Origin: Chromatiales bacterium
GTDB taxonomy: Bacteria > Pseudomonadota > Gammaproteobacteria > Chromatiales > Chromatiaceae
Reading direction: 5' to 3'
DNA: 64,000 nucleotides
Assembly (NCBI GenBank): GCA_028280505.1
Contig: JANQLO010000019.1
Coordinates: 1-64,000, forward strand
A model generated the notes under the pieces. The model was given only the letters and a program-made list of their open reading frames with translations. It had not been told where the DNA came from and did not search any database. Numbering within the stretch: position 1 is the first letter of the stretch; the number at the start of each line of letters is the position of its first letter. The position numbers were made by a program, and so were the translations under genes. Positions 1-64,000 of this stretch are shown piece by piece.

Positions 1-747
1 GACTGTGGTCATCGATGCCGTATCGGCATCGGCACACCCGGCGCGCTATCGCCCACCAGCGGCCTGTTACGCAACGCCAACTCGGTATGTCTCAACGACC
101 GACCGTTCGACGCCGATCTGAGTGAGCGACTGGAGCGCCCGATACGAGTGGCCAACGACGCTGACTGTTTCACCCTGTCCGAAGCGATCGATGGTGCCGC
201 GAAAGGCGCGCACAGCGTCTTCGGCGTCATCATCGGTACGGGAACCGGTGGCGGTATCGTCATCGATGGTCGCTTACTCGCAGGCCCGAATGCCATCGCC
301 GGGGAATGGGGACATAACCCACTGCCTTGGCCAACCGCAGACGAGCAACCGGGTCCTGCCTGTTATTGCGGCAAACACGGTTGCATCGAAACCTTTCTCT
401 CCGGTCCCGGCATGCAACAGGATTACGGCGCCGACGAACACAGCATCACGGCGGCCGATATCGTCGAACGCGCCGCTGCCGGCGAACCGACCGCAAACGC
501 CTGCCTCGAACGTTACGAAGACCGATTGGCGCGCAGTCTGGCCAGCGTCATCAATCTCGTCGACCCGGAAGTCATCGTACTCGGCGGGGGGTTGTCCCGG
601 ATCGAACGGCTCTACCGTACCGTGCCCAAAATCTGGGGCCGCTATGTCTTTTCGGATCAGGTACAGACCCGACTGGTACCGCCGCGACATGGCGACAGCA
701 GCGGCGTACGGGGGGCAGCCTGGCTATGGCCGCCCGAATCGAGCTAG
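1..747 (+). CDS. mak: ROK-family fructokinase, 3' part
   Basis: The gene enters from the left edge, so only its C-terminal 248 codons are present. It is a ROK-fold sugar kinase that would phosphorylate fructose (or a related hexose) with ATP in the cytoplasm. Visible hallmarks are the GIGTPGALSP segment near the edge, RNANS, GTGTGGGIVIDG, GEWGHNPLPWP, and the ROK zinc-binding block CYCGKHGCIETF at about residues 117-128 of the fragment. The C-terminus GDSSGVRGAAWLWP matches what I remember of E. coli Mak almost word for word, which favours Mak over NagK or NanK. A convergent HDOD gene ends 19 bp beyond its stop. Confidence 0.88.
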   Translation, partial: DCGHRCRIGIGTPGALSPTSGLLRNANSVCLNDRPFDADLSERLERPIRVANDADCFTLSEAIDGAAKGAHSVFGVIIGTGTGGGIVIDGRLLAGPNAIAGEWGHNPLPWPTADEQPGPACYCGKHGCIETFLSGPGMQQDYGADEHSITAADIVERAAAGEPTANACLERYEDRLARSLASVINLVDPEVIVLGGGLSRIERLYRTVPKIWGRYVFSDQVQTRLVPPRHGDSSGVRGAAWLWPPESS

Positions 748-766
748 GGCCGGGGGGTAGGCCCCG

Positions 767-1591
767 TCAACCCATGGAACGGGCCAATACTTTGAGCGCG
801 TCGTATCGTTCCATAAAACTGCCCGAACGATAGTCGCAATAGGTCTCGTCGACGCCATCGATACGCAACAGATCGGAACGACCCGCCATCACGGCGAACA
901 ACCAGCGTCGGGTTGCGACCAACACCTCCACCAAAGGTGTCTGTTGTGACGGGTCGGCGGCCGGTCCCAGCGCGGCTATCGAATCGCCGACGATCGACGG
1001 CAGTTGCCAATGACGCGCGAGAAAGGCACCGGCCTGCCAATGGTCCATGCCGAGCAAATCGAGTTCGTGTTGCTCCATCGGCGTATCCAGCTTGGCCAAG
1101 GTGCGTTTCAGCACCTCGTCCATCTCGTGCGGCCACAGGTACACCATCAGCAATTCGCCGAGGTTATGCAACAGGCCCACCAAATAGGCCGTATCGGGAT
1201 CGGGCAGCGCGTCGAGCTTCGACGCGCGGGTCAGGCCGCTTGCCAAATCCGCCGTGCCCAAGGCCATGACCCAATAGCGCGTGAGATCGAAACGGGGGCA
1301 CGCCGTGGTCGAAAGACCGCCGGTCAGCGCCATACCGAAGGCCATATTGCGCACCATGTTGAGTCCCAGCACCCGAATGATGGCGTCCTTCGCCGTCATG
1401 ACCGGCTGTCTGGGAGCGTAGAAGGCAGAATTCGCGATACCGAGTAAACGTGCATTGAGTGGCGGATCACGCTCGATCACCAATGCCAAGGCGTCGATCT
1501 CCACATCCGGGTCCGCGGCCATAGCGAGTAGGGTCGCGGCAGTTGCCGGGAGCGGCGGAATCGACTCGACGGCGATCAATTGTTCATACAT
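767..1591 (-). CDS. HDOD domain protein
   Basis: A 274-residue soluble protein made almost entirely of an HDOD domain, the catalytically degenerate HD-related fold used as a signalling or scaffolding module. Characteristic segments are the N-terminal IPPLPATAATLL followed by LALVIERDPPLNARLLGIANSAFY, and the central YLVGLLHNLGELLMVYLWP region with LLGMDHWQAGAFLARHWQLP, which corresponds to the degenerate HD core. No receiver, GGDEF or EAL partner domain is fused. The ATG at 1589-1591 is the natural start. It is transcribed away from the nrtR-nadA genes and converges on mak. The regulated process cannot be read from context. Confidence 0.85.
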   Translation of the reverse strand: MYEQLIAVESIPPLPATAATLLAMAADPDVEIDALALVIERDPPLNARLLGIANSAFYAPRQPVMTAKDAIIRVLGLNMVRNMAFGMALTGGLSTTACPRFDLTRYWVMALGTADLASGLTRASKLDALPDPDTAYLVGLLHNLGELLMVYLWPHEMDEVLKRTLAKLDTPMEQHELDLLGMDHWQAGAFLARHWQLPSIVGDSIAALGPAADPSQQTPLVEVLVATRRWLFAVMAGRSDLLRIDGVDETYCDYRSGSFMERYDALKVLARSMG

Positions 1592-1751
1592 GACTCAGGT
1601 GCACCCACAGCCGACACTCATTACGCCAAATACCCTGCCGCGCCTGAAACGGCTAAAAATGGAAAAACTTGAGGTCTTTCTAACAGTTTCGTATTTAGTC
1701 GCGACGAAAACCGCGACCGGCGCCGCAAAATGACACCAACATAACGATCTA

Positions 1752-1780
1752 TTGACAAGGTGTACGGACGACACTATGTT
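1752..1780 (+). promoter_or_regulatory. Sigma-70-like promoter of nrtR-nadA
   Basis: TTGACA at 1752-1757 is followed after 17 bp by TATGTT at 1775-1780, an excellent housekeeping promoter placed 32 bp before the nrtR start. The hexamer GGTGTA occurs within the spacer (1759-1764) and again at 1788-1793, and a perfect GTCGCGAC palindrome lies at 1698-1705. Either could be an operator for autoregulation by NrtR, but I cannot match them to a known NrtR consensus. Confidence 0.6.
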
Positions 1781-1812
1781 ATTCACGGTGTATTTAAAAC
1801 ACTTACTCCACC

Positions 1813-2499
1813 ATGCGTGCGCCGAAAGAGACCTTCAGCTACCCCTATCCACACCCCGCGGTAACCACGGATGTGGTGGTGTTCACCATTCGGGACGAAC
1901 GCCTGAGCATTCTCTTGGTGAAGCGCGCGAATCCCCCACACCAGGGTGAATGGGCGCTTCCCGGCGGTTTTCTCGCCATAGACGAAGACCTCGACGCATG
2001 CGCAGCGCGCGAGCTACGCGAAGAAACCGGTATCAGCGGTGTCTACCTGGAACAGTTATACACCTTTGGTGCCACCCATCGCGACCCACGCGAACGGGTG
2101 ATCAGCGTCACCTACTATGCGCTGGTACCCCAAGACGCGCTGGCGACACCGCGTGCCGCGAGCGATGCCGCCGATGTCGGTTGGCATCCGTTCGAGAAAC
2201 TGCCGGACCTGGCCTTCGATCATGCCGACATCATCGCCATGGCGCATCAACGCCTGGTCGCCAAACTCGACTACTCGACCATCGCCTTTCAGTTCATGCC
2301 GGAGGTCTTCACGCTCAGTGAGCTGCAATGCGTCTATGAAGTGTTACTCAACCAATCGCTGGACAAGCGCAATTTCCGCAAACGCATCCTGTCGCTCGAA
2401 TTGATCGAGGAGACGGGCAAGCTACGCCGCAGCGGCAAACACCGTCCGGCACGTGAATACCGGGTCAAACACCCTAAACGGGTAGAGATCATTAAATGA
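1813..2499 (+). CDS. nrtR: NrtR-type NUDIX transcriptional regulator of NAD synthesis
   Basis: A 228-residue protein with an N-terminal NUDIX domain (about residues 15-150) and a C-terminal winged-helix part (about 155-228), the architecture of NrtR, an ADP-ribose-sensing regulator of NAD metabolism. The NUDIX box is intact: G, five residues, E, then RELREETGI. The domain may therefore still hydrolyse its ligand, unlike NrtR members with degenerate boxes. The C-terminal block with [32 protein letters not shown] and HRPAREYRV is typical of the NrtR DNA-binding domain. The stop overlaps the nadA start by 4 bp (ATGA), so the two are translationally coupled and NadA is the likely regulated enzyme. 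Confidence 0.88.
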
Positions 2500-3569
2500 A
2501 AACTCAGCCGATCAAACATCAGACCGCTCCGCCACGTATCGAGGTCCCGTCGCATCCCGTCTGGCCGAGCCTCGGCGACGTCGAAAAAGAGGCTTTAAAG
2601 CAACGCATCATCGCCTTGCTGAAGGCACAAAATGCCGTATTGGTCGCACATTACTATGTCGACGGCGATCTGCAGGCCCTGGCCGAAGAAACCGGCGGCT
2701 GCGTCGCGGACTCGCTCGAAATGGCACGCTACGGCACCACCAGCGATGCCGACACCATTGTCGTCTGCGGTGTCCGCTTCATGGGCGAAACGGCAAAGAT
2801 ACTCAACCCGGAAAAACGCGTCCTGATGCCGGATCTCGCCGCAACGTGCTCGCTCGACGAAGGCTGCCCGATCGATCAGTTCAACACCTTCTGTGACGAG
2901 CACCCCGACCGCACCGTCGTCGTGTACGCCAACACCAGTGCCGAGGTGAAGGCACGTGCCGACTGGATGGTGACCTCGGGCATCGCGCTGCCGATCGTGC
3001 GCCATCTGCACGAGCGTGGCGAAAAGATCCTTTGGGCACCGGACAAACACCTGGGCCATTACGTGCAGCAGCAGACCGGGGCCGACATGCTGATGTGGGA
3101 CAGTAGCTGCGTGGTACATGAGGAGTTCAAGGGCTTCGCGCTGGAACGTCTGAAGCGACTGCACCCCGATGCCGCGGTACTGGTGCATCCGGAATCGCCC
3201 GAGGATGTACTCCGGCATGCCGACATCATCGGTTCGACCACACGCCTGATCAAGGCGGTTACGGAAATGCCCAACGATGCCTTCATTGTCGCGACGGACG
3301 ACGGCATCTTCTGGAAAATGCATCAACTCGCGCCGGGCAAAAAACTCATTTCCGCGCCGACCGCGGGCGTTGGCGCAACCTGCGAGTCCTGTGCGCATTG
3401 CCCATGGATGGCAAAGAATTCATTGATCAACCTCGAACAAGTTCTGCTCGGCGGCTATAACACCATCACGGTGGAACCGGCGATACGCGCCAAGGCCGTG
3501 AAGTCGATTCAACGCATGCTCGACTTTGCGACCGAACACAACATCAGTGGTGCGCTGCCCAGCCGATAA
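2496..3569 (+). CDS. nadA: Quinolinate synthase
   Basis: NadA, 357 residues, condenses iminoaspartate with dihydroxyacetone phosphate to give quinolinate for de novo NAD synthesis, using an oxygen-sensitive [4Fe-4S] cluster. The three repeated NadA domains are recognisable: [18 protein letters not shown] near residue 50, [16 protein letters not shown] in the middle, and [19 protein letters not shown] near residue 290, which carry the cluster-ligand cysteines. [17 protein letters not shown] is also typical. The start overlaps the nrtR stop. The length and the cysteines are normal for the longer proteobacterial NadA type, so the enzyme should be active. Confidence 0.95.
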
Positions 3570-3609
3570 GCGAAAACAAACGCCACACAACAACAAAAAC
3601 GGAGGAGCC

Positions 3610-5127
3610 ATGTTCGCAACCGCAAAGATCGGGCGCTCGTTAAGCAAAGCGGCTTACAAGGCCGAGGTCGAAAACCTACGTACCGAGTTGCTCGAAGTAC
3701 AGATCGCGCTGCGTGAGCGTGATATCCCGGTGTATCTGATCATCGCCGGGATGGAAGGGGCCGGCAAAGGCGGGGTGGTCAACACGCTCGACGAATGGCT
3801 CGATGCGCGCGGTGTGCATGTGCATGCCTTCTGGGACGAGTCCGACGAGGAAAAATACCGGCCACGCCCATGGCGCTTCTGGCGCGCAATGCCCCGGCGC
3901 GGCGAAATCAGCGTGTTTTTCGGCGGCTGGTATTTGTGGCCCGTCGAGCAGCGTTTCGCCGGTCATTGGGACGACGTCGATATTGACCAATGCATGCGCG
4001 GAATACGCGAACTCGAGCGCATGCTGATCAATGATGACGCCCTGATCGTCAAATGCTGGTATCACTTTTCCGAAGAGGACCAACGACGCAAGCTCAAGGC
4101 CTTGGCACGCAGCGACCGCAGTCGTTGGAAAATGCTGCCCAAGAAATCCAAGTTCAGCGAACAGTATCAACGTTTCGAGCAAGTCGCCGACCGGGTGATC
4201 CGCGCCACCGACATCGGCCGCGCACCCTGGCATATCATCGAGGCGACCGATCGTCGTTATCGCGACATGATGACCGGAAAAATCCTGTTGCAGGCGATCA
4301 AGGAAGCGTTGGCCGATACCTCGCAGGACGAACGACCGGCGAACGACGCACCGACCATCGCCAATGGCGAGTTGCTGCCGGACGCCCCCGAAGCGCAGGT
4401 GACGTTGATCGATCGTATCGATCTCGACCAAACGATCGAACGCGACGACTACCGTAAACGCCTCGACAGCCTGCAGGCGGAGCTGAACGAACTCTCCTGG
4501 CAAGCCTATAACGAAAACACCTCGACCGTGCTGGTGTTCGAGGGCGTCGACGCCGCCGGCAAAGGCGGCGCCATTCGTCGAGTCACGCAGGCTGTCGATT
4601 CACGTCTGCGCGAGGTCATCCCGATAGCAGCACCGACCGACGAAGAACGTGCACACCACTACCTCTGGCGTTTCTGGCGACATGTTCCGCGTGCCGGCCG
4701 CATGGTGATCTTCGATCGCTCCTGGTACGGCCGTGTGCTGGTCGAACGTGTCGAAGGTTTCACCAGCCATGACAACTGGGCGCGCGCCTATCTCGAAATC
4801 AACGACTTCGAGGAACAACTCACCGGGGCAGGTATCGTCGTACAAAAGTTCTGGCTTCAGATCAGTAAAGAAGAACAGCTCGCACGTTTCAAGGCACGCG
4901 AAGATACGCCCTACAAGCGTTACAAAATCACCGACGAGGATTGGCGCAATCGCGAGAAATGGGACGACTATCGCGACGCGGTCAACGAAATGCTGACCCG
5001 CACCAGTGCCCAGCACGCCCCCTGGAACCTGATCGCCGGTAACGACAAGCGCTTTGCCCGCATCCAGGTACTGGAGATCGTTACCAAGGCCTTGCGCGAT
5101 ACGCTGAAGGCAAAATCAAAATCCTGA
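3610..5127 (+). CDS. pap: Polyphosphate:AMP phosphotransferase (class II PPK2)
   Basis: A 505-residue protein with two tandem PPK2 domains. Such fused enzymes transfer phosphate from polyphosphate to AMP, giving ADP. Each half has its own Walker A-like loop: GMEGAGKGGVV near residue 45 and GVDAAGKGGAI near residue 315, followed by the RPRPWRFWR and HHYLWRFWRHVPRAG segments. In the first half the D-R-SWYGR motif of the second half (IFDRSWYGRVL) is replaced by VFFGGWYLWPV, so the N-terminal domain is probably structural, as described for Pap-type enzymes. I chose the ATG at 3610 because GGAGG lies just ahead of it. An in-frame upstream ATG at 3526 would lie inside nadA. Confidence 0.92.
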   Translation: MFATAKIGRSLSKAAYKAEVENLRTELLEVQIALRERDIPVYLIIAGMEGAGKGGVVNTLDEWLDARGVHVHAFWDESDEEKYRPRPWRFWRAMPRRGEISVFFGGWYLWPVEQRFAGHWDDVDIDQCMRGIRELERMLINDDALIVKCWYHFSEEDQRRKLKALARSDRSRWKMLPKKSKFSEQYQRFEQVADRVIRATDIGRAPWHIIEATDRRYRDMMTGKILLQAIKEALADTSQDERPANDAPTIANGELLPDAPEAQVTLIDRIDLDQTIERDDYRKRLDSLQAELNELSWQAYNENTSTVLVFEGVDAAGKGGAIRRVTQAVDSRLREVIPIAAPTDEERAHHYLWRFWRHVPRAGRMVIFDRSWYGRVLVERVEGFTSHDNWARAYLEINDFEEQLTGAGIVVQKFWLQISKEEQLARFKAREDTPYKRYKITDEDWRNREKWDDYRDAVNEMLTRTSAQHAPWNLIAGNDKRFARIQVLEIVTKALRDTLKAKSKS

Positions 5128-5134
5128 CTCCCTT

Positions 5135-5515
5135 ATGGTGGACTACCTAACTTTGAAGCTCGTCCACCAGACAACGGTATTGTTGTCGATCGCCGGCTTC
5201 GCCTTGCGCGGCGGTCTCATGCTCGCGGACTCGTCGCTACTCTATCGACGCTGGATGCGAAGCTGGCCCCACCTCATCGACACCCTGTTGTTGGTCAGCG
5301 GCATCTGGATGGCGGTCGTCATAAAACTGAACCCGCTCGAGCACCCCTGGCTCGCAAGCAAGCTGATCGCCCTGCTCGTCTACATCGGCCTCGGTTTCGT
5401 CGCATTGCGTCTCGGCAGAACCCGGCGCATCCGCGTCGCCGCGCTGCTCGCGGCGGTGCTCTGCTTTGTTTACATCGCCCTGGTCGGGCTCAATAAAACA
5501 CCCCTGCCCTTCTGA
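5135..5515 (+). CDS. SirB-like integral membrane protein
   Basis: A 126-residue hydrophobic protein with four predicted transmembrane segments, recognised as a SirB2/YchQ-type protein by the LKLVHQTTVLLSIAGFALRG start, the WPHLIDTLLLVSGIWMA block and the LASKLIALLVYIGLGFVALRLGR block. The family has no secure molecular function. It begins 7 bp after the pap stop and probably shares its transcript. It converges with the cytochrome gene to its right. Confidence 0.8.
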   Translation: MVDYLTLKLVHQTTVLLSIAGFALRGGLMLADSSLLYRRWMRSWPHLIDTLLLVSGIWMAVVIKLNPLEHPWLASKLIALLVYIGLGFVALRLGRTRRIRVAALLAAVLCFVYIALVGLNKTPLPF

Positions 5516-5526
5516 GCCGATATCGC

Positions 5527-6177
5527 TCAAGGCTTGCGAATGTCATTCAAATTGATCGACACCTGTGGAACATCGGGCTTAACCAGGCTGTCACGATCGA
5601 CGCTGAAATAACGATTGCCGTTGAGCATCGCCGAGACATCCGCGGATTCACCGCGCACGTCCTGTAACACTACCGCAAAGACATGTAGCACAGTGATGAC
5701 GATGACGGCGTTGGACAACCATCCGTGAAGCGTCGGCAGATAAACACCCAGCATGATTGGCCTATCGGGCATCAACCAACCGGTCAGCGCAATCAGCACC
5801 AGGAAAAACAACAGCAAGAGATAAATCAGTTTCCATAAGGGATTGTGCGCAAACCAGTTCGGCATCGGCGCCCGCCCGAATGACAAATAAAACATCAGGC
5901 TGGCACGTATCGCGCCCGTCTCGGACGCGTTCGGCACCATATGTTCGAAACGCTCGGCATTAGTCCCGAAAAAACCGAGATAACAGCGCAGCACCAAGGC
6001 CGCCGCCAAGACACCGCCGCCGAGATAATGGTAATCGGATGCCGCCTGTGCCAGCAGGGGCGAATGCGCAATCAGCCAACCGGTCCCGATCAGCCAAAGC
6101 GTCGCACCGGCGATCAACCAATGCGCCAAACGTAAACGGCCACGCCATACCAATACGCGACGAATCTGTGCTGCCAT
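5527..6177 (-). CDS. Cytochrome b561-type membrane protein
   Basis: A 216-residue b-type cytochrome of the CybB/HyaC-like fold, with four transmembrane helices and paired histidines that would ligate heme b: RLRLAHWLIAG in helix 1, SDYHYLGGGVLAA in helix 2 and LPTLHGWLSNAVIVITVLHVFAVVLQD in the C-terminal half. Such proteins move electrons across the inner membrane between quinones and small redox partners. I start it at the ATG at 6175-6177, which has GGAG about 8 nt upstream; a longer reading from a TTG at 6210 is less likely. No partner redox gene is adjacent. Confidence 0.8.
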   Translation of the reverse strand: MAAQIRRVLVWRGRLRLAHWLIAGATLWLIGTGWLIAHSPLLAQAASDYHYLGGGVLAAALVLRCYLGFFGTNAERFEHMVPNASETGAIRASLMFYLSFGRAPMPNWFAHNPLWKLIYLLLLFFLVLIALTGWLMPDRPIMLGVYLPTLHGWLSNAVIVITVLHVFAVVLQDVRGESADVSAMLNGNRYFSVDRDSLVKPDVPQVSINLNDIRKP

Positions 6178-6522
6178 ACCAACTACTCCAGCAATACCCT
6201 CGATAATCAAGCGGCCAGCATAACCTCACCGGGGTAGAAGCGGGCTATGATAATTCGCTAGGGCTTGTTCACGACATTTTCAGTGAGCCCGCAAATCACT
6301 GATTTTCAATGTAGAAACTCACAGAGCCGTTTTGAAGATCAGTACTTCGATGATCAAAGCATGCTGAGACCGTTTATTGCGCAGACGCTTAACCCCGGGA
6401 GCAGAATCCCGCCGTCCCAAAAGAGTTGTTTATACAAGTTACTCGCTACCCTAAAGCACAAGACACGAAACTAATCGCCATCCATGAGCTCAAAGGGTGT
6501 AATCCAAACCCCGGCACACTTC
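6178..6522. other. Intergenic region between divergent cytochrome and DUF3179 genes
   Basis: About 345 bp with no gene that I can support. It must hold the promoters of the two divergent genes. A short hairpin CGGGA-gcagaa-TCCCG lies at 6399-6414. No clear operator or transcription-factor site was recognised. Confidence 0.4.
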
Positions 6523-7881
6523 ATGAAAAAACATTGCTCGGCGCTTCTGTTTTCTCTGCTTTTGTCCGTCAACACCGTTTTGCATGCGGCAGAAGCGCAG
6601 CCCGGGAAAGACATTGCGAAACAGTTTATCGATTTACTGTTATTGCCTCAGGCAACCTGGGCCGGCCGACTCGATCATATATCCGACAACTGGGAACCGG
6701 GGTTCACGCCGATGGCCATTGAGGTGATGTCGCTGTCGCGCGGCAAGCTCGCGGTTCAGCTTCGAGCGTTGTTGCAAAAAAAGACGGGGCAAACATTCGG
6801 CACCGATACGAATCAATGGTTTGTTTGGTGGTGGAAACAGAATGCTGAAACCACGAGCGCTTACCCGGCGTTCAAAGCGCGGTTGTACGGATTGATCGAT
6901 GAAAAATTCGCCGGATACTTCTCGAACGACCTCGACGCCACCATCCGCCTCGATGAAGTGCGCTGGGGCGGTGTTCGCCAGGACGGCATTCCGCCATTAC
7001 GCCGGCCCGCGATGATAGCGGCCGATGAAGCCGAGTACCTCGACGACGACAATGTCGTCTTCGGGATCGCGATCAACGGCGACGCACGTGCCTATCCGAA
7101 GCGGATTCTCGCCTGGCATGAAATGTTTATCGACGAGATCGGCGGCACCGAATTCGCCGGCGTTTATTGCACGCTGTGCGGCGCAGTGATCCTCTACGAA
7201 ACCCATCATGATGGCGTCAGACATCGGCTTGGAACCAGCGGTTTCCTCTATCGCTCCAACAAGCTCATGTACGATCGGGACACGCAGTCGCTATGGAATA
7301 CCACCTGGGGCGAACCGGTGATAGGTCCGTTGGTGGGAAACAATATTCGCCTCGAGCGAAGTTACCTGGTTACCACGACTTGGGGAGAATGGAAGCGTAG
7401 ACACCCGGACACAAAAGTTCTGTCATTGGACACCGGCTACCATCGCGACTACGGCGAGGGCGTCGCCTACAATCGGTATTTCTCCACCGACGAACTGATG
7501 TTCAGCATTGCCACGTCCGATGACCGATTGAAAAACAAGGACGAGGTGCTGGCACTCACCTTTCCCCAAAGCAGCGACCAAACCATGGCTATTGCGGCAA
7601 CTTTTCTTGCCGACAATCCGGTTTACGAAAATTCACTCGGCCAACAGTCTTTCGTGGTTTTAACGGACAGCAGCGGCGCAAACCGGGTATACGAAAAGGG
7701 CAATGCGACCATCGTCGCCTACGACGGTGACCGAACGGCTACCGATAGCGAAGGCGGTGTGTGGCAGCTGGACGAGGATACCTTGCGAAATGGTGAAAAC
7801 ACGCTCGCTCGTTTACCTGCGCACCGTGCATTTTGGTTTGGATGGCACGCGGCATTTCCCGATACTTTATTGATTAAATGA
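6523..7881 (+). CDS. Exported DUF3179-domain protein
   Basis: A 452-residue protein with a classical signal peptide (MKKHCSALLFSLLLSVNTVLHA) and a DUF3179 domain. The family signature is clear: GIAINGDARAYPKRILAWHEM, then FAGVYCTLCGAVILYET with a CTLCG cysteine pair, then a heart of the form GFLYRSNKLMYDRDTQSLWNTT. Function of the family is unknown. The conserved CxxC in an exported protein suggests a redox or metal site. The start at 6523 is preferred over one at 6484 because it begins the signal peptide directly. The gene is isolated and converges with the acyltransferase gene. Confidence 0.82.
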   Translation: MKKHCSALLFSLLLSVNTVLHAAEAQPGKDIAKQFIDLLLLPQATWAGRLDHISDNWEPGFTPMAIEVMSLSRGKLAVQLRALLQKKTGQTFGTDTNQWFVWWWKQNAETTSAYPAFKARLYGLIDEKFAGYFSNDLDATIRLDEVRWGGVRQDGIPPLRRPAMIAADEAEYLDDDNVVFGIAINGDARAYPKRILAWHEMFIDEIGGTEFAGVYCTLCGAVILYETHHDGVRHRLGTSGFLYRSNKLMYDRDTQSLWNTTWGEPVIGPLVGNNIRLERSYLVTTTWGEWKRRHPDTKVLSLDTGYHRDYGEGVAYNRYFSTDELMFSIATSDDRLKNKDEVLALTFPQSSDQTMAIAATFLADNPVYENSLGQQSFVVLTDSSGANRVYEKGNATIVAYDGDRTATDSEGGVWQLDEDTLRNGENTLARLPAHRAFWFGWHAAFPDTLLIK

Positions 7882-7948
7882 TGTAGTTACAAAACCTCGC
7901 TTACGAAACACAAACACGCCATCTCCGCTTGTCCAACAACCGCCTAAG

Positions 7949-8569
7949 TCAGTTCAAACCAACGACCGACGCTGGCGGCACAATTTTCGTCTTCTTGCAC
8001 CAGCTCAAATGCTCCGGCAAAGGCGCCAAAAGATTGAACAGAAATGGACTACGTCGGCCATTGAGCAAACAAGAAGGGCCGATACGCGTCAATAAAATTT
8101 TGAACCGTGCAAGTAATCTGCTGACGCTTTCGGTGGTTAAGAGAACCAACTCACCCAGGTCGTGACGCAGGCTCCATGCACGCGCGGCACTGAGTAACGA
8201 CAACATAACGCTGCTCTCATGGTGTCCAGCTTCACGGGCACGAGACTTGACGACGCACAATCGCGAGACTTCGCCAAGCCAACCTGGATTTTGCGGTATG
8301 TCATCGATACGCACATGGTGAGATACCGGCAAATCCTCGATTTTGCCTGCCACTATCCGGCACGCGCCGAGCCATTCACCCGTTCGCTTCGAACGGGCGA
8401 TAAAATGCGCCGCGACCTTATCGTAGTGGTCACTCTCCATGCCTTGCTCAAACCTGTCGTACGGCTCGAATCCCCGTTCCAAGCAATACACCTCGAATCG
8501 AATCCGGTAGTGAATTTCGAGCGTTTCCGGTGTATTCGCTTCAATCACCTCGATGTCGTCGGCATTCAT
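7949..8569 (-). CDS. PEP-CTERM/exosortase-associated acyltransferase
   Basis: A 206-residue N-acyl-amino-acid synthase-like (GNAT-fold) protein of the type that accompanies exosortase/PEP-CTERM systems. Recognisable blocks are YRIRFEVYCLERGFEP, ESDHYDKVAAHFIAR, WLGACRIV, and the LGEVSRLCVVKSR segment with the conserved E-S-R-L core. The ATG at 8567-8569 starts directly at the family N-terminus; the upstream open frame to 8755 has no homology I recognise. No exosortase gene is seen nearby. The PEP-CTERM-like protein at 33659-34153 is a possible member of the same surface system. Confidence 0.8.
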   Translation of the reverse strand: MNADDIEVIEANTPETLEIHYRIRFEVYCLERGFEPYDRFEQGMESDHYDKVAAHFIARSKRTGEWLGACRIVAGKIEDLPVSHHVRIDDIPQNPGWLGEVSRLCVVKSRAREAGHHESSVMLSLLSAARAWSLRHDLGELVLLTTESVSRLLARFKILLTRIGPSCLLNGRRSPFLFNLLAPLPEHLSWCKKTKIVPPASVVGLN

Positions 8570-8992
8570 GTCGCTATCCCCTGGGTCACTGCACAACAAC
8601 GTCTTTGTTGAGTCTGATTGTGACAAGGAACGAAACGAGTAGCCGTGATGGAGAACCCGCTTCTGCCAACGCATCAAGCGATTTTGAGAAATACGCCACA
8701 AGTCTGCGGCAACAGGGCAGCAACGACATGGCCCTGCCGTGACTGTCCTATACATCTAAAACCGTATAGCCAGGACGCGATAACGGGAGACACCAAAGCT
8801 CGGCGCATAAGACGATTGGATAACGGGTGATGCGTTTATGAAAACGTTCGATGTCCATGAGTCATTTAACAAAGACGACTCACACGCAATCCGCTCAAGG
8901 CTGATTTAATTAGTCGGTTACTACCGATAGATTGATGTGCTCAGCGCGATTCGCAAGTCTAGATGACGCCTTGACAGCGAACCGCACATACC
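8570..8992. other. Intergenic region between nasA and the acyltransferase gene
   Basis: About 420 bp without a supportable gene. It holds the promoter of the minus-strand acyltransferase gene on its left and lies downstream of nasA. A spaced inverted repeat GAGTC...GACTC lies at about 8859-8886 and might act as a weak nas operon terminator, but there is no U-tract. Confidence 0.35.
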
Positions 8993-11764
8993 TCACTGCT
9001 CGGCAATCAATCGTCGCAGCTCCGGCACACAGGACCCACAGTTGGTCCCGGCATTCAAGGCCTCGCCAATCGCCTCCGGCGTATCCAGGCCCTGCTCACG
9101 TATCGCCTTGTTCAGCGTATCGACACCCACGCTGAAACAGGAACAGACGATCTTGCCACCACCCTCTTGGCCTTTCGGTGGCGTACCACGCAGCAGGCCA
9201 TGGCGCTCTTGGTCCGTCAATTGCTCGCGCTGGAACAACTTCACCAACCAGTCGCGCGGCGGCAGATCGGACGTGGGACCGATGATGATCAGACTGTCGA
9301 GACGCCCGTCGACGATGCGTGCTGCGCGGTAGTTGCGTTGGGTGGAATCGTTAAACTCACGCCACTCCACATTGCCGTCGACTTCACCGAGTTGTACCCG
9401 CACGCTGTCGGCCCAGTTCTCGGGTGCAGCGTCGCCGGCCAGTTCGAAGTGCCAGAGACCGTCGCGACGAATCTTCGACCAATAACTCGCTTGATGCGGC
9501 ACCAAGCCATGTCGTGTCAGCAAAAAACCGTGCCACTGCGCGCGATAAGGCATCACCCGCACCGGGGTGTGTTTGAACTCCGGCTGACCCGAGGCCGGAT
9601 CGACCGCCGGGTTTACCAAGCTACCGATACGCGCCGCGGATGCGAATTGATCGTTCCAGTGAATCGGCGCGAACACCTGACCGACGGCTTGGGTATCGGT
9701 GAGCTGGACTCGCAGGGTCGCCTCGCCATGGGCACTGATCACGGTTGCGAGTTGACCGTCACGCAGGCCCACATCGGCGGCATCCTGCGGATGCAGGGCA
9801 ACGAAGGGCTCCGACGTGTGTGCCGACAAGCGTGGCGATTTGCCGGTGCGGGTCATGGTATGCCAGTGATCGCGTACCCGCCCGGTATTGAGCACCAGCG
9901 GATAAGCCTGATCGGGGTGATGCGCGGGCGGTCGCGGTGTAATCGCGATGAAGTTGGCCTTTCCATTGGCGGTAAAGAAACGACCGTCACTGAACAAACG
10001 CGCGGTACCCGGCGAACGGGTCTGTGGCAAGGGCCATTGTTGTGGTTTCAAGCGTGCATAACCCGGTTCGTCCAACGCGGACAGACCGGAGATATCGAAA
10101 TCACGTTCGTCGTCGTTCTCGAAACCGGACAGACAGGCGTGTTCGGCGAAGATCTCCGCCGGACCTTCGTAATCGAACCCCGGGTAGCCCATACGCTTGG
10201 CCACTTCGGTCAGGATCCACCAGTCGGGCCGACTATCGGCAGGCGGCTCCAGAAAGGCCCGCTGACGCGAAATGCACCGTTCGGAATTCGTCACGGTGCC
10301 ATCTTTCTCACCCCAACCGAGTGCCGGCAGGCGAATAGCGGCATGACTAAGGGTATCGGTCTCGGCGACGCAATCGGAAACGATCAAACATTCACATTTC
10401 GCCAGCGCGCGTCGGACCTGCTCGGTGTCCGGCAGGCTAACCGCCGGATTGGTCGCCATTACCCATAGCGCTTTCACCTCGCCGCACTCGACTGCACGAA
10501 ATAGATCGACCGCCTTCAGGCCGGGCCTTTGTGCCAGCGACGGTGCGCGCCAGAAGCGGGAAACCAGATCGCGGTGTGCCGGATTCTCGAGATCCATATG
10601 CGCGGCAAGTTGATTCGACAGGCCGCCGACCTCTCGCCCGCCCATGGCATTCGGCTGACCGGTAATCGAGAACGGCCCTGCACCGGGCTTACCGATCCGC
10701 CCGGTGAACAGATGACAATTGATGATGCTGTTGCCCTTGTCGGTACCGCTGCTCGATTGGTTGATGCCCTGGGAGAAGAGCGTCACCGTGCGTTCGGTCT
10801 CACCGAACCAGGTAAAGAAGCGCTCGACCGCTGCCGCATCCAGCCCGCACTGTGCGGCAACCGCATCGATCGACGGCGCATACCAGCGTGCCTGCGCCAA
10901 GGTCTCGTCGAGACCTTGGGTATGTCGTTCGACGAAAGCCTTGTCCCACAGACCCTGACTATCCAACCAGTTCAACAGGCCGCCGAACAACAGGGTATCG
11001 GTACCGCTTTTCAACGGCAGATGCAGATCGGCGATATCGCAGCTCGCGGTGCGCCGCGGATCGATGACCACAACGCGCAATGCCGGTCGTTGCTTTTTCG
11101 CCTGTACCAGGCGTTGATATAGCACCGGATGACACCAGGCGAGATTGGAACCGGTCAATACGACCAGATCCGTCTGTTCCAGGTCCTCGTAACAGTTCGG
11201 CACGCTATCGCTGCCGAAGGCGCGCTTGTAGGCCGCAACGGCCGACGACATGCACAAACGTGAGTTGGTGTCGATATTCGCCGAGCCGATGAAACCCTTC
11301 ATCAGCTTGTTGGCGACATAGTAATCCTCGGTCAGCAACTGGCCCGAGACATAAAAGGCCACGGCATCGGGACCGTGTTTATCGATCACGTTACGCAGGC
11401 GTTCGCTGACAGTATCCAAGGCGGTCGGCCAATCGACCTCACCACCATCGACCACCGGTTGTAGCAAGCGCCCGTCGAGCCCCAGGGTCTCACCCAGCGC
11501 GGCGCCTTTGGAACACAAACGGCCATGGTTCGCCGGGTGCTCATCATCGCCCCGCACACGAATACCGTCATGATCATCGCGTGAAACAACGAGACCACAC
11601 CCTACACCGCAATAGGGACAGGTGGTGCGAATGCCGGCCTCATCGCCGGCGAAGCGAGGGTTCGCCGTATCGGGATTCACTGCTGTTTCCCATCGACCGT
11701 CATGCGCAAGCGACACGCCGTGTTGGCGTAGATCCTCCTTTTGTGCGAGCCACCGTGTACCCAT
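8993..11764 (-). CDS. nasA: Assimilatory nitrate reductase, catalytic subunit
   Basis: A 923-residue cytoplasmic molybdenum bis-MGD enzyme that reduces nitrate to nitrite for assimilation. The N-terminal [4Fe-4S] motif CPYCGVGCGL sits near residue 48, followed by the molybdopterin oxidoreductase core (VSGQLLTEDYYVANKLMKG, GSNLAWCHPVLYQR, LFTGRIGKPGAGPFSITGQPN) and the MGD-binding C-terminal domain (LVLNTGRVRDHWHTMTRTG). A C-terminal BFD-like [2Fe-2S] domain with CSCF and NCGSC is fused at about residues 870-920, as in enterobacterial and Pseudomonas NasA. There is no separate NasB, so NirB or ferredoxin may supply electrons. It is the last gene of the nitrate operon. Confidence 0.95.
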   Translation of the reverse strand: MGTRWLAQKEDLRQHGVSLAHDGRWETAVNPDTANPRFAGDEAGIRTTCPYCGVGCGLVVSRDDHDGIRVRGDDEHPANHGRLCSKGAALGETLGLDGRLLQPVVDGGEVDWPTALDTVSERLRNVIDKHGPDAVAFYVSGQLLTEDYYVANKLMKGFIGSANIDTNSRLCMSSAVAAYKRAFGSDSVPNCYEDLEQTDLVVLTGSNLAWCHPVLYQRLVQAKKQRPALRVVVIDPRRTASCDIADLHLPLKSGTDTLLFGGLLNWLDSQGLWDKAFVERHTQGLDETLAQARWYAPSIDAVAAQCGLDAAAVERFFTWFGETERTVTLFSQGINQSSSGTDKGNSIINCHLFTGRIGKPGAGPFSITGQPNAMGGREVGGLSNQLAAHMDLENPAHRDLVSRFWRAPSLAQRPGLKAVDLFRAVECGEVKALWVMATNPAVSLPDTEQVRRALAKCECLIVSDCVAETDTLSHAAIRLPALGWGEKDGTVTNSERCISRQRAFLEPPADSRPDWWILTEVAKRMGYPGFDYEGPAEIFAEHACLSGFENDDERDFDISGLSALDEPGYARLKPQQWPLPQTRSPGTARLFSDGRFFTANGKANFIAITPRPPAHHPDQAYPLVLNTGRVRDHWHTMTRTGKSPRLSAHTSEPFVALHPQDAADVGLRDGQLATVISAHGEATLRVQLTDTQAVGQVFAPIHWNDQFASAARIGSLVNPAVDPASGQPEFKHTPVRVMPYRAQWHGFLLTRHGLVPHQASYWSKIRRDGLWHFELAGDAAPENWADSVRVQLGEVDGNVEWREFNDSTQRNYRAARIVDGRLDSLIIIGPTSDLPPRDWLVKLFQREQLTDQERHGLLRGTPPKGQEGGGKIVCSCFSVGVDTLNKAIREQGLDTPEAIGEALNAGTNCGSCVPELRRLIAEQ

Positions 11765-11806
11765 CGCTCAAACCTTTGGGTTATCGAAAGGTATCGAACT
11801 GCGGAA

Positions 11807-12136
11807 TCAGGCCGCGGCCTCGTCGGCCTTGATGGCCAACAGCACTTTACCGTTCTCGACCTTGGTTGCGAAGACATTGGTACAGCCTTCGTCCGGCCCA
11901 AGCGCCTCACCCGAAGCCAAATCGATCTTCCAATTGTGCAACGGACAGGTCACCGAAGTCCCGTGCACAATTCCTTGCGACAATGGGCCGCCACGATGGG
12001 GGCAGGCATCGCGCAACGCGAACACCTGATCGTCGCCGGTGCGGAACACCGCAACCTTCATGGTATCGGTCTTGATCACCCGCGCACCCAGTTTCGGAAT
12101 GTCGTCCAGGGCAATGATTTCAATCCAGTCAGTCAT
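11807..12136 (-). CDS. nirD: Nitrite reductase small subunit (Rieske-type)
   Basis: NirD, 109 residues, is the small partner of NADH-dependent nitrite reductase. The Rieske-type motifs are intact: CPHRGGPLSQG and CPLHNWKIDLASG supply two Cys and two His for a [2Fe-2S] cluster. The ATG at 12134-12136 is preferred, with AGAGG upstream; the longer frame up to 12196 would run into the nirB end. It lies between nirB and nasA in the same operon. Confidence 0.93.
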   Translation of the reverse strand: MTDWIEIIALDDIPKLGARVIKTDTMKVAVFRTGDDQVFALRDACPHRGGPLSQGIVHGTSVTCPLHNWKIDLASGEALGPDEGCTNVFATKVENGKVLLAIKADEAAA

Positions 12137-12188
12137 GCTTGCAACCTCTTGTCGGGCGGCCGCCTCACGGTATGCCGCCCATCGAATA

Positions 12189-14627
12189 TCAGGCAATCTT
12201 CAATGTCTTAAACTCGTGCGACTGCTCGCCTTGCGCACGCGCCTTCCAGGGATCGATCTGCGCATAAGTCTGGCTATGTAGGAACCGTTCCTGCAGCGCC
12301 TTGCGATTAGCCTCGTCGTCGAGTATTTGCTGTTTGACATAGTTCAATCCGACACGCTCGACCCAAGGTGCGGTGCGCTCCAGATAGTGCGCCTCTTCAC
12401 GATAAAGCTGGATGAAGGCAGCACAGTATTCCAACACCTGTTCTTCGGTATCGACCTTGGTCAAGAGATCGGTGACCCGTACCTTGATGCCGCCGTTACC
12501 CCCGACGTGTAACTCATAGCCCGAATCGACACAGACCACACCGAAGTCCTTGATGGTCGCCTCGGCGCAATTGCGCGGACAACCCGAGACCGCCAATTTG
12601 AACTTGTGCGGCATCCATGAACCCCAGGTCATCTGCTCCAGCTTGACACCAAGCCCGGTGGAATCCTGGGTACCGAAACGGCACCAGTTTTTGCCGGCGC
12701 AGGTCTTCACCGTACGCAAGGCCTTGCCGTAGGCATGGCCGCTGACAAAACCGGCATCGGATAGATCCTTCCACACCGCCGGCAGGTCTTCTTTCTTGAC
12801 CCCGAACATATCGATGCGCTGACCGCCGGTGACCTTCATCTCCGGCACTTCGTACTTATCAGCGACATCGGCGATCGCACGCAACTCGTTGGAAGTGCAA
12901 AGCCCCCCGAACATCCGCGGCACGACCGAATAGGTACCGTCCTTCTGGATGTTGCCGTGCGCCCGCTCGTTGATAAAACGAGACTGCGCATCGTCCTGAT
13001 ACTCGTCCGGCCAATTGGCCAACAAATAATAATTCAGCGCCGGCCGGCAGGTTGCACAACCGTCCGGGGTCTTCCACTCGAGCGCCTCGCGCACCGCCTG
13101 CATGCTCTTGAGTTCGCCCTGTTTGATCGCGGCAATGACCTCATCGTGACTGTGTTCGGTGCAACCGCACATGCCCTTCTTGCTCGGCGCCTTGTCATAG
13201 CCCTCACCGACTGTGCTGGCGAGAATCGCCTCGACCAGGCCGGTGCAGGAACCGCAGGAACTCGACGCCTTGGTATGTGCACGTACATCTTCCAAGGTGA
13301 ACAAACCCTGCTTACCAATCGCATTGACGATGTCGCCCTTGCATACGCCGTTACAACCGCAGATCTCGGCGCTATCGGGTAGCGCCATCACGCTGGCCGA
13401 TGCATCGCCATGCCCGGCATCACCGAGATCGTGTTGCCCGAACAGAATGGTGCTGCGGAACGCCGAGATATCGGTACCTTCGCGCAACAGCGTGAAGTAC
13501 CAGGTGCCATCCAGGGTGTCGCCGTACAGCACGGCACCCTTGATCTTGTTGTCACGGATCACCAGCTTTTTGTAGACCCCCTGCGACGGGTCCTGCAGCA
13601 CCAGGGTCTCGTCGCCCTCGCCTTCGTTAAAGGCGCCGGCCGAGAACAAATCGATCCCGGTGACCTTGAGTTTGGTCGAGGTGACCGAACCCTCGTAACG
13701 CGCGATCCCCATCTGCGCAAGATGGTTCGCCGCGACCTTGGCCTGTTCGAACAAGGGCGCAACCAGACCGTAGCAATCGCCGCGATGTTGCACACACTCG
13801 CCGACCGCATAGACCTTCGGGTCGTAGGTCTGCATGGTGTCGTTGACCACGATGCCACGCTCGCAGTGCAGCCCGGCCGCTTGTGCCAAGGAGACATTCG
13901 GTCGGATACCGACTGCCATGACCACCAGATCGGCCGGAATCTCACTACCGTCGGCAAAACGCACACCGGTAACCTGCTCGTCACCCAGAATCGCCGCGGT
14001 CTGCGCTTCCATCAGGAACTTCAGCCCACGCTCTTCGAGCGAGGCCTTGAGCAAAGCCGATGCCGGCTTGTCGAGCTGACGTTCCATCAAGCTATCAAGC
14101 AAGTGCACAACGGTGACGTCCATGCCCTGCTTCATCAAACCGTTGGCCGCCTCCAGGCCAAGCAGACCACCACCGATCACTACCGCGGACTTCCCGTCGC
14201 GCGCGGCCTCGAGCATGGTGTCGACATCGGCGATGTCGCGAAAGCCGATCACGCCCTGCTTGTCGTGACCGGGCACCGGGATGATGAAGGGGTTCGATCC
14301 CGTGGTGATCAAGAGCCGGTCGTAATCGGCCTCGACACCGGCCGCGGTGACGACCTTGCGCTGTACCCGATCAATCGAGACCACCGGGTCACCCGTGATC
14401 AAACGAATGCCATTGTCTTCGTACCAATCACGCCCATTGAGCACGATATCGTCCAGCGTCTTTTCACCGGCCAAGACCGGCGACAGCATGATCCGGTTGT
14501 AATTCGGATGCGGCTCGGCCCCGAACACCGTGATCTCGTATTGCTCGGGTGTCAGCTTCAGCAACTCCTCCAGGGTACGCACGCCGGCCATACCGTTGCC
14601 GATCATCACGAGTCTTTCTTTCGTCAT
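12189..14627 (-). CDS. nirB: NADH-dependent nitrite reductase large subunit
   Basis: NirB, 812 residues, reduces nitrite to ammonium in the cytoplasm. The order of domains is normal: an FAD/NADH pyridine-nucleotide oxidoreductase half (VMIGNGMAGVRTLEELL at the N-terminus, AVVIGGGLLGLEAANGL near 150), a BFD-like [2Fe-2S] domain with CGCNGVCKGDI and SSCGSC near 420-455, a second Cys-rich element CGCTEHSHDE, and the C-terminal siroheme/[4Fe-4S] domain with CAGKNWCRFG and SGCPRNCAEA. All cluster-ligand cysteines are present. It follows the nasS-like gene by 10 bp and precedes nirD. Confidence 0.96.
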   Translation of the reverse strand: MTKERLVMIGNGMAGVRTLEELLKLTPEQYEITVFGAEPHPNYNRIMLSPVLAGEKTLDDIVLNGRDWYEDNGIRLITGDPVVSIDRVQRKVVTAAGVEADYDRLLITTGSNPFIIPVPGHDKQGVIGFRDIADVDTMLEAARDGKSAVVIGGGLLGLEAANGLMKQGMDVTVVHLLDSLMERQLDKPASALLKASLEERGLKFLMEAQTAAILGDEQVTGVRFADGSEIPADLVVMAVGIRPNVSLAQAAGLHCERGIVVNDTMQTYDPKVYAVGECVQHRGDCYGLVAPLFEQAKVAANHLAQMGIARYEGSVTSTKLKVTGIDLFSAGAFNEGEGDETLVLQDPSQGVYKKLVIRDNKIKGAVLYGDTLDGTWYFTLLREGTDISAFRSTILFGQHDLGDAGHGDASASVMALPDSAEICGCNGVCKGDIVNAIGKQGLFTLEDVRAHTKASSSCGSCTGLVEAILASTVGEGYDKAPSKKGMCGCTEHSHDEVIAAIKQGELKSMQAVREALEWKTPDGCATCRPALNYYLLANWPDEYQDDAQSRFINERAHGNIQKDGTYSVVPRMFGGLCTSNELRAIADVADKYEVPEMKVTGGQRIDMFGVKKEDLPAVWKDLSDAGFVSGHAYGKALRTVKTCAGKNWCRFGTQDSTGLGVKLEQMTWGSWMPHKFKLAVSGCPRNCAEATIKDFGVVCVDSGYELHVGGNGGIKVRVTDLLTKVDTEEQVLEYCAAFIQLYREEAHYLERTAPWVERVGLNYVKQQILDDEANRKALQERFLHSQTYAQIDPWKARAQGEQSHEFKTLKIA

Positions 14628-14637
14628 GTCGATACCT

Positions 14638-15972
14638 CTATTCGTTATTTGACACCACCGAATCGGTAACGGGCACCGGATTCAGCTCGGTCAGTTGTTC
14701 CATCGATGCGCTTGTGTTGGACACCGGGAATTCACGCAGATAGGCGATGGGGTCATTCGGATCAAACGCACCACCGTCGAAGAAACGGTCCGAGCCGAGC
14801 CGGATACCGTCCAGTGCCCAGGCATCCGCATGCATGCCCTCGGTTTTGTAATCGATCTCGGGGAGGCCCATGCCCAAGGCATCGGCGGCGGTACGCAACA
14901 GATCCGGACGATAAACCCGCTCGGCGATCGCGCGGATATCGACCGCACGATCCAGATGACCCCAACGCAACATCTGGGTAATGAACCAAACCGCATGTGA
15001 ACGCCACGGGAAGTTCGCCGCGAAGCGATGGAAGACATTGAAGTCCGGCAAGCTGCGCGCGAACTCGGTGCGTGCATACTGGAAGGTGCCCAGCATCGAC
15101 ACCCTTACGACATCACGCGGGGCGTTTACATAGCGCGGTTGCGCAATCAGTTCGACCACCTCGGCACGATGCTCCGGCAGATCGACCCAGGCAGCCGCTT
15201 CGAGCAACGCCATCATCAAGGCCTGATGGGTATTCGGATGCTGCAGCGCCCATTCTTCGCTGACACCCAGCACCTTTTCCGGACTGTTGTTCCAAAGCTC
15301 ATACTTGGTGATCAGTACGCGACCAAGGCCTTCGCGCACGGCAAGCTGGTTCCAAGGCTCACCGACGCAGAAACCGTCGATCTGACCGGCGCGCATCGCC
15401 GAGACCATCTGCGGCGGCGGCACGACGACCAGTTCGATATCGCGATCGGGATCGATACCGGCCGAGGCCATCCAATAACGCAGCTCATAGGTATGCGACG
15501 ACGTCGGAAAGACCACCGCAAAGGTCAGTGGCGGTCGGCCCGCCTGCCTTTCCTGATCGATTAAACGCTTGAGCGCATCCGCGGTTACCGGTGCATGCAT
15601 GGGCGCATCTGATTCGTGCATACCGAGGCGCCGGTACAGCGATTCGGATACCGTGATGGCATTGCCGTTCAGATCGAGTCCGAACGCCGTCAGCATGGGC
15701 TTTTCGATCGGCCCGATGCCCAAGGTGCTGGCGATCGGCATGGTTGCCAACATCTGTGCCGCGTCCAGAATGCCGACTGCGACCTTGTCGCGGATGTTCG
15801 CCCAGGAGGTTTCCTTGGACAGCGTGACATCCAGGCCATAACGATTGAAGAAACCCTTCTCGTGCGCGACCACCAAGGGCGCACAGTCGGTCAGCGGAAT
15901 AAAACCGATGTTGACCTCGGGCTTTTCCAACGAGGCCGGATCGAACGCGGGCGTATCGTTAGTGTTGTCCAT
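14638..15972 (-). CDS. NasS/NrtA-like cytoplasmic nitrate-binding protein
   Basis: A 444-residue protein homologous to the periplasmic nitrate-binding protein NrtA, with the matching series VNIGFIPLTDCAPLVVAHEKGFF, GLDLNGNAITVSE, SSHTYELRYWMASAGIDPDRD and [11 protein letters not shown], but without any signal peptide or lipobox. It should therefore stay in the cytoplasm. Two readings are possible: NasS, the nitrate sensor that sequesters the antiterminator NasT, or a detached version of the solute-binding domain that cyanobacterial NrtC carries. The NasT-like ANTAR gene just upstream of this operon favours NasS. The unusual point is its position inside the operon, 9 bp after nrtC, rather than beside nasT. 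Confidence 0.82.
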   Translation of the reverse strand: MDNTNDTPAFDPASLEKPEVNIGFIPLTDCAPLVVAHEKGFFNRYGLDVTLSKETSWANIRDKVAVGILDAAQMLATMPIASTLGIGPIEKPMLTAFGLDLNGNAITVSESLYRRLGMHESDAPMHAPVTADALKRLIDQERQAGRPPLTFAVVFPTSSHTYELRYWMASAGIDPDRDIELVVVPPPQMVSAMRAGQIDGFCVGEPWNQLAVREGLGRVLITKYELWNNSPEKVLGVSEEWALQHPNTHQALMMALLEAAAWVDLPEHRAEVVELIAQPRYVNAPRDVVRVSMLGTFQYARTEFARSLPDFNVFHRFAANFPWRSHAVWFITQMLRWGHLDRAVDIRAIAERVYRPDLLRTAADALGMGLPEIDYKTEGMHADAWALDGIRLGSDRFFDGGAFDPNDPIAYLREFPVSNTSASMEQLTELNPVPVTDSVVSNNE

Positions 15973-15981
15973 CCCGCTTCC

Positions 15982-16872
15982 TCAACCCGCCAGCCGCAAA
16001 CCGGCTTTCGGTTCGGCCGCGTCATCACTGTCAACCGATGCCTGGGCATCCGCCTTCGGCGCTTGCTGCTCGTCTTGTTTTTTACTGCCATGACCGACAT
16101 GACGCTCATGCAAAAAGCGCACGACCTCGGCGCGATAATGGTTGTACGCCGGGTCTTCGGCCAGGGCGAGACGATCGCGCGGACGTTCGAGATCGATATG
16201 CAGGATCTCGCCGATGGTCGCCGACGGCCCATTGGTCATCATGATGATGCGATCGGACAACAACACCGCCTCGTCGACATCGTGGGTGATCATGATCACG
16301 GTGTTCTTCAGCTCCGCCTGGATCTCCATCAGAGAATCCTGCATGTGGGTTCGCGTCAGCGAATCGAGTGCACCGAAAGGCTCGTCCATCAGCAACACCT
16401 TGGGCTCCATCGCCAATGCACGCGCGATTCCGACGCGTTGCTTCATGCCACCGGAGATCTCGTCCGGCTTGCGATCCAGTGCGTGGCTCATGTGTACCAG
16501 TTCGAGGTTGTGTCTCGTCCAGGCATCGCGCTCGGCCTTGCTCTTGGTGCGCTTGAACACCTGATCCACCGCCAGACGAACGTTGTCGTAGACGCTCAAC
16601 CAGGGCAGCAGCGAATGATTCTGGAAGACCACTGCGCGATCCGGACCGGGTTCGCGCACCTCTTTGTTCTCCAGCAACACACCGCCCTCGCTGGCCTGCA
16701 AGAGACCGGCGACGATGTTCAGCACTGTCGATTTACCACAGCCGGAGTGACCGATCAGCGAAATGAACTCGCTTTCGTCGACACGGAGGTCGACATCGTT
16801 CAAAACGTTCAACGGTCCCTTGTCGGTCGGAAAAGTAATGCAAACGTGATCGATATTGAGATAACTGTTCAT
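15982..16872 (-). CDS. nrtC: Nitrate ABC transporter ATP-binding protein
   Basis: A 296-residue ABC ATPase of the NrtC/NrtD/CmpD group. Walker A is GHSGCGKST near residue 41, the Q-loop lies in AVVFQNHSLLPWLS, the signature is ISGGMKQRVGIARALA (the usual LSGG reads ISGG), Walker B is VLLMDEPFGALD, and the switch histidine is in VIMITHDVDEA. It would drive import of nitrate through NrtB. Its C-terminal 30 residues are charged and variable. The solute-binding domain that extends cyanobacterial NrtC is absent and is instead encoded separately by the next gene. Confidence 0.92.
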   Translation of the reverse strand: MNSYLNIDHVCITFPTDKGPLNVLNDVDLRVDESEFISLIGHSGCGKSTVLNIVAGLLQASEGGVLLENKEVREPGPDRAVVFQNHSLLPWLSVYDNVRLAVDQVFKRTKSKAERDAWTRHNLELVHMSHALDRKPDEISGGMKQRVGIARALAMEPKVLLMDEPFGALDSLTRTHMQDSLMEIQAELKNTVIMITHDVDEAVLLSDRIIMMTNGPSATIGEILHIDLERPRDRLALAEDPAYNHYRAEVVRFLHERHVGHGSKKQDEQQAPKADAQASVDSDDAAEPKAGLRLAG

Positions 16873-16900
16873 GTCTTTTGCCTCTGATGTAGTCGCGCGA

Positions 16901-17932
16901 TCAACGCAGCACCATGCTTTTGTCCCAACTCACCGCACGCTGCAGCATCAACATGCCGCGATCGAGCAGAAAGCCGATGAAACCGATCGCGATCACCGCG
17001 ACCATGATGCGTGCCAGCGAGTTCGAGCTGCCGTTCTGGAACTCGTCCCAAACGAACTTGCCCAGACCCGGGTTCTGCGCCAGCATCTCGGCGGCGATCA
17101 ACACCATCCAGCCGATACCCAGCGACAAACGCATGCCGGTGAACATCATGGGCAGCGACGACGGCAGGATGATCTTTACGGTCTTGGTCAACCAGCTCAG
17201 ACGCAGTACGCGACTGACGTTGAGCAGGTCCTTGTTCACACCGGACACGCCCACCGCGGTATTGATGATCGTCGGCCACAGACAACACAGCGTCACGGTG
17301 ATGGCCGAGTTCAGGAAAGACTTCGAGAACCAGGGGTCGTCGCTGACATAGACCGCCGACACCACCATGGTCACCAAGGGCAACCAGGCCAAGGGCGAGA
17401 CCGGTTTGAATAACTGGATAATAGGATTGAAGGCCTGATAGAGTGTCTGGCTCATGCCGATCATGATGCCCAGCGGGATAGCGATCATTGTCGCGATCAC
17501 GAAACCCGTCATGACCGTCAACAGACTGGTGATGATTTGATCGAAGAAGGTCGCCGTACCGGTGTAACGGCGCGCCTGCATTTTCTCGATCCGCTCGGCG
17601 GGTTTACCCGCCTCGATGGCCTTATCGATTCGTACCTGCATACGGTCGTAGAAGGCCGCTTCGCGTTCACGTTCGGCCTTGTGTTCGTCATACAAGGCGA
17701 GGCTCTGTTCCCAAACGCGATCCGGACCCGGCAGTTCGCCCAACGAGGTCTGCACTTGCTGTGCGCCGACTTTCCACAACATTAGAAAAACGAGAATGGC
17801 CGCCATCGGTACCAGGACGTTACGCGCCAGATTACCGGTCAGCGCCAGCAGGCGGTCGCCCGAAAGATAATTCAACACGGCATCCAACGTGGATGATTCA
17901 AAGGTCTTTTGATTTCGCAACGTACTGATCAT
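16901..17932 (-). CDS. nrtB: Nitrate ABC transporter permease
   Basis: A 343-residue inner-membrane permease of the NrtB/SsuC type. The BPD-transporter domain occupies the C-terminal two thirds, with the EAA-like loop around NVSRVLRLSWLTKTVKIILPSSLPMMFTGMRLSLGIGWMVL. A first transmembrane segment (VLVPMAAILVFLMLW) is followed by a charged stretch of about 60 residues rich in Glu, Arg and Lys, an extra soluble loop between the first two membrane segments that is typical of the proteobacterial nitrate permeases. It lies between nrtA and nrtC. Confidence 0.92.
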   Translation of the reverse strand: MISTLRNQKTFESSTLDAVLNYLSGDRLLALTGNLARNVLVPMAAILVFLMLWKVGAQQVQTSLGELPGPDRVWEQSLALYDEHKAEREREAAFYDRMQVRIDKAIEAGKPAERIEKMQARRYTGTATFFDQIITSLLTVMTGFVIATMIAIPLGIMIGMSQTLYQAFNPIIQLFKPVSPLAWLPLVTMVVSAVYVSDDPWFSKSFLNSAITVTLCCLWPTIINTAVGVSGVNKDLLNVSRVLRLSWLTKTVKIILPSSLPMMFTGMRLSLGIGWMVLIAAEMLAQNPGLGKFVWDEFQNGSSNSLARIMVAVIAIGFIGFLLDRGMLMLQRAVSWDKSMVLR

Positions 17933-17999
17933 GTCGCACTCCTCAGTCGTTTCGGTTATCCGCCGACGCGGGGCGGTGATGCACCGCCCCGCTCTGGCC

Positions 18000-19400
18000 T
18001 CAGATCACCTCTTCGCCTTTCAAACCAATCGGGAAGGCCTTGAGATAGTCGTTCGGCTTACGACCGTCGAAGGTCACCTCATCGATAAACTCGGTCTGCG
18101 GCGAGCGGTAGCCGGTCTCGGTATCGAAGTTCGGGAACTCATCCGCGCTCAACACACCCTCGGCGATCAATGCCTCGGCGGCCTTGCGATAGATGTCCGG
18201 GCGATATACCGACTTGGCGACTTCGTCATACCAGCTGTCCGACTTGGGCTCGGCGATCTGGCCCCAACGACGCATCTGGGTCAGATACCAGACGGCATCG
18301 GAGTAGTAGGGATAGGTCGCGTTGTAGCGGAAGAAAACATTGAAGTCGGGGATCTCGCGCTTGTCGCCCTTTTCGAATTCGAAGGTACCGGTCATGGAGT
18401 TGGCGATGACGTCATAGTCGGCACCGACATAGTTCGGTTGCGACAGAATCTTCACCGCCTCCGGGCGATTGGCATTGTCGTTTTCGTCCAGCCACTTGGC
18501 TGCGCGCAGCATGGCCTTGACGATGCGCACCGTAGTGTTCGGATACTTCTCGGTGAACTCTTTGGTCATACCGAACACCTTTTCCGGATTGTTCTTCCAG
18601 ATCTGGTAGTCGGTGATCACCGGTACACCGATACCCTTGAACACCGCCTGTTGGTTCCACGGCTCACCGACGCAGTAGCCATAGATGGTGCCGGCCTCGA
18701 GCGTTGCCGGCATCTGTGGCGGCGGCGTTACCGACAACAGTGCATCGGCCTCCAAGGTGCCGGTGATGTCGCCTTTGTGTGGTGCGTAATAGCCGGGATG
18801 AATACCGCCGGCCGCGAGCCAATAACGCAGCTCGTAGTTATGGGTCGATACGGGGAAAACCATGCCCATCTTGAACGGCCGACCTTCGGCTTTGAATGCT
18901 TCAACGACAGGTTTGAGATAGTCGGCCTTGATCGGATGCTGCGGACGACCGTCGTCCATCTTCGGCACATGCGGCTTCATCTTGTTCCAAACTTCGTTCG
19001 AAACCGTGATGCCGTTGCCGTTAAGATCCATCGAAAAAGGCGTCACGATGTGCGCCTTGGTACCGAAACCAATGGTGGCGGCAAGCGGTTGACCGGCGAG
19101 CATGTGTGCCCCATCGAGCTGACCATCGATCACGCCGTCCAACAGTACTTTCCAATTGGCTTGCGCCTCCAAGGTGACATACAGGCCTTCGTCTTCGAAG
19201 TAACCCTTTTCGTAGGCGATCGCCAAGGGCGCCATGTCGGTCAACTTGATGAAGCCGAACTTGAGATCTTCTTTTTCCGGCTCACCGATCTCGGCGACGG
19301 CCGACGATGTGAATCCGGCGAATCCCAAAGCCAGGCCAACGGCAAGGATGCTGCGTTTCAGAAAACGGCGACGCGTTATCCGGTCGTTCGATTCAGTCAT
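18000..19400 (-). CDS. nrtA: Nitrate ABC transporter substrate-binding protein, Tat-exported
   Basis: NrtA, 466 residues, binds nitrate in the periplasm for import by NrtBC. The N-terminus carries a twin-arginine signal ([23 protein letters not shown]). Family landmarks are [56 protein letters not shown] and [14 protein letters not shown], with the C-terminal [13 protein letters not shown] block. The ATG at 19398-19400 has a GAGG box just upstream; a GTG 15 codons earlier lies in the terminator U-tract region and is unlikely. It is the first gene of the operon and is preceded by a leader that looks antiterminated. Confidence 0.94.
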
Positions 19401-19443
19401 GATCACTTCCTCAGTCACTACAAGCCCGATAAAACGCGGGCAC

Positions 19444-19492
19444 AAAAAAAGGCGTACCGTCGCGTACGCATAGCCGTACGAGACAGGACGCC
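19444..19492 (-). terminator. Leader terminator in front of nrtA
   Basis: Read on the minus strand, a 42-nt hairpin (19451-19492) opens with GGCGU and closes with ACGCC, contains a CGUACG/CGUACG inner stem around the loop GCUAUG, and is followed at once by seven U residues (19444-19450). A shorter alternative stem GCGUAC-gcgacg-GUACGC (19452-19469) uses the same 3' arm. It sits 44 nt ahead of the nrtA start and far downstream of the promoter, so it is an attenuator and not the end of nasT. Confidence 0.8.
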
Positions 19493-19502
19493 ATTGTCGG
19501 GT

Positions 19503-19573
19503 TCAGCCATCTTTGGCTGATGCGATCCGGGTTGCCTGGTCCTCCCGCCGTTGGGCTTACCGTGCAGGGCAAC
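19503..19573 (-). promoter_or_regulatory. Tandem hexaloop hairpins, ANTAR (NasT) RNA target
   Basis: Two hairpins lie in the leader just before the terminator. The second (19503-19520) is a perfect 6-bp stem UCAGCC/GGCUGA closed by the hexaloop AAAGAU. The first (19531-19573) has an outer GUUGCC/GGCAAC stem and an apical CCC/GGG stem closed by the hexaloop AACGGC. Both loops have A at position 1 and G at position 4, the known ANTAR recognition pattern. The first hairpin is weaker because of its internal loops. Confidence 0.68.
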
Positions 19574-19596
19574 ACGCATCGATTTGCTTGGATCAG

Positions 19597-19612
19597 AGCA
19601 ATAGCCGTGCCA
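19597..19612 (-). promoter_or_regulatory. Sigma-54 promoter of the nitrate operon
   Basis: On the minus strand the sequence reads TGGCAC-ggcta-TTGCT, an exact fit to the -24/-12 consensus TGGCAC-N5-TTGCW. Transcription would begin near 19587, giving a leader of about 190 nt that contains both hexaloop hairpins and the terminator. This places nrtABC-nasS-nirBD-nasA under RpoN. Confidence 0.82.
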
Positions 19613-19757
19613 CAAGACGGCTCGATGTCATGTCGACTGCTACGCGTTGTCGGCTAAGCCCTTGAGTTTCAGCGTTTTCCAATGCGCTCGATACGTCGCA
19701 GACCGTTACCGAGCCGGCGACTTGTCAACGGATAAAACGTCATTGATGTCGGGAAAT

Positions 19758-19774
19758 CGCACCAGCGAAGTGCA
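19758..19774. promoter_or_regulatory. NtrC-like binding site
   Basis: GCAC-N7-GTGC (19759-19773) matches the core of the NtrC site (TGCAC-N7-GTGCA type). It lies about 160 bp upstream of the sigma-54 promoter, a normal enhancer distance. A second element, GTGC-N4-GCAC, follows at 19792-19803. Together with the promoter this implies nitrogen-limitation control. Confidence 0.55.
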
Positions 19775-19816
19775 AATCACGGCTCAAGTTCGTGCAGATG
19801 CACAAGCAAAGGTGGG

Positions 19817-20419
19817 TCAGATCAACAGGCTCGCGGCAGACACAATGCTCTCGGCAACGTCTATCAAACGCTTGTTGCTGCTCATCGCCAAACTGCGCAT
19901 TGCCTTATAGGCCTCGTCTTCGGTCATGCCGCGTTGCTTCATCAATATGCCTTTGGCCTTGTCGACCACCTTGCGCTCTTCGAGTTGGGCGCGGGTCTTT
20001 TCCAGTTCTTGGGTCAGACTGCGGAACTGTTGAAAACGCTCGATGGCGGCATCCAGGATCGGACGCACCCGCTTGGTACTGATACCGTCGACCACATAGG
20101 CGCTCACGCCGGCACGGGTTGCGCGCGCGATGGTCGAGCCGTCGTCGTCCTGGGTGAACATCACGATCGGGCGCGGCGCGGCCGATTGCACCGATTGCAG
20201 ACTCTCGAGGGTATCGCGCCCCGGCGAATCCAGATCGATGATGACGACATCGGGATTGTCTTGTTGCACGCGACCCAGCAGATCCTCGGCGCTGGATGCG
20301 AAACCGACGAGTTCGCAACCGACTTCCGCCAGGGATTCCTTCAACGACGCACGACGCTGTGTGCTGTCATCGACCAGCAACACCCGCAACCGCTTTTTCT
20401 GTGCGCCCACTTCCGACAT
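19817..20419 (-). CDS. nasT: NasT-type ANTAR antiterminator
   Basis: A 200-residue response regulator with an N-terminal receiver-like domain and a C-terminal ANTAR RNA-binding domain. VLLVDDSTQRR supplies the acidic pair, and VVIIDLDSPGRDTLE contains the aspartate that is the phospho-acceptor position in canonical receivers. The ANTAR part at about residues 140-200 shows a coiled linker (QELEKTRAQLEERKVVDKAKGILM) and the QRGMTEDEAYKAMRSLAMS core. By analogy to NasT it would bind hexaloop hairpins and stop termination when released from NasS. It lies directly upstream of the nitrate operon leader. The ATG at 20417-20419 begins the receiver fold. Confidence 0.9.
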   Translation of the reverse strand: MSEVGAQKKRLRVLLVDDSTQRRASLKESLAEVGCELVGFASSAEDLLGRVQQDNPDVVIIDLDSPGRDTLESLQSVQSAAPRPIVMFTQDDDGSTIARATRAGVSAYVVDGISTKRVRPILDAAIERFQQFRSLTQELEKTRAQLEERKVVDKAKGILMKQRGMTEDEAYKAMRSLAMSSNKRLIDVAESIVSAASLLI

Positions 20420-20936
20420 CTGTCTTTCTCGTCTTTCACCGTAACCCACAGTCGCCGGCCCATGCCTCGCGCAGCCGCGTATCGTAAATATTTCCCAAGG
20501 GAAGGCGACAGCGACGCCGCTAAAAAAATCCGCCGCACCGTGCAATCACGGAGCAGCGGCATAGGCCATAAGAGGCAATATCGACAGAGAGTTAGGAGAA
20601 ATCACCGCGAAGTGATTTCGATTTAACCAAAGCACAGTGCGTGCCATTTGCATTTTTTCCTTTTCACACAATATCTTGGCAAGGCATGGCCTGACCGATG
20701 GCGACGGGATGCCGGCGTGGCTGCACCAGGCTAGGGTTCTATTCGGGCAGAATGCACCAGCTTTGCGCAATAAAGCGGCACGCCGGGGCCTATCGATATC
20801 GGCCCGGGCTTGTTAAGCCGGGCCGTGTGACGTTTAATCGCCCGCGGCGACGGTCGCCCGATGCCGCGACACGCGCCGATAAGACGCCTGAACAGGCTTC
20901 GAAAACTTTTTTCCGCCACGGCAGACTAAAAGCAAC
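20420..20936. other. Intergenic region between nasT and the thioredoxin gene
   Basis: About 520 bp without a gene that I can support. It should hold divergent promoters. The clearest structure is a GC-rich hairpin at 20800-20825 (CGGCCCGGGCTT and AAGCCGGGCCG arms around gtt, with one bulged G). It has no U-tract on either side, and its role is unknown. Confidence 0.4.
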
Positions 20937-21410
20937 ATGAAAGTACCTTGCCTTCATTCACTCGGAACCGCAGTGCTCGCCCTCGCCCTTTCGTTACCGG
21001 CGCAGGCCGAACCCACCGACTTCACCTTGAATGATCTCGAAGGCCAAGAAGTCAATCTGTCAGACTTCCGCGGTCGCTGGGTGGTGGTGAACTTCTGGGC
21101 CTCCTGGTGTCCGCCCTGTGTGCGGGAACTCCCCGAGTTGGCCGCCTTTCAACGCGACAATCCCGATACCCAGGTGATCGGCATCAATTTCGAACAAATC
21201 AGCGCCGAGGAGGCCCGCACCTTCCTCGAACCCATGGCGATCAACTTCCCCAATCTCAAGATCGGCGAAACGCCGTTGGTCCCTTTCGAACCGCTCGAAG
21301 GCCTGCCGACCACGGCAATCGTCAACCCCGCCGGCGAAATCGTCGAACGCCATACCGGCCCGGTAACGGCCGATCATCTGCAATCCATCATCGGCCGACA
21401 TCGCAATTGA
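20937..21410 (+). CDS. TlpA-like exported thioredoxin
   Basis: A 157-residue protein with an N-terminal signal sequence (about residues 1-24, ending AQA) and a TlpA/ResA-type thioredoxin domain. The redox motif is in VVVNFWASWCPPCVRELPEL, residues about 49-54, and the cis-proline loop is GLPTTAIVNPAGEIV. It would reduce disulfides, for example in cytochrome c maturation or copper handling, on the outer face of the inner membrane. No neighbour identifies its substrate. Confidence 0.9.
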   Translation: MKVPCLHSLGTAVLALALSLPAQAEPTDFTLNDLEGQEVNLSDFRGRWVVVNFWASWCPPCVRELPELAAFQRDNPDTQVIGINFEQISAEEARTFLEPMAINFPNLKIGETPLVPFEPLEGLPTTAIVNPAGEIVERHTGPVTADHLQSIIGRHRN

Positions 21411-21597
21411 TGTGCCGAACGGCACTCCGTTTTGGGGCTGCGTAAACACTGACGCCGAAACCGGACAACGCGTGAGAGATGAACCACAAGTCGTCGCTTC
21501 GTGTCGATTTTCGGTCTTTTCACCGACGGATTCTTTAAGTCACTGAAAGCATTACAGAAGGTCGAGATACCCACTTTTTCTGCACATCCAACACACA

Positions 21598-21632
21598 GTT
21601 TCCACACGGTTTTCCACAACGTTTTTTCACAA
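21598..21632 (+). promoter_or_regulatory. DnaA-box-like cluster upstream of nrdA
   Basis: GTTTCCACA (21598-21606), TTTTCCACA (21610-21618) and TTTTCACAA (21624-21632) follow each other closely. The second differs from TTATCCACA at one position. DnaA control of nrdAB is established in E. coli, and the placement immediately upstream of the nrd promoter fits that. Confidence 0.5.
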
Positions 21633-21674
21633 CATCTTGTGGTTGACACTTTGCAATCAGCGTATATATTGTGT
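21627..21674 (+). promoter_or_regulatory. Paired NrdR boxes overlapping the nrdA promoter
   Basis: Two 16-bp boxes related to the NrdR consensus (ACAC-wATATATw-GTGT) lie at 21627-21642 (CAC-AACATCTT-GTG, perfect outer arms) and 21659-21674 (right half ATATATTGTGT exact, left half degenerate). Their centres are 32 bp apart, three helical turns, the spacing known for NrdR. A promoter TTGACA (21643-21648) and TATATT (21665-21670) with a 16-bp spacer lies between and over them, so binding would repress. Confidence 0.68.
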
Positions 21675-21768
21675 CTGGAGTGGGCGCAACGCAGTATATC
21701 GGCGGCACGCCACCCGATCGCGCAAGGCGGTCTGTCCACCCAAAACAACACCATCCAGGAGGAGCCTC

Positions 21769-24681
21769 ATGGCTACTGAAGTCACGCCTGCCAACGGCGA
21801 GTTGGAGAATATTGCTGTCCCGCCGAGCACCGACGCGGCAGGCACTGATGTCGAAATCCAGGCCAACGCGCCCGGCGTGTTGCGCGTTATCCGGCGCAAC
21901 GGCAAGGTCACGAACTTCGACGCTAACAAGATCGCGGTCGCGATGACCAAGGCTTTCCTCGCGGTCGAGGGCGGCAGCGCCGCCGCCTCGCGCCGCGTCC
22001 ACGATCTGGTGCAATCGCTTACCGAGCAATTGTCCGAAGCCGTGGTGCGACGCAATCCGGCCGGCGGCACCATTCATATCGAAGACATCCAGGACCAGGT
22101 CGAACTCGCGCTGATGCGGTCGGGCGAACACAAGGTCGCGCGCGCCTATGTGCTCTACCGCGAGGAACAGGCCCGCAAGCGTGCCGAAGAGGCCGCCAGC
22201 AAAAAAGGCCAGGCGGGCACCGAGGAACCCCTGGTCAACGTCACCCTGGCCGACGGCAGCACCCGTCCGCTGGAGATCGAACGCCTGCGCCGCCTCGTCG
22301 CCGAGGCCTGTGACGGACTCGCCGCGGTGACCCCCGAATCCATTCTGGAAGACACCTGTCGCAATCTGTTCGACGGGGTCAAAGAAAAGGACGTGTCGCA
22401 GGCGCTGGTGATGAGCGCGCGCACCCTTATCGAAAAAGAGCCGAACTATTCCTATGCCGCCGCTCGTCTGTTGATGGACATGCTGCGGCGCGAGGCCCTC
22501 GGCTTTCTCGATCTCGACACCGGCGTCGCCACCCAGCAGGAAATGGGCGAGCGCTATGGCGAATACTTCAGCACCTACATCAAGCGGGGTGCCGATCTCG
22601 AACTGCTCGACAAACGTTTGAGCCAATACGATCTCGAACGCCTCGGTGCCGCGCTCAAGCCCGAGCGCGATCTGCAGTTCACCTATCTCGGTCTGCAGAC
22701 GCTGTACGACCGTTACTTCATTCATTCGCACGGCACCCGCTTCGAATTGCCGCAGGCCTTCTTCATGCGTGTCGCCATGGGTCTCGCGATCAACGAGATC
22801 GACCGCGAAGGCCGTGCGATCGAATTCTACGACCTGCTGTCGCGTTTCGACTTCATGAGCTCGACGCCGACGCTGTTCAACTCGGGCACGCTGCGCCCGC
22901 AATTGTCGAGCTGCTACCTCACCACGGTGCCCGACGATCTCGACGGCATCTACGGCGCCATCAAGGACAACGCCTTGCTGTCCAAGTTCGCCGGCGGTCT
23001 GGGCAACGACTGGACCCGCGTGCGTGGTATGGGTGCCCATATCAAGGGCACCAATGGCAAGTCACAGGGCGTGGTGCCGTTCTTGAAAGTCGCCAACGAC
23101 ACCGCAGTCGCGGTCAATCAGGGCGGCAAGCGCAAGGGTGCGGTGTGTGCCTACCTGGAAACCTGGCATATCGATGTCGAGGAATTCCTCGATCTGCGCA
23201 AGAACACCGGTGACGACCGTCGTCGCACCCACGATATGAACACCGCGAACTGGATCCCGGATTTGTTCATGAAACGGGTCGCCGAAGATCAGGACTGGAC
23301 CCTGTTCTCGCCGGACGAGACCAGCGATCTGCACGATCTCACCGGCAAGGCCTTCGAAGATGCCTACATTCGCTACGAAGAAAAGGCCGCGCGTGGCGAA
23401 ATGCATGTCGCCAAAACCATCAAGGCCAACGACCTGTGGCGCAAGCTGCTCGGCATGTTGTTCGAAACCGGCCATCCTTGGGTGACCTTCAAAGACCCAT
23501 GCAACATTCGCTATACCAACCAGCATGTCGGTGTCGTACACAGCTCGAACCTGTGCACCGAAATCACGCTGCACACCAACGATAACGAAATCGCGGTGTG
23601 CAACCTCGGCTCGGTGAACCTCGCCGCGCACGTCGACGAAAACGGTCTCGATCAGGTCAAGCTCGAAAAGACCGTCGGCACCGCGATGCGCATGCTCGAC
23701 AACGTCATCGAGTACAACTACTACAGTGTGCCGCAGGCGCGTAACTCCAACCTGCGTCATCGTCCGGTCGGGCTCGGCATCATGGGCTTCCAGGATGCGC
23801 TTTACAAAGTGCGCATGCCTTACGCCAGCCAGGAGGCGGTCGACTTCGCCGACCACACCATGGAGGCCGTGTCCTACTTCGCCATCAAGGCCTCGACCGA
23901 TCTGGCCGAAGAGCGCGGCCGCTATCACAGCTTCGAAGGTTCGCTGTGGAGCCAGGGCATTTTGCCGATCGACTCGCTGGCCGAGCTCGGCGAACAACGC
24001 GGTGGTTATCTACAGGTCGACGACAGCAGTACGCTCGACTGGGATGGACTGCGTGAGCGCGTGACGACCGTCGGCATGCGCAACTCCAACACCATGGCGA
24101 TCGCGCCGACCGCGACCATCTCGAACATCTGCGGCGTCAGTCAGTCGATCGAACCGACGTATCAAAACCTGTTCGTGAAATCGAACCTGTCCGGCGAGTT
24201 CACCGTGGTCAATCCCTATCTGGTACATGACCTCAAGGCGCTCGATCTGTGGGACGAGGTCATGGTTAACGACCTCAAGTATTACGATGGTTCGGTACAA
24301 CCGATCAATCGCATCCCGGACGATCTTAAGGCGCTGTATGCGTCAGCATTCGAGGTCGATCCGCGCTGGCTGGTCGAGGCCGGCAGCCGCCGCCAGAAAT
24401 GGATCGATCAGGCACAAAGCCTGAACCTCTACATGTCCGAGCCATCGGGTAAGAAGCTCGACAATCTCTACAAGCTCGCCTGGGTACGCGGTCTCAAGAC
24501 CACTTATTACCTGCGTTCCATGGGCGCCACCCATGTGGAGAAATCGACCATGGACGACACCAGCCGCGCGAACAAGTTGAACGCGGTCGGCGGCGGCTAT
24601 CAGGCATCGAGTGACGAGGCAGGCAGCGCCGCACCCCAGGCCTGCAGCATCCTCGATCCGGATTGCGAAGCCTGTCAGTAA
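21769..24681 (+). CDS. nrdA: Class Ia ribonucleotide reductase, large subunit
   Basis: NrdA, 970 residues, reduces ribonucleoside diphosphates with a radical supplied by NrdB. Two ATP-cone regulatory domains lie at the N-terminus (about residues 38-130, starting LRVIRRNGKVTNFDANKIAVAM, and 155-250, starting NVTLADGSTRPLEIERLRRLV), as in Pseudomonas NrdA. The catalytic barrel is clear (SSCYLTTVPDDLDGIYGAI, GGLGNDWTRVRG, NLCTEITLHT, MAIAPTATISNICG), and the C-terminal redox tail ends DCEACQ. The ATG at 21769 follows an AGGAGG box. It is followed by two nrdB genes. Confidence 0.96.
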   Translation: MATEVTPANGELENIAVPPSTDAAGTDVEIQANAPGVLRVIRRNGKVTNFDANKIAVAMTKAFLAVEGGSAAASRRVHDLVQSLTEQLSEAVVRRNPAGGTIHIEDIQDQVELALMRSGEHKVARAYVLYREEQARKRAEEAASKKGQAGTEEPLVNVTLADGSTRPLEIERLRRLVAEACDGLAAVTPESILEDTCRNLFDGVKEKDVSQALVMSARTLIEKEPNYSYAAARLLMDMLRREALGFLDLDTGVATQQEMGERYGEYFSTYIKRGADLELLDKRLSQYDLERLGAALKPERDLQFTYLGLQTLYDRYFIHSHGTRFELPQAFFMRVAMGLAINEIDREGRAIEFYDLLSRFDFMSSTPTLFNSGTLRPQLSSCYLTTVPDDLDGIYGAIKDNALLSKFAGGLGNDWTRVRGMGAHIKGTNGKSQGVVPFLKVANDTAVAVNQGGKRKGAVCAYLETWHIDVEEFLDLRKNTGDDRRRTHDMNTANWIPDLFMKRVAEDQDWTLFSPDETSDLHDLTGKAFEDAYIRYEEKAARGEMHVAKTIKANDLWRKLLGMLFETGHPWVTFKDPCNIRYTNQHVGVVHSSNLCTEITLHTNDNEIAVCNLGSVNLAAHVDENGLDQVKLEKTVGTAMRMLDNVIEYNYYSVPQARNSNLRHRPVGLGIMGFQDALYKVRMPYASQEAVDFADHTMEAVSYFAIKASTDLAEERGRYHSFEGSLWSQGILPIDSLAELGEQRGGYLQVDDSSTLDWDGLRERVTTVGMRNSNTMAIAPTATISNICGVSQSIEPTYQNLFVKSNLSGEFTVVNPYLVHDLKALDLWDEVMVNDLKYYDGSVQPINRIPDDLKALYASAFEVDPRWLVEAGSRRQKWIDQAQSLNLYMSEPSGKKLDNLYKLAWVRGLKTTYYLRSMGATHVEKSTMDDTSRANKLNAVGGGYQASSDEAGSAAPQACSILDPDCEACQ

Positions 24682-24715
24682 GCGTCAGCCGTCGATTAGT
24701 AGGAGAGTATGTAAG

Positions 24716-25864
24716 ATGTTGAACTGGGACGATCCCTTAGCGCCAGCCCCTCAGGAAGCGATTACACCGCCGCAAGCTAACCCTGTGGCCAATCCAGTGT
24801 CCAACCCGGTTTTGAGCGACGACGCCGGTCAGGCAAAACGTGCACCCGTACCACAGGTCGATCTGAAGCCGGTCAACCCGGACGACAAGCGCGTCATCAA
24901 CGGCATGACCGACATCAATCAGTTGGCGCCTTTCAAGTACCCCTGGGCGTGGGAATACTTCCTGAACGCCAACCGCAATCACTGGACGCCATTAGATATC
25001 TCCATGGCGCAGGACGTACACGATTACCACCACAAGCTGACGCTCGAAGAGCGCCATGTCTACGAGAACGTGCTCTCCTACCTGACCACGTCCGACATCC
25101 TGGCGATGCGCAATATCGGTCTGGCGGTGATGGAAAAGATGTCGGCGCCTGAACTACAGATCTATCAGGCCCGTCAGGTCTATGAAGAATCGCTGCATAC
25201 CTGGACCTACCAGCATTGCATCGAGACCATCGGCCTCGACCAGGGTGAGATCTATAACCGCTACCGCGTGGTGCCGGAGATCAACGGCAAGATCCAGATC
25301 GCCAACGAGCGGTTGAACTCAGTATTGCGCGCGGATATCGATCTGCAAGATCGTGACGAGCTACACAACTTTTTGATGGCTTACATCTTCTTCGCCGCGG
25401 TGTTCGAAGGCTGCTGGTTCTATAACGGCTTCAGCCCGATCTTCGCGCTGCAACGCCGCGGTCTCATGAAGGGCACCGCCGAGCAGTTGCAATACATCAT
25501 GCGCGACGAAGTACTGCATGCCTCGTTCGGTATCCGTGTCGCCAAACAGATCATGCTTGAAGAAAACATCCGTCCCGACGCCAAGGCGATCGCTGAGATG
25601 TGGGCCGAATGCGAGGCCGCCGAAGAGGCCTATGCTGGCTACATCCTGCGCGACCCCATCCTGGGTTACAGCAAGGACGACCATGTCGGCCAATACCGTT
25701 TCATCGCCAACCGGCGGGCACGCAGTCTGGGCCTGGAAGAACCCTATCCGGGTGCCGAGCCGACCCTGAGCTGGCTCGATGAACAGGCCAATCTGCGCAA
25801 AGAAAAGAATTTCTTTGAGACCCGTGTCACCGAATACCAGGCCGGCGGCCTGAAGTGGGAATAA
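24716..25864 (+). CDS. nrdB: Ribonucleotide reductase small subunit, copy 1
   Basis: A 382-residue R2 protein. The di-iron ligands are all visible: Asp in TTSDIL, Glu and His in YEESLHTW, Glu in FEGCWFY, and Glu/His in RDEVLHA. The radical tyrosine follows in SLHTWTYQH. The C-terminal tail [21 protein letters not shown]-type segment is the NrdA-docking peptide. The start MLNWDDPL is shared with the second copy, and a 45-residue variable Pro-rich linker follows. AGGAG precedes the ATG at 24716. All active-site residues are intact, so it should make a functional radical cofactor. Confidence 0.93.
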   Translation: MLNWDDPLAPAPQEAITPPQANPVANPVSNPVLSDDAGQAKRAPVPQVDLKPVNPDDKRVINGMTDINQLAPFKYPWAWEYFLNANRNHWTPLDISMAQDVHDYHHKLTLEERHVYENVLSYLTTSDILAMRNIGLAVMEKMSAPELQIYQARQVYEESLHTWTYQHCIETIGLDQGEIYNRYRVVPEINGKIQIANERLNSVLRADIDLQDRDELHNFLMAYIFFAAVFEGCWFYNGFSPIFALQRRGLMKGTAEQLQYIMRDEVLHASFGIRVAKQIMLEENIRPDAKAIAEMWAECEAAEEAYAGYILRDPILGYSKDDHVGQYRFIANRRARSLGLEEPYPGAEPTLSWLDEQANLRKEKNFFETRVTEYQAGGLKWE

Positions 25865-26058
25865 GCAAGACATACTAACGCTAGCGTTCAATGCCGGAGG
25901 GGCCCCGAGAACCCTCGCCCGACATTTTCGTAATGTCATAGACCACCACCCAAGGGTGATTGGAGTCACTCCGGCACCATTTAACTGCTCGGCCATATCG
26001 ATGACCGAGACTACCGCTAAGCGTTCGACCAACCGACGAACCGCATGAGGGGGCTACG

Positions 26059-27384
26059 ATGCTGAACTGGGATGATCCATTGCAATCGACCGCTAGCGAG
26101 CCACAGGGCAAAGCGCAGGTACCACCGCCTGCCGCCCTTACGAACGACGGGCAAACCACACTGGCACCCGTCGTGGAAAGCGCTCCGAAGCCCCATGCCG
26201 GCGACGGCCTGGTCGATAACGCTGTATTGATGACAACCGCCGGTGCGGCACCTAGCGTCAACCCCGAGCCTTCCCAGGTCACCGAGCCCAAGTCGAACTA
26301 CAACACGGACGAGAGCAACCCATCCGAGGCCGGAGCAACTGGGCTCGAATCCTTGGAGATGGGTGCGGGCCGCATTCGGGTCGATGACAAACGCATCATC
26401 AACTGCCATGCCGATCTCAATCAGCTCGTGCCCTTCAAGTACGACTGGGCGTGGCAGAAATATCTCGATGGCTGTGCCAATCATTGGATGCCGCAGGAAA
26501 TCAACATGAATGCGGACGTTCAGCTTTGGAAAGACCCGAACGGTCTGACCGAAGACGAGCGCATGATCATCAAGCGCAACCTCGGCTTCTTCGCAACCGC
26601 CGATTCGCTGGTTGCGAACAACCTGGTATTGGCCGTGTATCGCCATATCACCAACCCCGAATGCCGTCAGTACCTGTTGCGCCAGGCCTTCGAAGAAGCC
26701 TTGCACACCCATGCGTATCAATACGTCATCGAATCCCTCGGCCTCGACGAAGGCGAAGTCTTCAACATGTATCGCGAGGTACCGGCGGTCGCGCGCAAAG
26801 CCGAATGGGCCCTGCCCTTCACCAAGCACTTGGCCGATCCGAACTTCCACACCGGCACGCCGGAAAACGATCAAAAGCTGCTACGTGAGTTGGTCGCCTT
26901 CTATGTGATCTTCGAAGGCATCTTCTTCTATGTCGGTTTCACCCAATTACTCAGCATGGGCCGACGCAACAAGATGACCGGTACCGCCGAGCAGTTCCAG
27001 TACATTCTGCGCGATGAATCGATGCACATGAACTTCGGCATCGACGTCATCAATCAGATCAAGATCGAAAACCCGCACCTGTGGAACGACGCCTTCAAGG
27101 ACGAAATGGTGCAAATGATCCGCGATGCCGTATCGCTGGAAACCCAATACGCCTACGACACCATGCCGCGCGGCGTGCTCGGCCTGAACGCGCCGATGTT
27201 CGAGGAGTACCTGCAGTTCATCGCCAACCGCCGCTGCGCGCAGATCGGTCTGCCGGAACAATATGCCGGCGCGACCAATCCCTTCCCGTGGATGTCGGAA
27301 GTGCTCGATCTCAAAAAGGAGAAGAACTTCTTCGAGACCCGGGTTACCGAATATCAGACGGGTGGCGCGTTGAGTTGGGATTGA
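26059..27384 (+). CDS. nrdB: Ribonucleotide reductase small subunit, copy 2
   Basis: A 441-residue second R2 protein, clearly paralogous to copy 1 but not a recent duplicate: the two share the MLNWDDPL start and the [14 protein letters not shown] docking tail, but differ through most of the core. Its ligands are also complete ([15 protein letters not shown] with the tyrosine, FEGIFFY, RDESMH). The N-terminal linker is about 110 residues long, Pro/Ala/Ser-rich and probably disordered. Its core ([25 protein letters not shown]) resembles Pseudomonas NrdB. The 194-bp gap before it contains inverted repeats (GGAGT-c-ACTCC near 25968), so it may have its own expression control. Confidence 0.92.
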
Positions 27385-27570
27385 TGCCTATCTTGTCAGT
27401 GCAGCACTTCAGGCTTTTCCGTATGGAGAACTTAGGAAGATTGCGCTAAGGGCACGACAGACAGCCATACACGCAAAACGACTCGTCATGCCCAATACCA
27501 CGGTATGCGCTCAGGCAGAATGGCGCGATTGCGGGAGAATGACGTGTCGTCAACTCAACAAAGTCGCTTG

Positions 27571-28299
27571 CTAGATACGATGGCGACAGCTTTCATGGTC
27601 AGCCATCTGAGTCAGCGTCAATATCTGGTAACCGTTTGACTGAAGCCATGGCAGCACCTTCCGGAGAGATTCTGCTGCTCGCGTTCCTCTTCCTTTACCG
27701 TCGTGCAAAATTATGACGGAACCAGGACGAACAGACCAAGTGATGTATGCGTAGTGAAATCGGCTGGAATGAACCGCGTGGTCAAGCGGATAAATGTCGG
27801 CAAGCGCGATTTTGTAACCATGCAGCTCCATTGCCTGAAGGGTCGAGCTGTTGTACCAGCCTGAGCCGGGCCGAAGCCACTTGATGGCCGAGTGCTTGCT
27901 GAGCAGATCATGAGTAACAGATATACTCTCGGCCTGTTCATTGGGCGACAAATCGATTGTTGGTATTTCTCTGAATGTATGATTTCCTAATTCATGAGCG
28001 TTGCCAACGATATCTTCCAGCACGGCCAGATTCGCCTGCACTCTGTTGCCGATTAAAAAGAATGTAGCCCTCGCCTCATATTGCTCAAGGACCTCCAATA
28101 TTTCAAAAGTCGAACTTGGGTCAGGCCCGTCATCGATGGTGAGTGCAACCAACTTCTCGTCACAATCAAAGGAAAACGTTGCTTCTGGCAAAAGCACCGG
28201 ACCAATGCTCCGGACCACCCATGCACTGAACACGATGGCGCTGACCGAGAGGGCCATTGCTAAAACGCCTACTTTGGCGACCAATCCGGCGGTTTTCAT
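27571..28299 (-). CDS. Membrane-anchored NodB-type polysaccharide deacetylase
   Basis: A 242-residue protein with an N-terminal signal anchor and a NodB-homology domain (about residues 45-235). It would deacetylate N-acetylglucosamine units of a surface polysaccharide or peptidoglycan. Motif 1 is ALTIDDGPDPS (the DD pair), motif 2 is HELGNHTF with the metal histidines, motif 3 is LRPGSGWYN, and the late motif is IILHDGKGRGTR. I start at the ATG at 28297-28299, immediately before the hydrophobic segment; a start at 28365 would add 22 residues. It stands alone. A role in exopolysaccharide is only suggested by the PEP-CTERM genes elsewhere in the window. Confidence 0.85.
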   Translation of the reverse strand: MKTAGLVAKVGVLAMALSVSAIVFSAWVVRSIGPVLLPEATFSFDCDEKLVALTIDDGPDPSSTFEILEVLEQYEARATFFLIGNRVQANLAVLEDIVGNAHELGNHTFREIPTIDLSPNEQAESISVTHDLLSKHSAIKWLRPGSGWYNSSTLQAMELHGYKIALADIYPLDHAVHSSRFHYAYITWSVRPGSVIILHDGKGRGTRAAESLRKVLPWLQSNGYQILTLTQMADHESCRHRI

Positions 28300-28643
28300 T
28301 TTGCGCCCAACGCCAAAGCTATGGGGCCGAAGTGGAGACCCCAACCACCCGCAGGGTGGCGACATGAGCTAATTATCATGTTCATTTTTTCAGTTTCTTA
28401 TTTCCAGGACGCACTAATTCTTGGTGGACCACATAGACCTGAGATGCTTTCTTATCCAAAGAATCACGTTATTCGATCAGGCGGACATGATTGTGACGAA
28501 GGAACCCGGATTTCAAACCGGGCAACTTTTGCAGCGTCATCTTGGAGAAGACTGGCCCCGGTCCAAAGACCGGGACGATATCAAGTCGTGCACATCGTAT
28601 CGAGCCGGTCGAGCAAAACGACTGGCCCGATCGCTTCGAAGGT
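28300..28643. other. Intergenic region with two strong hairpins
   Basis: About 340 bp without a supportable gene. Two hairpins stand side by side: CCCGG-N8-CCGGG at about 28505-28522 and CCCGGTC-caaa-GACCGGG at 28557-28574. They lie downstream of the minus-strand phosphatase gene and could end its transcript, but no long U-tract follows on that strand. Confidence 0.4.
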
Positions 28644-30701
28644 CTAACGGTCTTCCGCGACCTTGCCCACACCCGTTCTCAGACGCTCGCCGAACAGCGT
28701 CAGATACATCATGCGGTAGACGTCCGTATTGTCGAACCGCTGGGAGAAGGGCTTCTCATTGCGACCAAACGCAATGGGGAACGGGCTTTGCAACAGACCG
28801 GCGTTGAGCCCTTCGGCTCGGGTCAGGATGGCACCGGCGGTGTCTTGGACCGATGCCCAGGCGATAGCGAACGGCAATTCCGCTTCGGTCTCCGTGTCGC
28901 CGCCAAAGCTGCCGAGCCCGGTTTCATCGAAATTGTCGAAGGCGGGATTGCCGCCGCTCCGTGCCGCGCTTAGCGCATCCGGCTCGGCAAGGAACGCCGG
29001 CGTGTTATGGCCTTCGATACCGTCCACATTGACGTTGATTTCGCTGGAACTGAACTGCGGATTCACCGAAGTACGGGTTACCGTCATGTCCGGATCGCGC
29101 TGTTCGCAGAAGCTCTTATTGTCTTCCGCGGTATCGCCATTGTTGGTCCCACCGCCGGGTGTACCGCAGAAGACGGGATTGAACGGGCCATCGATGGTGC
29201 CGCCACGCAGGGCCATCATCTGCATGGCACTGCCGTCACTGTCCGCGGCGGTCAGAATCAGGCTGCGCGGATCACCCTCGCGCCGGAACATACCGCGTCT
29301 GTTCTGAAAGTCGCGGGCGACACCGATCAGATCGTCTGCACGCTTGAGGGCACGCAGCGAACCAATGCCGTTGTTCTGGTTGGGCATGTTGTCCGTGCTC
29401 TCCACCTCCGCAACGAGGGCAAAGGGTTTGCGGACCTGATCGGCCTTGCGCTCCAGGATCAACAAGGCCATGGCCATCATTTCATCGGGCGCCGGCGGAT
29501 TGAAGCTGAAGGGATTCAGGGGATCACCGTACTTGGCACCCCACAACACCAACCGGCCGATCTTGCGCTCGGCTTCGGCTTCGGTCAGACCGGCAACCTC
29601 ATACGGCAGCGGATCCCCGGGGTTACGCAGCAGACCGGCGTTGGGCGGCACATCGGTCGGGACGTCTTGCCGACCCGGGAGGCGCAGGTTCTGCAGTTTC
29701 TCTTCCTCTTCGTCGTTGAACATGTCGTCGGCGGCGAACAGACCGAGAACTTTTGGCGCCCAATACTGCCTCGTCGGGCCCCAGCGCCTGGCGTGCTTGA
29801 TCTTATGGAACAACTCATCGAATTCCGTACGGGTACGAATGACGATATAACCGTCGGCTGCGGCCTCCTGGAGCAGATTACGGCCGTCGTCACGCGTCGG
29901 CTGACGCCCGAAGTCTTCGGGACCCTGATGGACGAAACAATCGAGTTGCGGATCGGCAAGCGTCGGCTGGGTCGTGCATTGCGCAATATCCGTAGGCAGG
30001 AAGAAGCGCTCGCCGCCGCCCAATATAACCTGTGGATCGGGCTCGCCGTCAGTCACGTCGCAATCGGCATTGTCATCGCTTTGCTCGAAAGTCACGCCAT
30101 CCATCGTCTGGTCTCCGGGGCATGTCCGGGGACCATTGAAACCCGGTCGTCCTGCAATGAGCTGAAGCGAATGGGCCTCGGGCTGACCGCGATTGCCGGT
30201 CTCGGCAAGGAACGCACCGGTCCCGGGCTCACCTGCGATGTCGCCGTCGTTGACGATACCGATGGGATGACCGCGGTATGCCGCCTCACGCATGTAGCTG
30301 CCGGGGAAACCCGAAAGCGCGAGAATCTCGCGTCCACGGTCTCGACCGTAAGACTCGGGGCCCTGCACCTTGACCCCGAACGCATGTGCCGTGGCACCAC
30401 CGTTGGATGTGGAGGTCAACTGATCGGAGTTGTGACCGCGGTAAACGACCATCTTGGGAAGTTTGTCCCACTCTAAACTGCCATCCGGGCCCGCCCAGAA
30501 CTTTCGTGCGGCATCCCAATGATTGAGGGCACTGCCGTCCGGGTGAATGAAGATTGCATTTCCGACACCAAAACGGGCCTTTAGACCACCGAAGTGACCC
30601 GAACCGAAACCGTCCGTCGCAAAGGCCGAACTGCCCGATAGGACAATTACGGCTGTGACGCTCACAACGAGAACAGGCTTACGCCAATTAACGCCAAACA
30701 T
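28644..30701 (-). CDS. Divergent exported alkaline phosphatase-family protein
   Basis: A 685-residue protein with a signal peptide (about residues 1-28) and an alkaline phosphatase-type fold. The expected landmarks can be lined up: FIHPDGSALNHW (metal Asp55), LTSTSNGGATAHAFGVK where the catalytic serine would be Ser99, GHPIGIVNDGDIAG, VILGGGERFFLP, a central ALVAEVESTD segment, LILTAADSDGSAM and EGHNTPAFLAEP. Several classical ligands are changed: the DHGHH-type motif reads TDNMPNQN and the ADHxH-type motif reads AADSDG. Substrate or metal use may therefore differ, or activity may be lost. It is divergent from the metallophosphatase gene across a 711-bp gap. Confidence 0.78.
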   Translation of the reverse strand: MFGVNWRKPVLVVSVTAVIVLSGSSAFATDGFGSGHFGGLKARFGVGNAIFIHPDGSALNHWDAARKFWAGPDGSLEWDKLPKMVVYRGHNSDQLTSTSNGGATAHAFGVKVQGPESYGRDRGREILALSGFPGSYMREAAYRGHPIGIVNDGDIAGEPGTGAFLAETGNRGQPEAHSLQLIAGRPGFNGPRTCPGDQTMDGVTFEQSDDNADCDVTDGEPDPQVILGGGERFFLPTDIAQCTTQPTLADPQLDCFVHQGPEDFGRQPTRDDGRNLLQEAAADGYIVIRTRTEFDELFHKIKHARRWGPTRQYWAPKVLGLFAADDMFNDEEEEKLQNLRLPGRQDVPTDVPPNAGLLRNPGDPLPYEVAGLTEAEAERKIGRLVLWGAKYGDPLNPFSFNPPAPDEMMAMALLILERKADQVRKPFALVAEVESTDNMPNQNNGIGSLRALKRADDLIGVARDFQNRRGMFRREGDPRSLILTAADSDGSAMQMMALRGGTIDGPFNPVFCGTPGGGTNNGDTAEDNKSFCEQRDPDMTVTRTSVNPQFSSSEINVNVDGIEGHNTPAFLAEPDALSAARSGGNPAFDNFDETGLGSFGGDTETEAELPFAIAWASVQDTAGAILTRAEGLNAGLLQSPFPIAFGRNEKPFSQRFDNTDVYRMMYLTLFGERLRTGVGKVAEDR

Positions 30702-31412
30702 GGATTAACCTCCACTGATGCAATCGTTGAATTTGGATTGACGTTCGCTTCGGCGCACTCTATCGATGCGGTCGACGACGAACGGGGTCTGAAGTTTCGA
30801 GACTAGCCCCGCCCCTGAGACCGTCTGATGAAATGCAGGTGAATGTTTGATTACCGGGAACGTCGATGATATGGCGCCTGCGGTATATGGAATACGGTAC
30901 CGGTAATGACCTACGAGGTAGCGTCGGTAAAGCGGGCAATCCCTCTTCTGCATCGTGGCGACCGCCGGATGCCTGACTTATAACTCCGCCGCCGGTTGTT
31001 CCTGAGAGAACATCTGCCGTTGAGCATCTTCATCGCATTGTTGGGGTTGCAGGGCGCGCGAGCCATCATCCGCCGTAAGGCCAATGCTTCGTCCATGCTC
31101 GATAAAAAGGCCCGCGGTTAAATGCGCGAAGCTTAATCACCGCGTCATACCGACTTCATCGCAAGGTCATATTCGTTGCGCATATTCGTCCCAGGATTGT
31201 TATCCCTCGGCTGCAGCATAACGGAATTTGACGCATTGCATTGCGACGTCGCTGTAACGTGCACCGATTGCCGGAAAAGATGACGACAGACTAGCTCGAT
31301 GCAAAAAAGCACGGTTGTCCGGCAAGTGCACAGGTAGTAGGAAAACTAGACCCAGCCCCCAGTTAACTCGCAATTACTGTTCGCCCGACAAGGCGATGAA
31401 GGAGTCATTCTT
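30702..31412. other. Long intergenic region between two phosphatase genes
   Basis: About 710 bp without an intact gene. It must carry divergent promoters for the two exported phosphatases. The only recognisable content is a degraded coding tail at 31064-31132, described separately. No Pho box was recognised with confidence. Confidence 0.45.
31064..31132 (+). repeat. Degraded copy of the 3' tail also found at 37241-37312
   Basis: This stretch matches 37241-37312 over its whole length with scattered substitutions and a 3-nt indel, starting with the identical CATCATCCGC. Translated, the left copy gives IIRRKANASSMLDKKARG and a stop, the right copy IIRHKATASLMPGKKKARR and onward. A CAA to TAA change created the early stop here. 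It is a remnant of a once-duplicated gene end of unknown type. Confidence 0.6.
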
Positions 31413-33539
31413 ATGCTGCGTTTTTATTGCATGGCTATGGTCGCGATCATGCTCCCTATGACGGCCAATGCCGAGTTCCGCATCCTGCCCTATCTTCAGC
31501 AGCCCACCGAAGACGGTATGCTTTTCACTTGGTTCACCGAAAACAATGTGCCGGGCGAGTTGGTTGTATCCGGCGGCGACCTGGCAATCCCTTTGACATT
31601 CGCTTCCACGCCCGAATTCAAAGAACTGCTGACTTACCGTGAACCGGAACTGAACGACGCCATCGACAAGGGCTACCCGATCCTGGCCGACGATAACTAC
31701 AAGCACGCCGTACGGGTGAGCGGCCTTACTGCGGGAACCACTTACACTTACAGCGTGACCCAAGGTCTCGAGACCTTCGAGGCCAGTTTCAGCACTGTTC
31801 CCTCGATCTCCGATTGGCGAGACATCAGAGCCGTCATTCTTTCCGACACCGAAACCGAGCCCCGCGGAGCCGTTCAGATTCGCGACTGGACCGAAGGTCC
31901 ACAGGCTCCCGGAAGCTTGGGCCGCCCCGCGGACTGGCCGGCGGACGGCTCAAACCGCGACCTTTATATGCTGAACCAACAAGTCGGTTACGCCCAGAAT
32001 CTGCGCATCATAGACGAGCGCGCCCCGGACTTGGTCATCATGCCGGGTGATCTCGTGCAGGGCGGCGGCTATCAGTTCGGTTGGGACGAGTTCTTCCGCC
32101 ACAACGCTGGCGAGTTCGATGATGTCTTGACCAAACGGCCGATCCTTCCCGCATTGGGCAACTGGGAGAACTTTGCGGCCATCAACGGCGGTTACGCCAT
32201 CTCATCGGATTTCAATGCCCCGGGGTACAGCCGCAGCAAGTACAAAGCCTACTTCGACATGCCCGAGAACGGCACGCCGGAACACCAGGATAATTACTAC
32301 CGCACCGATTACGGCCCACTGTGCATCCTGACGCTGGACTCCTCCAATGGCGAGCCTGATGTCCTTCGGGGTGATCGCGGCAATCCCGCCACGCCCGACA
32401 CCGACACCCAGGTCAACTACACCGCCGAGGACTACCGCGCGAACAACACCGCTGCACAGCTCACCGACGGCACCGACATCTCCGACTTCAATCCCGGCTC
32501 CACCCAATACAATTGGGTCATGGCGCAGTTGGAGAGCTGCCGCGCGGAAAACAAGATCATCGTGGCCCAGTGGCATAACGTGGCTTATTCCTCCGGAACG
32601 CACGGTATCCCCAACGCCGGGCTGCCCCCCGAGTTCCAAGCGGACGCTTCCGGCCAGGCGGGGACTCCACTACGCCAGTACCAGCCAATGTTCGACGAGT
32701 ACGGTGTGGCGGCGGTTTTCTCCGGCCACAGCGAAATCGCCGAGCGCTCTTACGTCAATGAAGACGAAGACGAAATCGGCATAAATTACTACGATGTCGG
32801 CATCGGCGGTGACGGCATGCGTGGCACCCGCACCGACACCGACCTGGATGTGCAAAACCCCTTCTCTCAATGGACCGCACACTTGAATGCGCCCGAGCTC
32901 TGGGAGGAAGTGACCGACAACAACGGCGAGACCTACACCATCCTCACCGAGGGCGGAAAGCACTATGGACATCTGGAAATGAATCTTTCCCAGTGCTCCG
33001 GTGCGCCCGTCATGACCTTAGCCATGGCTTACAGCTTCCCGCGGCTGGATGCCAACTTTAATCTGATCGGCAACACCGAGCGGCGCATCTACGACGACGT
33101 TCAGCAGATCATCTTCAACGCAGCTGGCGAGCCCGTGTCGCAAACCAAAGTAAACCTGCTCACTGGAACCAATGGTCGCGACAATGTGACCGGCACCGAC
33201 GGCCCCGACTTCATCGTCGGCCTGAGGGGTCGCGATGTGCTGTCAGGCGGTGGTGGCATGGACACCTTCATTTACAACGAGATCACCGAAGGCGGCGACA
33301 TCATTGTTGATTTCACCGTGGGTGAGGACCGCATCGACCTCAGCGGCCTGTTGTCCGGCTTGGGCGTGACTTCCGAAGACCCCATCGCCGACGGCTACGT
33401 TTCCTTCCGCGACCGCGCCTCCGCAAGCTTCGTCCTGGTGGATGCGGATGGTTTCGGTCCCAACCGTGCGCGCACTTTGATCAAGGTCGATGGCGTCACG
33501 GCTGCGGATCTGAACAACGTATGCAATTTCTTATTCTGA
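31413..33539 (+). CDS. Exported metallophosphatase-like protein with RTX C-terminus
   Basis: A 708-residue protein: signal peptide (1-20, ending ANA), a purple-acid-phosphatase-like N-terminal beta domain, a metallophosphoesterase-type core, and a C-terminal RTX/type I secretion-like module (about 585-708: TGTNGRDNVTGTDGPDF, DVLSGGGGMDTF). Core motifs are LSDTETEPRG, PGDLVQGG (Asp213), GNWE (249-252, usually GNHD/E) and GHSE (438-441, usually GHxH). The His to Trp and His to Glu changes hit catalytic and metal positions, so it is a divergent subgroup. AAGGAG lies ahead of the ATG. A Sec signal together with an RTX-like end is an odd pairing. Confidence 0.75.
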   Translation: MLRFYCMAMVAIMLPMTANAEFRILPYLQQPTEDGMLFTWFTENNVPGELVVSGGDLAIPLTFASTPEFKELLTYREPELNDAIDKGYPILADDNYKHAVRVSGLTAGTTYTYSVTQGLETFEASFSTVPSISDWRDIRAVILSDTETEPRGAVQIRDWTEGPQAPGSLGRPADWPADGSNRDLYMLNQQVGYAQNLRIIDERAPDLVIMPGDLVQGGGYQFGWDEFFRHNAGEFDDVLTKRPILPALGNWENFAAINGGYAISSDFNAPGYSRSKYKAYFDMPENGTPEHQDNYYRTDYGPLCILTLDSSNGEPDVLRGDRGNPATPDTDTQVNYTAEDYRANNTAAQLTDGTDISDFNPGSTQYNWVMAQLESCRAENKIIVAQWHNVAYSSGTHGIPNAGLPPEFQADASGQAGTPLRQYQPMFDEYGVAAVFSGHSEIAERSYVNEDEDEIGINYYDVGIGGDGMRGTRTDTDLDVQNPFSQWTAHLNAPELWEEVTDNNGETYTILTEGGKHYGHLEMNLSQCSGAPVMTLAMAYSFPRLDANFNLIGNTERRIYDDVQQIIFNAAGEPVSQTKVNLLTGTNGRDNVTGTDGPDFIVGLRGRDVLSGGGGMDTFIYNEITEGGDIIVDFTVGEDRIDLSGLLSGLGVTSEDPIADGYVSFRDRASASFVLVDADGFGPNRARTLIKVDGVTAADLNNVCNFLF

Positions 33540-33552
33540 GCCATCAACGCGA

Positions 33553-33583
33553 GTGAGGCTTCCAGATTTAACGGAAGCCTCAC
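33553..33583 (+). terminator. Stem-loop after the metallophosphatase gene
   Basis: A perfect 11-bp stem GTGAGGCTTCC / GGAAGCCTCAC encloses a 9-nt loop, 13 bp past the stop codon. No U-tract follows on either strand, so it may protect the 3' end or terminate only weakly. Confidence 0.6.
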
Positions 33584-33658
33584 CGCTTCGAAGCTCTGAC
33601 CTACTTCAGCAAGACATTCCAATCAACACCGTGCCTTAACACATAAGGATAATTCATC

Positions 33659-34153
33659 ATGAATGCACCCTGGCTTTCTCTGATTTTCGTATCTTTTTTG
33701 GCTGCGACGCCTGCCTTTGCCGCGCCCGTCGAGTTCGACTTCACCGTGGACATTACCTCCGGCGCGCTTGTCGGTGAGCGCTTTTCCGGCAATTTCAGTT
33801 ATGACGGGGCCGACGTTGTCGGTACCGCCGATGAGTTTGTCGATTTGTCGAGCTTCGGATTCAGTTTTCAAGGATTCGATTTCGGCTTGAACGACAGCAC
33901 CGACCCCGAGGCGGCTTTCTTCGACGGCGAGTTCTTGGGCCTGTCCTACAGCGTTGACTTGAGCGCACCCGTTTTTTTCAGTTTTGTGCCAGGCTTTTTC
34001 GACGTGGACGACGCCTTCTTCGCTTATGAGGATCCGAACGGCGACGGAGAAGGCAGTATCGTCTTCAACCGAGCCCAGGTGAGCGCACCCGTTAGCCTCT
34101 TCCTGCTCGCCTCCGGTTTGATCGGCATGCTAGGTCTTCGCAAGCAATCCTAG
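33659..34153 (+). CDS. PEP-CTERM-like (VPLPA-type) surface protein
   Basis: A 164-residue protein with a signal peptide (about residues 1-22) and a C-terminal sorting-signal-like region: a Pro (APVS), a hydrophobic stretch LFLLASGLIGMLGL and the basic end RKQS. This is the tripartite layout of PEP-CTERM/VPLPA substrates of exosortase. The mature part is acidic and rich in Phe, Asp and Gly and should be all-beta. It follows the metallophosphatase gene by 119 bp in the same direction. The matching processing machinery is not in the window, apart from the associated acyltransferase at 7949-8569. Confidence 0.68.
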   Translation: MNAPWLSLIFVSFLAATPAFAAPVEFDFTVDITSGALVGERFSGNFSYDGADVVGTADEFVDLSSFGFSFQGFDFGLNDSTDPEAAFFDGEFLGLSYSVDLSAPVFFSFVPGFFDVDDAFFAYEDPNGDGEGSIVFNRAQVSAPVSLFLLASGLIGMLGLRKQS

Positions 34154-34176
34154 CCGGCAGTCCCTCAACGGAAGTC

Positions 34177-34205
34177 ACGAGCAGGTCCTTATCGGACCTG
34201 CTCGT
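34177..34205 (+). terminator. Perfect hairpin after the PEP-CTERM-like gene
   Basis: A perfect 12-bp stem ACGAGCAGGTCC / GGACCTGCTCGT closes on a TTATC loop, 23 bp past the stop. It lies between convergent genes and could serve either. No clear U-tract is present. Confidence 0.6.
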
Positions 34206-34323
34206 AGGCACAGGCCATCACTGCGAAGCAATACGCCACCGACAACACCGCAAACCAAGTAAGACCCACTACCGGCAGCGATAACTCTCACAAAACGATA
34301 CCTCGTTTTTAAACTGCCGTGAA

Positions 34324-34878
34324 TTAGCGTCCGTAGTTTGCCTCAAGCACCGCTGTTTGCAGTAAGTTCTGGTGCAAGTAGAAACCCACCATTGCCGCTG
34401 GAGCACTCTCATCCAAAGGAAGCTGATCCGTTTTGAGCGCATACACGGTGAACTGGTAGCGATGGGCCTTGTCACCTTCAGGTGGACACGGGCCACCATA
34501 ACCCGGCTTACCGAAATCGGTTCGACTTTGGATGCTACCCGCCGGCATACGCTTGAGCCGAGGATCTCCCGCACCCTTCGGGATACTCGTGAGATCAGCC
34601 GGAATATTAAAGGCGACCCAATGCCACCACCCACTACCGGTTGGCGCGTCTGGATCGTATACAGTCACGGCAAAGCTCTTCGTGCCGGCCGGTACGTTCT
34701 TCCAATGCAATGACGGCGAAACGTTTCCACCCTCGCAGCCGAAACCGTTAAACACCTGCTCGTTGGCAATGTTACCCCCGGACTTCACTTCCGGGCTCGT
34801 AACCGAGAAGCCACCGGCAAACACAAATGCCGTTGAAGCCAGATACACCAGCACCAATAAACCGAGTTTATTCATCAT
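34324..34878 (-). CDS. PEBP-family (YbhB/YbcL-like) exported protein
   Basis: A 184-residue phosphatidylethanolamine-binding-protein-fold protein with a signal peptide (about residues 1-21). Family motifs are GFGCEGGNVSPSLHWKNVP, SFAVTVYDPDAPTGSGWWHWVAFNIPA (the D-P-D-A-P binding-pocket motif and the H-W-V), GYGGPCPPEGDKAHRYQFTVYAL. Length and motifs are complete. The biological role of bacterial members is poorly defined. It is a single gene, with the AraC-like fragment upstream in the same direction. Confidence 0.9.
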   Translation of the reverse strand: MMNKLGLLVLVYLASTAFVFAGGFSVTSPEVKSGGNIANEQVFNGFGCEGGNVSPSLHWKNVPAGTKSFAVTVYDPDAPTGSGWWHWVAFNIPADLTSIPKGAGDPRLKRMPAGSIQSRTDFGKPGYGGPCPPEGDKAHRYQFTVYALKTDQLPLDESAPAAMVGFYLHQNLLQTAVLEANYGR

Positions 34879-34943
34879 AGTCTCCGTTAGTTAACGATCA
34901 TCACCCTTTCGCTATCTCAAGGTGACGGAAACATGATGAATGG

Positions 34944-35357
34944 TTAAGAAGCTCCGGGTTGTTCAAAAACGGGCGATTTCTGTCCTTTTTCGTCCACAGA
35001 ACTACGGAACTCCGTGGGGGACAGTCCGAAGCGCTTACGGAAGTTACTTGTGAAGCGAGAGACTGACTGATAGCCGCATTCGAAAGCGACCTGGTACACC
35101 GGCTTGGAGGTTTGTAGCAACTGCATCAAACCACTCACAAGACGCAACTCGAACAGTATCTCTCTAAAACTGGTGCCCTCTTCACGGAGCTTTCGTCGCA
35201 AAGTGGTTTCGCTTGTCGCTAGGCGCTCACTGACTTCTCCAATAGTCCATTCATGGAGAAGATCACCCGACAGGATTGACCGAACACGCTGGCTCCAATT
35301 ACTGCGAGCGAGAGCGTAGGACATCAAATTAATGTCTTGCTCTACAAGTAAGAGCAA
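34944..35357 (-). pseudogene. AraC-family regulator, N-terminally truncated
   Basis: The 137-residue frame is essentially only the C-terminal DNA-binding part of an AraC regulator: two helix-turn-helix units (IGEVSERLATSETTLRRKLREEG and VYQVAFECGYQSVSRFTSNFRKRFGLSP). AraC-like residues continue upstream of the first ATG (RIFKHRLTEILLLL, to about 35395) in a frame that overlaps the end of the next gene and then loses homology. The effector domain is missing, so this is a truncated gene, joined at the break to another truncated gene. Confidence 0.72.
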
Positions 35358-35365
35358 AATCTCAG

Positions 35366-35770
35366 TTAATCTGTGTTTGAAAATTCGGGCATTCGAGACA
35401 GATTCGCTTCCAACGCAAGCAGACCAACAACGAACAAGAAAACGAGTGTTGCTGTGCCAAACAGTAACGTTTCATGGGATATGATAGTTTCTGTTTTGCT
35501 TATGTTTTCACCCTTCAACCAATAGTCTTTGTTGGGTAGATTGATCAGGCTTTTAGGGAGTTTTCTCAAGATTTTGGCGGAGAACAGAACCGACAAGAAA
35601 ACAAGCACCTGCACTCCTGCCATGATGGTAGCGTGAACATAGGATGGTGCCCAGCTATCGGGATTGCCACCTGATCCAAAATGGATGGCAACGGTAGAAG
35701 GCAAGATAAAAACCGATACGATAAGCAGGATGAGATTGGCTGCAAAACTCAGGATGAACGCTACTTTCAT
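35366..35770 (-). CDS. DUF1648-type membrane protein, C-terminally short
   Basis: A 134-residue membrane protein beginning with a DUF1648-like N-terminus (ILPSTVAIHFGSGGNPDSWAPSYVHATIM), then INLPNKDYWLKGEN. These are typical of longer proteins of about 160-175 residues. Here the frame stops at EANLSRMPEFSNTD, just where a final membrane segment would be expected, and the AraC fragment begins on the other side. It starts 12 bp after an attC-like site, as cassette genes do. Function unknown. Confidence 0.65.
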   Translation of the reverse strand: MKVAFILSFAANLILLIVSVFILPSTVAIHFGSGGNPDSWAPSYVHATIMAGVQVLVFLSVLFSAKILRKLPKSLINLPNKDYWLKGENISKTETIISHETLLFGTATLVFLFVVGLLALEANLSRMPEFSNTD

Positions 35771-35781
35771 ACTGTTTTCTT

Positions 35782-35842
35782 TTGTAACGCCGGCCTTAAA
35801 GCGTGCGAGGCACGAGCGTCGGTTTTGATGGCATCGTTACAA
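35782..35842 (-). repeat. attC-like site A
   Basis: A 61-bp imperfect palindrome bounded by TTGTAACG and CGTTACAA, with an apical GTGC-gag-GCAC stem. On the minus strand it starts GTAACGATGCCATC and ends GGCCGGCGTTAC. Site B (36591-36676) shares 13 of the first 14 bases and the GGCGTTA end. It lies between two small same-strand genes, with the downstream ATG 14 nt from its end. Confidence 0.6.
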
Positions 35843-35846
35843 CCAT

Positions 35847-36200
35847 CTATCGTCTTGGCTTTGAACTACCGTCCTCATCTACATAATCAGAAAAATCCGG
35901 TTTCGTAGACATACTGATTGGTAGTTTGTTGTCTATCACCATTTGAATGACTCTTGACGCTGCCGGTGGAGGCTCTCCTGCCGGATTCTCACGATAGTAC
36001 CAGACAACTCCGTTGCTATTTTTGGCTTCGGATAGCACCGACATTAACTCATCCGGGCCGATTTTCTTTCCGTTAAGCAAGACACTGTTTGTTGAAAGTA
36101 CACTGATTTTTAGTATCAATTCTTCTGTTTGCACAACGTTTTTCTCCCCGAAGACCAATGTTGGCAACAACAGTAATAAAACCACACCAAATCGTCTCAT
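35847..36200 (-). CDS. Small exported protein, ExbD-like periplasmic part
   Basis: A 117-residue protein with an N-terminal signal sequence (MRRFGVVLLLLLPTLVFG). The rest (ILKISVLSTNSVLLNGKKIGPDELMSVLSEAK, then VIQMVIDNKLPIS) has the length and pattern of the periplasmic ExbD/TolR fold, where a short strand carries a displayed N-G-K, but without the ExbD membrane anchor order. This is a weak resemblance. It follows the next upstream gene by 11 bp and is followed by attC-like site A, so both genes would form one two-gene cassette. Confidence 0.6.
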   Translation of the reverse strand: MRRFGVVLLLLLPTLVFGEKNVVQTEELILKISVLSTNSVLLNGKKIGPDELMSVLSEAKNSNGVVWYYRENPAGEPPPAASRVIQMVIDNKLPISMSTKPDFSDYVDEDGSSKPRR

Positions 36201-36211
36201 TTTTCTATACC

Positions 36212-36565
36212 TTACCTTTCACAGCGACCCACATTACCCAACCACCTGCCGCCTGAATCAAGACAGGCATCTTGATTGAGCCATTCCACAACGAAGGGTA
36301 CTGCCGCTATTATCAAACTGACTGTCACAATAGATCCAACGGCAATACGACCCACTTTTCGAAAACCCGCCAACCAGATGGCTACCGCAACGAGCAAAGA
36401 GGCAGTGCCGTATGCCAAATACGCAGCTGCAGTGTCTCTCATTACTTCTGACGCTTCATTGCGGAAAAGCTGTCCGCCCCAATACGCGTAAATGGCCCAA
36501 AGAAAAAACAGGCCGGATAAAACGCCTGCGATAAACAGCGCACTTCGACGAAACCACTTATTCAT
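36212..36565 (-). CDS. Small integral membrane protein, hypothetical
   Basis: A 117-residue protein with three or four hydrophobic segments (ALFIAGVLSGLFFLWAIYAYW, TAAAYLAYGTASLLVAVAIWLAG, IAVGSIVTVSLIIAAVPFVVEWL) and a C-terminal pair of cysteines (ACLDSGGRWLGNVGRC). No family recognised. The ATG lies 26 nt downstream of attC-like site B on the minus strand. Confidence 0.6.
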   Translation of the reverse strand: MNKWFRRSALFIAGVLSGLFFLWAIYAYWGGQLFRNEASEVMRDTAAAYLAYGTASLLVAVAIWLAGFRKVGRIAVGSIVTVSLIIAAVPFVVEWLNQDACLDSGGRWLGNVGRCER

Positions 36566-36590
36566 CTAGCCGCCGAATCCATTTCTTGGC

Positions 36591-36676
36591 ATAACGCCAA
36601 GCATAAGGGGCAACATGCCGCGCAGCGGTAACACGTCCCAATGCGCCGAAGGCGAACGACTGGATGCCATCGTTAC
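36591..36676 (-). repeat. attC-like site B
   Basis: An 86-bp structured element. On the minus strand it runs from GTAACGATGGCATCC to CCCCTTATGCTTGGCGTTAT, and has an internal CCGC-tgc-type apical stem around GCGCAGCGG. The 3' end resembles the end of Vibrio VCR repeats. The stop codon of the upstream gene lies inside its first bases, a common feature of gene cassettes. Confidence 0.62.
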
Positions 36677-37029
36677 GTGCATACGGCACGATGGTTCTTG
36701 TCCTTTTCAAACAACCTTGCTGCTGATTTCAGTATGGCCAACACTTTTTTCCGATTGTGTTTGCCGTTAATGCCCGCCGGCAATCTCGACTGCCGGGGTT
36801 GGAACTCCCCATGGTCGCCGCCGCTCGGACCCATTCTGGTTGAACCGCCATGCCTGTTTTCGAAGAATGCCATGGCCGCATACAGCTGGGTTAACGAAAG
36901 CAACTCGAGTCGAAACCTTCCTTGTTCTATGACAATAACCTGCCCATTCGAATCAGCGATTTCACCGCACTCCGGCAGGTGATTGCGGTGCCGTGATTCA
37001 TCGTAAGGCTGGCTGCATGCCTTGCTCAT
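36673..37029 (-). CDS. Hypothetical cassette protein
   Basis: A 118-residue soluble, charged protein (MSKACSQPYDESRHRNHLPECGEI at the start, LLSLTQLYAAMAFFENRHGG in the middle) with no recognised family. Its ATG lies 6-12 nt after the ACCTAAC/GTTAGGT core of attC-like site C, and its stop sits inside site B, so the whole segment has cassette layout. Coding status rests on that context. Confidence 0.55.
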   Translation of the reverse strand: MSKACSQPYDESRHRNHLPECGEIADSNGQVIVIEQGRFRLELLSLTQLYAAMAFFENRHGGSTRMGPSGGDHGEFQPRQSRLPAGINGKHNRKKVLAILKSAARLFEKDKNHRAVCT

Positions 37030-37034
37030 TTTTC

Positions 37035-37100
37035 ACCTAACGAATGACATGGCCCGCCCCATTGCCGGGCGCGCAGCGCCCGACGACAACGGGTGTGTGA
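37035..37100 (-). repeat. attC-like site C
   Basis: ACCTAAC at 37035-37041 (GTTAGGT on the minus strand) fits the integron core rule GTTRRRY exactly. A perfect apical stem CGGGCGC-gca-GCGCCCG follows at 37066-37082, the kind of central stem seen in site B. The opposite core (RYYYAAC) cannot be placed with confidence, so this end may be degenerate. Confidence 0.5.
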
Positions 37101-37125
37101 TTAGTCATTTGAAACGCGGTGAGCC

Positions 37126-37319
37126 ATGAAACCTGTCATCCGTGTCGGTGACGTGCACAGCAAGCCATCCTGACCGGGCATCGCTGCCGCCTGGCTACAG
37201 CCACCCATCACACCCGGCTGTCGCAAAAACTGGAATCACTCATCATCCGCCATAAGGCCACTGCATCCCTCATGCCCGGCAAAAAGAAAGCCCGCCGTCA
37301 AATGCGTGAAGCGCAATGA
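37126..37319 (+). pseudogene. Frameshifted PAAR-protein remnant
   Basis: The frame starts MKPVIRVGDVHSK, the typical opening of a PAAR tip protein of type VI secretion, but stops at 37171-37173. A shift of one base restores ILTGH, the usual continuation, and then a frame that runs to the stop at 37317-37319 (ending KKKARRQMREAQ). The hydrophobic-glycine PAAR core is missing. The last 72 nt are the repeat shared with 31064-31132. Confidence 0.55.
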
Positions 37320-37449
37320 GCAGCGAGCTGTTTTTGATAAGCCGATCCGACCCCGTTCCCGGGCCGAGCGACTTAAGCGAATAACCGGTGGCATGTGCCT
37401 GTAAGCGTCTCCGTAGCCGTAACCTCAAAAGGTCATACGGCCACGGGGC

Positions 37450-37611
37450 TTACGGCTTTTTCGGCTTGGTGTATTCCGCCACTTTCTGGAAAGAATCCCA
37501 AATCGTTTCGTAACCAACGAATCCTTTTTCATTGGCCTCTTTCTGACGGGTCAAAACAAAACGTGCTTTGCCCTCAGGGACTTTAGGTCTGCTAGTCGAT
37601 TGCCCACTCAT
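37450..37611 (-). CDS. Small hypothetical protein, 53 residues
   Basis: A short frame that looks genuine: ATG at 37609-37611 preceded by AAAGGTGA, then MSGQSTSRPKVPEGKARFVL, a mixed basic/aromatic middle (GFVGYETIWDSFQK) and the basic end YTKPKKP with a TAA stop at 37450. Codon use is ordinary and the protein has a plausible folded composition. No family recognised. Confidence 0.55.
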   Translation of the reverse strand: MSGQSTSRPKVPEGKARFVLTRQKEANEKGFVGYETIWDSFQKVAEYTKPKKP

Positions 37612-37856
37612 AAATCACCTTTACAAATAGTTGTCGAGATTTTCGCTGGCTGTCTACACAGCTGAATCACGCACCGAATCTCGGTGTTCTACATTTCCGG
37701 CCGAATTATAAAGCACGGGGTCATTGGCAACCAGTAACCTTTGCATTACCGGCCAATAAGTGATTTTTATGTTAATTGGCATCTGATTTCAGTCACCATC
37801 TCCGCTAAAGTCTTTGTCTTGACTGCATTTTCACGGCTTGTACAGGAAAACCCGCT

Positions 37857-38207
37857 ATGCCGCAGTACATATTCGTCTACCTGGGAGGGGAGTACCCTTC
37901 CGACCCTGAAGAAGGACAAAAGCACTTCGAAAAGTATCAGCAGTGGCTGAATTCACTCGGAGACGCTGTCGTCAGTCCCGCAGTACCTTTCAAAGATACG
38001 CATACGGTACAGTCCAATGGCATCGCCTCGCCGGGAAGCATCAGCGCGATGTCCGGGCTGAGCATCCTCAGGATGCCTTCGATAGAAGCAGCGCTTGCCG
38101 CCGCCCAGGCCTGTCCATTCCTGGAAATCAACGGCACGCTGGAAGTGTCGGAAATGATCGAGATGTCGGGCCGGTCCGAGAAAAGCGGCAATGAGACGAT
38201 CAACTGA
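37857..38207 (+). CDS. YCII-like domain protein
   Basis: A 116-residue protein with the YCII-type dimeric alpha/beta-barrel pattern: the N-terminal strand YIFVYLGGEYPSDPEEG, a helix HFEKYQQWLNSLGD, then the PSIEAALAAAQACPFLEINGTLEVSEM block near the C-terminus, corresponding to the region where the family usually has its conserved GPF/ETKE and helix. AGGAAA precedes the ATG. Family members are of unsettled function. It is followed by the acetyltransferase-like gene after 8 bp, so the two are likely cotranscribed. Confidence 0.78.
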   Translation: MPQYIFVYLGGEYPSDPEEGQKHFEKYQQWLNSLGDAVVSPAVPFKDTHTVQSNGIASPGSISAMSGLSILRMPSIEAALAAAQACPFLEINGTLEVSEMIEMSGRSEKSGNETIN

Positions 38208-38215
38208 ATTCAGCG

Positions 38216-39286
38216 ATGGAGTTCACCTGCTATACCGACTGGGATCAATTGCCGGAAAGCGCGGACGTGCTGTTTGCAACGGCCGAAGAAGACAGCATCT
38301 TCTTTTCGCGACCGTGGTTCGAAAACCTGGTGAACAATGCGCTCGAAGACGGTCAGTCCATGTTGCTGGCCTGTGTGGTCGAAAGCGATCACGTGCTGGC
38401 GATCTTGCCTTTGATGACACGTACCAGCGGACATTTTCACGCCCTCGGACATCTTTACACCTCACTGTATACCCTGTTGATCGCCGAGCGCGACCAACAG
38501 AATATCCTGACTTGCCTGGCGCGAGGTTTGACTCAACTGCCGGTTCGTTCCCTACATCTCGCCCCCATCGCGGAAGACGACGACAAATTGCAGCGCCTGC
38601 AACAGGCCATGGAGTCTTCTGGCTGCGTCTGTTTCGTCCGTTTTCGATTCTTTAACTGGTTTCATCGATCTCTGGAACAGTCTTTTGAAGACTATATGGC
38701 GGCCCGTCCATCCAAGGTACGCAACACCATTGCCCGCAAAGCGCGCAAATTGGCGCGTGAGCGCGGCTACCGTATTCGTCTTTATAAAGACGGTGACCTG
38801 CAACAGGCGATGGCGGATTACAATGCCGCCTACAACGCAAGCTGGAAGGCGAGAGAACTCTTTGGCGATTTCGTCGAAGGCCTGGCCGAGCAGATATCAG
38901 GCCAAGGCTGGTTGAGACTGGCTGTTCTGTATATTGAAGAAAAGCCGGCAGCCGCTCAGTTATGGTTTGTCGCACATGGCAAAGCCAGCATTTTCAAACT
39001 GGCGTACGACGAAGCCTGGAAGCGATACTCTCCGGGCTCGATTCTAAGTCGCTACCTGATGGAGCATGTGATCGATACCGATCGGGTGAAAGAAATCGAT
39101 TTTCTGACGGGCAACGACGCTTACAAACAGGATTGGATGTCAGAAAGGCGCACGCGCTGGGGCCTCTATTGTGCGAAACCCCGTCATTCCAAAGGCCGAA
39201 CCGGTCAGGTTTTTGCCGTTGTAAAAGACTGGCTACGGCGGTTCAAACGGATTGAACGTGATGCCCGTCGGTTTTCAAATCACTAG
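38216..39286 (+). CDS. GNAT-type (BioF2/CelD-like) acyltransferase
   Basis: A 356-residue protein of the FemAB/BioF2-like double-GNAT superfamily. Typical elements are FFSRPWFENLVNN near the N-terminus, SKVRNTIARKARKLARERGYRIRLY in the middle, and the C-terminal GNAT half with AAAQLWFVAHGKASIFKLAYDEAWKRYSPGSILSRYLMEHVI, then EIDFLTGNDAYKQDW. These proteins often acylate surface glycans or lipids and frequently accompany exopolysaccharide/exosortase loci. Here the neighbours do not fix a substrate. No signal peptide. Confidence 0.82.
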   Translation: MEFTCYTDWDQLPESADVLFATAEEDSIFFSRPWFENLVNNALEDGQSMLLACVVESDHVLAILPLMTRTSGHFHALGHLYTSLYTLLIAERDQQNILTCLARGLTQLPVRSLHLAPIAEDDDKLQRLQQAMESSGCVCFVRFRFFNWFHRSLEQSFEDYMAARPSKVRNTIARKARKLARERGYRIRLYKDGDLQQAMADYNAAYNASWKARELFGDFVEGLAEQISGQGWLRLAVLYIEEKPAAAQLWFVAHGKASIFKLAYDEAWKRYSPGSILSRYLMEHVIDTDRVKEIDFLTGNDAYKQDWMSERRTRWGLYCAKPRHSKGRTGQVFAVVKDWLRRFKRIERDARRFSNH

Positions 39287-39332
39287 GAAACACGGTTTTT
39301 TTTGGACCGACATTATTGGTATCAAGTACACC

Positions 39333-39974
39333 ATGACAAACAAACTCGTGCAAAAACACCTGTTCAAAGGCACTCAGGAATTCGAGATTGTCGATGACAC
39401 GGTCAATGTTCGTATCAAATCGCCTTTCAATAAAGAAGAGACATTGACCGTCATGTTGACGGTATTGAACCCGGAGCCTGTCATCAACAAATCCGTTCTC
39501 GAGTTCACCAGCCGCGTCAACAATGAACCGCTGTTGTCGCTTTTTCTGGCCAAACCCAACCCGGAGGCGTTCAACGCTTTCGTGAACCTGCTAAAACAAA
39601 AGGCGCAAGACGAGTTCAACGCGTTTGCCGGGCTCAAGTCCGGCAGGCCTGCCGGACTGAACGGTAACGTCTATGACGAACCGCCGGACTTCGATACGCC
39701 CGACATGAAACGCACGGCGGCAACGAACAAGCATATAACGGCCGAAGGGATCGAAAATGCGATCACCATGCTGTCGCAGTATGTTGGCAAAGAGCAGATC
39801 GGCCCTTTTCTGTCCGCCCTCCAGGCACTGCAGGCAGACCCTCTGAATGAATCCCTTTTAGCCCAAATGATCGATGAATTCGAAGCGCTGGGGCCCAAGC
39901 AAGGTGCCGTTTTGACTTATGCGCCTTACATTGGCCTCTTGTTGTCGGATGATCCGTTCAGCAAGTCGTACTAG
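39333..39974 (+). CDS. Hypothetical protein, paralogue of the 40880-41185 product
   Basis: A 213-residue soluble protein. The first 100 residues (KLVQKHLFKGTQEFEIVDDTVNVR, then VLNPEPVINKSVLEFTSRVNNEPLLSLFL) are closely related to the whole product of the minus-strand gene at 40880-41185. This defines an unnamed domain with the start L-x-QK-x-LFKGTQEFE. A Pro/Gly linker (about 105-130) leads to a helical C-terminal half (ITAEGIENAITMLSQYVGKEQ). I start at the ATG at 39333, where paralogue similarity begins; an earlier in-frame ATG at 39252 lies inside the preceding gene. Function unknown. Confidence 0.7.
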   Translation: MTNKLVQKHLFKGTQEFEIVDDTVNVRIKSPFNKEETLTVMLTVLNPEPVINKSVLEFTSRVNNEPLLSLFLAKPNPEAFNAFVNLLKQKAQDEFNAFAGLKSGRPAGLNGNVYDEPPDFDTPDMKRTAATNKHITAEGIENAITMLSQYVGKEQIGPFLSALQALQADPLNESLLAQMIDEFEALGPKQGAVLTYAPYIGLLLSDDPFSKSY

Positions 39975-40027
39975 TGCCCGGCAACGCAAACTGACGCGTT
40001 GCTGTTGTGCCTGCACAGATACACCGA

Positions 40028-40879
40028 TCATCCCTGTTTTGACGGCCCCCTCCGCAGGCGTGCTTCCACAAGGATGGCGTTCATCACCTGCCGGTCAACC
40101 ACCTCGGGGTAGAAGGGATAAAACCGCTCAACTTCCAACACATTCTGTCTGGCCGCGTTTTCGAGACGCTTCCGGTCATCATGTTGCAGATCATGGAGCA
40201 TGAGCAAACGGGTTGATTGCCGTTGTAGATAGCGCTGGCACAGTTCGAACTGAGCCGGATCTTCCCAGTCTTCCTTCAATAGCAATGGCGGGAAAGTATC
40301 GGGTTCGCTGTCGCGACGCTCGAACCATCGCCCTCTGGGTTTAAGTCCGGCGCGCTCTGCCACCATACACTCCACCCGGTAGTTGACGGGAGGCTCGCCT
40401 GTTTGCTCCTCTGCCGGTGTACGTTCGATACGCATGGCTGATGAAGGCAGCGCGGTCCACTCCGGCCTGTCCGGAAAATCCGCCATCTGCTCACCGTCCA
40501 TACAGGAGAAAACGAGCGCCAACGGCGAATCATCCTCGGGGTCCAGCAACCAGTATTCGTACTTGTCTGCCTGCGGAAAAGGGAAGCTGGCCGTGGAGAT
40601 AAACACAGCCAGTTCCAGTATCCGCTCATCGATGTCGCCGGTCTCGTGCGAGGATCGCGCAGCTATCTTGCTGACTTGATCACGCTCGATCGAGGCGACT
40701 CGCCTGAATCGCCGTTGATTCTGCCGACCGGGAATCTTGTCTGCCTCCGGAATGGCGAAGAGAAAATGGAATTCCCAGCTCTTGCCATCCATCGTGATTG
40801 CCCGAGCGCGATCGGACTCGGCGATCTGTACGAGACCGGAATACGGTGGTGTCAGCCGTTGCGAATAACCCCTGATCAA
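40028..40879 (-). CDS. Hypothetical protein with TTG start after an in-frame stop
   Basis: A 283-residue soluble acidic protein that I do not recognise. It appears conserved in style from the start (RLTPPYSGLVQIAESDRARAITMDGKSWEF) to the basic C-terminal helix region (YLQRQSTRLLMLHDL, VVDRQVMNAILVEARLRRG). The first codon is TTG at 40877-40879, directly after the TAA of the upstream gene in the same frame. Translation may re-initiate there; an ATG at 40792 is a fallback. Together with its upstream partner it may be a split fusion. Confidence 0.62.
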   Translation of the reverse strand: MIRGYSQRLTPPYSGLVQIAESDRARAITMDGKSWEFHFLFAIPEADKIPGRQNQRRFRRVASIERDQVSKIAARSSHETGDIDERILELAVFISTASFPFPQADKYEYWLLDPEDDSPLALVFSCMDGEQMADFPDRPEWTALPSSAMRIERTPAEEQTGEPPVNYRVECMVAERAGLKPRGRWFERRDSEPDTFPPLLLKEDWEDPAQFELCQRYLQRQSTRLLMLHDLQHDDRKRLENAARQNVLEVERFYPFYPEVVDRQVMNAILVEARLRRGPSKQG

Positions 40880-41185
40880 TTACTTGATTCCGGCAAAATC
40901 GTTGTATGCCTTCAACGCCTTTTCTTTTACTGCGTCAACGAAAGCATTGAATTCTTTGGCATTGGGTTTATTCAGATAAAACGACAACAATGGCCCGCAT
41001 TTCACCCTGCTATGAAACTCCAGCCGCGAGTTGTTGACTACGGGCTCCGGATTCAGAATTGCCAGCGTCACCGTCTTCTCTTTCTTATTGAAGAGACTCT
41101 TGGTCCGAACATGAACTGCTTCATCCAGCAGCTCGAATTCCTGCGTACCTTTAAATAGACTTTTCTGTATCAGTTTCACGGGCAC
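40880..41185 (-). CDS. Hypothetical LFKGTQEFE-domain protein
   Basis: A 101-residue protein (KLIQKSLFKGTQEFELLDEAVHVR, then AILNPEPVVNNSRLEFHSRV and FYLNKPNAKEFNAFVDAVKEKA) consisting of one copy of the domain that forms the N-terminal half of the product of 39333-39974. Its charge pattern suggests a small beta-sheet domain with a C-terminal helix. Its TAA stop is followed at once, in frame, by the TTG of the next gene. Unknown function. Confidence 0.68.
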   Translation of the reverse strand: MPVKLIQKSLFKGTQEFELLDEAVHVRTKSLFNKKEKTVTLAILNPEPVVNNSRLEFHSRVKCGPLLSFYLNKPNAKEFNAFVDAVKEKALKAYNDFAGIK

Positions 41186-41333
41186 CTCCCGGATAGATAT
41201 CGGTGTACCTGGGGCATCGGCGAACGCTCTTACAAGTTACCGTTAAACCGCGACGCGAGCCTCACTGTTTTCTTCGACACCGAAAGCAGCGGATACAAGG
41301 CTCGCTAACGACCCAGTCACGGCAACGTGCGGG

Positions 41334-42062
41334 CTAATGATTAGATCTGTCCGGCCACTTTTCTGCATAACGGGTCATTACATCGCGCACTTCTTCGGGG
41401 ACGTTTTGTGCGTCCATTTGTCTTTTGCCATCGGCAAAAAAACCCGGCATATCGTAAGGCAGTCGCCGGGCCAGTTTCTCGAAAGTGCTTTGCATCAGTT
41501 CCGCGTCCAACGAACGGGTCGCGGCCACCCCCGAGTTCAGATTGAGCACACGCCACGGACGCCAGGGGTTGCTTCTGTCCTGGTCCAACTTAAGATCATC
41601 CGCAGCCGACTCCAGCAACTCGTCCGCCATCCGGCCGAGCTTCGCCAGTTCGGCCTCGTCCTTTTCGCCGTTGACCAGATTGGCAAAACCCTCTGCCGTA
41701 CCATCCAGGTTGTCTATTACGGCATCGTGCCGTGCAAACCAGACCGCGAGCGAAACAAACACGCGTGCGAGATTATCTCGCTGGTCATAGATATCCAGTT
41801 GCCGGAGTTGATAACTGAGTCTGTCCAATAGGTCCAATGCGTAATGACCCAACTCAGAGACCGCCTCGGCATCCGGCCGCTGTCCGTCGTGCTCCAGCCC
41901 GGCGGCGAGCTGGAAAAAATCCGACAGTGCAGATGCCAGTGGGATCGGACCCGAATCCTCATCTGTGATTTTTTGCGTGATTTCGTTTTCGTCTATCACG
42001 CGTTTCATGACCTGCAGGGCCAGGTCGGAAATGACGGGTACTTCAATAATCAACGAGTTCAT
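41334..42062 (-). CDS. Hypothetical helical protein
   Basis: A 242-residue soluble, mainly helical acidic protein (start MNSLIIEVPVISDLALQVMK; middle YQLRQLDIYDQRDNLARVFVSLAVWFARHDAVIDNL; end FFADGKRQMDAQNVPEEVRDVMTRYAEKW). No domain recognised. The composition and long uninterrupted frame support coding. The ATG at 42060-42062 is preferred over one 16 codons upstream. Neighbours are also lineage-specific hypotheticals. Confidence 0.66.
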   Translation of the reverse strand: MNSLIIEVPVISDLALQVMKRVIDENEITQKITDEDSGPIPLASALSDFFQLAAGLEHDGQRPDAEAVSELGHYALDLLDRLSYQLRQLDIYDQRDNLARVFVSLAVWFARHDAVIDNLDGTAEGFANLVNGEKDEAELAKLGRMADELLESAADDLKLDQDRSNPWRPWRVLNLNSGVAATRSLDAELMQSTFEKLARRLPYDMPGFFADGKRQMDAQNVPEEVRDVMTRYAEKWPDRSNH

Positions 42063-42308
42063 CAATGAAACCAATTGGAAAAGATGTGAGATCGACCATC
42101 GCTGATGCAAAAATCAAACGTGGACTCCGCGTATCACAGGCAATCTCTTAGATAACAAAACCAAGGGGATCCGGTCGAGAATACAGAACGCAACACCGTC
42201 CGGAACGAGCAATTGCCCGCCCGGTATCTTGCGCCGACCGGAATGCCCTTATCCTCGATATGGTAAAGTGCATCACGCTGACTATGCGCTTCAACATTGG
42301 CACAGATC

Positions 42309-42620
42309 ATGGACCTCAAACTGGAACCCGAAAAGCACGAAATTTACCAAGAGTCGTTTATCAGAGAGATCAGCCAAACCGTTATGGTAAAGCTTGTCGA
42401 GGCCGGACTGGCCGGACAGAAACTCGAGGAAACAACGGCCGATATCTCGTTCAGCATTGCCAGCATTCTCGATGACACGACCGCAATCGAGGCGGATGGT
42501 GTCGCGGTGAAGCCCTATCTGACATTCCGTGATGGCGATGACGCAATCATCCATTGCGGTGAAAATGCGTACACCTACGAATTCGTGCGGGGTATCTTGA
42601 AGGAGCTGTTTGACCGGTAG
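42309..42620 (+). CDS. Hypothetical protein, 103 residues
   Basis: A small soluble protein starting MDLKLEPEKHEIYQESFIREISQTVMVKLVEAG and ending YTYEFVRGILKELFDR, predicted helix-strand-helix. It contains DDTTAIEADGVAVKPYLTF in the middle. No family recognised. The ATG at 42309 is chosen over 42297 on local context. It converges with the FKBP gene. Confidence 0.6.
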   Translation: MDLKLEPEKHEIYQESFIREISQTVMVKLVEAGLAGQKLEETTADISFSIASILDDTTAIEADGVAVKPYLTFRDGDDAIIHCGENAYTYEFVRGILKELFDR

Positions 42621-42682
42621 TCAACGGAACGCCGTTCCATGCAAACAGCCTAAAGTCGCACAGTGCATTGTAGGCATACACG

Positions 42683-43198
42683 TTAAATCGGCACGATACG
42701 GTCGGGATCGACATCGATGTCCGGACCATCGACAACTTTGGTACCCGCTTCGATTTCTTCTTCCGTGGCGTCCCGAACGGTCAGGATCTCGAGCTTAAAC
42801 ACCAGGTCTCTACCGCATAAGGGGTTGTTGCCATCGACGGTCAGCGTCTCATCATCCATTCGCGTGACGATGAACTCCTTCGGCTCGCCCTTTTCGTTTT
42901 CCATCAGAATCTTGGTACCGACCTCCCGGAATTCCTCCGGGACGTTTTCGATCCGATCGGTAAAGACCAGCGCCTCGTCACGGGCGCCAAAAATAAGGTT
43001 GCCATCAATCGAGATTTCGATGACATCACCTTGAGCCCGGCCTTCCAGTTCGGCAGTCACCTGCGCCGCCAACACCTGGTCGGCACCGTGCACATAGCTT
43101 AGGGGGAATTCCACCGTAGACAGAACCTGGCCTGTCTTTTCGTCGATGACCTTGTAGTTCAGTTCGACAAACTTGTTCTTCTGAATCGTCTGTTTCAT
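42683..43198 (-). CDS. SlyD-like FKBP peptidyl-prolyl isomerase
   Basis: A 171-residue cytoplasmic FKBP of the SlyD type: FVELNYKVIDEKTGQVLSTVEFPLSYVHGADQVL at the N-terminus, then an IF (insert-in-flap) chaperone domain (about residues 70-130) and the returning FKBP strand (TVDGNNPLCGRDLVFKLEILTVRDATEEEI). The G-N-N-P-L motif is diagnostic. It lacks the Cys/His-rich metal tail of E. coli SlyD. It may act as a folding helper. It follows a small gene by 6 bp in the same direction. Confidence 0.88.
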   Translation of the reverse strand: MKQTIQKNKFVELNYKVIDEKTGQVLSTVEFPLSYVHGADQVLAAQVTAELEGRAQGDVIEISIDGNLIFGARDEALVFTDRIENVPEEFREVGTKILMENEKGEPKEFIVTRMDDETLTVDGNNPLCGRDLVFKLEILTVRDATEEEIEAGTKVVDGPDIDVDPDRIVPI

Positions 43199-43204
43199 AG
43201 CTGC

Positions 43205-43555
43205 TTAGAATATTGAGGCCGCAAAAATCTTTACCTCGCCTCTTTCGTAACCAAGCACCATACGGCCCAACCATTCACCTTCTTTCTTGGTACTGCGCAC
43301 TCTGAATAGACAGGTCACATGTTCGCCACGGCGAATAAAGCCAAGAAAGTCATAATTGGTATCAAGGCTGCGCGTCAGTTCGCTTCGGCTGAATTGCTTA
43401 CCGACTTCAACTTCGTTGAGACCAAGCAGCAGGTCGTAGGAAAAGTTCCGAACGAATTTTCCATATTGGCCCTTGTTGGAGTATTTGATCAGATCGTCCC
43501 AGTAGCGCCGGGCGACCTCCAGAATCTCTTCATCTGTGTTGTCAATGATGTTCAT
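43205..43555 (-). CDS. Hypothetical protein, 116 residues
   Basis: A small soluble protein (MNIIDNTDEEILEVARRYWDD, then LIKYSNKGQYGKFVRNFSYD and FIRRGEHVTCLFRVRSTKKEGEWLGRMVLGYE) with an NTF2/SnoaL-like helix-sheet pattern; this fold guess is tentative. The ATG at 43553-43555 starts the clean frame. It is 6 bp upstream of the FKBP gene and probably cotranscribed. A strong terminator separates it from aprA. Confidence 0.65.
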   Translation of the reverse strand: MNIIDNTDEEILEVARRYWDDLIKYSNKGQYGKFVRNFSYDLLLGLNEVEVGKQFSRSELTRSLDTNYDFLGFIRRGEHVTCLFRVRSTKKEGEWLGRMVLGYERGEVKIFAASIF

Positions 43556-43642
43556 ACGAGCTTCTCTGCAATAACGCGTTCGTGAGCTGCCGCTCTCCGT
43601 CCCTACCCCGGGAGAAGGCCGCAATTAGACAACGACGCCGAG

Positions 43643-43680
43643 CAAAAAAAAAGATCAACAAAACGATGTTGATCTTTTTT
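43643..43680. terminator. Bidirectional terminator after aprA
   Basis: The stem GATCAACA / TGTTGATC with the loop AAACGA is flanked by nine A on the left and six T on the right, so it ends transcription in either direction. On the minus strand it ends the aprMBA transcript about 45 nt after the aprA stop. Confidence 0.9.
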
Positions 43681-43724
43681 ACCGGCCTAGGGGACGTGGA
43701 TCACGTCCCCCATGCACGCGACGA

Positions 43725-45593
43725 TTACTCTTCTTCGGACACGATGTGGTAGCAAGGCGCTTTTTCCATCGTGTATTCGCCAGTCTTCGGATCGCGACGG
43801 GAAACGGTCAGCACGTGCCAATTCTCATCGTCCACCTTCATGGCGTCGCCACGATAGTAGTAGCCCGGCCAACGGGTTTCCTTGCGGAACAGGGTGTGAT
43901 GAAAAACGGCCTCGGAAGCCATAGTACGATGCTTGAGCTCCCAGGCACGCAACAGCTCGTGCACGTTTTCCGCGGCGATCTTCTCGAGATCTTCTTCCAG
44001 GATCTTCATTTTCTTCAGACCGATGTTCAGCAGCTTCTCGTTGGTCATGTAGTTGACCCCCTGCCCGCCGCAATACTCGTCCATCAGCTTCTGAAGACGA
44101 TCCAGACCCTGACGCGGGTTGATGTAATTCGGGTTAACCGTACCGGCGACGATTTCGTTGCGATAGATCTTGTAGTGCTCCATCGGCTTGTAGATCTGGG
44201 CCTTGCGACGGTCGATCTGCTCCTGGGAAACACGAATACCCTCTGCCTTGCCGTCGTCGATGTACTGACATGCCGCTTTAGCCGCCAGACGACCTTCGGT
44301 GAAGGAACCCGAAGAGAAGGCATGCGGCGTACCGCCAACCGCGTCGCCGGCACCGAACAGACCTTCAACGGTGGTCATTCGGTTGTAGCCCCAGAAGTAC
44401 TCGTCCGGCGAGATGTCTTCCGGGCCGGAGCACCATGCGCCACAACCGGTCGCATGGGAGCCCATGACGTACGGCTCGGACAACGTCAGTTCCGGGTTTT
44501 CGTACTTCGGGTTAACGTCGGTTGCCGCCCACAGCACGGCCTGACCCACGGTCATACCCAGGAAGTTGTGCCAACCGATCTCTTCCAGATGGGGATCCTG
44601 GAACGCTTCCATGGTCACCATGTGAATCGGACCGCGTCCGGCATTCACTTCATTGAGCAGCGCATGGTTACGCAGACAGGTCGGGATCGGACGGTGGGTT
44701 CGGTGTGACGCTTCGACGTCCAGATACCGTTTGCCGACCATTTCCTCGAGCGCAGGGAACCAGTTGGACTCGTACTCTTCGCCCAGACCGTTTTGCGTAT
44801 AGGTCTTCAGGTGCAGGAAGTAGGCACCGACCGGACCGTAACCGTCTTTGAAACGAGCCAGTACGATACGGTTTTCCATCTGGGTCATCTTCGCACCGGC
44901 CTCGATCATCAGACCGTAAGCCGAACCGGAAGACCAGGGTGCATACCAGACACGACCCGCACCTTCACCGACCGAACGCGGTTTGAAGATATTGGATGCA
45001 CCGCCGGCACCGCAGATAACGGTCTTGGACTTGAAGACGTGGTAATCGCCCGTACGGACATTGAAGCCGACCGCACCGGCTACGCGGTTCTCTTTGGCAT
45101 CGTCCATCAACAGGTGAGTCACACAGATGCGGTTGTATACCTTGTCCGCGGACTTCTTGGCGGCTTCTGCCACGATAGGCTTGTAGGACTCGCCGTGAAT
45201 CATGATCTGCCAACGACCTTCACGCTGGTAAGCGCCGGTCTTCGGATCACGCATCAGCGGCAGCCCCCACTCTTCGAACTGGTGAACGGCCGAGTCGACG
45301 TGGCGCGCCATGTCGAACAGCAGGTCTTCGCGAACCATACCCATCAGGTCGATACGCGCATAGCGAACGTGATCTTCCGGGTTGTTCTCACCGAAGCGCG
45401 TACCCATGTAGCAGTTGATGGCGTACAGGCCTTGTGCAACGGCACCGGAACGGTCGATGTTGGCCTTTTCGGCGATAACGATCTTCTTATTCTGACCCCA
45501 GTAGCGCGCTTCCCAAGCGGCACCGGTACCACCGAGACCCGCGCCTGCGACGAGGATGTCGATATTGTCTTCTACGATAGTTTTGTAGCCCAT
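43725..45593 (-). CDS. aprA: Adenylylsulfate reductase, alpha subunit
   Basis: AprA, 622 residues, is the FAD-containing catalytic subunit of APS reductase; in sulfur oxidisers it runs in reverse, combining sulfite and AMP to APS. The N-terminal dinucleotide fold (DILVAGAGLGGTGAAWEARYW), the active-site region (ANIDRSGAVAQGLYAINCYMG), the central GAGGASNIFKPRSVGEGAGR, and the C-terminal WELKHRTMASEAVFHHTLFRKETRWPGYYYRGDA are all characteristic. The start overlaps the aprB stop by one base. Length and motifs are normal. Confidence 0.97.
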   Translation of the reverse strand: MGYKTIVEDNIDILVAGAGLGGTGAAWEARYWGQNKKIVIAEKANIDRSGAVAQGLYAINCYMGTRFGENNPEDHVRYARIDLMGMVREDLLFDMARHVDSAVHQFEEWGLPLMRDPKTGAYQREGRWQIMIHGESYKPIVAEAAKKSADKVYNRICVTHLLMDDAKENRVAGAVGFNVRTGDYHVFKSKTVICGAGGASNIFKPRSVGEGAGRVWYAPWSSGSAYGLMIEAGAKMTQMENRIVLARFKDGYGPVGAYFLHLKTYTQNGLGEEYESNWFPALEEMVGKRYLDVEASHRTHRPIPTCLRNHALLNEVNAGRGPIHMVTMEAFQDPHLEEIGWHNFLGMTVGQAVLWAATDVNPKYENPELTLSEPYVMGSHATGCGAWCSGPEDISPDEYFWGYNRMTTVEGLFGAGDAVGGTPHAFSSGSFTEGRLAAKAACQYIDDGKAEGIRVSQEQIDRRKAQIYKPMEHYKIYRNEIVAGTVNPNYINPRQGLDRLQKLMDEYCGGQGVNYMTNEKLLNIGLKKMKILEEDLEKIAAENVHELLRAWELKHRTMASEAVFHHTLFRKETRWPGYYYRGDAMKVDDENWHVLTVSRRDPKTGEYTMEKAPCYHIVSEEE

Positions 45594-46078
45594 TAGTAGC
45601 CCTCCACACCGGCAATCATCTTCAGACCATTAGACTTGAGGGTGTGAATATCACCATCGTCGAGGCGAATGTATTTGGGTTCGTTGAACAGCAACTGGCT
45701 GTTGCGCTGATCCTGACTGGGCGCAGGCGCATCGGCGAGTTGCGGAATATGCTCACCCCAAGGTTTGGTCGTAATAGGTGCCAGCAAATTCAAATCGGTT
45801 TCGCCGTTGCGGGATTTGATCCGCCACGCGATGACACCTTTTTCCTCGTCGCGGATCACCCGCACCGAGTGGCCCAGCGGTGCGAAATCCGCATAACCGC
45901 GAACGTCGATCGCGTGGTGAGGGCAGGCCTTGACACACGAGTAGCATTCCCAACACATGTTGGGTTCGATGTTGTATGCGCGGCGCAACGTCGGATCGAT
46001 GTGCATGATGTCCGAAGGGCAGATATCAACACAGTGTCCACAGCCGTCACAACGCGTCATGTATACGAAAGTTGGCAT
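45593..46078 (-). CDS. aprB: Adenylylsulfate reductase, beta subunit
   Basis: AprB, 161 residues, carries two [4Fe-4S] clusters that pass electrons to or from AprA. The two ferredoxin motifs are CDGCGHCVDICPSD (near the N-terminus, preceded by MPTFVYMTRC) and CWECYSCVKACPHHAI. The remaining part forms the characteristic C-terminal tail that wraps AprA. It lies between aprM and aprA and is translationally coupled to aprA. Confidence 0.96.
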   Translation of the reverse strand: MPTFVYMTRCDGCGHCVDICPSDIMHIDPTLRRAYNIEPNMCWECYSCVKACPHHAIDVRGYADFAPLGHSVRVIRDEEKGVIAWRIKSRNGETDLNLLAPITTKPWGEHIPQLADAPAPSQDQRNSQLLFNEPKYIRLDDGDIHTLKSNGLKMIAGVEGY

Positions 46079-46116
46079 GTTTATCCTCTCTCTGAATATT
46101 GATCAGTTGGAACGGC

Positions 46117-46953
46117 TCAGAAATGGCTGGGCTCTTCGCGCTTGATACCGAGCCCCATGTAGCCGGGTTTGTCGCCCATGTACTTCGGGATATCCGGATA
46201 CCGCGCCTGCACGGCAGGGTCCGACAGGTCATCGAGATCCGGCAGATTCTCTTGCGACCCGTCTGCCCGGGTGAGTTTCTTCTGGTACGCCGCAGCGGGC
46301 TTGAAGAACATGTGGGCGAACTTGGACCACAGCACAGAGCCGAACAACGTGGTACTGGAAAGAATGAACAGGACGAAGAACAACCAACCGAGGCCGCCGC
46401 CCTGCGTGAAGGACCACAGCAGACCAAACGTGGCCGTTGCCAGCAACGAAACTATAAATAGGTCGGCACGGGCCAGCTGGTACCACTTATGGCCCTCGGA
46501 AGACACATCCACGCGGATGAAGAACCAGAACCAGTAGCCACCGAAAGCCAGTGCCAGTGCACCCAGATGCCATAACATCGGCCAGATGCCGGCTGCCGCT
46601 TCGGTCGGGTAGCCAAAGATCAGCACCGCCGTGGAGACAACAAAGATGATGAAGCCGTACATCGTGAAGAGATGAGAGATCCGTCGTTTCGGATTGGCAA
46701 ATTCTGACGACGTCAGCACCTCGCTTGTCAGAGTCTGCATGGCAAGGGAGGCCTTTTCGCCGCTGCTGACCGTACGCTTGGCGTTCTTTGCCGCTTTCTT
46801 TGAATTCTCAAAGAAGTACTTGGCGCTTTGCTTGTGAATCATGTCGAGGACCGTACCCCCGACAACCAACAGAACCATCAGTACAACATAAATCTGCATG
46901 GCCATTGGCGAGATGAATGCGGAAAGCTCGCTGAAGGGGTTGGTTCCAATCAT
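46117..46953 (-). CDS. aprM: AprM, membrane anchor of APS reductase
   Basis: A 278-residue protein with about five or six transmembrane helices that I recognise as AprM, the membrane partner of AprBA in sulfur-oxidising bacteria that lack QmoABC. Examples are VLMVLLVVGGTVLDMIHKQSAKYFF at the N-terminus, a conserved loop with RRISHLFTMYGFIIFVVSTAVLIFGYP, and WPMLWHLGALALAFGGYWFWFF. The His/Trp-rich helices could bind heme b or quinone. It is the first gene of the aprMBA operon, 38 bp upstream of aprB. Confidence 0.9.
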   Translation of the reverse strand: MIGTNPFSELSAFISPMAMQIYVVLMVLLVVGGTVLDMIHKQSAKYFFENSKKAAKNAKRTVSSGEKASLAMQTLTSEVLTSSEFANPKRRISHLFTMYGFIIFVVSTAVLIFGYPTEAAAGIWPMLWHLGALALAFGGYWFWFFIRVDVSSEGHKWYQLARADLFIVSLLATATFGLLWSFTQGGGLGWLFFVLFILSSTTLFGSVLWSKFAHMFFKPAAAYQKKLTRADGSQENLPDLDDLSDPAVQARYPDIPKYMGDKPGYMGLGIKREEPSHF

Positions 46954-47518
46954 CGTATCCTCTCTCCCGGATATTGTTTAATGGACGGATGATAAGGAGT
47001 TGTATTAGCACTCACTAATCAGCAATCTTTGTTGCTCAATTAGCGAGATTAATGCGCGACGTCGGCAACAGGTGAAAGACGCCGGTTCGAGTACCCTATA
47101 ATCCGCTTCTCGGAAAGGTGTCGCCACTCAACAAATGCGGATGATAGCCGCGAATAGCTTATGGATACGACCGTTCGATAGTTATTCGACTACGAATGAT
47201 AATTATTCGCATATATTTTCTCGGGTATCGCCAAAAATAGTTTTTACGGCGCTTGTCCTGGACTCGAATACATATGTAAAGTGCATTCGATTGCCTATTT
47301 CGCGCAAAACCAAAGCAAGCATCTGACTCGCTGATCCCTGTGGGCATGCCCGACCCATCACTTCATGATGCTCTGAATTCACTCGTCAACCCAAACCAAT
47401 CCCTGTTGACCGTCATCAGCGCCAAGGTTCGGGTAGGAACCTTTTCCGCACTGCAACGCGGATCCGCGAATGCCGCCCCGCGCCCGGAAGGTTGGGTCCA
47501 AACCCAAAGACATGCTCG
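46954..47518. other. Promoter region of aprMBA with a Fur-like site
   Basis: About 565 bp without a gene. It includes the aprM promoter and, on the other side, the end of a histidine kinase gene. A 15-bp element TGATAATtATTCGCA at 47197-47211 matches 12 of the 14 specified positions of the 7-1-7 Fur consensus. It is about 245 bp upstream of aprM. I did not find a convincing -35/-10 pair closer to the gene. Confidence 0.45.
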
Positions 47519-49672
47519 TCACGCACAACCGAACCGTACCCTGAACTCCGCCCCCGGCTCACGATTGATCACATCCACCTCGCCCTGCATCGCGTCGGTC
47601 AAACGATGCACCAGCGCCAGACCGATACCGGTACCCACCGTCTCACGCGTCAGTTCATTTTCTGATCGGTAGAACAGGCGGAAGATCTTTTTCAGCTGCT
47701 CGCGCGGTATGCCGGGCCCATGATCGCGCACGATGAACTCGACCCGGTTGTCCTCCGTGGCGCGTGCTTCGATACGGATCCGGCGCTCGTCGGCCTTGGC
47801 GGAAAACTTGATCGCGTTGTCCACCAGATTGATCATGATCTGGGCAAAGGCATCGTCGTCGACGTTCACCCGCTTTGCCGCCGCTACGTCATCGCATGCG
47901 AATTGCAAGACGAAACCCGCCTGCTGCACCTGGGTGCCGACTTTCGATCGCACCATATCCATGAGTTCGCTGACAGCGATCGGATGCGGTGCCACCTTCA
48001 ACTCGTCGCGGCTCATGCGTGCCAGTTGCAGCACATTGGTGATCAAACGCGACAGGCGCTCGCTCTCGTCATGGATGAAACTGTAATAGTCGCCGCGTCG
48101 CGCATCGTCCGCCCAACCCTCGCGCAGCATCTCGCTGTACATACGGATGGACGTCAACGGCGTCTTGAGTTCGTGACTGACCGCGGAGACGAAATCTCGT
48201 TGCTGCTGGTTCAGCTCCAATTGCTTTGCACCCAGACGGTACATCAACAGGACACCGGCGGTTAAAACCAGACCGAGCGCCAGTGCCACCCAAACGACGA
48301 GACGACCGGCACTGCCGGACGGCATACGTGTCACCGAGAAAAGCAATTCCAAACGATCCAGCGGGGACGACAGACGCCCACGGTACAGCAGCGTGCCGGA
48401 CAACTCCGCGCCACTGGACAGGTATCTCGCACCCTGCTCGCCGCCCAGCGCCGACAATATCTCTTCGTCGAAAACGATGCCCAGGCGGCTCATGCCGGCC
48501 AGTACGGTGGTACGGAACACCGACTCGATCAAATCGTGCAACAACACCGAGCGCTCGATGACCGCACCCTGTATGAAGCGTTGCCCGTTGCGCCACACCT
48601 TGCGATACAGCACGAAGTAGTCGTCGCCGATCAGGCCGAACTCGAACGGATCGACCTCGCTTTCGAACATGCGAACCCATGCCTGTGAACGGCCTTCGGC
48701 AGGCGCCCGCAGTTCCGGTTCGGCGGGCACATCGGCTACCGCACCCTCCTGTTTCGCAGCACCATACTCAATACGCTCCTTGAAACGTGGCAGCGGGCTG
48801 CGCGTATCTGTCTTCTTGTCCGCAAAGGCGCGATCGAGCCTGAGCTCCTCGACCCGACCGATATTGCGCGACGCCTGTTGCTCCTTCGATTTACGCAGCC
48901 GTGGCTCGGCCTCGCTGAGACGATCGAACGCCGCCTGCGCAAGCTTTTGTTCCTTCGCCGCGATCGGTGCCGATGCCTGCTGCGCATCCGAACCGACATC
49001 CGGTCGACTCGTAAAACCCGATAGGCCGCCCCGCGCGCGATCCATCACAGATGCGCCGGCAAGCGCATTCGGCGCGGCAGGCGTCGGCCGCGCTCGATCG
49101 GCCGCGACGTCTTTCTCGGTGACGACGGTCACCTCTTCATCGGCATCATCCAAGGCCGGTGCGATCACCGGCGATGCCAGCGCCGGCTGTTGCTGGCTGA
49201 GGATCTGCAGCAATTGCTCGCGTACGGCCCTGCGTTGACTCAGTTCCTCATCGGATACCCCGTACGCCAATGCCGATACCGCCGGATCATCAGGCAACAG
49301 CGGCGTCGTGAAGCGTCCGTTTGCATCGACCTGGAAATAGCCCACCAAGCCCGGGATATCGCTGTCCGCCGGCAGGACCGCCAAGGGCGATCGACGCTCG
49401 TAGTTGGCGGTCGGCGTGCCTTCGAGTACCAGAAACCGATAATCGGTGAATGCCCGTCGTTCTTCCTTGACGACCATCTCGCGCAGGCGTTGGTCGACGC
49501 GGCCAAGCAGTTCCTCGGCCAACACCTGGTAACGGTGAAAGTTCTCCCATTGCAGTCGGCTATGGGCCTGCCAGGCGAGTATGACGCTGGGGATCGTGAG
49601 CGCGATAAAGAACAGACCGAGCAGCCAACGCAGCCGCCGCTTGCTGGATTGCAGGTCCCGTGGGTACGCCAT
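47519..49672 (-). CDS. Sensor histidine kinase with large periplasmic domain
   Basis: A 717-residue membrane kinase. Transmembrane segments at about 20-37 and 458-478 enclose a 420-residue periplasmic region that includes a low-complexity, charged stretch (about 165-325). The cytoplasmic part has HisKA with SHELKTPLTSIRMYSEML (His500), then the ATPase domain: N-box NLVDNAIKFS, G1 DHGPGIP and GTGIGLALVH. It would sense an envelope signal, and phosphorylates the regulator encoded directly upstream (TGA of the regulator and the ATG here are one base apart). The target may be the divergent PspA-like operon. Confidence 0.9.
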   Translation of the reverse strand: MAYPRDLQSSKRRLRWLLGLFFIALTIPSVILAWQAHSRLQWENFHRYQVLAEELLGRVDQRLREMVVKEERRAFTDYRFLVLEGTPTANYERRSPLAVLPADSDIPGLVGYFQVDANGRFTTPLLPDDPAVSALAYGVSDEELSQRRAVREQLLQILSQQQPALASPVIAPALDDADEEVTVVTEKDVAADRARPTPAAPNALAGASVMDRARGGLSGFTSRPDVGSDAQQASAPIAAKEQKLAQAAFDRLSEAEPRLRKSKEQQASRNIGRVEELRLDRAFADKKTDTRSPLPRFKERIEYGAAKQEGAVADVPAEPELRAPAEGRSQAWVRMFESEVDPFEFGLIGDDYFVLYRKVWRNGQRFIQGAVIERSVLLHDLIESVFRTTVLAGMSRLGIVFDEEILSALGGEQGARYLSSGAELSGTLLYRGRLSSPLDRLELLFSVTRMPSGSAGRLVVWVALALGLVLTAGVLLMYRLGAKQLELNQQQRDFVSAVSHELKTPLTSIRMYSEMLREGWADDARRGDYYSFIHDESERLSRLITNVLQLARMSRDELKVAPHPIAVSELMDMVRSKVGTQVQQAGFVLQFACDDVAAAKRVNVDDDAFAQIMINLVDNAIKFSAKADERRIRIEARATEDNRVEFIVRDHGPGIPREQLKKIFRLFYRSENELTRETVGTGIGLALVHRLTDAMQGEVDVINREPGAEFRVRFGCA

Positions 49673-49673
49673 G

Positions 49674-50375
49674 TCAATCCACGGCCAGGCGGTACCCGGC
49701 ACCACGCACCGTCAACAAATGCTTGGGCGACTTGGGCTCACGCTCGATCTTGCGCCGCAACTTGGCAATATGGATGTCGACCGTGCGGGTTTCGATATCG
49801 AGTTCACGCGCATAGCCCCAGACACTGCTCAACAGTTCCTCGCGCGAAACCGGTCGTTCCCGGTTCGCATACAGATAGGCCACAACCTCCATCTCGCGGC
49901 GGGTAAAACTCAATGCCTCGCCATCGCGTTGCCCGGACAGATTCGGTATATCCAGCACGAGCCCATCACGCAGTTCGATGTGATTGTCTTGTGGCACACC
50001 GGGTCGCACCCGTCGCAACACGGCCTGTACGCGCAACACGAGTTGGGTGACCGAGAAGGGCTTGGCGACATAATCGTCGGCACCGAGCGACAGGCCGTGA
50101 ACGATGTCTTCGTCTTCGGTCTTGGCGGTAAGCATGATGATCGCCTGATCCGGACGTTGTTCGCGGATGCGTTGGCAGATCTCGAAACCGTCCATGCCCG
50201 GCAGCATGACATCGAGCAGAATCAGATCGAAACCACCGGACAGGGCCATACGCAGCCCCTCGGGCCCCTCCCCCGCACAGGTCGCGTCGAAGCCATGGTA
50301 GGTAAAGACGTCGATCAGACCGGTGCTGATGGTCACCTCGTCCTCGACGATCAGAATGCACGCCTTGTCGTTCAT
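49674..50375 (-). CDS. OmpR-family response regulator
   Basis: A 233-residue regulator with a receiver domain (acidic pair ILIVEDE, phospho-acceptor Asp in LILLDVMLPGMDGFE, Lys in YVAKPFS) and a C-terminal winged helix (LSFTRREMEVVAYLYANRERPVSREELL, TRTVDIHIAKLRRKIE). It pairs with the kinase that follows. It should bind tandem direct repeats, and a candidate pair lies in the divergent promoter region. Confidence 0.95.
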   Translation of the reverse strand: MNDKACILIVEDEVTISTGLIDVFTYHGFDATCAGEGPEGLRMALSGGFDLILLDVMLPGMDGFEICQRIREQRPDQAIIMLTAKTEDEDIVHGLSLGADDYVAKPFSVTQLVLRVQAVLRRVRPGVPQDNHIELRDGLVLDIPNLSGQRDGEALSFTRREMEVVAYLYANRERPVSREELLSSVWGYARELDIETRTVDIHIAKLRRKIEREPKSPKHLLTVRGAGYRLAVD

Positions 50376-50437
50376 ACCCTCGCTTTGTCTCCGTCCGTTT
50401 CACCTGGCAAGCCTATCAGTTGTCCATGCGGCGGACA

Positions 50438-50454
50438 TGTAAAGCCTTTGTAAA
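50438..50454 (+). promoter_or_regulatory. Direct-repeat operator candidate for the OmpR-type regulator
   Basis: TGTAAA occurs at 50438-50443 and 50449-50454, an 11-bp period, the spacing expected for an OmpR-family dimer. It lies in the 180-bp gap between the regulator gene and the PspA-like gene, so both transcription units could be controlled. Confidence 0.5.
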
Positions 50455-50555
50455 CAAAGCCCGTGGATTTTTACCAAACCGTGCCTACGCGCCTCGCAAA
50501 CCCGTCCCTAGACTGACATCAAACAAACCGACAACCCGTAACGGAGGTCGCCACG

Positions 50556-51104
50556 ATGGCACTGATCAGACGAATGGCGCGATTGTTTCGCGCCGACTTT
50601 CACGCGGTACTCGATCGCGTCGAGGAACCGGATATTTTACTGCGCCAGGCGATCCGCGAGATGGAAGACGAACTGGCACGCGACGAGCAATGCTGCGCGC
50701 GATACGAAACCGAACGCGAACAGCTGACGAAAAAGGAAACCGCGTTTCAAGACACGCTGGCATCGCTGCGCGACGAACTCGACGTGTGCTTTGTCGCCGA
50801 CAAGGAAGATCTCGCACGGTCGCTGATCAGGCGTCGGCTCGAAACCGAGCGCGCTCTGCAACTGCTCGGTCAACGCCGCGACAGGCTCGAAACCCGGATA
50901 ACGCAACTCAGGCGGCGACTCGCCGACAACCGCATTCATTACGAAAGCATGCGGCAGAAGGCCGAGTTGTTCGACGAGCAAAAAGAACCGCCCCGATCTT
51001 CCAACGACTGGCCCGGCAACTGGCCCGGTCCCGATGTTCGTGTCCGAGACGAAGACGTCGAGGTCGCGCTGCTCAAGGAACGTCAACGGAGGGCGACACC
51101 GTGA
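50556..51104 (+). CDS. PspA/IM30-like protein
   Basis: A 182-residue, almost entirely helical, highly charged protein of the PspA/IM30 (ESCRT-III-like) family: start MALIRRMARLFRADFHAVLDRVEEPDILLRQAIREMEDEL, then long heptad-rich helices (ERALQLLGQRRDRLETRITQLRRRLADN). The protein is shorter than classical PspA (about 220 residues) and has a Pro/Trp-rich loop near residue 150. PspA-like proteins bind and stabilise stressed membranes. It is the first of three genes, translationally coupled to the next (GTGA overlap). Confidence 0.78.
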   Translation: MALIRRMARLFRADFHAVLDRVEEPDILLRQAIREMEDELARDEQCCARYETEREQLTKKETAFQDTLASLRDELDVCFVADKEDLARSLIRRRLETERALQLLGQRRDRLETRITQLRRRLADNRIHYESMRQKAELFDEQKEPPRSSNDWPGNWPGPDVRVRDEDVEVALLKERQRRATP

Positions 51105-51670
51105 AAAGACCCCGCTTCTCCGAGGGCGTTGCCGTTGCATTGGTCGCCGCATTGCTCGGCAGCATGATGTTAACGGTACTGCCTGCGATCGCGGGCTCGG
51201 ACGTAACGCTGCGCCTGCCGATTGCGGTTCTGGGCCTGGGTTATGTGCTGTACCTGCTCATACGCAGCCGCGAATCCACCGGCCGGGTCGTGACACTGAC
51301 CGTCTGGTTACTGCTGTCCGGCATTGCCTGGTTCGCCGTCGCCGACCCACTCGTCTACCTGGCATTCCATCTCGGCCTGATCTGGCTGGTACGTGCGCTC
51401 TACCACCAACCGGGTCCGTTGGCCGCGTTGCTCGATCTGGGGCTCAACCTGTTGGCATCGATCGCAGGTGTCTGGGCCTTCGTGCATGCCGACAGTGTGT
51501 TCCTCGGCATCTGGTCCTTCTTCCTCGTGCAGGCGTTGTTCGTCGTCATCCCGGCGGCCGATGGCCGGCAGGTGCGGATCGACGGCGATGCACCGACGCA
51601 ACCCGACCGCTTTCAGCGGGCTCACCGTAGCGCCGAGGCCGCGCTGCGCAAGCTGTCGGCTCTCAACTAA
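51101..51670 (+). CDS. Integral membrane protein of the PspA-VWA module
   Basis: A 189-residue protein with about six hydrophobic helices (VAVALVAALLGSMMLTVLPAIAG, LPIAVLGLGYVLYLLI, LTVWLLLSGIAWFAV, LVYLAFHLGLIWLVRALY and two more), followed by a short basic tail. The GTG at 51101 shares bases with the PspA-like stop and has GGAGG upstream. No family recognised. The arrangement PspA-membrane protein-VWA suggests a membrane-stress complex. Confidence 0.72.
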   Translation: MKRPRFSEGVAVALVAALLGSMMLTVLPAIAGSDVTLRLPIAVLGLGYVLYLLIRSRESTGRVVTLTVWLLLSGIAWFAVADPLVYLAFHLGLIWLVRALYHQPGPLAALLDLGLNLLASIAGVWAFVHADSVFLGIWSFFLVQALFVVIPAADGRQVRIDGDAPTQPDRFQRAHRSAEAALRKLSALN

Positions 51671-51688
51671 CAAACGGAGGAATCTAAC

Positions 51689-52900
51689 GTGAAAACCAAA
51701 GTCTTCGGCATTATCTTGTTTGCACTCACCGCGGCGGCGATCGTATTGATACCGCTGCGCCATGGCCCTGGTGCAACCCAGCAGCCGGTGGTCGTCCAAC
51801 CCACGACGCTTCAACCTGCCATGCGTACCGACGCGGCCAGGATCGAGGTCGTCTTCGTACTGGATACAACCGGCAGCATGAGCGGGCTGATCGAGGCGGC
51901 GAAGGAAAAAATCTGGTCGATCGCCACATCGCTGGCGCAGGCCGAGTCGTCACCCGAGATCCGCATGGGCCTGGTGGCTTTCCGCGACCGTGGCGACGCC
52001 TACGTCACCCGGGTCACCGGCCTGTCGTCCGATCTGGATTCGATCTACGCGACCCTGATGGACTATCAGGCCGCTGGCGGCGGGGACACACCGGAGAGTG
52101 TCAACCAGGCGCTGCACGATGCCGTACACAAGATCGGCTGGAGCGACAATCAAGACACCTACCAGGCGGTATTCCTGGTCGGTGACGCACCGCCGCACAT
52201 GGACTACCGGGACGAGCCACGCTACCCGCAGATCGTTGCCGAGGCCAAGCAACACGGCATCGTCATCAATACGATTCAGGCCGGTGCCGCCGATGCAACC
52301 CGCCGCGAATGGCAGAAGATCACCGCGCTCGGTGCCGGCGACTACTTCCAGGTCGACCAATCCGGTAACGCCGTCGCGATCGCGACACCCTATGACGAGA
52401 AGCTGGCAACGCTGTCCGAGCAACTCGATGCCACGCGGCTTTACTACGGCGACGCCGAGACCCGCGCCGAGAAAGAGGGCAAGCTCGCCGCGACACGCAA
52501 GCTGCATTCCGCCGCGTCGGTCGAATCGCGCGCCCGGCGGGCGACGTTCAACGCGTCGGACAGCGGCAAGGCCAACCTGATCGGCGAAGACGAACTGATC
52601 GAGGACGTCGCCAGCGGCCGGGTCGAATTGGATCGCATCGAGACCGAGCACCTACCCGCCGAGATACAGGCCATGGCGCCCGCCGCGGCCAAGGCGCTGA
52701 TTGCCGAGAAGGCCGAGCGGCGGCGAAGACTTCAAGCCGAGATCGGTCGCCTGTCGCAGCAACGCAGCGACTACCTGAAGCAGAAGGTCGAGGAAAGCGG
52801 TGGCGCCGAGGCCTCGCTGGATGATCGCATCTACGGCGCCGTACGCGAGCAGGCAGCGGCCAAGGGCTTCAAATACGACACGGACGCACCCGCGTACTAG
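51689..52900 (+). CDS. VWA-domain protein, membrane-anchored or exported
   Basis: A 403-residue protein with an N-terminal signal or anchor (about residues 5-22) and a von Willebrand factor A domain (about 52-240). The MIDAS motif is intact (DTTGSMSG, then the TPES loop and the GDAPPH segment), so it likely binds a divalent metal and a partner. The C-terminal 150 residues form a charged, coiled-coil-like region (RARRATFNASDSGK, AEKAERRRRLQAEIGRLSQQRSDYL). GTG start at 51689 with GGAGG upstream. It closes the PspA-like operon. Partner and substrate unknown. Confidence 0.82.
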   Translation: MKTKVFGIILFALTAAAIVLIPLRHGPGATQQPVVVQPTTLQPAMRTDAARIEVVFVLDTTGSMSGLIEAAKEKIWSIATSLAQAESSPEIRMGLVAFRDRGDAYVTRVTGLSSDLDSIYATLMDYQAAGGGDTPESVNQALHDAVHKIGWSDNQDTYQAVFLVGDAPPHMDYRDEPRYPQIVAEAKQHGIVINTIQAGAADATRREWQKITALGAGDYFQVDQSGNAVAIATPYDEKLATLSEQLDATRLYYGDAETRAEKEGKLAATRKLHSAASVESRARRATFNASDSGKANLIGEDELIEDVASGRVELDRIETEHLPAEIQAMAPAAAKALIAEKAERRRRLQAEIGRLSQQRSDYLKQKVEESGGAEASLDDRIYGAVREQAAAKGFKYDTDAPAY

Positions 52901-53315
52901 GCAGACAGCCGGGTGCCTTGCCGTACTGCGGCATGGCCCCGGCGACGAGCGCGTCCAACGGCGGATAAACCCATGTCGACTCAAGCGGCGCCCTCATTGT
53001 CGCTAGCCCCGTTTGGGTCCGAAAGGCATGAATACACGGTAAAGATTGATATGTCTCAAAGACTGGCGGCATACCACTTGTATATAAATCACGACATTCT
53101 TAATGTCGAAATCAGTCTCATTAAAGAGACCGAAGCCAGCAAAGCCCGCCGCCTATCCCGATTTCCGGCCCGCTCAGCCAGCCGACAACCCCTTTGAATC
53201 GCGCTATTGCGCATGGGTGATCGAGCGATGCGGCTGCGCCATTTTTTCTTCCCAAGTCCGACAGACACCAACCGTCCGCGGCATCGCGCTGCAGACGGAC
53301 CGGAAGACTCCGTCA
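52901..53315 (+). promoter_or_regulatory. Promoter region of the feo operon
   Basis: About 415 bp without a gene of its own. TTGAT-atgt-CTCAA at 53046-53059 differs by one base from the FNR consensus TTGAT-N4-ATCAA. A perfect palindrome CGACATT-ctt-AATGTCG lies at 53092-53108, and GTCTC-attaaa-GAGAC follows at about 53115-53130. Both FNR and Fur control feo in enterobacteria, but I see no strong Fur box here. Confidence 0.5.
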
Positions 53316-53573
53316 ATGTCACATCCTGACGCATCGGCTTCGACACCCTACCCGCTGGCCGTGGCCCAGGAAGGTGAGCATGTGCGTATCGCCGTGCTAC
53401 GCGGCGGTAAAGGCCTGGAAATGCGGTTGACGTCACTCGGCCTCAACGTCGGCAGCGAATTACGGATATCGCAGCGCCAGGGCAACAACCTGGTGGTGAT
53501 CCGCGGCGAGACACGTTTGGCCCTGGGTGCTGGCATGGCGCACAAGATCATGGTGGTCCGTCTACAAACCTGA
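53316..53573 (+). CDS. feoA: FeoA-domain protein, first copy
   Basis: An 85-residue SH3-like FeoA protein (start MSHPDASASTPYPL; core VLRGGKGLEMRLTSLGLNVGSELRISQRQGNNLVVIRGETRLALGAGMAHKIMV). It would interact with the FeoB core domain. The ATG at 53316 gives normal length; a longer frame from 53103 has no FeoA homology. It is the first of four consecutive feo genes. Confidence 0.9.
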   Translation: MSHPDASASTPYPLAVAQEGEHVRIAVLRGGKGLEMRLTSLGLNVGSELRISQRQGNNLVVIRGETRLALGAGMAHKIMVVRLQT

Positions 53574-53593
53574 GCAAATTGGGAGGGCACACA

Positions 53594-53833
53594 ATGTCAC
53601 AGAACTTAAAGGACCTGGCAGTCGGCGATACCGGCCGCGTGGTCGGCTTCGACGAGGGCAGCAAGGCCTATCGCCGCAAACTGCTGTCGATGGGTTTAAC
53701 GCCGGGCGTTGAATTCAGCGTAACCCGTTATGCGCCCATGGGCGATCCGGTCGAGATTCGCGTACGCGGCTTCAGCCTCAGCCTACGCAAAGACGAAGCC
53801 GCGGCGCTGCGCGTCGAAAGGAGCCGCGCATGA
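53594..53833 (+). CDS. feoA: FeoA-domain protein, second copy
   Basis: A 79-residue FeoA (LKDLAVGDTGRVVGFDEGSKAYRRKLLSMGLTPGVEFSV, then FSLSLRKDEAAALRVE). It is closer to the E. coli FeoA pattern than the first copy. Two FeoA genes before feoB occur in other proteobacteria. It has a GGGAGG ribosome site, and its stop overlaps the feoB start by four bases. Confidence 0.93.
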   Translation: MSQNLKDLAVGDTGRVVGFDEGSKAYRRKLLSMGLTPGVEFSVTRYAPMGDPVEIRVRGFSLSLRKDEAAALRVERSRA

Positions 53834-56238
53834 GCAAGCAATACGTTATCGGCGTCGTCGGCAATCCCAATTGCGGCAAGACCACGCTGTTCAATGCGCT
53901 GACAGGCGCCAAGCAACGTGTCGGCAATTGGCCGGGCGTCACCGTCGAGCGCAAGGTCGGTCACTACAGTTTCAACGATGCCGAGTTCGAGTTGGTCGAT
54001 CTACCCGGCACCTACTCGCTCGAGGTATCGGACGACAGCGTTTCGGTCGATGAACAAATCGCGCGCGACTATGTGGCCGCACGCGAGGCCGACCTGATCA
54101 TCAATATCGTCGATGCCTCGAATCTCGAACGCAATCTGTATCTCACCTCGCAACTGCTCGAGATGAAAGTCCCGATGCTGGTCACCCTCAACATGATCGA
54201 CATCGCCAAAGAGCGCGGTATCGAGATTGACACGACGGCATTGCAAGAGGGCCTGGGTTGTCCCGTGTTGCCCGTTGTCGCATCTACCGGCGAAGGCGTA
54301 CCGGCGTTAAAACAGGCCATTCTCGACGCGGCCGGCAATCCACGGCTTTCAGATTCGCAAGTCAACTATGCACCGGCGATCGAAAACGCGATCGGCCGAC
54401 TGCAGCCGCAGATCGCGCAACAGGCCGACACATCCCGGGCGGATCCACGCTGGCTGGCCGTGCGTCTGCTCGAAGGCGATTCACTCGCGAAAAAGATCGC
54501 CGGCGACGACATCGGCGCATCACTGGCCGAACTGCAGCGCGAAACCGAAACGGCACTTGGCGACGACATCGACATCAGCCTGGCCGATGCGCGTTACGGG
54601 TTTGTCAACGAGGTGGTCGACAGAGCGATCAAACGCAAGGGCGAAGTGACTCGCAGCATCTCCGACAAGATCGACCGTGTGGTGCTGAATCGCGCACTGG
54701 GCATTCCGATCTTTTTGCTCGCCATGCACCTGATGTTCATGTTTACCATTAACATCGGTGGTTCCCTCATCGATGCCTTCGACATCGTCAGCGGTGCGAT
54801 TTTCGTCGACGGCTTTGCCGAACTGCTCGCCGCTGTCGCCGCACCCGAGTGGCTGATCGTATTGCTTGCCAACGGCATCGGCGGCGGTATCCAGGTGGTC
54901 GCGACCTTCATCCCGATCGTCGGCTTCCTGTTCCTGTTCTTGTCCATTCTGGAAGACTCGGGCTATATGGCACGTGCCGCGTTCGTCATGGACCGTTTCC
55001 TGCGCAGCATCGGCCTACCCGGGAAATCCTTCGTACCCATGATCGTCGGTTTCGGCTGCACCGTACCGGCGGTGATGGCCACGCGCACGCTCGAAAATCA
55101 ACGCGACCGATTGATCACCGTCGCCATGGCCCCGTTCATGTCATGTGGCGCCCGCCTGCCGGTCTACGCCTTGTTCGCCGCAGCTTTCTTTGCCGCCTAT
55201 GGTCAAAACATCGTTTTCCTGCTGTACCTGATCGGTATTGCGATGGCGATCCTGACCGGTCTGGTGCTGAAGAACACGCTGCTGCGCGGTGACGTCACGC
55301 CGTTCGTCATGGAACTGCCGCCGTATCACATGCCGACGCTCAAAGGTGTCCTGCTACGTTCGTGGGACCGGACCAAAAGCTTCATCGTCCGTGCCGGTCG
55401 GGTCATCGTGCCGATGGTACTGGTATTGAACGTACTCAACAGCATCGGCACCGATGGCAGCTTCGGCAATGAAGACAGCGACAAGTCGGTGTTGAGTGAA
55501 GTCGGCCGGACCATTTCACCGTTGTTCTCACCCTTTGGTGTGACCGAAGAGAACTGGCCGGCATCGGTCGGTATCTTTACCGGCCTGTTGGCCAAAGAGG
55601 CCGTGGTCGGCACCCTGGACTCGCTGTACACGACGCTCGGAGAAGAGGCCGAAGCCGAATTGCGCAGCCAGACCAACCCGAAGCCGATGAGCTGGCGTGC
55701 CGACATGACCGACGAGACGCTGGCCGCCGAAGACTCGGAAGAGTCCTTCGACATGATGGGCACGATCGGCGAAGGCATCGCGACCATACCGGCCAACCTT
55801 GGAGACGCCATGGGAAGCTGGCTCGATCCGCTCGGCCTGGACATCGGCGACGTCGAAGATCAGGCAACGGCCGCCGAAGAACAGGAGGTCGCCGTCGGCA
55901 CCTTCGGTGCCATGGCGCAGCGCTTCGACGGTGCCGCCGGTGCCTTCGCCTATCTGCTGTTCGTATTGCTGTATGTGCCTTGTGTGGCCGCGATCGCCGC
56001 CGTGCGTCGCGAAACGACCGCGCGTTGGACGCTGTTCGTCGCCGCATGGACCACCGGACTGGCTTATATGGTCGCCACGGTGTTTTACCAGGCCGCGACA
56101 TTTGCTCAGCACCCGGCGAGCTCCGCAGCCTGGATTATCGGCATGCTGGCCGCATTCGTCGCCGCCGTTGTCGCGATGCGTTTTTACGGCAAGGGTAGCC
56201 GCAAATTCGTACAAGCGGGTAGTCCACAGCAGGCCTGA
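53830..56238 (+). CDS. feoB: Ferrous iron transporter B
   Basis: FeoB, 802 residues, imports Fe(II) across the inner membrane. The N-terminal G-domain has GNPNCGKTTLFNALTG (G1), LVDLPGTYSLE (G3) and NMID (G4), followed by the helical domain and about eleven transmembrane helices with FeoB gate motifs (VGFGCTVPAVMATRT and FMSCGARLPVYALFAAAFF, each with a conserved cysteine). A cytosolic, acidic, Glu/Asp-rich insertion lies at about residues 600-690 (EDSEESFDMMGTIGEG). It is complete and probably the main supply of iron to the storage genes downstream. Confidence 0.97.
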   Translation: MSKQYVIGVVGNPNCGKTTLFNALTGAKQRVGNWPGVTVERKVGHYSFNDAEFELVDLPGTYSLEVSDDSVSVDEQIARDYVAAREADLIINIVDASNLERNLYLTSQLLEMKVPMLVTLNMIDIAKERGIEIDTTALQEGLGCPVLPVVASTGEGVPALKQAILDAAGNPRLSDSQVNYAPAIENAIGRLQPQIAQQADTSRADPRWLAVRLLEGDSLAKKIAGDDIGASLAELQRETETALGDDIDISLADARYGFVNEVVDRAIKRKGEVTRSISDKIDRVVLNRALGIPIFLLAMHLMFMFTINIGGSLIDAFDIVSGAIFVDGFAELLAAVAAPEWLIVLLANGIGGGIQVVATFIPIVGFLFLFLSILEDSGYMARAAFVMDRFLRSIGLPGKSFVPMIVGFGCTVPAVMATRTLENQRDRLITVAMAPFMSCGARLPVYALFAAAFFAAYGQNIVFLLYLIGIAMAILTGLVLKNTLLRGDVTPFVMELPPYHMPTLKGVLLRSWDRTKSFIVRAGRVIVPMVLVLNVLNSIGTDGSFGNEDSDKSVLSEVGRTISPLFSPFGVTEENWPASVGIFTGLLAKEAVVGTLDSLYTTLGEEAEAELRSQTNPKPMSWRADMTDETLAAEDSEESFDMMGTIGEGIATIPANLGDAMGSWLDPLGLDIGDVEDQATAAEEQEVAVGTFGAMAQRFDGAAGAFAYLLFVLLYVPCVAAIAAVRRETTARWTLFVAAWTTGLAYMVATVFYQAATFAQHPASSAAWIIGMLAAFVAAVVAMRFYGKGSRKFVQAGSPQQA

Positions 56239-56243
56239 CCCTT

Positions 56244-56278
56244 GGAAAGGGGTCGGCCGGATTCGCCCGCCCCTTTCC
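56244..56278 (+). terminator. Stem-loop between feoB and feoC
   Basis: A perfect 9-bp stem GGAAAGGGG / CCCCTTTCC encloses a 17-nt loop just after the feoB stop. No U-tract follows, so it more likely stabilises or partially attenuates the transcript before feoC. Confidence 0.5.
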
Positions 56279-56297
56279 TCATGGAAGGAGACCGAAA

Positions 56298-56519
56298 ATG
56301 ATTCTTTCCGACATCCGCAACTATCTGCAGACCCATCAGCGTGCCGCGCTATCGGACATGGCGCTGCATTTCGGTACCGATCCCGATGCTTTACGCGGCA
56401 TGCTCGATAAGTGGATCACGAAAGGCAAGGTACAAAAACTGCCCAGCGGCACCGCGTGCGGTGGCGGCTGCTGCAAGTGCGACCCGAACACCACCGAGAT
56501 CTACGAATGGAAGGGATGA
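56298..56519 (+). CDS. feoC: FeoC-like Fe-S winged-helix protein
   Basis: A 73-residue FeoC: winged-helix fold (ILSDIRNYLQTHQRAALSDMALHFGTDPDALRGMLDKWITKG) followed by the cysteine-rich wing CGGGCCKC, which in FeoC proteins binds an oxygen-sensitive Fe-S cluster. It acts as a regulator or chaperone of FeoB. GGAAGGAG precedes the ATG. Confidence 0.93.
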   Translation: MILSDIRNYLQTHQRAALSDMALHFGTDPDALRGMLDKWITKGKVQKLPSGTACGGGCCKCDPNTTEIYEWKG

Positions 56520-56566
56520 TAGGCCCGATATCGACACCGGATTAGGCCATCCGACGCAACGAACCC

Positions 56567-56914
56567 ATGCACGACATCAACGACTGGCAACACCACCACG
56601 ACTTCACCGATGCATCGCAGCGCAATGCCGCACGGCGTACCTATTGGGTCATCGCGCTGACGGCGGCCACCATGGTGGTCGAACTGGTGGCGGGATTCTG
56701 GACCGGTTCGATGGCGTTGCTCGCCGACGGCTGGCACATGGCCACGCATGTCGACGCATTGGCTATTGCCGCATTCGCCTATTACCTCACGCAGCGCTAT
56801 GCGCACGACCCGCAATTCACCTTTGGTACAAGAAAGAAGGACCTGAAACACATTACGATCGAGGTCAATCACTGCACACCCGATGTCTGCCCGGAGATCT
56901 CAAGGGCATTTTGA
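56567..56914 (+). pseudogene. Truncated CDF-family (DmeF-like) metal transporter
   Basis: The 115-residue frame begins as a DmeF-type cation diffusion facilitator (HHHDFTDASQRNAARRTYWVIALTAATMVVELVAGFWTGSMALLADGWHMATHVDALAIAAFAYYLTQRYAHDPQFTFGT). This stops at the second transmembrane helix, and the last 30 residues (KKDLKHITIEVNHCTPDVCPE) are unrelated. Normal DmeF has over 300 residues and six helices. The rest has been lost, and the break is likely the scar of a deletion. Confidence 0.8.
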
Positions 56915-56916
56915 CC

Positions 56917-57486
56917 ATGCACGTCGATACACTTCTGGTCACCGGCATTCATCGCGAAGAACTCAAGTTCGGCGATCATGTCGCCGCGCTGTTCAATGCC
57001 GATACCATCGACGTGATGCGTATCTCACAAGGTATTCCGCAAATTCGCACCACGACCGATGAGACTTTTTACTCGAACACGCAGCATCGCGAGATCTATT
57101 TGCAGCTGCGCCAACAAATCAAGGGACGCTACCGGCTGCTGATCGATCTGCACTGCGGCATCGATGAGGCCGGACATTGCGCCGACATCTTCTGCCATGA
57201 CAGACATTTTCTGGCCTGTCTCGCGACACAGCCGGCAATCGCCGAGCCCGCCGCATCCGTTCGATTGATAAAAATAGTTGAACCAAACACCAATACCGCA
57301 GTAAACAGTAAAGACAGCATTGTCGATGCAGATGCGCATACCTGGATACCACGTGAAATATGGGATGACGACCGCTGTACCTATATCGGTCTCGAGGTTT
57401 ACCTTCAGCAAGGTAACGAAGGCACAGAAGAAGACTGGCAGTTCGCGCGTACACTGATCGAAAACATTCAAATTTGCACCGGCTAG
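56917..57486 (+). CDS. AstE/AspA-like zinc hydrolase-type protein
   Basis: A 189-residue soluble protein. Two motifs resemble the succinylglutamate desuccinylase/aspartoacylase (M14-like) active site: VTGIHREELKFG (H and E of G-x-H-x-x-E) and LLIDLHCGIDEAGHC (D-L-H). The C-terminal part (WDDDRCTYIGLEVYLQQGNEGTEEDW) is not typical. If active it would cleave an amide or ester with a bound zinc. It starts 2 bp after the truncated CDF frame, and 6 bp before the first HMA-like gene, so it is part of the iron-cluster transcript. Its role there is unknown. Confidence 0.6.
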   Translation: MHVDTLLVTGIHREELKFGDHVAALFNADTIDVMRISQGIPQIRTTTDETFYSNTQHREIYLQLRQQIKGRYRLLIDLHCGIDEAGHCADIFCHDRHFLACLATQPAIAEPAASVRLIKIVEPNTNTAVNSKDSIVDADAHTWIPREIWDDDRCTYIGLEVYLQQGNEGTEEDWQFARTLIENIQICTG

Positions 57487-57492
57487 ACTCTG

Positions 57493-57846
57493 ATGACGAC
57501 AATCGACCTAACACCCTTTCTAAACCTGCGGCGCCATTTGAAGATCGCCCACCACATTCCCGGACGCATTCGTCTGCGCGTCGGGGCCAGTGTGTTCAAG
57601 GATCTTGGCAAGGTCGATACTCAGATATTCGACAGGATCCTCGGTGCCATCGACGGCATCCGGGATGTCCGAGTGAACGCGGCGGCCGGTTCGGTCGTGA
57701 TCGCCTACACACCCACGGTGATCCAATCATCCTGGTGGGAAACGCTGCTGAAGGCCGACGACTGCAAGGCTACCGCGCTGCTGCAGCGGCTGCTGGACAC
57801 CGAACTGGCACCCGCCGTCAGCGCGGTCAACAACGCCAAGACATAA
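57493..57846 (+). CDS. HMA-like protein with PGR motif (FezC-like)
   Basis: A 117-residue protein with a ferredoxin-like HMA fold (about residues 18-85) that lacks the metal-binding CxxC. In its place is HHIPGRIRLRV at the first strand. The remaining pattern is normal: two helices around GIRDVRVNAAAGSVVIAYTP. The same H-x-x-PGR-x-R motif occurs in two other genes of this cluster and, altered, in the ATPase N-terminus. HMA-like proteins of this kind (FezC) occur in ferrosome loci. A helical C-terminal tail follows. It is the first gene of the organelle-like set. Confidence 0.72.
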   Translation: MTTIDLTPFLNLRRHLKIAHHIPGRIRLRVGASVFKDLGKVDTQIFDRILGAIDGIRDVRVNAAAGSVVIAYTPTVIQSSWWETLLKADDCKATALLQRLLDTELAPAVSAVNNAKT

Positions 57847-57865
57847 GTTAATCGAGGAACAACCG

Positions 57866-58462
57866 ATGAACCAACCGAAGGACGCACAACCGGGTCAAGG
57901 CCCCCAGGCAGGAGCCTCCTCGGCGGAAACCGGTGCCGCCCCCAACACCGGAGACTGGCAGCTCCCGCCATACGGCAACCCCTATGGCGCCGACCCTATG
58001 GGTATGCCGCCCTGGGGCTGGCCACATGGCCAAATCCCACCGGAACACATGCAGCAGGCTTACGCCCAACATGCGGCTTACTACGCGCAACCCGGTCACG
58101 GCTGGTATGCCCCACCGCCACATCCGCAGGCGCCGCCGGGCACAGCGCCCGGCGCCGGTGCCAATGACGCCGCCATGGCCGGATTCTCGGCCGCGATGGG
58201 AGACATCGCGGAAAAAAACGGCCTGGGCATGTTCAAGGACTTTCTCAATTTCGATGACAGCGAGTTCTGGAAAGGTGCGTTGGTCGGTGCGGCAGTGGTA
58301 CTGCTGTTCACCAACGAGGATCTGCGCAATTCGCTGATCGGCGGTGCGGCAAAGACGGCCGAGGCATTCAAGGCCGGACTCGGCGGCGAAGACGAACCAA
58401 CCGATCCGAACGATGGCAACGAAACGGATAACGAAAACCCCACTGAGGAGAACGCACAGTGA
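57866..58462 (+). CDS. Pro/Gly-rich membrane protein with TNE motif
   Basis: A 198-residue protein. The N-terminal 120 residues are low-complexity, rich in Pro, Gly, Tyr and Met (PPYGNPYGADPMGMPPWGW and similar). A single hydrophobic segment GALVGAAVVLLFTNEDLRNSLIGGAAKTAEAFKAG lies at about 150-183, followed by an acidic Asn/Glu tail. The GAL-GA-x4-L-x-TNE block is repeated in the product of 58820-59179. Such a glycine-zipper helix with disordered flanks could pack on a membrane-bound particle. No family name known to me. Confidence 0.7.
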   Translation: MNQPKDAQPGQGPQAGASSAETGAAPNTGDWQLPPYGNPYGADPMGMPPWGWPHGQIPPEHMQQAYAQHAAYYAQPGHGWYAPPPHPQAPPGTAPGAGANDAAMAGFSAAMGDIAEKNGLGMFKDFLNFDDSEFWKGALVGAAVVLLFTNEDLRNSLIGGAAKTAEAFKAGLGGEDEPTDPNDGNETDNENPTEENAQ

Positions 58463-58827
58463 ATCCCTATAACCATCCCTATCCCATGCAGCCCTATAAC
58501 CCGCCGAACCCGATCGATCCGGCGCAACAACAGCAGCAGGATATGAATCTCCTGATGAACGCTGCCAAGACCGGTGCCGTCGTCGGCGTGACCGGTGCGG
58601 CGGCCATGAATCTTCATCGCATGCGCAATGACGGCCTAAGCTGGCAAGCGGCGGCGACCAACACGGTCAAGGCCGGCTTTACCGCCGGGGTCGCAACCGC
58701 GGCGGCAACCGCGGTCGGCCGCATGTTCGTTCGCCACCCGGCGCTGTCGCTGGCTGCGACATTGGCCGCCGGCACGGCCGTCATGTATGTGCTGACCGAC
58801 AAGAAAACAGAGGCCGACAATGAATAG
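58459..58827 (+). CDS. MamC-like small membrane protein
   Basis: A 122-residue protein with a short Pro/Tyr/Gln-rich N-terminus (about 1-28) and two Ala/Gly-rich hydrophobic segments. The stretch TGAVVGVTGAAAMNLHRMRNDG, then WQAAATNTVKAG and ATAAATAVG, then SLAATLAAGTAV, follows the order and spacing of magnetosome MamC/Mms13 as I remember it (GALVGGAAALAKN, TNTEAAIDTGK, ATALSAVAATAVG, VSLGTALVAGVA). MamC is a crystal-associated protein. The similarity is from memory and needs a search. It overlaps its neighbours by 4-8 bp. Confidence 0.62.
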   Translation: MNPYNHPYPMQPYNPPNPIDPAQQQQQDMNLLMNAAKTGAVVGVTGAAAMNLHRMRNDGLSWQAAATNTVKAGFTAGVATAAATAVGRMFVRHPALSLAATLAAGTAVMYVLTDKKTEADNE

Positions 58828-59179
58828 ACCGCCACCCGGCTACTCGCCATATCAGACCCATTGGCCGAATACGGTCTATCCCTACCAAGCGCCGGCCAAT
58901 CCGTACATGCAGCCACCGGGGGCCTACATGAACGCGGCACAAGTACCGGTTTCTGCACCACCAAGCGGCGGCACATTGACCAACCCCCGCTTCATCAGAG
59001 GCGCCCTGATCGGCGCGGTCGCGGCCTATCTGCTAACCAATGAAAACGTTCAACAGGCCGTGATCAAAAATGCGGTAAAAACCTGGTCGCTCGTACAGGG
59101 CGGCGTCGAAGAAATGAAAGAACGCTTCCGCGATGCCGAGGCGGAGCTACATGCCGCACAAGCGACGGATACGGAGTAA
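58820..59179 (+). CDS. Small Pro-rich membrane protein with TNE motif
   Basis: A 119-residue protein. The Pro/Tyr/Ala-rich N-terminus (residues 1-50) is followed by RGALIGAVAAYLLTNENVQQAVIKNAVK, a single membrane segment, and a charged coiled-coil-like tail (EEMKERFRDAEAELHAAQA). The GAL-GA-x4-L-x-TNE-NVQ block parallels that of the 57866-58462 product, so the two are paralogues or convergent modules. The start overlaps the preceding stop by 8 bp. Confidence 0.68.
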   Translation: MNRPPPGYSPYQTHWPNTVYPYQAPANPYMQPPGAYMNAAQVPVSAPPSGGTLTNPRFIRGALIGAVAAYLLTNENVQQAVIKNAVKTWSLVQGGVEEMKERFRDAEAELHAAQATDTE

Positions 59180-59182
59180 AGC

Positions 59183-59722
59183 GTGAATACGGCGGCAACT
59201 GTGAACCCTGCCCTGCCCAGCGCCTTGGCGACGGCGCTGGACGATGAATACCGCGCCCGCGCCACCTATCAAGCTGTGATCACACACTATGGCCCGGTGT
59301 TACCGTTCGTGAACATCGTGCAGGCCGAACAGCGTCATATCGATGCGCTATTAGCTCTGTTCGGCCACCATGGTGTAACGCCGCCCACTGACCGCTGGAG
59401 CGGCCAAGTCAGCCCCCCGTCGTCACTGCGACAAGCTTGTGAAGCCGGCGTGGCCGCGGAAATCGCCAATTACCAGATGTACGATGCGCTGCTGACGCAA
59501 GTCAGTGAACCGGATGTACGCACCGTGTTCATGAACCTGCGTCATGCATCGGCGTACCATCATCTTCCGGCATTCGAGTCCTGTGTCGCACGATTTGGCA
59601 CGACCGGCAACTCGCTCACGACCGCAGCGGCAGATCCCAATAACACGCTGCCGTTATGGCTCGGCCTTGCGGTGGGCGCCGGCCTGACCTGGTGGCTGAC
59701 GCAACAGAGGAAGGAGGCCTGA
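59183..59722 (+). CDS. Membrane-anchored ferritin-like protein
   Basis: A 179-residue protein with a four-helix ferritin-like domain and a C-terminal transmembrane anchor (LPLWLGLAVGAGLTWWL followed by TQQRKEA). Likely di-iron ligands are visible: Glu in ALDDEYRARATYQAV, Glu and His in AEQRHIDALL, Glu in VAAEIANYQMYD, and the His pair in SAYHHLPAFE. It resembles ferritin-like proteins annotated as DUF2202. Anchored to a membrane, it could oxidise Fe(II) before or after transport. The GTG at 59183 directly follows the preceding stop; its own stop abuts the ATPase start. Confidence 0.75.
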   Translation: MNTAATVNPALPSALATALDDEYRARATYQAVITHYGPVLPFVNIVQAEQRHIDALLALFGHHGVTPPTDRWSGQVSPPSSLRQACEAGVAAEIANYQMYDALLTQVSEPDVRTVFMNLRHASAYHHLPAFESCVARFGTTGNSLTTAAADPNNTLPLWLGLAVGAGLTWWLTQQRKEA

Positions 59723-61885
59723 ATGCAACAGGCCGTCCGCCTGTCGACGACCTGGCCCGACAATGGCTTGCGCCTGGTGCATGAGACACCGGTGCGGCTG
59801 CGTTTCAAACTGCCGCTATTGGCCGACCCGTTGATCGATTTCTCATGGCTGGAAACCTGGCTGGAGACCATCAGAGGCGTCGAAGCGGTACGGGTAAACC
59901 GGCATGCGCGCTCGGTGATTTTCAACTACGACGGCGAAACGCGCACACGCACATCGATCGTCGAACTGCTGGGTGAGCTGCGACGCGATCGCATTCCCAG
60001 CGGCGAACCCGAACCCACCCGACCGGCCGAGATCGTTCCGGTACTCACGACCGCGGCGCTGCTCGTCGGACTGCCCTTCATGTCGCCGCCGGTACGTCGT
60101 TTGCTGACCTTCCTCAACATCAGCAAGACCCTGTTCACCGGGCTCGACACCCTGATCAATCGCGGCATCAAGATCGAGGTGCTGGACGCCATCGCAATCG
60201 GCCTGTCGGCGTCGCGCGGCGAATACGCCACCGCCAATATCACCGATTTCCTGATGCAACTCGGCGGCTATCTGGAGAAAAAGACCGAGCGCCAGTCAGA
60301 CCATATGCTGCGTCGCCTGTTGAAACCCGAGCCGGTGTTGGCCTGGGTCGAACGCGACGACGTGTTGGTACAAATCCCCGACGATCAAATCCGGGCCGGT
60401 GAAAAGGTCGAGGTCGGCCCCGGCGAGAAGATTCCGGTCGACGGCCTGGTGCTCGACGGCGCAGCACTGGTCAACCAGGCGGCGATCACCGGCGAATCGG
60501 TACCGGTACGCAAAGAGATCATGGACCGGGTGATCGCCGGCAGCCTGGTCGAAGACGGCCGGCTGCGCATCGAGGCACGACACGTCGGCGACGAAACCAC
60601 GACCGCACGCATCGCGCGCTTTATCGACGACTCGCTCGATCAGCCCTCTGACACGCAGCGCATGGCCGAACGTCTGGCCGATCAACGAGTGTATCTGACG
60701 CTGGGTACCGGCGGCCTCATTTATCTATTGACCGGCGACGAACGCCGCCTCGAATCCATCTTTCTGGTCGATTATTCCTGCGCCCTCAAACTGGGCACAC
60801 CGCTGGCTTTCAAATCCGGCATGTTCCGCGCCGCCTCCGAGGGCATTCTGCTCAAAGGCGGCGAGGCCATCGAACACCTGGCCGAGGTCGACACCATCGT
60901 ATTCGACAAAACCGGCACGCTCACCCGGAGCGACCTGGAAGTCACCGACGTCATTGTGCTCGACGAGCAACGTTGGCCGCGCGATCGCCTATTGGCGGTC
61001 ACCGCATCGATCGAAGAACACGCGAGTCATCCCTTGGCCGAGGCCATCGTACGCAAGGCCAAGGAGGAGAAACTCAACCACATCGATCACGGTGAGGTCG
61101 AGTATCTGGTCGCGCACGGCATGAGCTGCCCGGTCAATGGCGACCGCCTGTTGATCGGCAGCCGCCACTACCTCGAAGAACACGAAGGGCTATCGTTCGC
61201 CCCCTTCGAGACGGAGATCAAAGCGCTGGAAAAAACCGGCAAGACCTTGCTGTACGTCAGTACCCAGCACGAAGCGGTCGGTCTGATCGCGCTGCGCGAT
61301 ACATTGCGTGACGATGCCAAGCAGGTATTGGCGTCGCTGCGCGAGCTGGGCGTGCGGCATTTGGTCATGCTGACCGGTGACCATCGCCGGCGCGCCCGGG
61401 CATTGGCCGACGAACTCGGTATCGACGAGGTATTCGCCGAACAGGTTCCGGAGGACAAGGCCGGCGTAATCGAGCAATTGCGCGCCGAAGGTCGTCGCGT
61501 CGCTTTCGTCGGCGACGGCGTCAACGACGGCCCCGCGCTGGTCGCCGCCGATGTCGGTATCGCCATGTCACGCGGGGCGGAACTGGCACGCGCAACCGCC
61601 GACGTGGTTTTGCTGGAAGACCGGCTCGCCCTGCTGGTCGATGCGGTCGACATCGCACAACGCACCATGCACCTGGTGGCGACCAACTACAAGGCCGCGA
61701 TCGGCATCAACACCGGCGTCATGATCGGTGCCGCCTTGGGTTGGCTATCACCGGTCACCACCGCCGTGTTGCACAATGGCACCACGGTCGGCCTGCTGGT
61801 CAAGGCATTGCGAGGACTCGGCGACCCCACCCACGAAACGCTTCCGCACGACCGGGAGCGACAACACGCTGCCACGGGCAGTTGA
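59723..61885 (+). CDS. P1B-type ATPase, P1B-6/FezB-like
   Basis: A 720-residue P-type ATPase with a Cys-less HMA-like N-terminal domain (about 15-85, including HETPVRLRFKL). Motifs are complete: TGES (256-259), DKTGT (395-399), ASHPLA (434-439) and GDGVND (597-602). In the transport helix the CPC/SPC motif of Cu or Zn pumps is replaced by YSCALK (351-356), the layout I associate with the P1B-6 class to which ferrosome FezB belongs. It would load iron into an intracytoplasmic compartment. A short ferritin-like gene precedes it. Substrate is inferred from context. Confidence 0.82.
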   Translation: MQQAVRLSTTWPDNGLRLVHETPVRLRFKLPLLADPLIDFSWLETWLETIRGVEAVRVNRHARSVIFNYDGETRTRTSIVELLGELRRDRIPSGEPEPTRPAEIVPVLTTAALLVGLPFMSPPVRRLLTFLNISKTLFTGLDTLINRGIKIEVLDAIAIGLSASRGEYATANITDFLMQLGGYLEKKTERQSDHMLRRLLKPEPVLAWVERDDVLVQIPDDQIRAGEKVEVGPGEKIPVDGLVLDGAALVNQAAITGESVPVRKEIMDRVIAGSLVEDGRLRIEARHVGDETTTARIARFIDDSLDQPSDTQRMAERLADQRVYLTLGTGGLIYLLTGDERRLESIFLVDYSCALKLGTPLAFKSGMFRAASEGILLKGGEAIEHLAEVDTIVFDKTGTLTRSDLEVTDVIVLDEQRWPRDRLLAVTASIEEHASHPLAEAIVRKAKEEKLNHIDHGEVEYLVAHGMSCPVNGDRLLIGSRHYLEEHEGLSFAPFETEIKALEKTGKTLLYVSTQHEAVGLIALRDTLRDDAKQVLASLRELGVRHLVMLTGDHRRRARALADELGIDEVFAEQVPEDKAGVIEQLRAEGRRVAFVGDGVNDGPALVAADVGIAMSRGAELARATADVVLLEDRLALLVDAVDIAQRTMHLVATNYKAAIGINTGVMIGAALGWLSPVTTAVLHNGTTVGLLVKALRGLGDPTHETLPHDRERQHAATGS

Positions 61886-61901
61886 AACGGAGGTATTCAT
61901 C

Positions 61902-62261
61902 ATGGCCATTCCCCTGATCCCGTTCGTCGCCGGCGCCGTCATCGGCGGACTGGCAACCTATCTTTACCGAGATGAGAAACTGCGCAAAGACATGAAGCGC
62001 ACCGCAAGCGAACTGTCCGACAAGGTCAAGGACGCGGCAGGCGAAGTATCGGACAAGGTATCGGAAGGTTTCGGCGATCTGCGCCAAAAGGTCGCCGGCA
62101 AGTCAGGTTCGGCAACTACCAAGGCTACCAAGAAGACCACGGCCAAAAAGGCGAAGAAAAAGGTCGCAAAAAAAGCCGCGGCCAAAAGGAAGGCCGGTAA
62201 GAAGAAAGCGGCGCCCAAGGCGGCGGCTACGGACAATACGACAAGTCAGGCTGACGAATAA
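61902..62261 (+). CDS. Membrane protein with lysine-rich tail
   Basis: A 119-residue protein with three parts: an N-terminal glycine-zipper membrane helix (IPLIPFVAGAVIGGLATYLYRDE), an amphipathic YtxH-like region (LSDKVKDAAGEVSDKVSEGF), and a 55-residue Lys/Ala tail of AKKA-type repeats (about 62-108), like histone H1-like tails. The tail could bind polyphosphate, iron phosphate or nucleic acid. ATG at 61902 with an ACGGAGG box. It directly follows the ATPase gene. I know no family with all three parts. Confidence 0.72.
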   Translation: MAIPLIPFVAGAVIGGLATYLYRDEKLRKDMKRTASELSDKVKDAAGEVSDKVSEGFGDLRQKVAGKSGSATTKATKKTTAKKAKKKVAKKAAAKRKAGKKKAAPKAAATDNTTSQADE

Positions 62262-62306
62262 GACCACCCGATCGACATACCGCTCGGCCACGGCAACGCC
62301 GGCAAG

Positions 62307-62726
62307 CTAACGCAGCAGTGTCGATTGGTAACGCAACATGTGCAGACCGGCAAAGACGACGAACGCCTTGCCGAAACGGATATGTGCTTTTTTATTACCG
62401 AGGTATCCGTAAGCCAATGACGTGGCCAGCGTTGTCGCCATACCGACCTTGGTGGCCTTGTTGGCATAGCGACTGATGGTTTTTTTTGCGTTGCTCGTTG
62501 CAGGCTTGGGCGGCATGCAGAGCGCTTCCAGCCGATCCTCCAGCTCGATCGTATCGACAGCACGCGTGTCGTAACTCACGACAAGACTACCCGCGGCGGG
62601 GTTGCTGCGTACGTCGGTTACCCCTTCCAGCGCTTCGGCCTCTCGTAGAATCCTGCTGGCTGTTTTCTTTGATTTCAACCGGTTGGATCGGATACGGATA
62701 CGTCCGGAAACGGTACTGACGATCAT
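62307..62726 (-). CDS. HMA-like protein with SGR motif and C-terminal membrane segment
   Basis: A 139-residue protein. The N-terminal HMA-like domain starts VSTVSGRIRIRSNRLK, where the PGR motif reads SGR, and continues EGVTDVRSNPAAGSLVVSYD. CxxC is absent. A basic linker (about 75-95) leads to a weakly hydrophobic region (TTLATSLAYGYLGNKK, KAFVVFAGLHMLRY). It is divergent from the HMA-like gene at 62882, with a perfect inverted repeat between them. The ATG at 62724-62726 begins the fold. Confidence 0.7.
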   Translation of the reverse strand: MIVSTVSGRIRIRSNRLKSKKTASRILREAEALEGVTDVRSNPAAGSLVVSYDTRAVDTIELEDRLEALCMPPKPATSNAKKTISRYANKATKVGMATTLATSLAYGYLGNKKAHIRFGKAFVVFAGLHMLRYQSTLLR

Positions 62727-62774
62727 GAACTGCCCTTGAACGACTGACTTCGGGATACCGGGGAATAAATAGAG

Positions 62775-62797
62775 TTGCGAATGGTAACGATTCGCAA
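62775..62797. promoter_or_regulatory. Palindromic Fur-like operator in the divergent promoter
   Basis: TTGCGAAT-N7-ATTCGCAA is a perfect 8-bp inverted repeat in the 155-bp gap between two divergent HMA-like genes. The central 19 bp agree with the classical Fur consensus at 12 of 19 positions, including AATG and the ATT arm. Repression by Fur-iron or a related regulator is plausible. Confidence 0.5.
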
Positions 62798-62881
62798 TAT
62801 TGTATCGGGCAACCCGATGATTGTCACGGCAATGCAACAAGCCTCTGCGTAAATCGAGGCAAACCTGAGGGAGTAACCGCC

Positions 62882-63262
62882 ATGACGGACTATCTGCATC
62901 ATGTTCCCGGCCGCCTGCGTGTTCGTTCAAAAACGCTGCGTTGCGAAACCGCGTCATGCGGCACCACGTTACGCAAGCTACGTGCATTGACCGGCGTGCG
63001 AAGCGTGCGGCATAACGCCAAAGCCGGCAGCATAACGGTCTGTTATGACAGCCGCGTGGCCGACCCGGACGCTATTCTCAATGTGATAAACACCGAATGT
63101 CTGCAATCACGGCCGGTGCGCCCTGTCGTTTCACACAACAAGCAAGCGACATCGAAGAGCAGCGGTAAGCTCACCGCCGAAATCGGCCGTATGGCGCTTG
63201 GCGCGCTGGTCAGCCGCAGCGTCGGTTATTCGATCTCATCACTGTTTGGGGTGCGAACCTGA
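62882..63262 (+). CDS. HMA-like protein with PGR motif (FezC-like), last copy
   Basis: A 126-residue protein beginning DYLHHVPGRLRVRSKTLRCETASCG, again the H-x-x-PGR-x-R motif in place of CxxC, followed by LTGVRSVRHNAKAGSITVCYDS, the second half of the fold. The C-terminal third is basic and then mildly hydrophobic (IGRMALGALVSRSVGYSISSLFG). It is transcribed away from the 62307-62726 gene. Confidence 0.72.
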   Translation: MTDYLHHVPGRLRVRSKTLRCETASCGTTLRKLRALTGVRSVRHNAKAGSITVCYDSRVADPDAILNVINTECLQSRPVRPVVSHNKQATSKSSGKLTAEIGRMALGALVSRSVGYSISSLFGVRT

Positions 63263-63343
63263 GGAACGCACCCCCATTGTCTCAATTGCATCTTCTTTCA
63301 GCGATGAAGACGGAAACTCCGTTGTGTTGCCATCGCTCTGAAA

Positions 63344-64000
63344 TCAATTCACCAATGCATTGATTAAGGTACGCCATATCCAGGGATCCTTGTGATCCTC
63401 ATCCGGTGCGGCTGCAAAGGTCGCGATGGTACGCCAATGCTCATCGAACAAGCGAATGGCGTGCCGTCTTTGCTGACGCACATCCAGTCGGATGACCGAC
63501 GCGACGGCAATACCGTCCTGATCCAGTTCGAATGTGGCGGAGCTCCCGCGCAGCTTCGTTCTACGTCCTTCGATGCGGGAGTCGTAGAATTCACCCGTGT
63601 ACCGTTGAAAAACACCGAGATTGCCCACGGAAACACAGACGCGACAGGCCTGCTCGGCGATCACCTCGAGAAACGGGGTAATCAATGTCGGGTCGACACG
63701 TTGACCGACACGGCACAAGGGCATCGCATCGGCACCGTCACGCTTGATGTACCAGTTGTCGGCAAAATCGGGCATCGAGAGATACGATTGATGCTGCTGC
63801 CGCTGTAGTTCATCCAAAGCATCGATCACATTGCGATTCGGCGCACCGACAATCGAGCTTGGCGCACCGCGTTTTGCCCATTGCCGAGCGAGCACGGCAT
63901 GAAAGCTCGACCAAGCGCTCTTATCGGTCAGGCGAACTGTCAATGCCTCGTTGTCGGACCAGTCCATGCATCGCAACACATGGTCGGCCGCCTGCTTGGC
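63344..64000 (-). CDS. Hemin-degrading factor family protein, 3' part
   Basis: The gene runs off the right edge. The C-terminal 218 residues match the second half of HmuS/ChuS/HemS-type heme-handling proteins: HVLRCMDWSDNEALTVRL at the edge, then ACRVCVSVGNLGVFQRYTGEFYDSR, FELDQDGIAVASVIRLDV and IRLFDEHWRTIATF. The usual C-terminal FGKRKPG tail is replaced by FAAAPDEDHKDPWIWRTLINALVN. Its job would be binding or opening imported heme in the cytoplasm. It converges with the last HMA-like gene. Confidence 0.75.
   Translation of the reverse strand, partial: AKQAADHVLRCMDWSDNEALTVRLTDKSAWSSFHAVLARQWAKRGAPSSIVGAPNRNVIDALDELQRQQHQSYLSMPDFADNWYIKRDGADAMPLCRVGQRVDPTLITPFLEVIAEQACRVCVSVGNLGVFQRYTGEFYDSRIEGRRTKLRGSSATFELDQDGIAVASVIRLDVRQQRRHAIRLFDEHWRTIATFAAAPDEDHKDPWIWRTLINALVN

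Follow-up and report, generated by a model that had tools for sequence, protein, structure and literature searches.

A probable two-gate nitrate assimilation leader with three hexaloop hairpins, under NtrC/sigma-54 and NasT, in a Chromatiaceae genome

Leaders controlled by ANTAR proteins are reported to switch because their second hairpin, P2, shares sequence with an intrinsic terminator (PMC3369931). The targets described from eut (Enterococcus), nasF (Klebsiella) and amiE (Pseudomonas) have two A1/G4 hexaloops, short linkers and mutual exclusion of P2 and terminator (PMC3369931; PMC3369936); in eut the linker measures 5–12 nt, and lengthening it to 14 nt cut induction (PMC3369931). How an ANTAR dimer engages the two loops is disputed, with binding to both at once put forward in one report (PMC3369936) and binding to one after the other in another, where the authors of an EutV structure propose that a single dimer binds P1 and P2 successively and that the linker is spatially constrained (PMC8934654). 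In the nitrate-responsive branch, the NasS-NasT complex is reported to come apart in the presence of nitrate, with NasT binding to the nasA leader (PMC3795266). In P. denitrificans, where nasT and nasS are cotranscribed, mutation of two hairpins of the nasA leader indicated that they are needed for NasT control, and NtrC acts at nasT (PMC5424462). In Pseudomonas, the nalA leader, which belongs to the nirBD operon, has been reviewed as standing under both NtrC/sigma-54 and NasT (PMC12830290).

The window analyzed here, a stretch of 64,000 nucleotides from a Chromatiales bacterium of the family Chromatiaceae (contig JANQLO010000019.1), contains a leader of this known kind, that is, NasT/ANTAR antitermination under NtrC/sigma-54 as in nalA/P11 of Pseudomonas. 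All elements lie on the minus strand, in the order nasT, NtrC-type palindrome, sigma-54 promoter, three-hexaloop leader, terminator and nrtA, followed by nrtB, nrtC, a nasS-like gene, nirB and a nasA-like gene. The nasT product (19817–20419, 200 aa) has the receiver plus ANTAR architecture of the NasT partner in NasS-NasT systems (Pfam PF00072 and PF03861, E 9.6e-22), and the gene ends at 19817, immediately upstream of the leader, as a preliminary description of this DNA had noted. The first gene of the operon, nrtA (18000–19400), encodes a TAT-type nitrate-binding protein (Pfam NMT1_2; TAT motif recognized by eye). It is followed by the nrtB permease gene (16901–17932; TIGR01183, E 8.6e-48, under its curated cut-off), the nrtC/D ATPase gene (15982–16872; TIGR01184, above cut-off), a gene for a putative NasS-like cytoplasmic nitrate sensor (14638–15972; NMT1_2 and comparison with a NasS of L035), nirB for the nitrite reductase large subunit (12189–14627; TIGR02374, above cut-off) and an open reading frame named by reading, in a conserved operon order, as a nasA-like assimilatory nitrate reductase (8993–11764). 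The layout of these elements is real and beyond chance, and we interpret it, with a probability of about 0.88, as a nitrate assimilation leader with two gates, in which initiation by NtrC/sigma-54 is followed by NasT/ANTAR antitermination. The double control by nitrogen limitation and nitrate proposed in the preliminary description thus survives as the best reading, given that NtrC and RpoN are encoded, NasT is adjacent and the elements recur in relatives, but the ANTAR hairpins had been mis-assigned.

The first gate is represented by TGGCAC-N5-TTGCT at 19612–19597, minus strand, the sole exact match to the promoter pattern in the window (0.08 expected by chance), which agrees with the exact TGGCAC-N5-TTGCW promoter reported before. 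It is unchanged in all four leaders of a same-genus alignment that comprises the window's leader and those of three other species of the genus. The palindrome GCAC-N7-GTGC likewise exists, at 19773–19759, but it is not significant on its own because two are expected per window, and it is the comparison that carries the case. In 4/4 same-genus leaders, GC[AT]C-N7-GTGC precedes the promoter by 149–171 nt, and the exact palindrome precedes 31 of the 129 leaders of the wider set described below, compared with 28 of 2580 shuffles. Although two matches per window would allow a chance palindrome, with the operon driven by another sigma-54 activator or by readthrough from nasT, the conserved place and spacing and the enrichment make this quite improbable. 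The genome carries genes for both NtrC (741 bits) and RpoN (513 bits), each over cut-off, so that a -24/-12 element, an upstream palindrome and both proteins occur together, as expected of an NtrC-dependent sigma-54 promoter. Under nitrogen limitation, phosphorylated NtrC would bind the palindrome near 19766 and activate sigma-54 polymerase at the promoter, with a predicted transcription start near 19586.

Folding, which had been suggested as a check, bears out a structured leader (-73 kcal/mol; z -2.3 relative to shuffles) with three hexaloop hairpins. P1 (CCC-AACGGC-GGG, 19544–19555) carries its loop at 19552–19547, and the CCC/GGG stem that directly closes it has only 3 bp, atop a longer, interrupted outer stem (about 19580–19523). 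The middle hairpin (UCAGCC-AAAGAU-GGCUGA, 19503–19520), either a spacer or a third hexaloop, has its loop at 19514–19509 on a 6-bp stem with a closing-pair probability of 0.999. P2 (GAC-AAUGGC-GUC, 19487–19498) presents an A1/G4 hexaloop at 19495–19490 on a 3-bp GAC/GUC stem and lies over the 5′ arm of the terminator, with which it has positions 19492–19487 in common. The intrinsic terminator with seven U is present as described before (19451–19492; arms 19492–19475 and 19468–19451; T7 at 19450–19444). The leader thus combines at least two hairpins of at least 3 bp that bear A1/G4 hexaloops with a P2 overlapping the terminator 5′ arm, as dual-hexaloop ANTAR targets do. The linker from the middle hairpin to P2 is 4 nt and that from P1 to P2 is 45 nt with the hairpin inside. 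GACAAxGGCGTC, considered as a separate conserved element, was rejected because this sequence is P2 itself.

Which two hairpins form the dual motif is judged here from the genus comparison. The preliminary description had paired AACGGC with AAAGAU; both A1/G4 hexaloops exist, but the pairing was wrong and the third hexaloop was missed, as it is P2 with AAUGGC that overlaps the terminator and neither of the other two loops does. The promoter, the P1 core CCCAACGGCGGG and the P2 sequence GACAAYGGCGTCCT are kept in 4/4 same-genus leaders, save L115, whose GACAAYGGCGTCCT region ends in ...GTCCTA, and the AACGGC and AAYGGC hairpins are both kept in all four. The middle hairpin is also predicted in all four, with an A1/G4 hexaloop in just two: its loops read AAAGAU, AAAGUA and GCUGAC, and in L115 the loop is not a hexaloop, so that the A1/G4 character is not conserved in L006 and L115. 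The conserved pair is therefore AACGGC (P1) and AAYGGC (P2). The hexaloop pattern in relatives had been named beforehand as a test that could refute the layout; AACGGC with AAAGAU fails it and is rejected as the dual motif, while AACGGC with AAYGGC passes. A dual NasT site made up of AACGGC and AAAGAU, with terminator control that involves no overlapping P2, is accordingly very improbable: the AAAGAU stem is the stronger one, but its A1/G4 loop is kept in 2/4 leaders compared with 4/4 for the AAYGGC loop over the terminator, and such a pair would leave the terminator untouched. Somewhat less improbable, but still unlikely, is an arrangement in which the middle hairpin serves as P1, 4 nt from P2, with AACGGC as an accessory upstream site. 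Its spacing to P2 fits many compact dual leaders (P1–P2 loop distance about 19–22), but AACGGC is invariant in the genus and the middle loop is degenerate in two relatives.

With AACGGC as P1 and AAUGGC as P2, the second gate would work as follows. Sequence and comparison show an RNA that forms P1 and the middle hairpin. Without nitrate, NasS would hold NasT, the terminator at 19492–19451 would form and transcription would stop past the U tract. With nitrate, freed NasT would take P1, then P2, and hold P2; because the held P2 shares 19492–19487 with the terminator 5′ arm, the terminator would be blocked and nrtABC-nasS-nirB-nasA transcribed. Each folded by itself, P2 reaches -1.8 kcal/mol and the terminator -22.2 kcal/mol, and a weak P2 beside a strong terminator is what a protein-dependent switch needs. 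The middle hairpin would bring P1 and P2, 45 nt apart, closer together, and its loop, which follows the A1/G4 rule here, may be an extra NasT site. Speaking against the two-gate interpretation are the 3-bp stems of P1 and P2, with closing-pair probabilities of 0.22 for P2 and 0.61 for P1 when the terminator 3′ arm is left out of the folding, the 45-nt gap, which far exceeds the 5–12 nt of eut, and the 28 of 129 leaders that lack an upstream A1/G4 hexaloop when stems of at least 4 bp are demanded.

The wider set was drawn from NasT neighborhoods, nrtA neighborhoods and matches to a promoter-to-P2 pattern in the class (30 of 369 genomes positive), order (14 of 210) and phylum (42 of 398), the draws partly overlapping; matches to the backwards-read control pattern counted in the same tables numbered 4, 0 and 2, respectively. 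A promoter, a P2 and an overlapping terminator were required, and 129 of 130 candidates were retained after identical sequences were dropped; a few of them may be chance matches (e.g., L107). P2 was required to be A1/G4, and its loops are thus not evidence, whereas upstream hairpins were not used in the selection. Upstream of P2, A1/G4 loops occur in 119 of the 144 hexaloop hairpins. At least one upstream A1/G4 hexaloop is present in 101/129 leaders, compared with 45/2580 dinucleotide shuffles, and two are present in 18/129, compared with 0/2580. A rule of three hexaloops for all leaders was rejected, as a single upstream A1/G4 hexaloop is seen in 83 of the 129 and none in 28 when stems of at least 4 bp are demanded, a rule under which the window itself scores only one because the direct stem of P1 has 3 bp. 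We also examined the flanks of AA[ACT]GGC loops (86 places in 79 leaders) without demanding stems. The first five flanking positions pair at frequencies of 0.98, 0.97, 0.90, 0.85 and 0.79, compared with means of 0.93, 0.70, 0.44, 0.47 and 0.41 when flanks are exchanged between leaders; for the third pair, 0.90 stands against a reshuffled mean of 0.44 and maximum of 0.59, with 47 different left arms. This pairing is covariation on which the choice of loops did not depend, and loop and stem are conserved in relatives with compensatory changes, as expected of ANTAR targets.

Leaders with two upstream A1/G4 hexaloops (18) come from the window's family, Candidatus Thiodiazotropha (L033), Paramagnetospirillum (L085), Xanthomonas (L106) and the families f108, f160 and f191; seven of them belong to f160, so that relatives in this count are not independent. 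In the Xanthomonas leader, each of the three hairpins carries AACGGC as its hexaloop. Whether the middle hairpin of the window is a structural spacer only, its A1/G4 loop being due to chance, is about evenly balanced, and this would refine the two-gate interpretation rather than exclude it. The middle loop is not conserved in the two relatives named above, and long P1–P2 gaps are generally folded: at a threshold of -5 kcal/mol or better, a folded interval was present in 17/17 leaders with a gap of at least 61 nt (median z -2.2) and in 18/20 with a gap of 46–60 nt, and several of the long gaps have loops other than A1/G4. On the other hand, 18 of the 34 hexaloop hairpins found besides the strongest A1/G4 one are themselves A1/G4 (16 are not). 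Three f160 leaders that match Rfam P11 have A1/G4 hexaloops at two upstream places in addition to P2, and thus the Pseudomonas-type leader itself carries a third loop. In our view the data point to two uses that overlap: the hairpin reduces the length of a long linker, and in part of the lineages it additionally serves, or has come to serve, as another NasT loop. For the window's middle hairpin, a spacer is the more cautious assignment.

A bolder and distinctly tentative proposal is that there is a recurrent sub-class of NasT leaders in which one A1/G4 hexaloop lies within the terminator and two more lie outside it. The outer loops might load a NasT dimer early and hand it over loop by loop to P2, in the terminated leader they would still make up a complete NasT-binding RNA and a possible decoy, and with nasS in the operon the circuit could limit itself through its RNA as well as through its protein. 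On our reading, what is new here is this three-hexaloop (or spacer-hairpin) sub-class together with the placement of the putative nasS inside a NasT-controlled operon. ANTAR leaders are described as dual hexaloops, and three-loop or hairpin-bridged natural leaders would separate the models of binding order. In a limited literature search, a third hexaloop was not seen described for any antiterminator leader, a weak absence; an additional single hexaloop is mentioned for EutX RNA (PMC8934654).

An Rfam scan of the window leader returned nothing over threshold, and no dedicated ANTAR model matched. The best two sub-threshold matches, on the minus strand, were narK RNA (RF03032; 19.9 vs. a gathering threshold of 43.2 bits) and P11 (RF00625; 16.8 vs. 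70 bits), the latter of which we take to be the same RNA as nalA. Leaders L225, L209 and L219 match P11 above threshold, and L158, an ordinary NasT-type leader, matches narK RNA above threshold. Both consensus sequences start with a -24/-12 sigma-54 promoter, that is, DNA upstream of the transcript, and the narK RNA model ends in a P2-type hairpin. The comparison suggests that the P11 and narK RNA entries describe a single kind of NasT-type leader, with promoter DNA built into both models. The window leader shares with nalA the NtrC/sigma-54 promoter, hexaloop hairpins, P2–terminator overlap and NasT, but it is far under the P11 threshold, has other loop sequences and precedes a different operon. 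Similarly, it has the A1/G4 hexaloops and P2/terminator exclusion of eut, nasF and amiE, whereas their two loops are joined by short linkers and here the interval between P1 and P2 holds a further hexaloop hairpin.

The product of 14638–15972 is NrtA-like without a visible signal peptide and is 54% identical to a NasS of L035, whose gene comes right behind nasT. In a tree of 54 of 87 position-sorted proteins (the first 28 plus the first 26) and two window proteins, it is sister to the L035 NasS (support 0.926), its deeper placement being weak; the 87 comprise 53 sorted by position as NasS and 34 as Nrt, and 18 of 105 full-length proteins fitted neither rule and were left out. Besides nrtA, the window's genome holds only much weaker relatives of this gene. 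The genome relatives, the identity to the L035 protein and the tree lead us to prefer NasS over a detached NrtC C-terminal domain. Among ten regions from other genomes, a nasS-like gene follows nrtC in five (L249, L250, L253, L256, and L257) and was not found in three (L251, L252, and L255); two pieces (L254 and L258) are too short to tell. In the window and in these five regions, the nasS-like gene lies within an operon presumably under NasT control, unlike the cotranscribed nasT-nasS pair of P. denitrificans. If the window's gene is NasS, NasT activity would raise the level of its own inhibitor, a predicted negative feedback that differs from the cotranscribed arrangement.

The window's genome (G000) encodes two ANTAR genes, of which nasT is one. 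The second, a response regulator on contig 47 (L002, 1384–3134), adjoins a PAS/HWE-type histidine kinase. A looser pattern search of this genome for other NasT leaders gave one place, coding-like by eye, and none is claimed; the pattern also missed the known leader, and the search is thus not exhaustive. In a second genome of the genus (G007), another NasT-type leader with A1/G4 hexaloops (L181, minus strand, about 1500–1597) lies directly 5′ of an open reading frame that reads like a nirB-type reductase.

Follow-up and report, generated by a model that had tools for sequence, protein, structure and literature searches.

A small cluster of integron cassettes without an adjoining integrase in a Chromatiales genome

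We analyzed a stretch of 64,000 nucleotides from a Chromatiales bacterium (the window, by which we mean the whole of this stretch), in which small ORFs, all on the minus strand, occupy positions 35366-37100, as the initial annotation had described (Table 1). That annotation had read three palindromes lying between these genes, sites A, B and C, as recombination sites (attC) of an integron, and the whole as a cassette cluster resembling a CALIN. The term CALIN denotes a cluster of attC sites that has no integron integrase (IntegronFinder 2.0, PMC9024848).

The genes of the cassettes have no known function. ORF a gave no match in Pfam, NCBIfam, PADLOC or PHROGs, ORF b apparently encodes a small membrane protein, and ORF c seems to begin with a signal peptide, both features being read from the translations; the structure prediction obtained for ORF c was too poor for use. 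No convincing homologue of ORFs a to c was found in the loci that we compared, which included the whole attC array of a closed congener (G008). ORF b, the one gene surveyed, is strain-specific (1 of 194 genomes of the family). ORF d has a homologue with 45% identity on a Lentisphaerae contig, on which no attC was found. The cassettes have a GC content of 0.43-0.53, compared to 0.575 for the window.

Right after ORF d begins an ORF for an AraC-type regulator (34944-35357, minus strand), which matches only the C-terminal half of its family and is possibly truncated at its N-terminus. No orthologue of this ORF was found in relatives; therefore, an insertion of the cassettes into it could not be demonstrated.

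Table 1. Position of the genes, sites and mobile element remnant discussed in the text.
Feature	Position	Strand	Remark
ORF a, 118 aa, cassette 1	36673..37029	-	stop TAA in R'' box of site B
ORF b, 117 aa, cassette 2	36212..36565	-	only in its own genome among 194 of the family
ORF c, 117 aa, cassette 2	35847..36200	-	11-nt gap to ORF b, no site between
ORF d, 134 aa, DUF1648 protein	35366..35770	-	PF07853 E 2.5e-8; follows site A
attC site B	36589..36678	-	between ORF a and ORF b; R1 and R2 covariance matches
attC site A, short, 61 nt	35782..35842	-	between ORF c and ORF d; R2 match
GTTAGGT, attC-type right core only, part of the former site C	37035..37041	-	from the sequence
Internally deleted IS110/IS1111-type remnant	37041..37232	+	collinear similarity to contig C44 of the same genome (G000)
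Lone attC, R' GTTGGGC	28305..28381	-	R2 31.2 bits, E 4.5e-6; missed by the initial annotation
Polysaccharide deacetylase-like ORF after the lone attC	27571-28299	-	family name read from sequence alone

We searched for attC sites with two covariance models, R1 and R2, trained on attCs of the genus only and containing zero window sequence. R1 was built from 20 attC sites of the array in G008, and R2 from 32 rows taken from several arrays of the genus, none of them from the window, with the pairing of the R and L boxes included. In the R2 alignment the R and L boxes covary, with 28 cells changed on both sides versus 12.6 in shuffles, in an alignment that had been fitted to R1, whose structure lacks the R/L box pairs; this covariation was lost when the pairing partner was slid. 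On six control stretches (L024, L028, L041-L043 and L046; ~100 kb), R2 gave no match at E<=0.1.

Of the three sites, A and B were recovered by the minus-strand covariance search that the initial annotation had proposed. Site B was found by both models, with 28.0 bits for R1 (E 2.5e-4 in 218 kb), of which it was the sole match in the window, and 43.4 bits for R2 (E 1.4e-9 in 64 kb). Its sequence also shares ~85% identity over 75 nt with attCs on C79 and C67 of the same genome, two sites that are included in the 32 rows of R2 and absent from R1. Site A matched R2 with 21.9 bits, at E 1.5e-4 in 4.5 kb searched unfiltered, corresponding to ~2e-3 when scaled to 64 kb. A search against Rfam matched no family.

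The sequence of the two sites was in agreement with what had been noted before. Both possess GTAACGATG[C/G]CATC at one end and GGCGTTA at the other, the start codons lie 5 nt after the core of site C, 23 nt after site B and 11 nt after site A, and the stop codon of the first ORF (TAA, 36673-36675) falls inside site B, a placement of starts and stops typical of cassettes. In terms of R''/R' and L''/L' complementarity, the R box of site A is paired at all 7 positions and its L box at most of them, and in site B most of both boxes is paired. The R' core is GTTATGC in site B, one base off the GTTRRRY consensus, and GTTACAA in site A, two bases off; cores of the GTTATGT or GTTATAT type are common in the bona fide array of G008. 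With a stricter matrix of the sequence arms, site B had the highest score of the window (28.9 versus 26.0 for the best of 20 shuffles), and site A was within chance for 64 kb. A matrix trained more loosely drifted and was discarded, and hand-written palindrome scans could not distinguish attCs from chance.

Concerning the folds, the free-energy structure of site B differs from the classical attC hairpin, as does that of a model attC. The opposite strand of site A folds into a single long hairpin, the outer stem of which has 8 bp (TTGTAACG/CGTTACAA), with a fold z of only -1.2. Site A is the weaker of the two attC calls, being short, of ordinary fold stability and with sequence arms within chance, and it is this weak fold and chance-level arm score that would suit a reading in which site B is a lone true attC, site A a chance hairpin, and ORFs b to d ordinary strain-specific genes. 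We find this reading quite improbable, considering the R2 match of site A in the region (E 1.5e-4), its 8-bp outer stem, the GTAACGATG[S]CATC that it has in common with site B, and its correct placement between ORFs. A still more distant alternative, which we hardly credit, is that the palindromes represent a REP/MITE or terminator family instead of integron sites: copies are dispersed in the genome, and the hairpin at site C is truly the end of an insertion sequence (see below), but the matches of the models sit in integron arrays beside integrases, and on the minus strand neither A nor B coincides with a terminator-like match.

The unfiltered R2 search of 4.5 kb revealed no attC separating ORF b from ORF c and none after ORF d, and no third attC was found in the cluster. 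Very probably the locus holds two cassettes on the minus strand, the first made up of ORF a and attC B and the second of ORF b, ORF c and attC A, with no adjoining integrase. Its two attCs are neighbours, 0.75 kb apart, and a TIGR02249 search of the genome revealed no integron integrase on the contig of the window (C63). In agreement with the CALIN-like reading of the initial annotation, the cluster is a true small CALIN, which has 2 attCs, 2 cassettes and an IS at one edge.

Site C, on the contrary, was rejected as an attC. Its GTTAGGT core is present as had been noted, but no covariance match was obtained in the unfiltered R2 scan, and what had been seen as its hairpin belongs to a broken IS110/IS1111-type element, of which it is the left end. 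Positions 37038-37147 of the window are 78% identical to C44:81315-81423 of the same genome, where the matching stretch precedes an IS110/IS1111-like transposase gene reading MNPIIRVDIDLAK...; that gene is frame-broken, and its translation, with two frames joined for the search, matched PF01548 at E 1.3e-6, just below the curated cut-off. In the window, the remnant consists of the left end, the start of the transposase (MKPVIRV...), a deletion and then a second fragment. The two fragments are collinear with C44, to which the first is 78% identical over 110 nt and the second 72% over 75 nt. The copy on C44 does not itself sit at an attC. We also looked for a former attC beyond the IS, which was unsupported (2.8 bits), and its upstream half was not recovered. 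These data are consistent with a scenario in which an IS110/IS1111-type element landed against the attC-type core at the upstream edge, may have cut a former attC there, and then decayed. As a separate observation, the window contains two copies of a 70-nt sequence with 79% identity, one at 37241-37312, near the IS remnant, and the other at 31064-31132.

Some IS1111 members, such as ISKpn4 and ISPst6, are known to target one end of attC sites (PMC11187229). The element of the window resembles them in that an IS110/IS1111-type end adjoins an attC-type core, whereas it differs in being broken and in having its C44 copy away from any attC.

We also asked whether the cluster is conserved in the genus. 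The region from 27.4 to 37.4 kb gave no match in the DNA of eight congeners, while its flanks matched in several: the similarity on the left ends at ~27.39 kb, after the ribonucleotide reductase gene, and on the right it restarts at ~37.43 kb. Two observations had been named in advance as arguing against a cassette cluster, namely lack of covariance matches together with a gene order stable in relatives, and neither held: two sites gave covariance matches, and our search of eight congeners found the cluster and its surroundings in none of them. At the level of sequence comparison, this absence, together with the strain-specificity of ORF b, looks like the pattern of cassettes.

The initial annotation had noted no visible integrase and had suggested looking for one, and for further sites, in the rest of the genome. 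Its statement holds locally, but genome-wide a full integron integrase is encoded at the very start of contig C71 (664-1587), scoring 430 bits against a TIGR02249 cut-off of 265; the other TIGR02249 matches are on C6, C24, C67 and C36. With R2, 18 attC-model matches at E<=1 were found on nine contigs (C1, C3, C8, C38, C60, C63, C67, C79 and C83), the weakest of which could have arisen by chance. Such matches stand at the ends of some contigs, as a fragmented array would give. The cluster of the window, in contrast, lies well within its contig of 152,867 bases, over 35 kb into it.

Closer inspection of the integrases of the genus, and of those of diverse other bacteria, revealed ~150 extra N-terminal residues (C71:133-1620, our locus L004, as well as L047, L048, L056, L058 and others). 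This extension is common to 15 aligned loci from diverse bacteria and was predicted with good confidence to form four helices that resemble a second core-binding (SAM-like) domain. The aligned family matches the integron integrase IntI4 (PDB 2a3v) at E 2e-128, and the extension falls outside the region covered by this solved structure. In several of these loci attCs lie divergently upstream of the extended integrase. A search of the open literature found no N-terminally extended integron integrase, which is no proof that it is undescribed. The extended integrase is more unusual than the cassette cluster itself. In addition, one congener (G006:C91, L021) carries both an extended integrase and a classical integron integrase of 331 aa, the latter accompanied by a separate small array on the minus strand.

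The closed genome of G008 gave a more complete picture of cassette organization in the genus. Its integron integrase (C1:901425-902351, minus strand) stands beside an obvious attC array on the plus strand, composed of 222 attCs over 127 kb (C1:903272-1030118) in one orientation throughout, and two separate dispersed clusters are located near 2.865 and 3.03 Mb. As these clusters are separate in a closed genome, the dispersed clusters of the genus are not an artefact of assembly.

Considering these results, we propose that the cassettes were each moved in circular form by an integron integrase, which would have recombined the attC of the cassette as a folded bottom strand. The cassettes now lie away from the integrase gene on C71; provided that the C71 integrase is active, it could still excise or shuffle them in trans. 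Neither excision nor an empty site was observed. A broader version of this proposal, in which the unusual integrase of the genus, with its second core-binding-like domain at the N-terminus, scatters cassettes from a very large chromosomal array to secondary attG-like sites and so seeds CALINs like the present one at various places of the chromosome, appears unlikely to us as it stands.

The history of the cluster could also have been different, leaving its identity as a CALIN untouched: instead of cassettes being inserted singly, part of the main array may have been brought here by an IS-mediated or other chromosomal rearrangement and then decayed. We regard this as possible, although somewhat improbable. 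The cluster is located where two conserved blocks border on each other (the nrdB side and the YCII/apr side), the IS110/IS1111-type remnant marks its upstream edge, and the ends of contigs C71 and C79 suggest that the main array was fragmented in the assembly; on the contrary, the downstream edge has no IS, the dispersed loci have attCs that are unlike one another, and neither path can be dated here. As no relative with an empty site is available, a rearrangement and a direct insertion at a secondary site are inseparable at this locus. The lineage is nonetheless suited to testing the origins of CALINs, because its closed member has both a main array and dispersed clusters.

Insertion by the integrase at a secondary site would have a parallel in the insertion of cassettes at attG sites outside integrons (Loot et al. 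2024, as presented in PMC12901181 and PMC12444791). As far as these accounts describe it, the cluster of the window is similar in that its cassettes are dispersed and away from the integrase; it differs in having no empty site, which makes an attG origin only a candidate. The array of G008 resembles a Vibrio-type superintegron, with its 222 attCs in 127 kb on one strand and a divergent integrase, whereas the window cluster lies outside such an array and the integrase of the genus has an extra N-terminal domain. CALINs together with a distant integrase have been described in Xanthomonas (PMC12444791), and the cluster conforms to them, as its genome encodes the integrase elsewhere. Compared with CALINs in general (PMC9024848), it has only two sites, an IS remnant at one edge and a host in a gammaproteobacterial genus. 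CALINs are a recognized class, to which this cluster adds one more example of dispersed cassettes, confirming integrase-less cassettes in a gammaproteobacterial genus in which a close relative of the host has a very large chromosomal integron.
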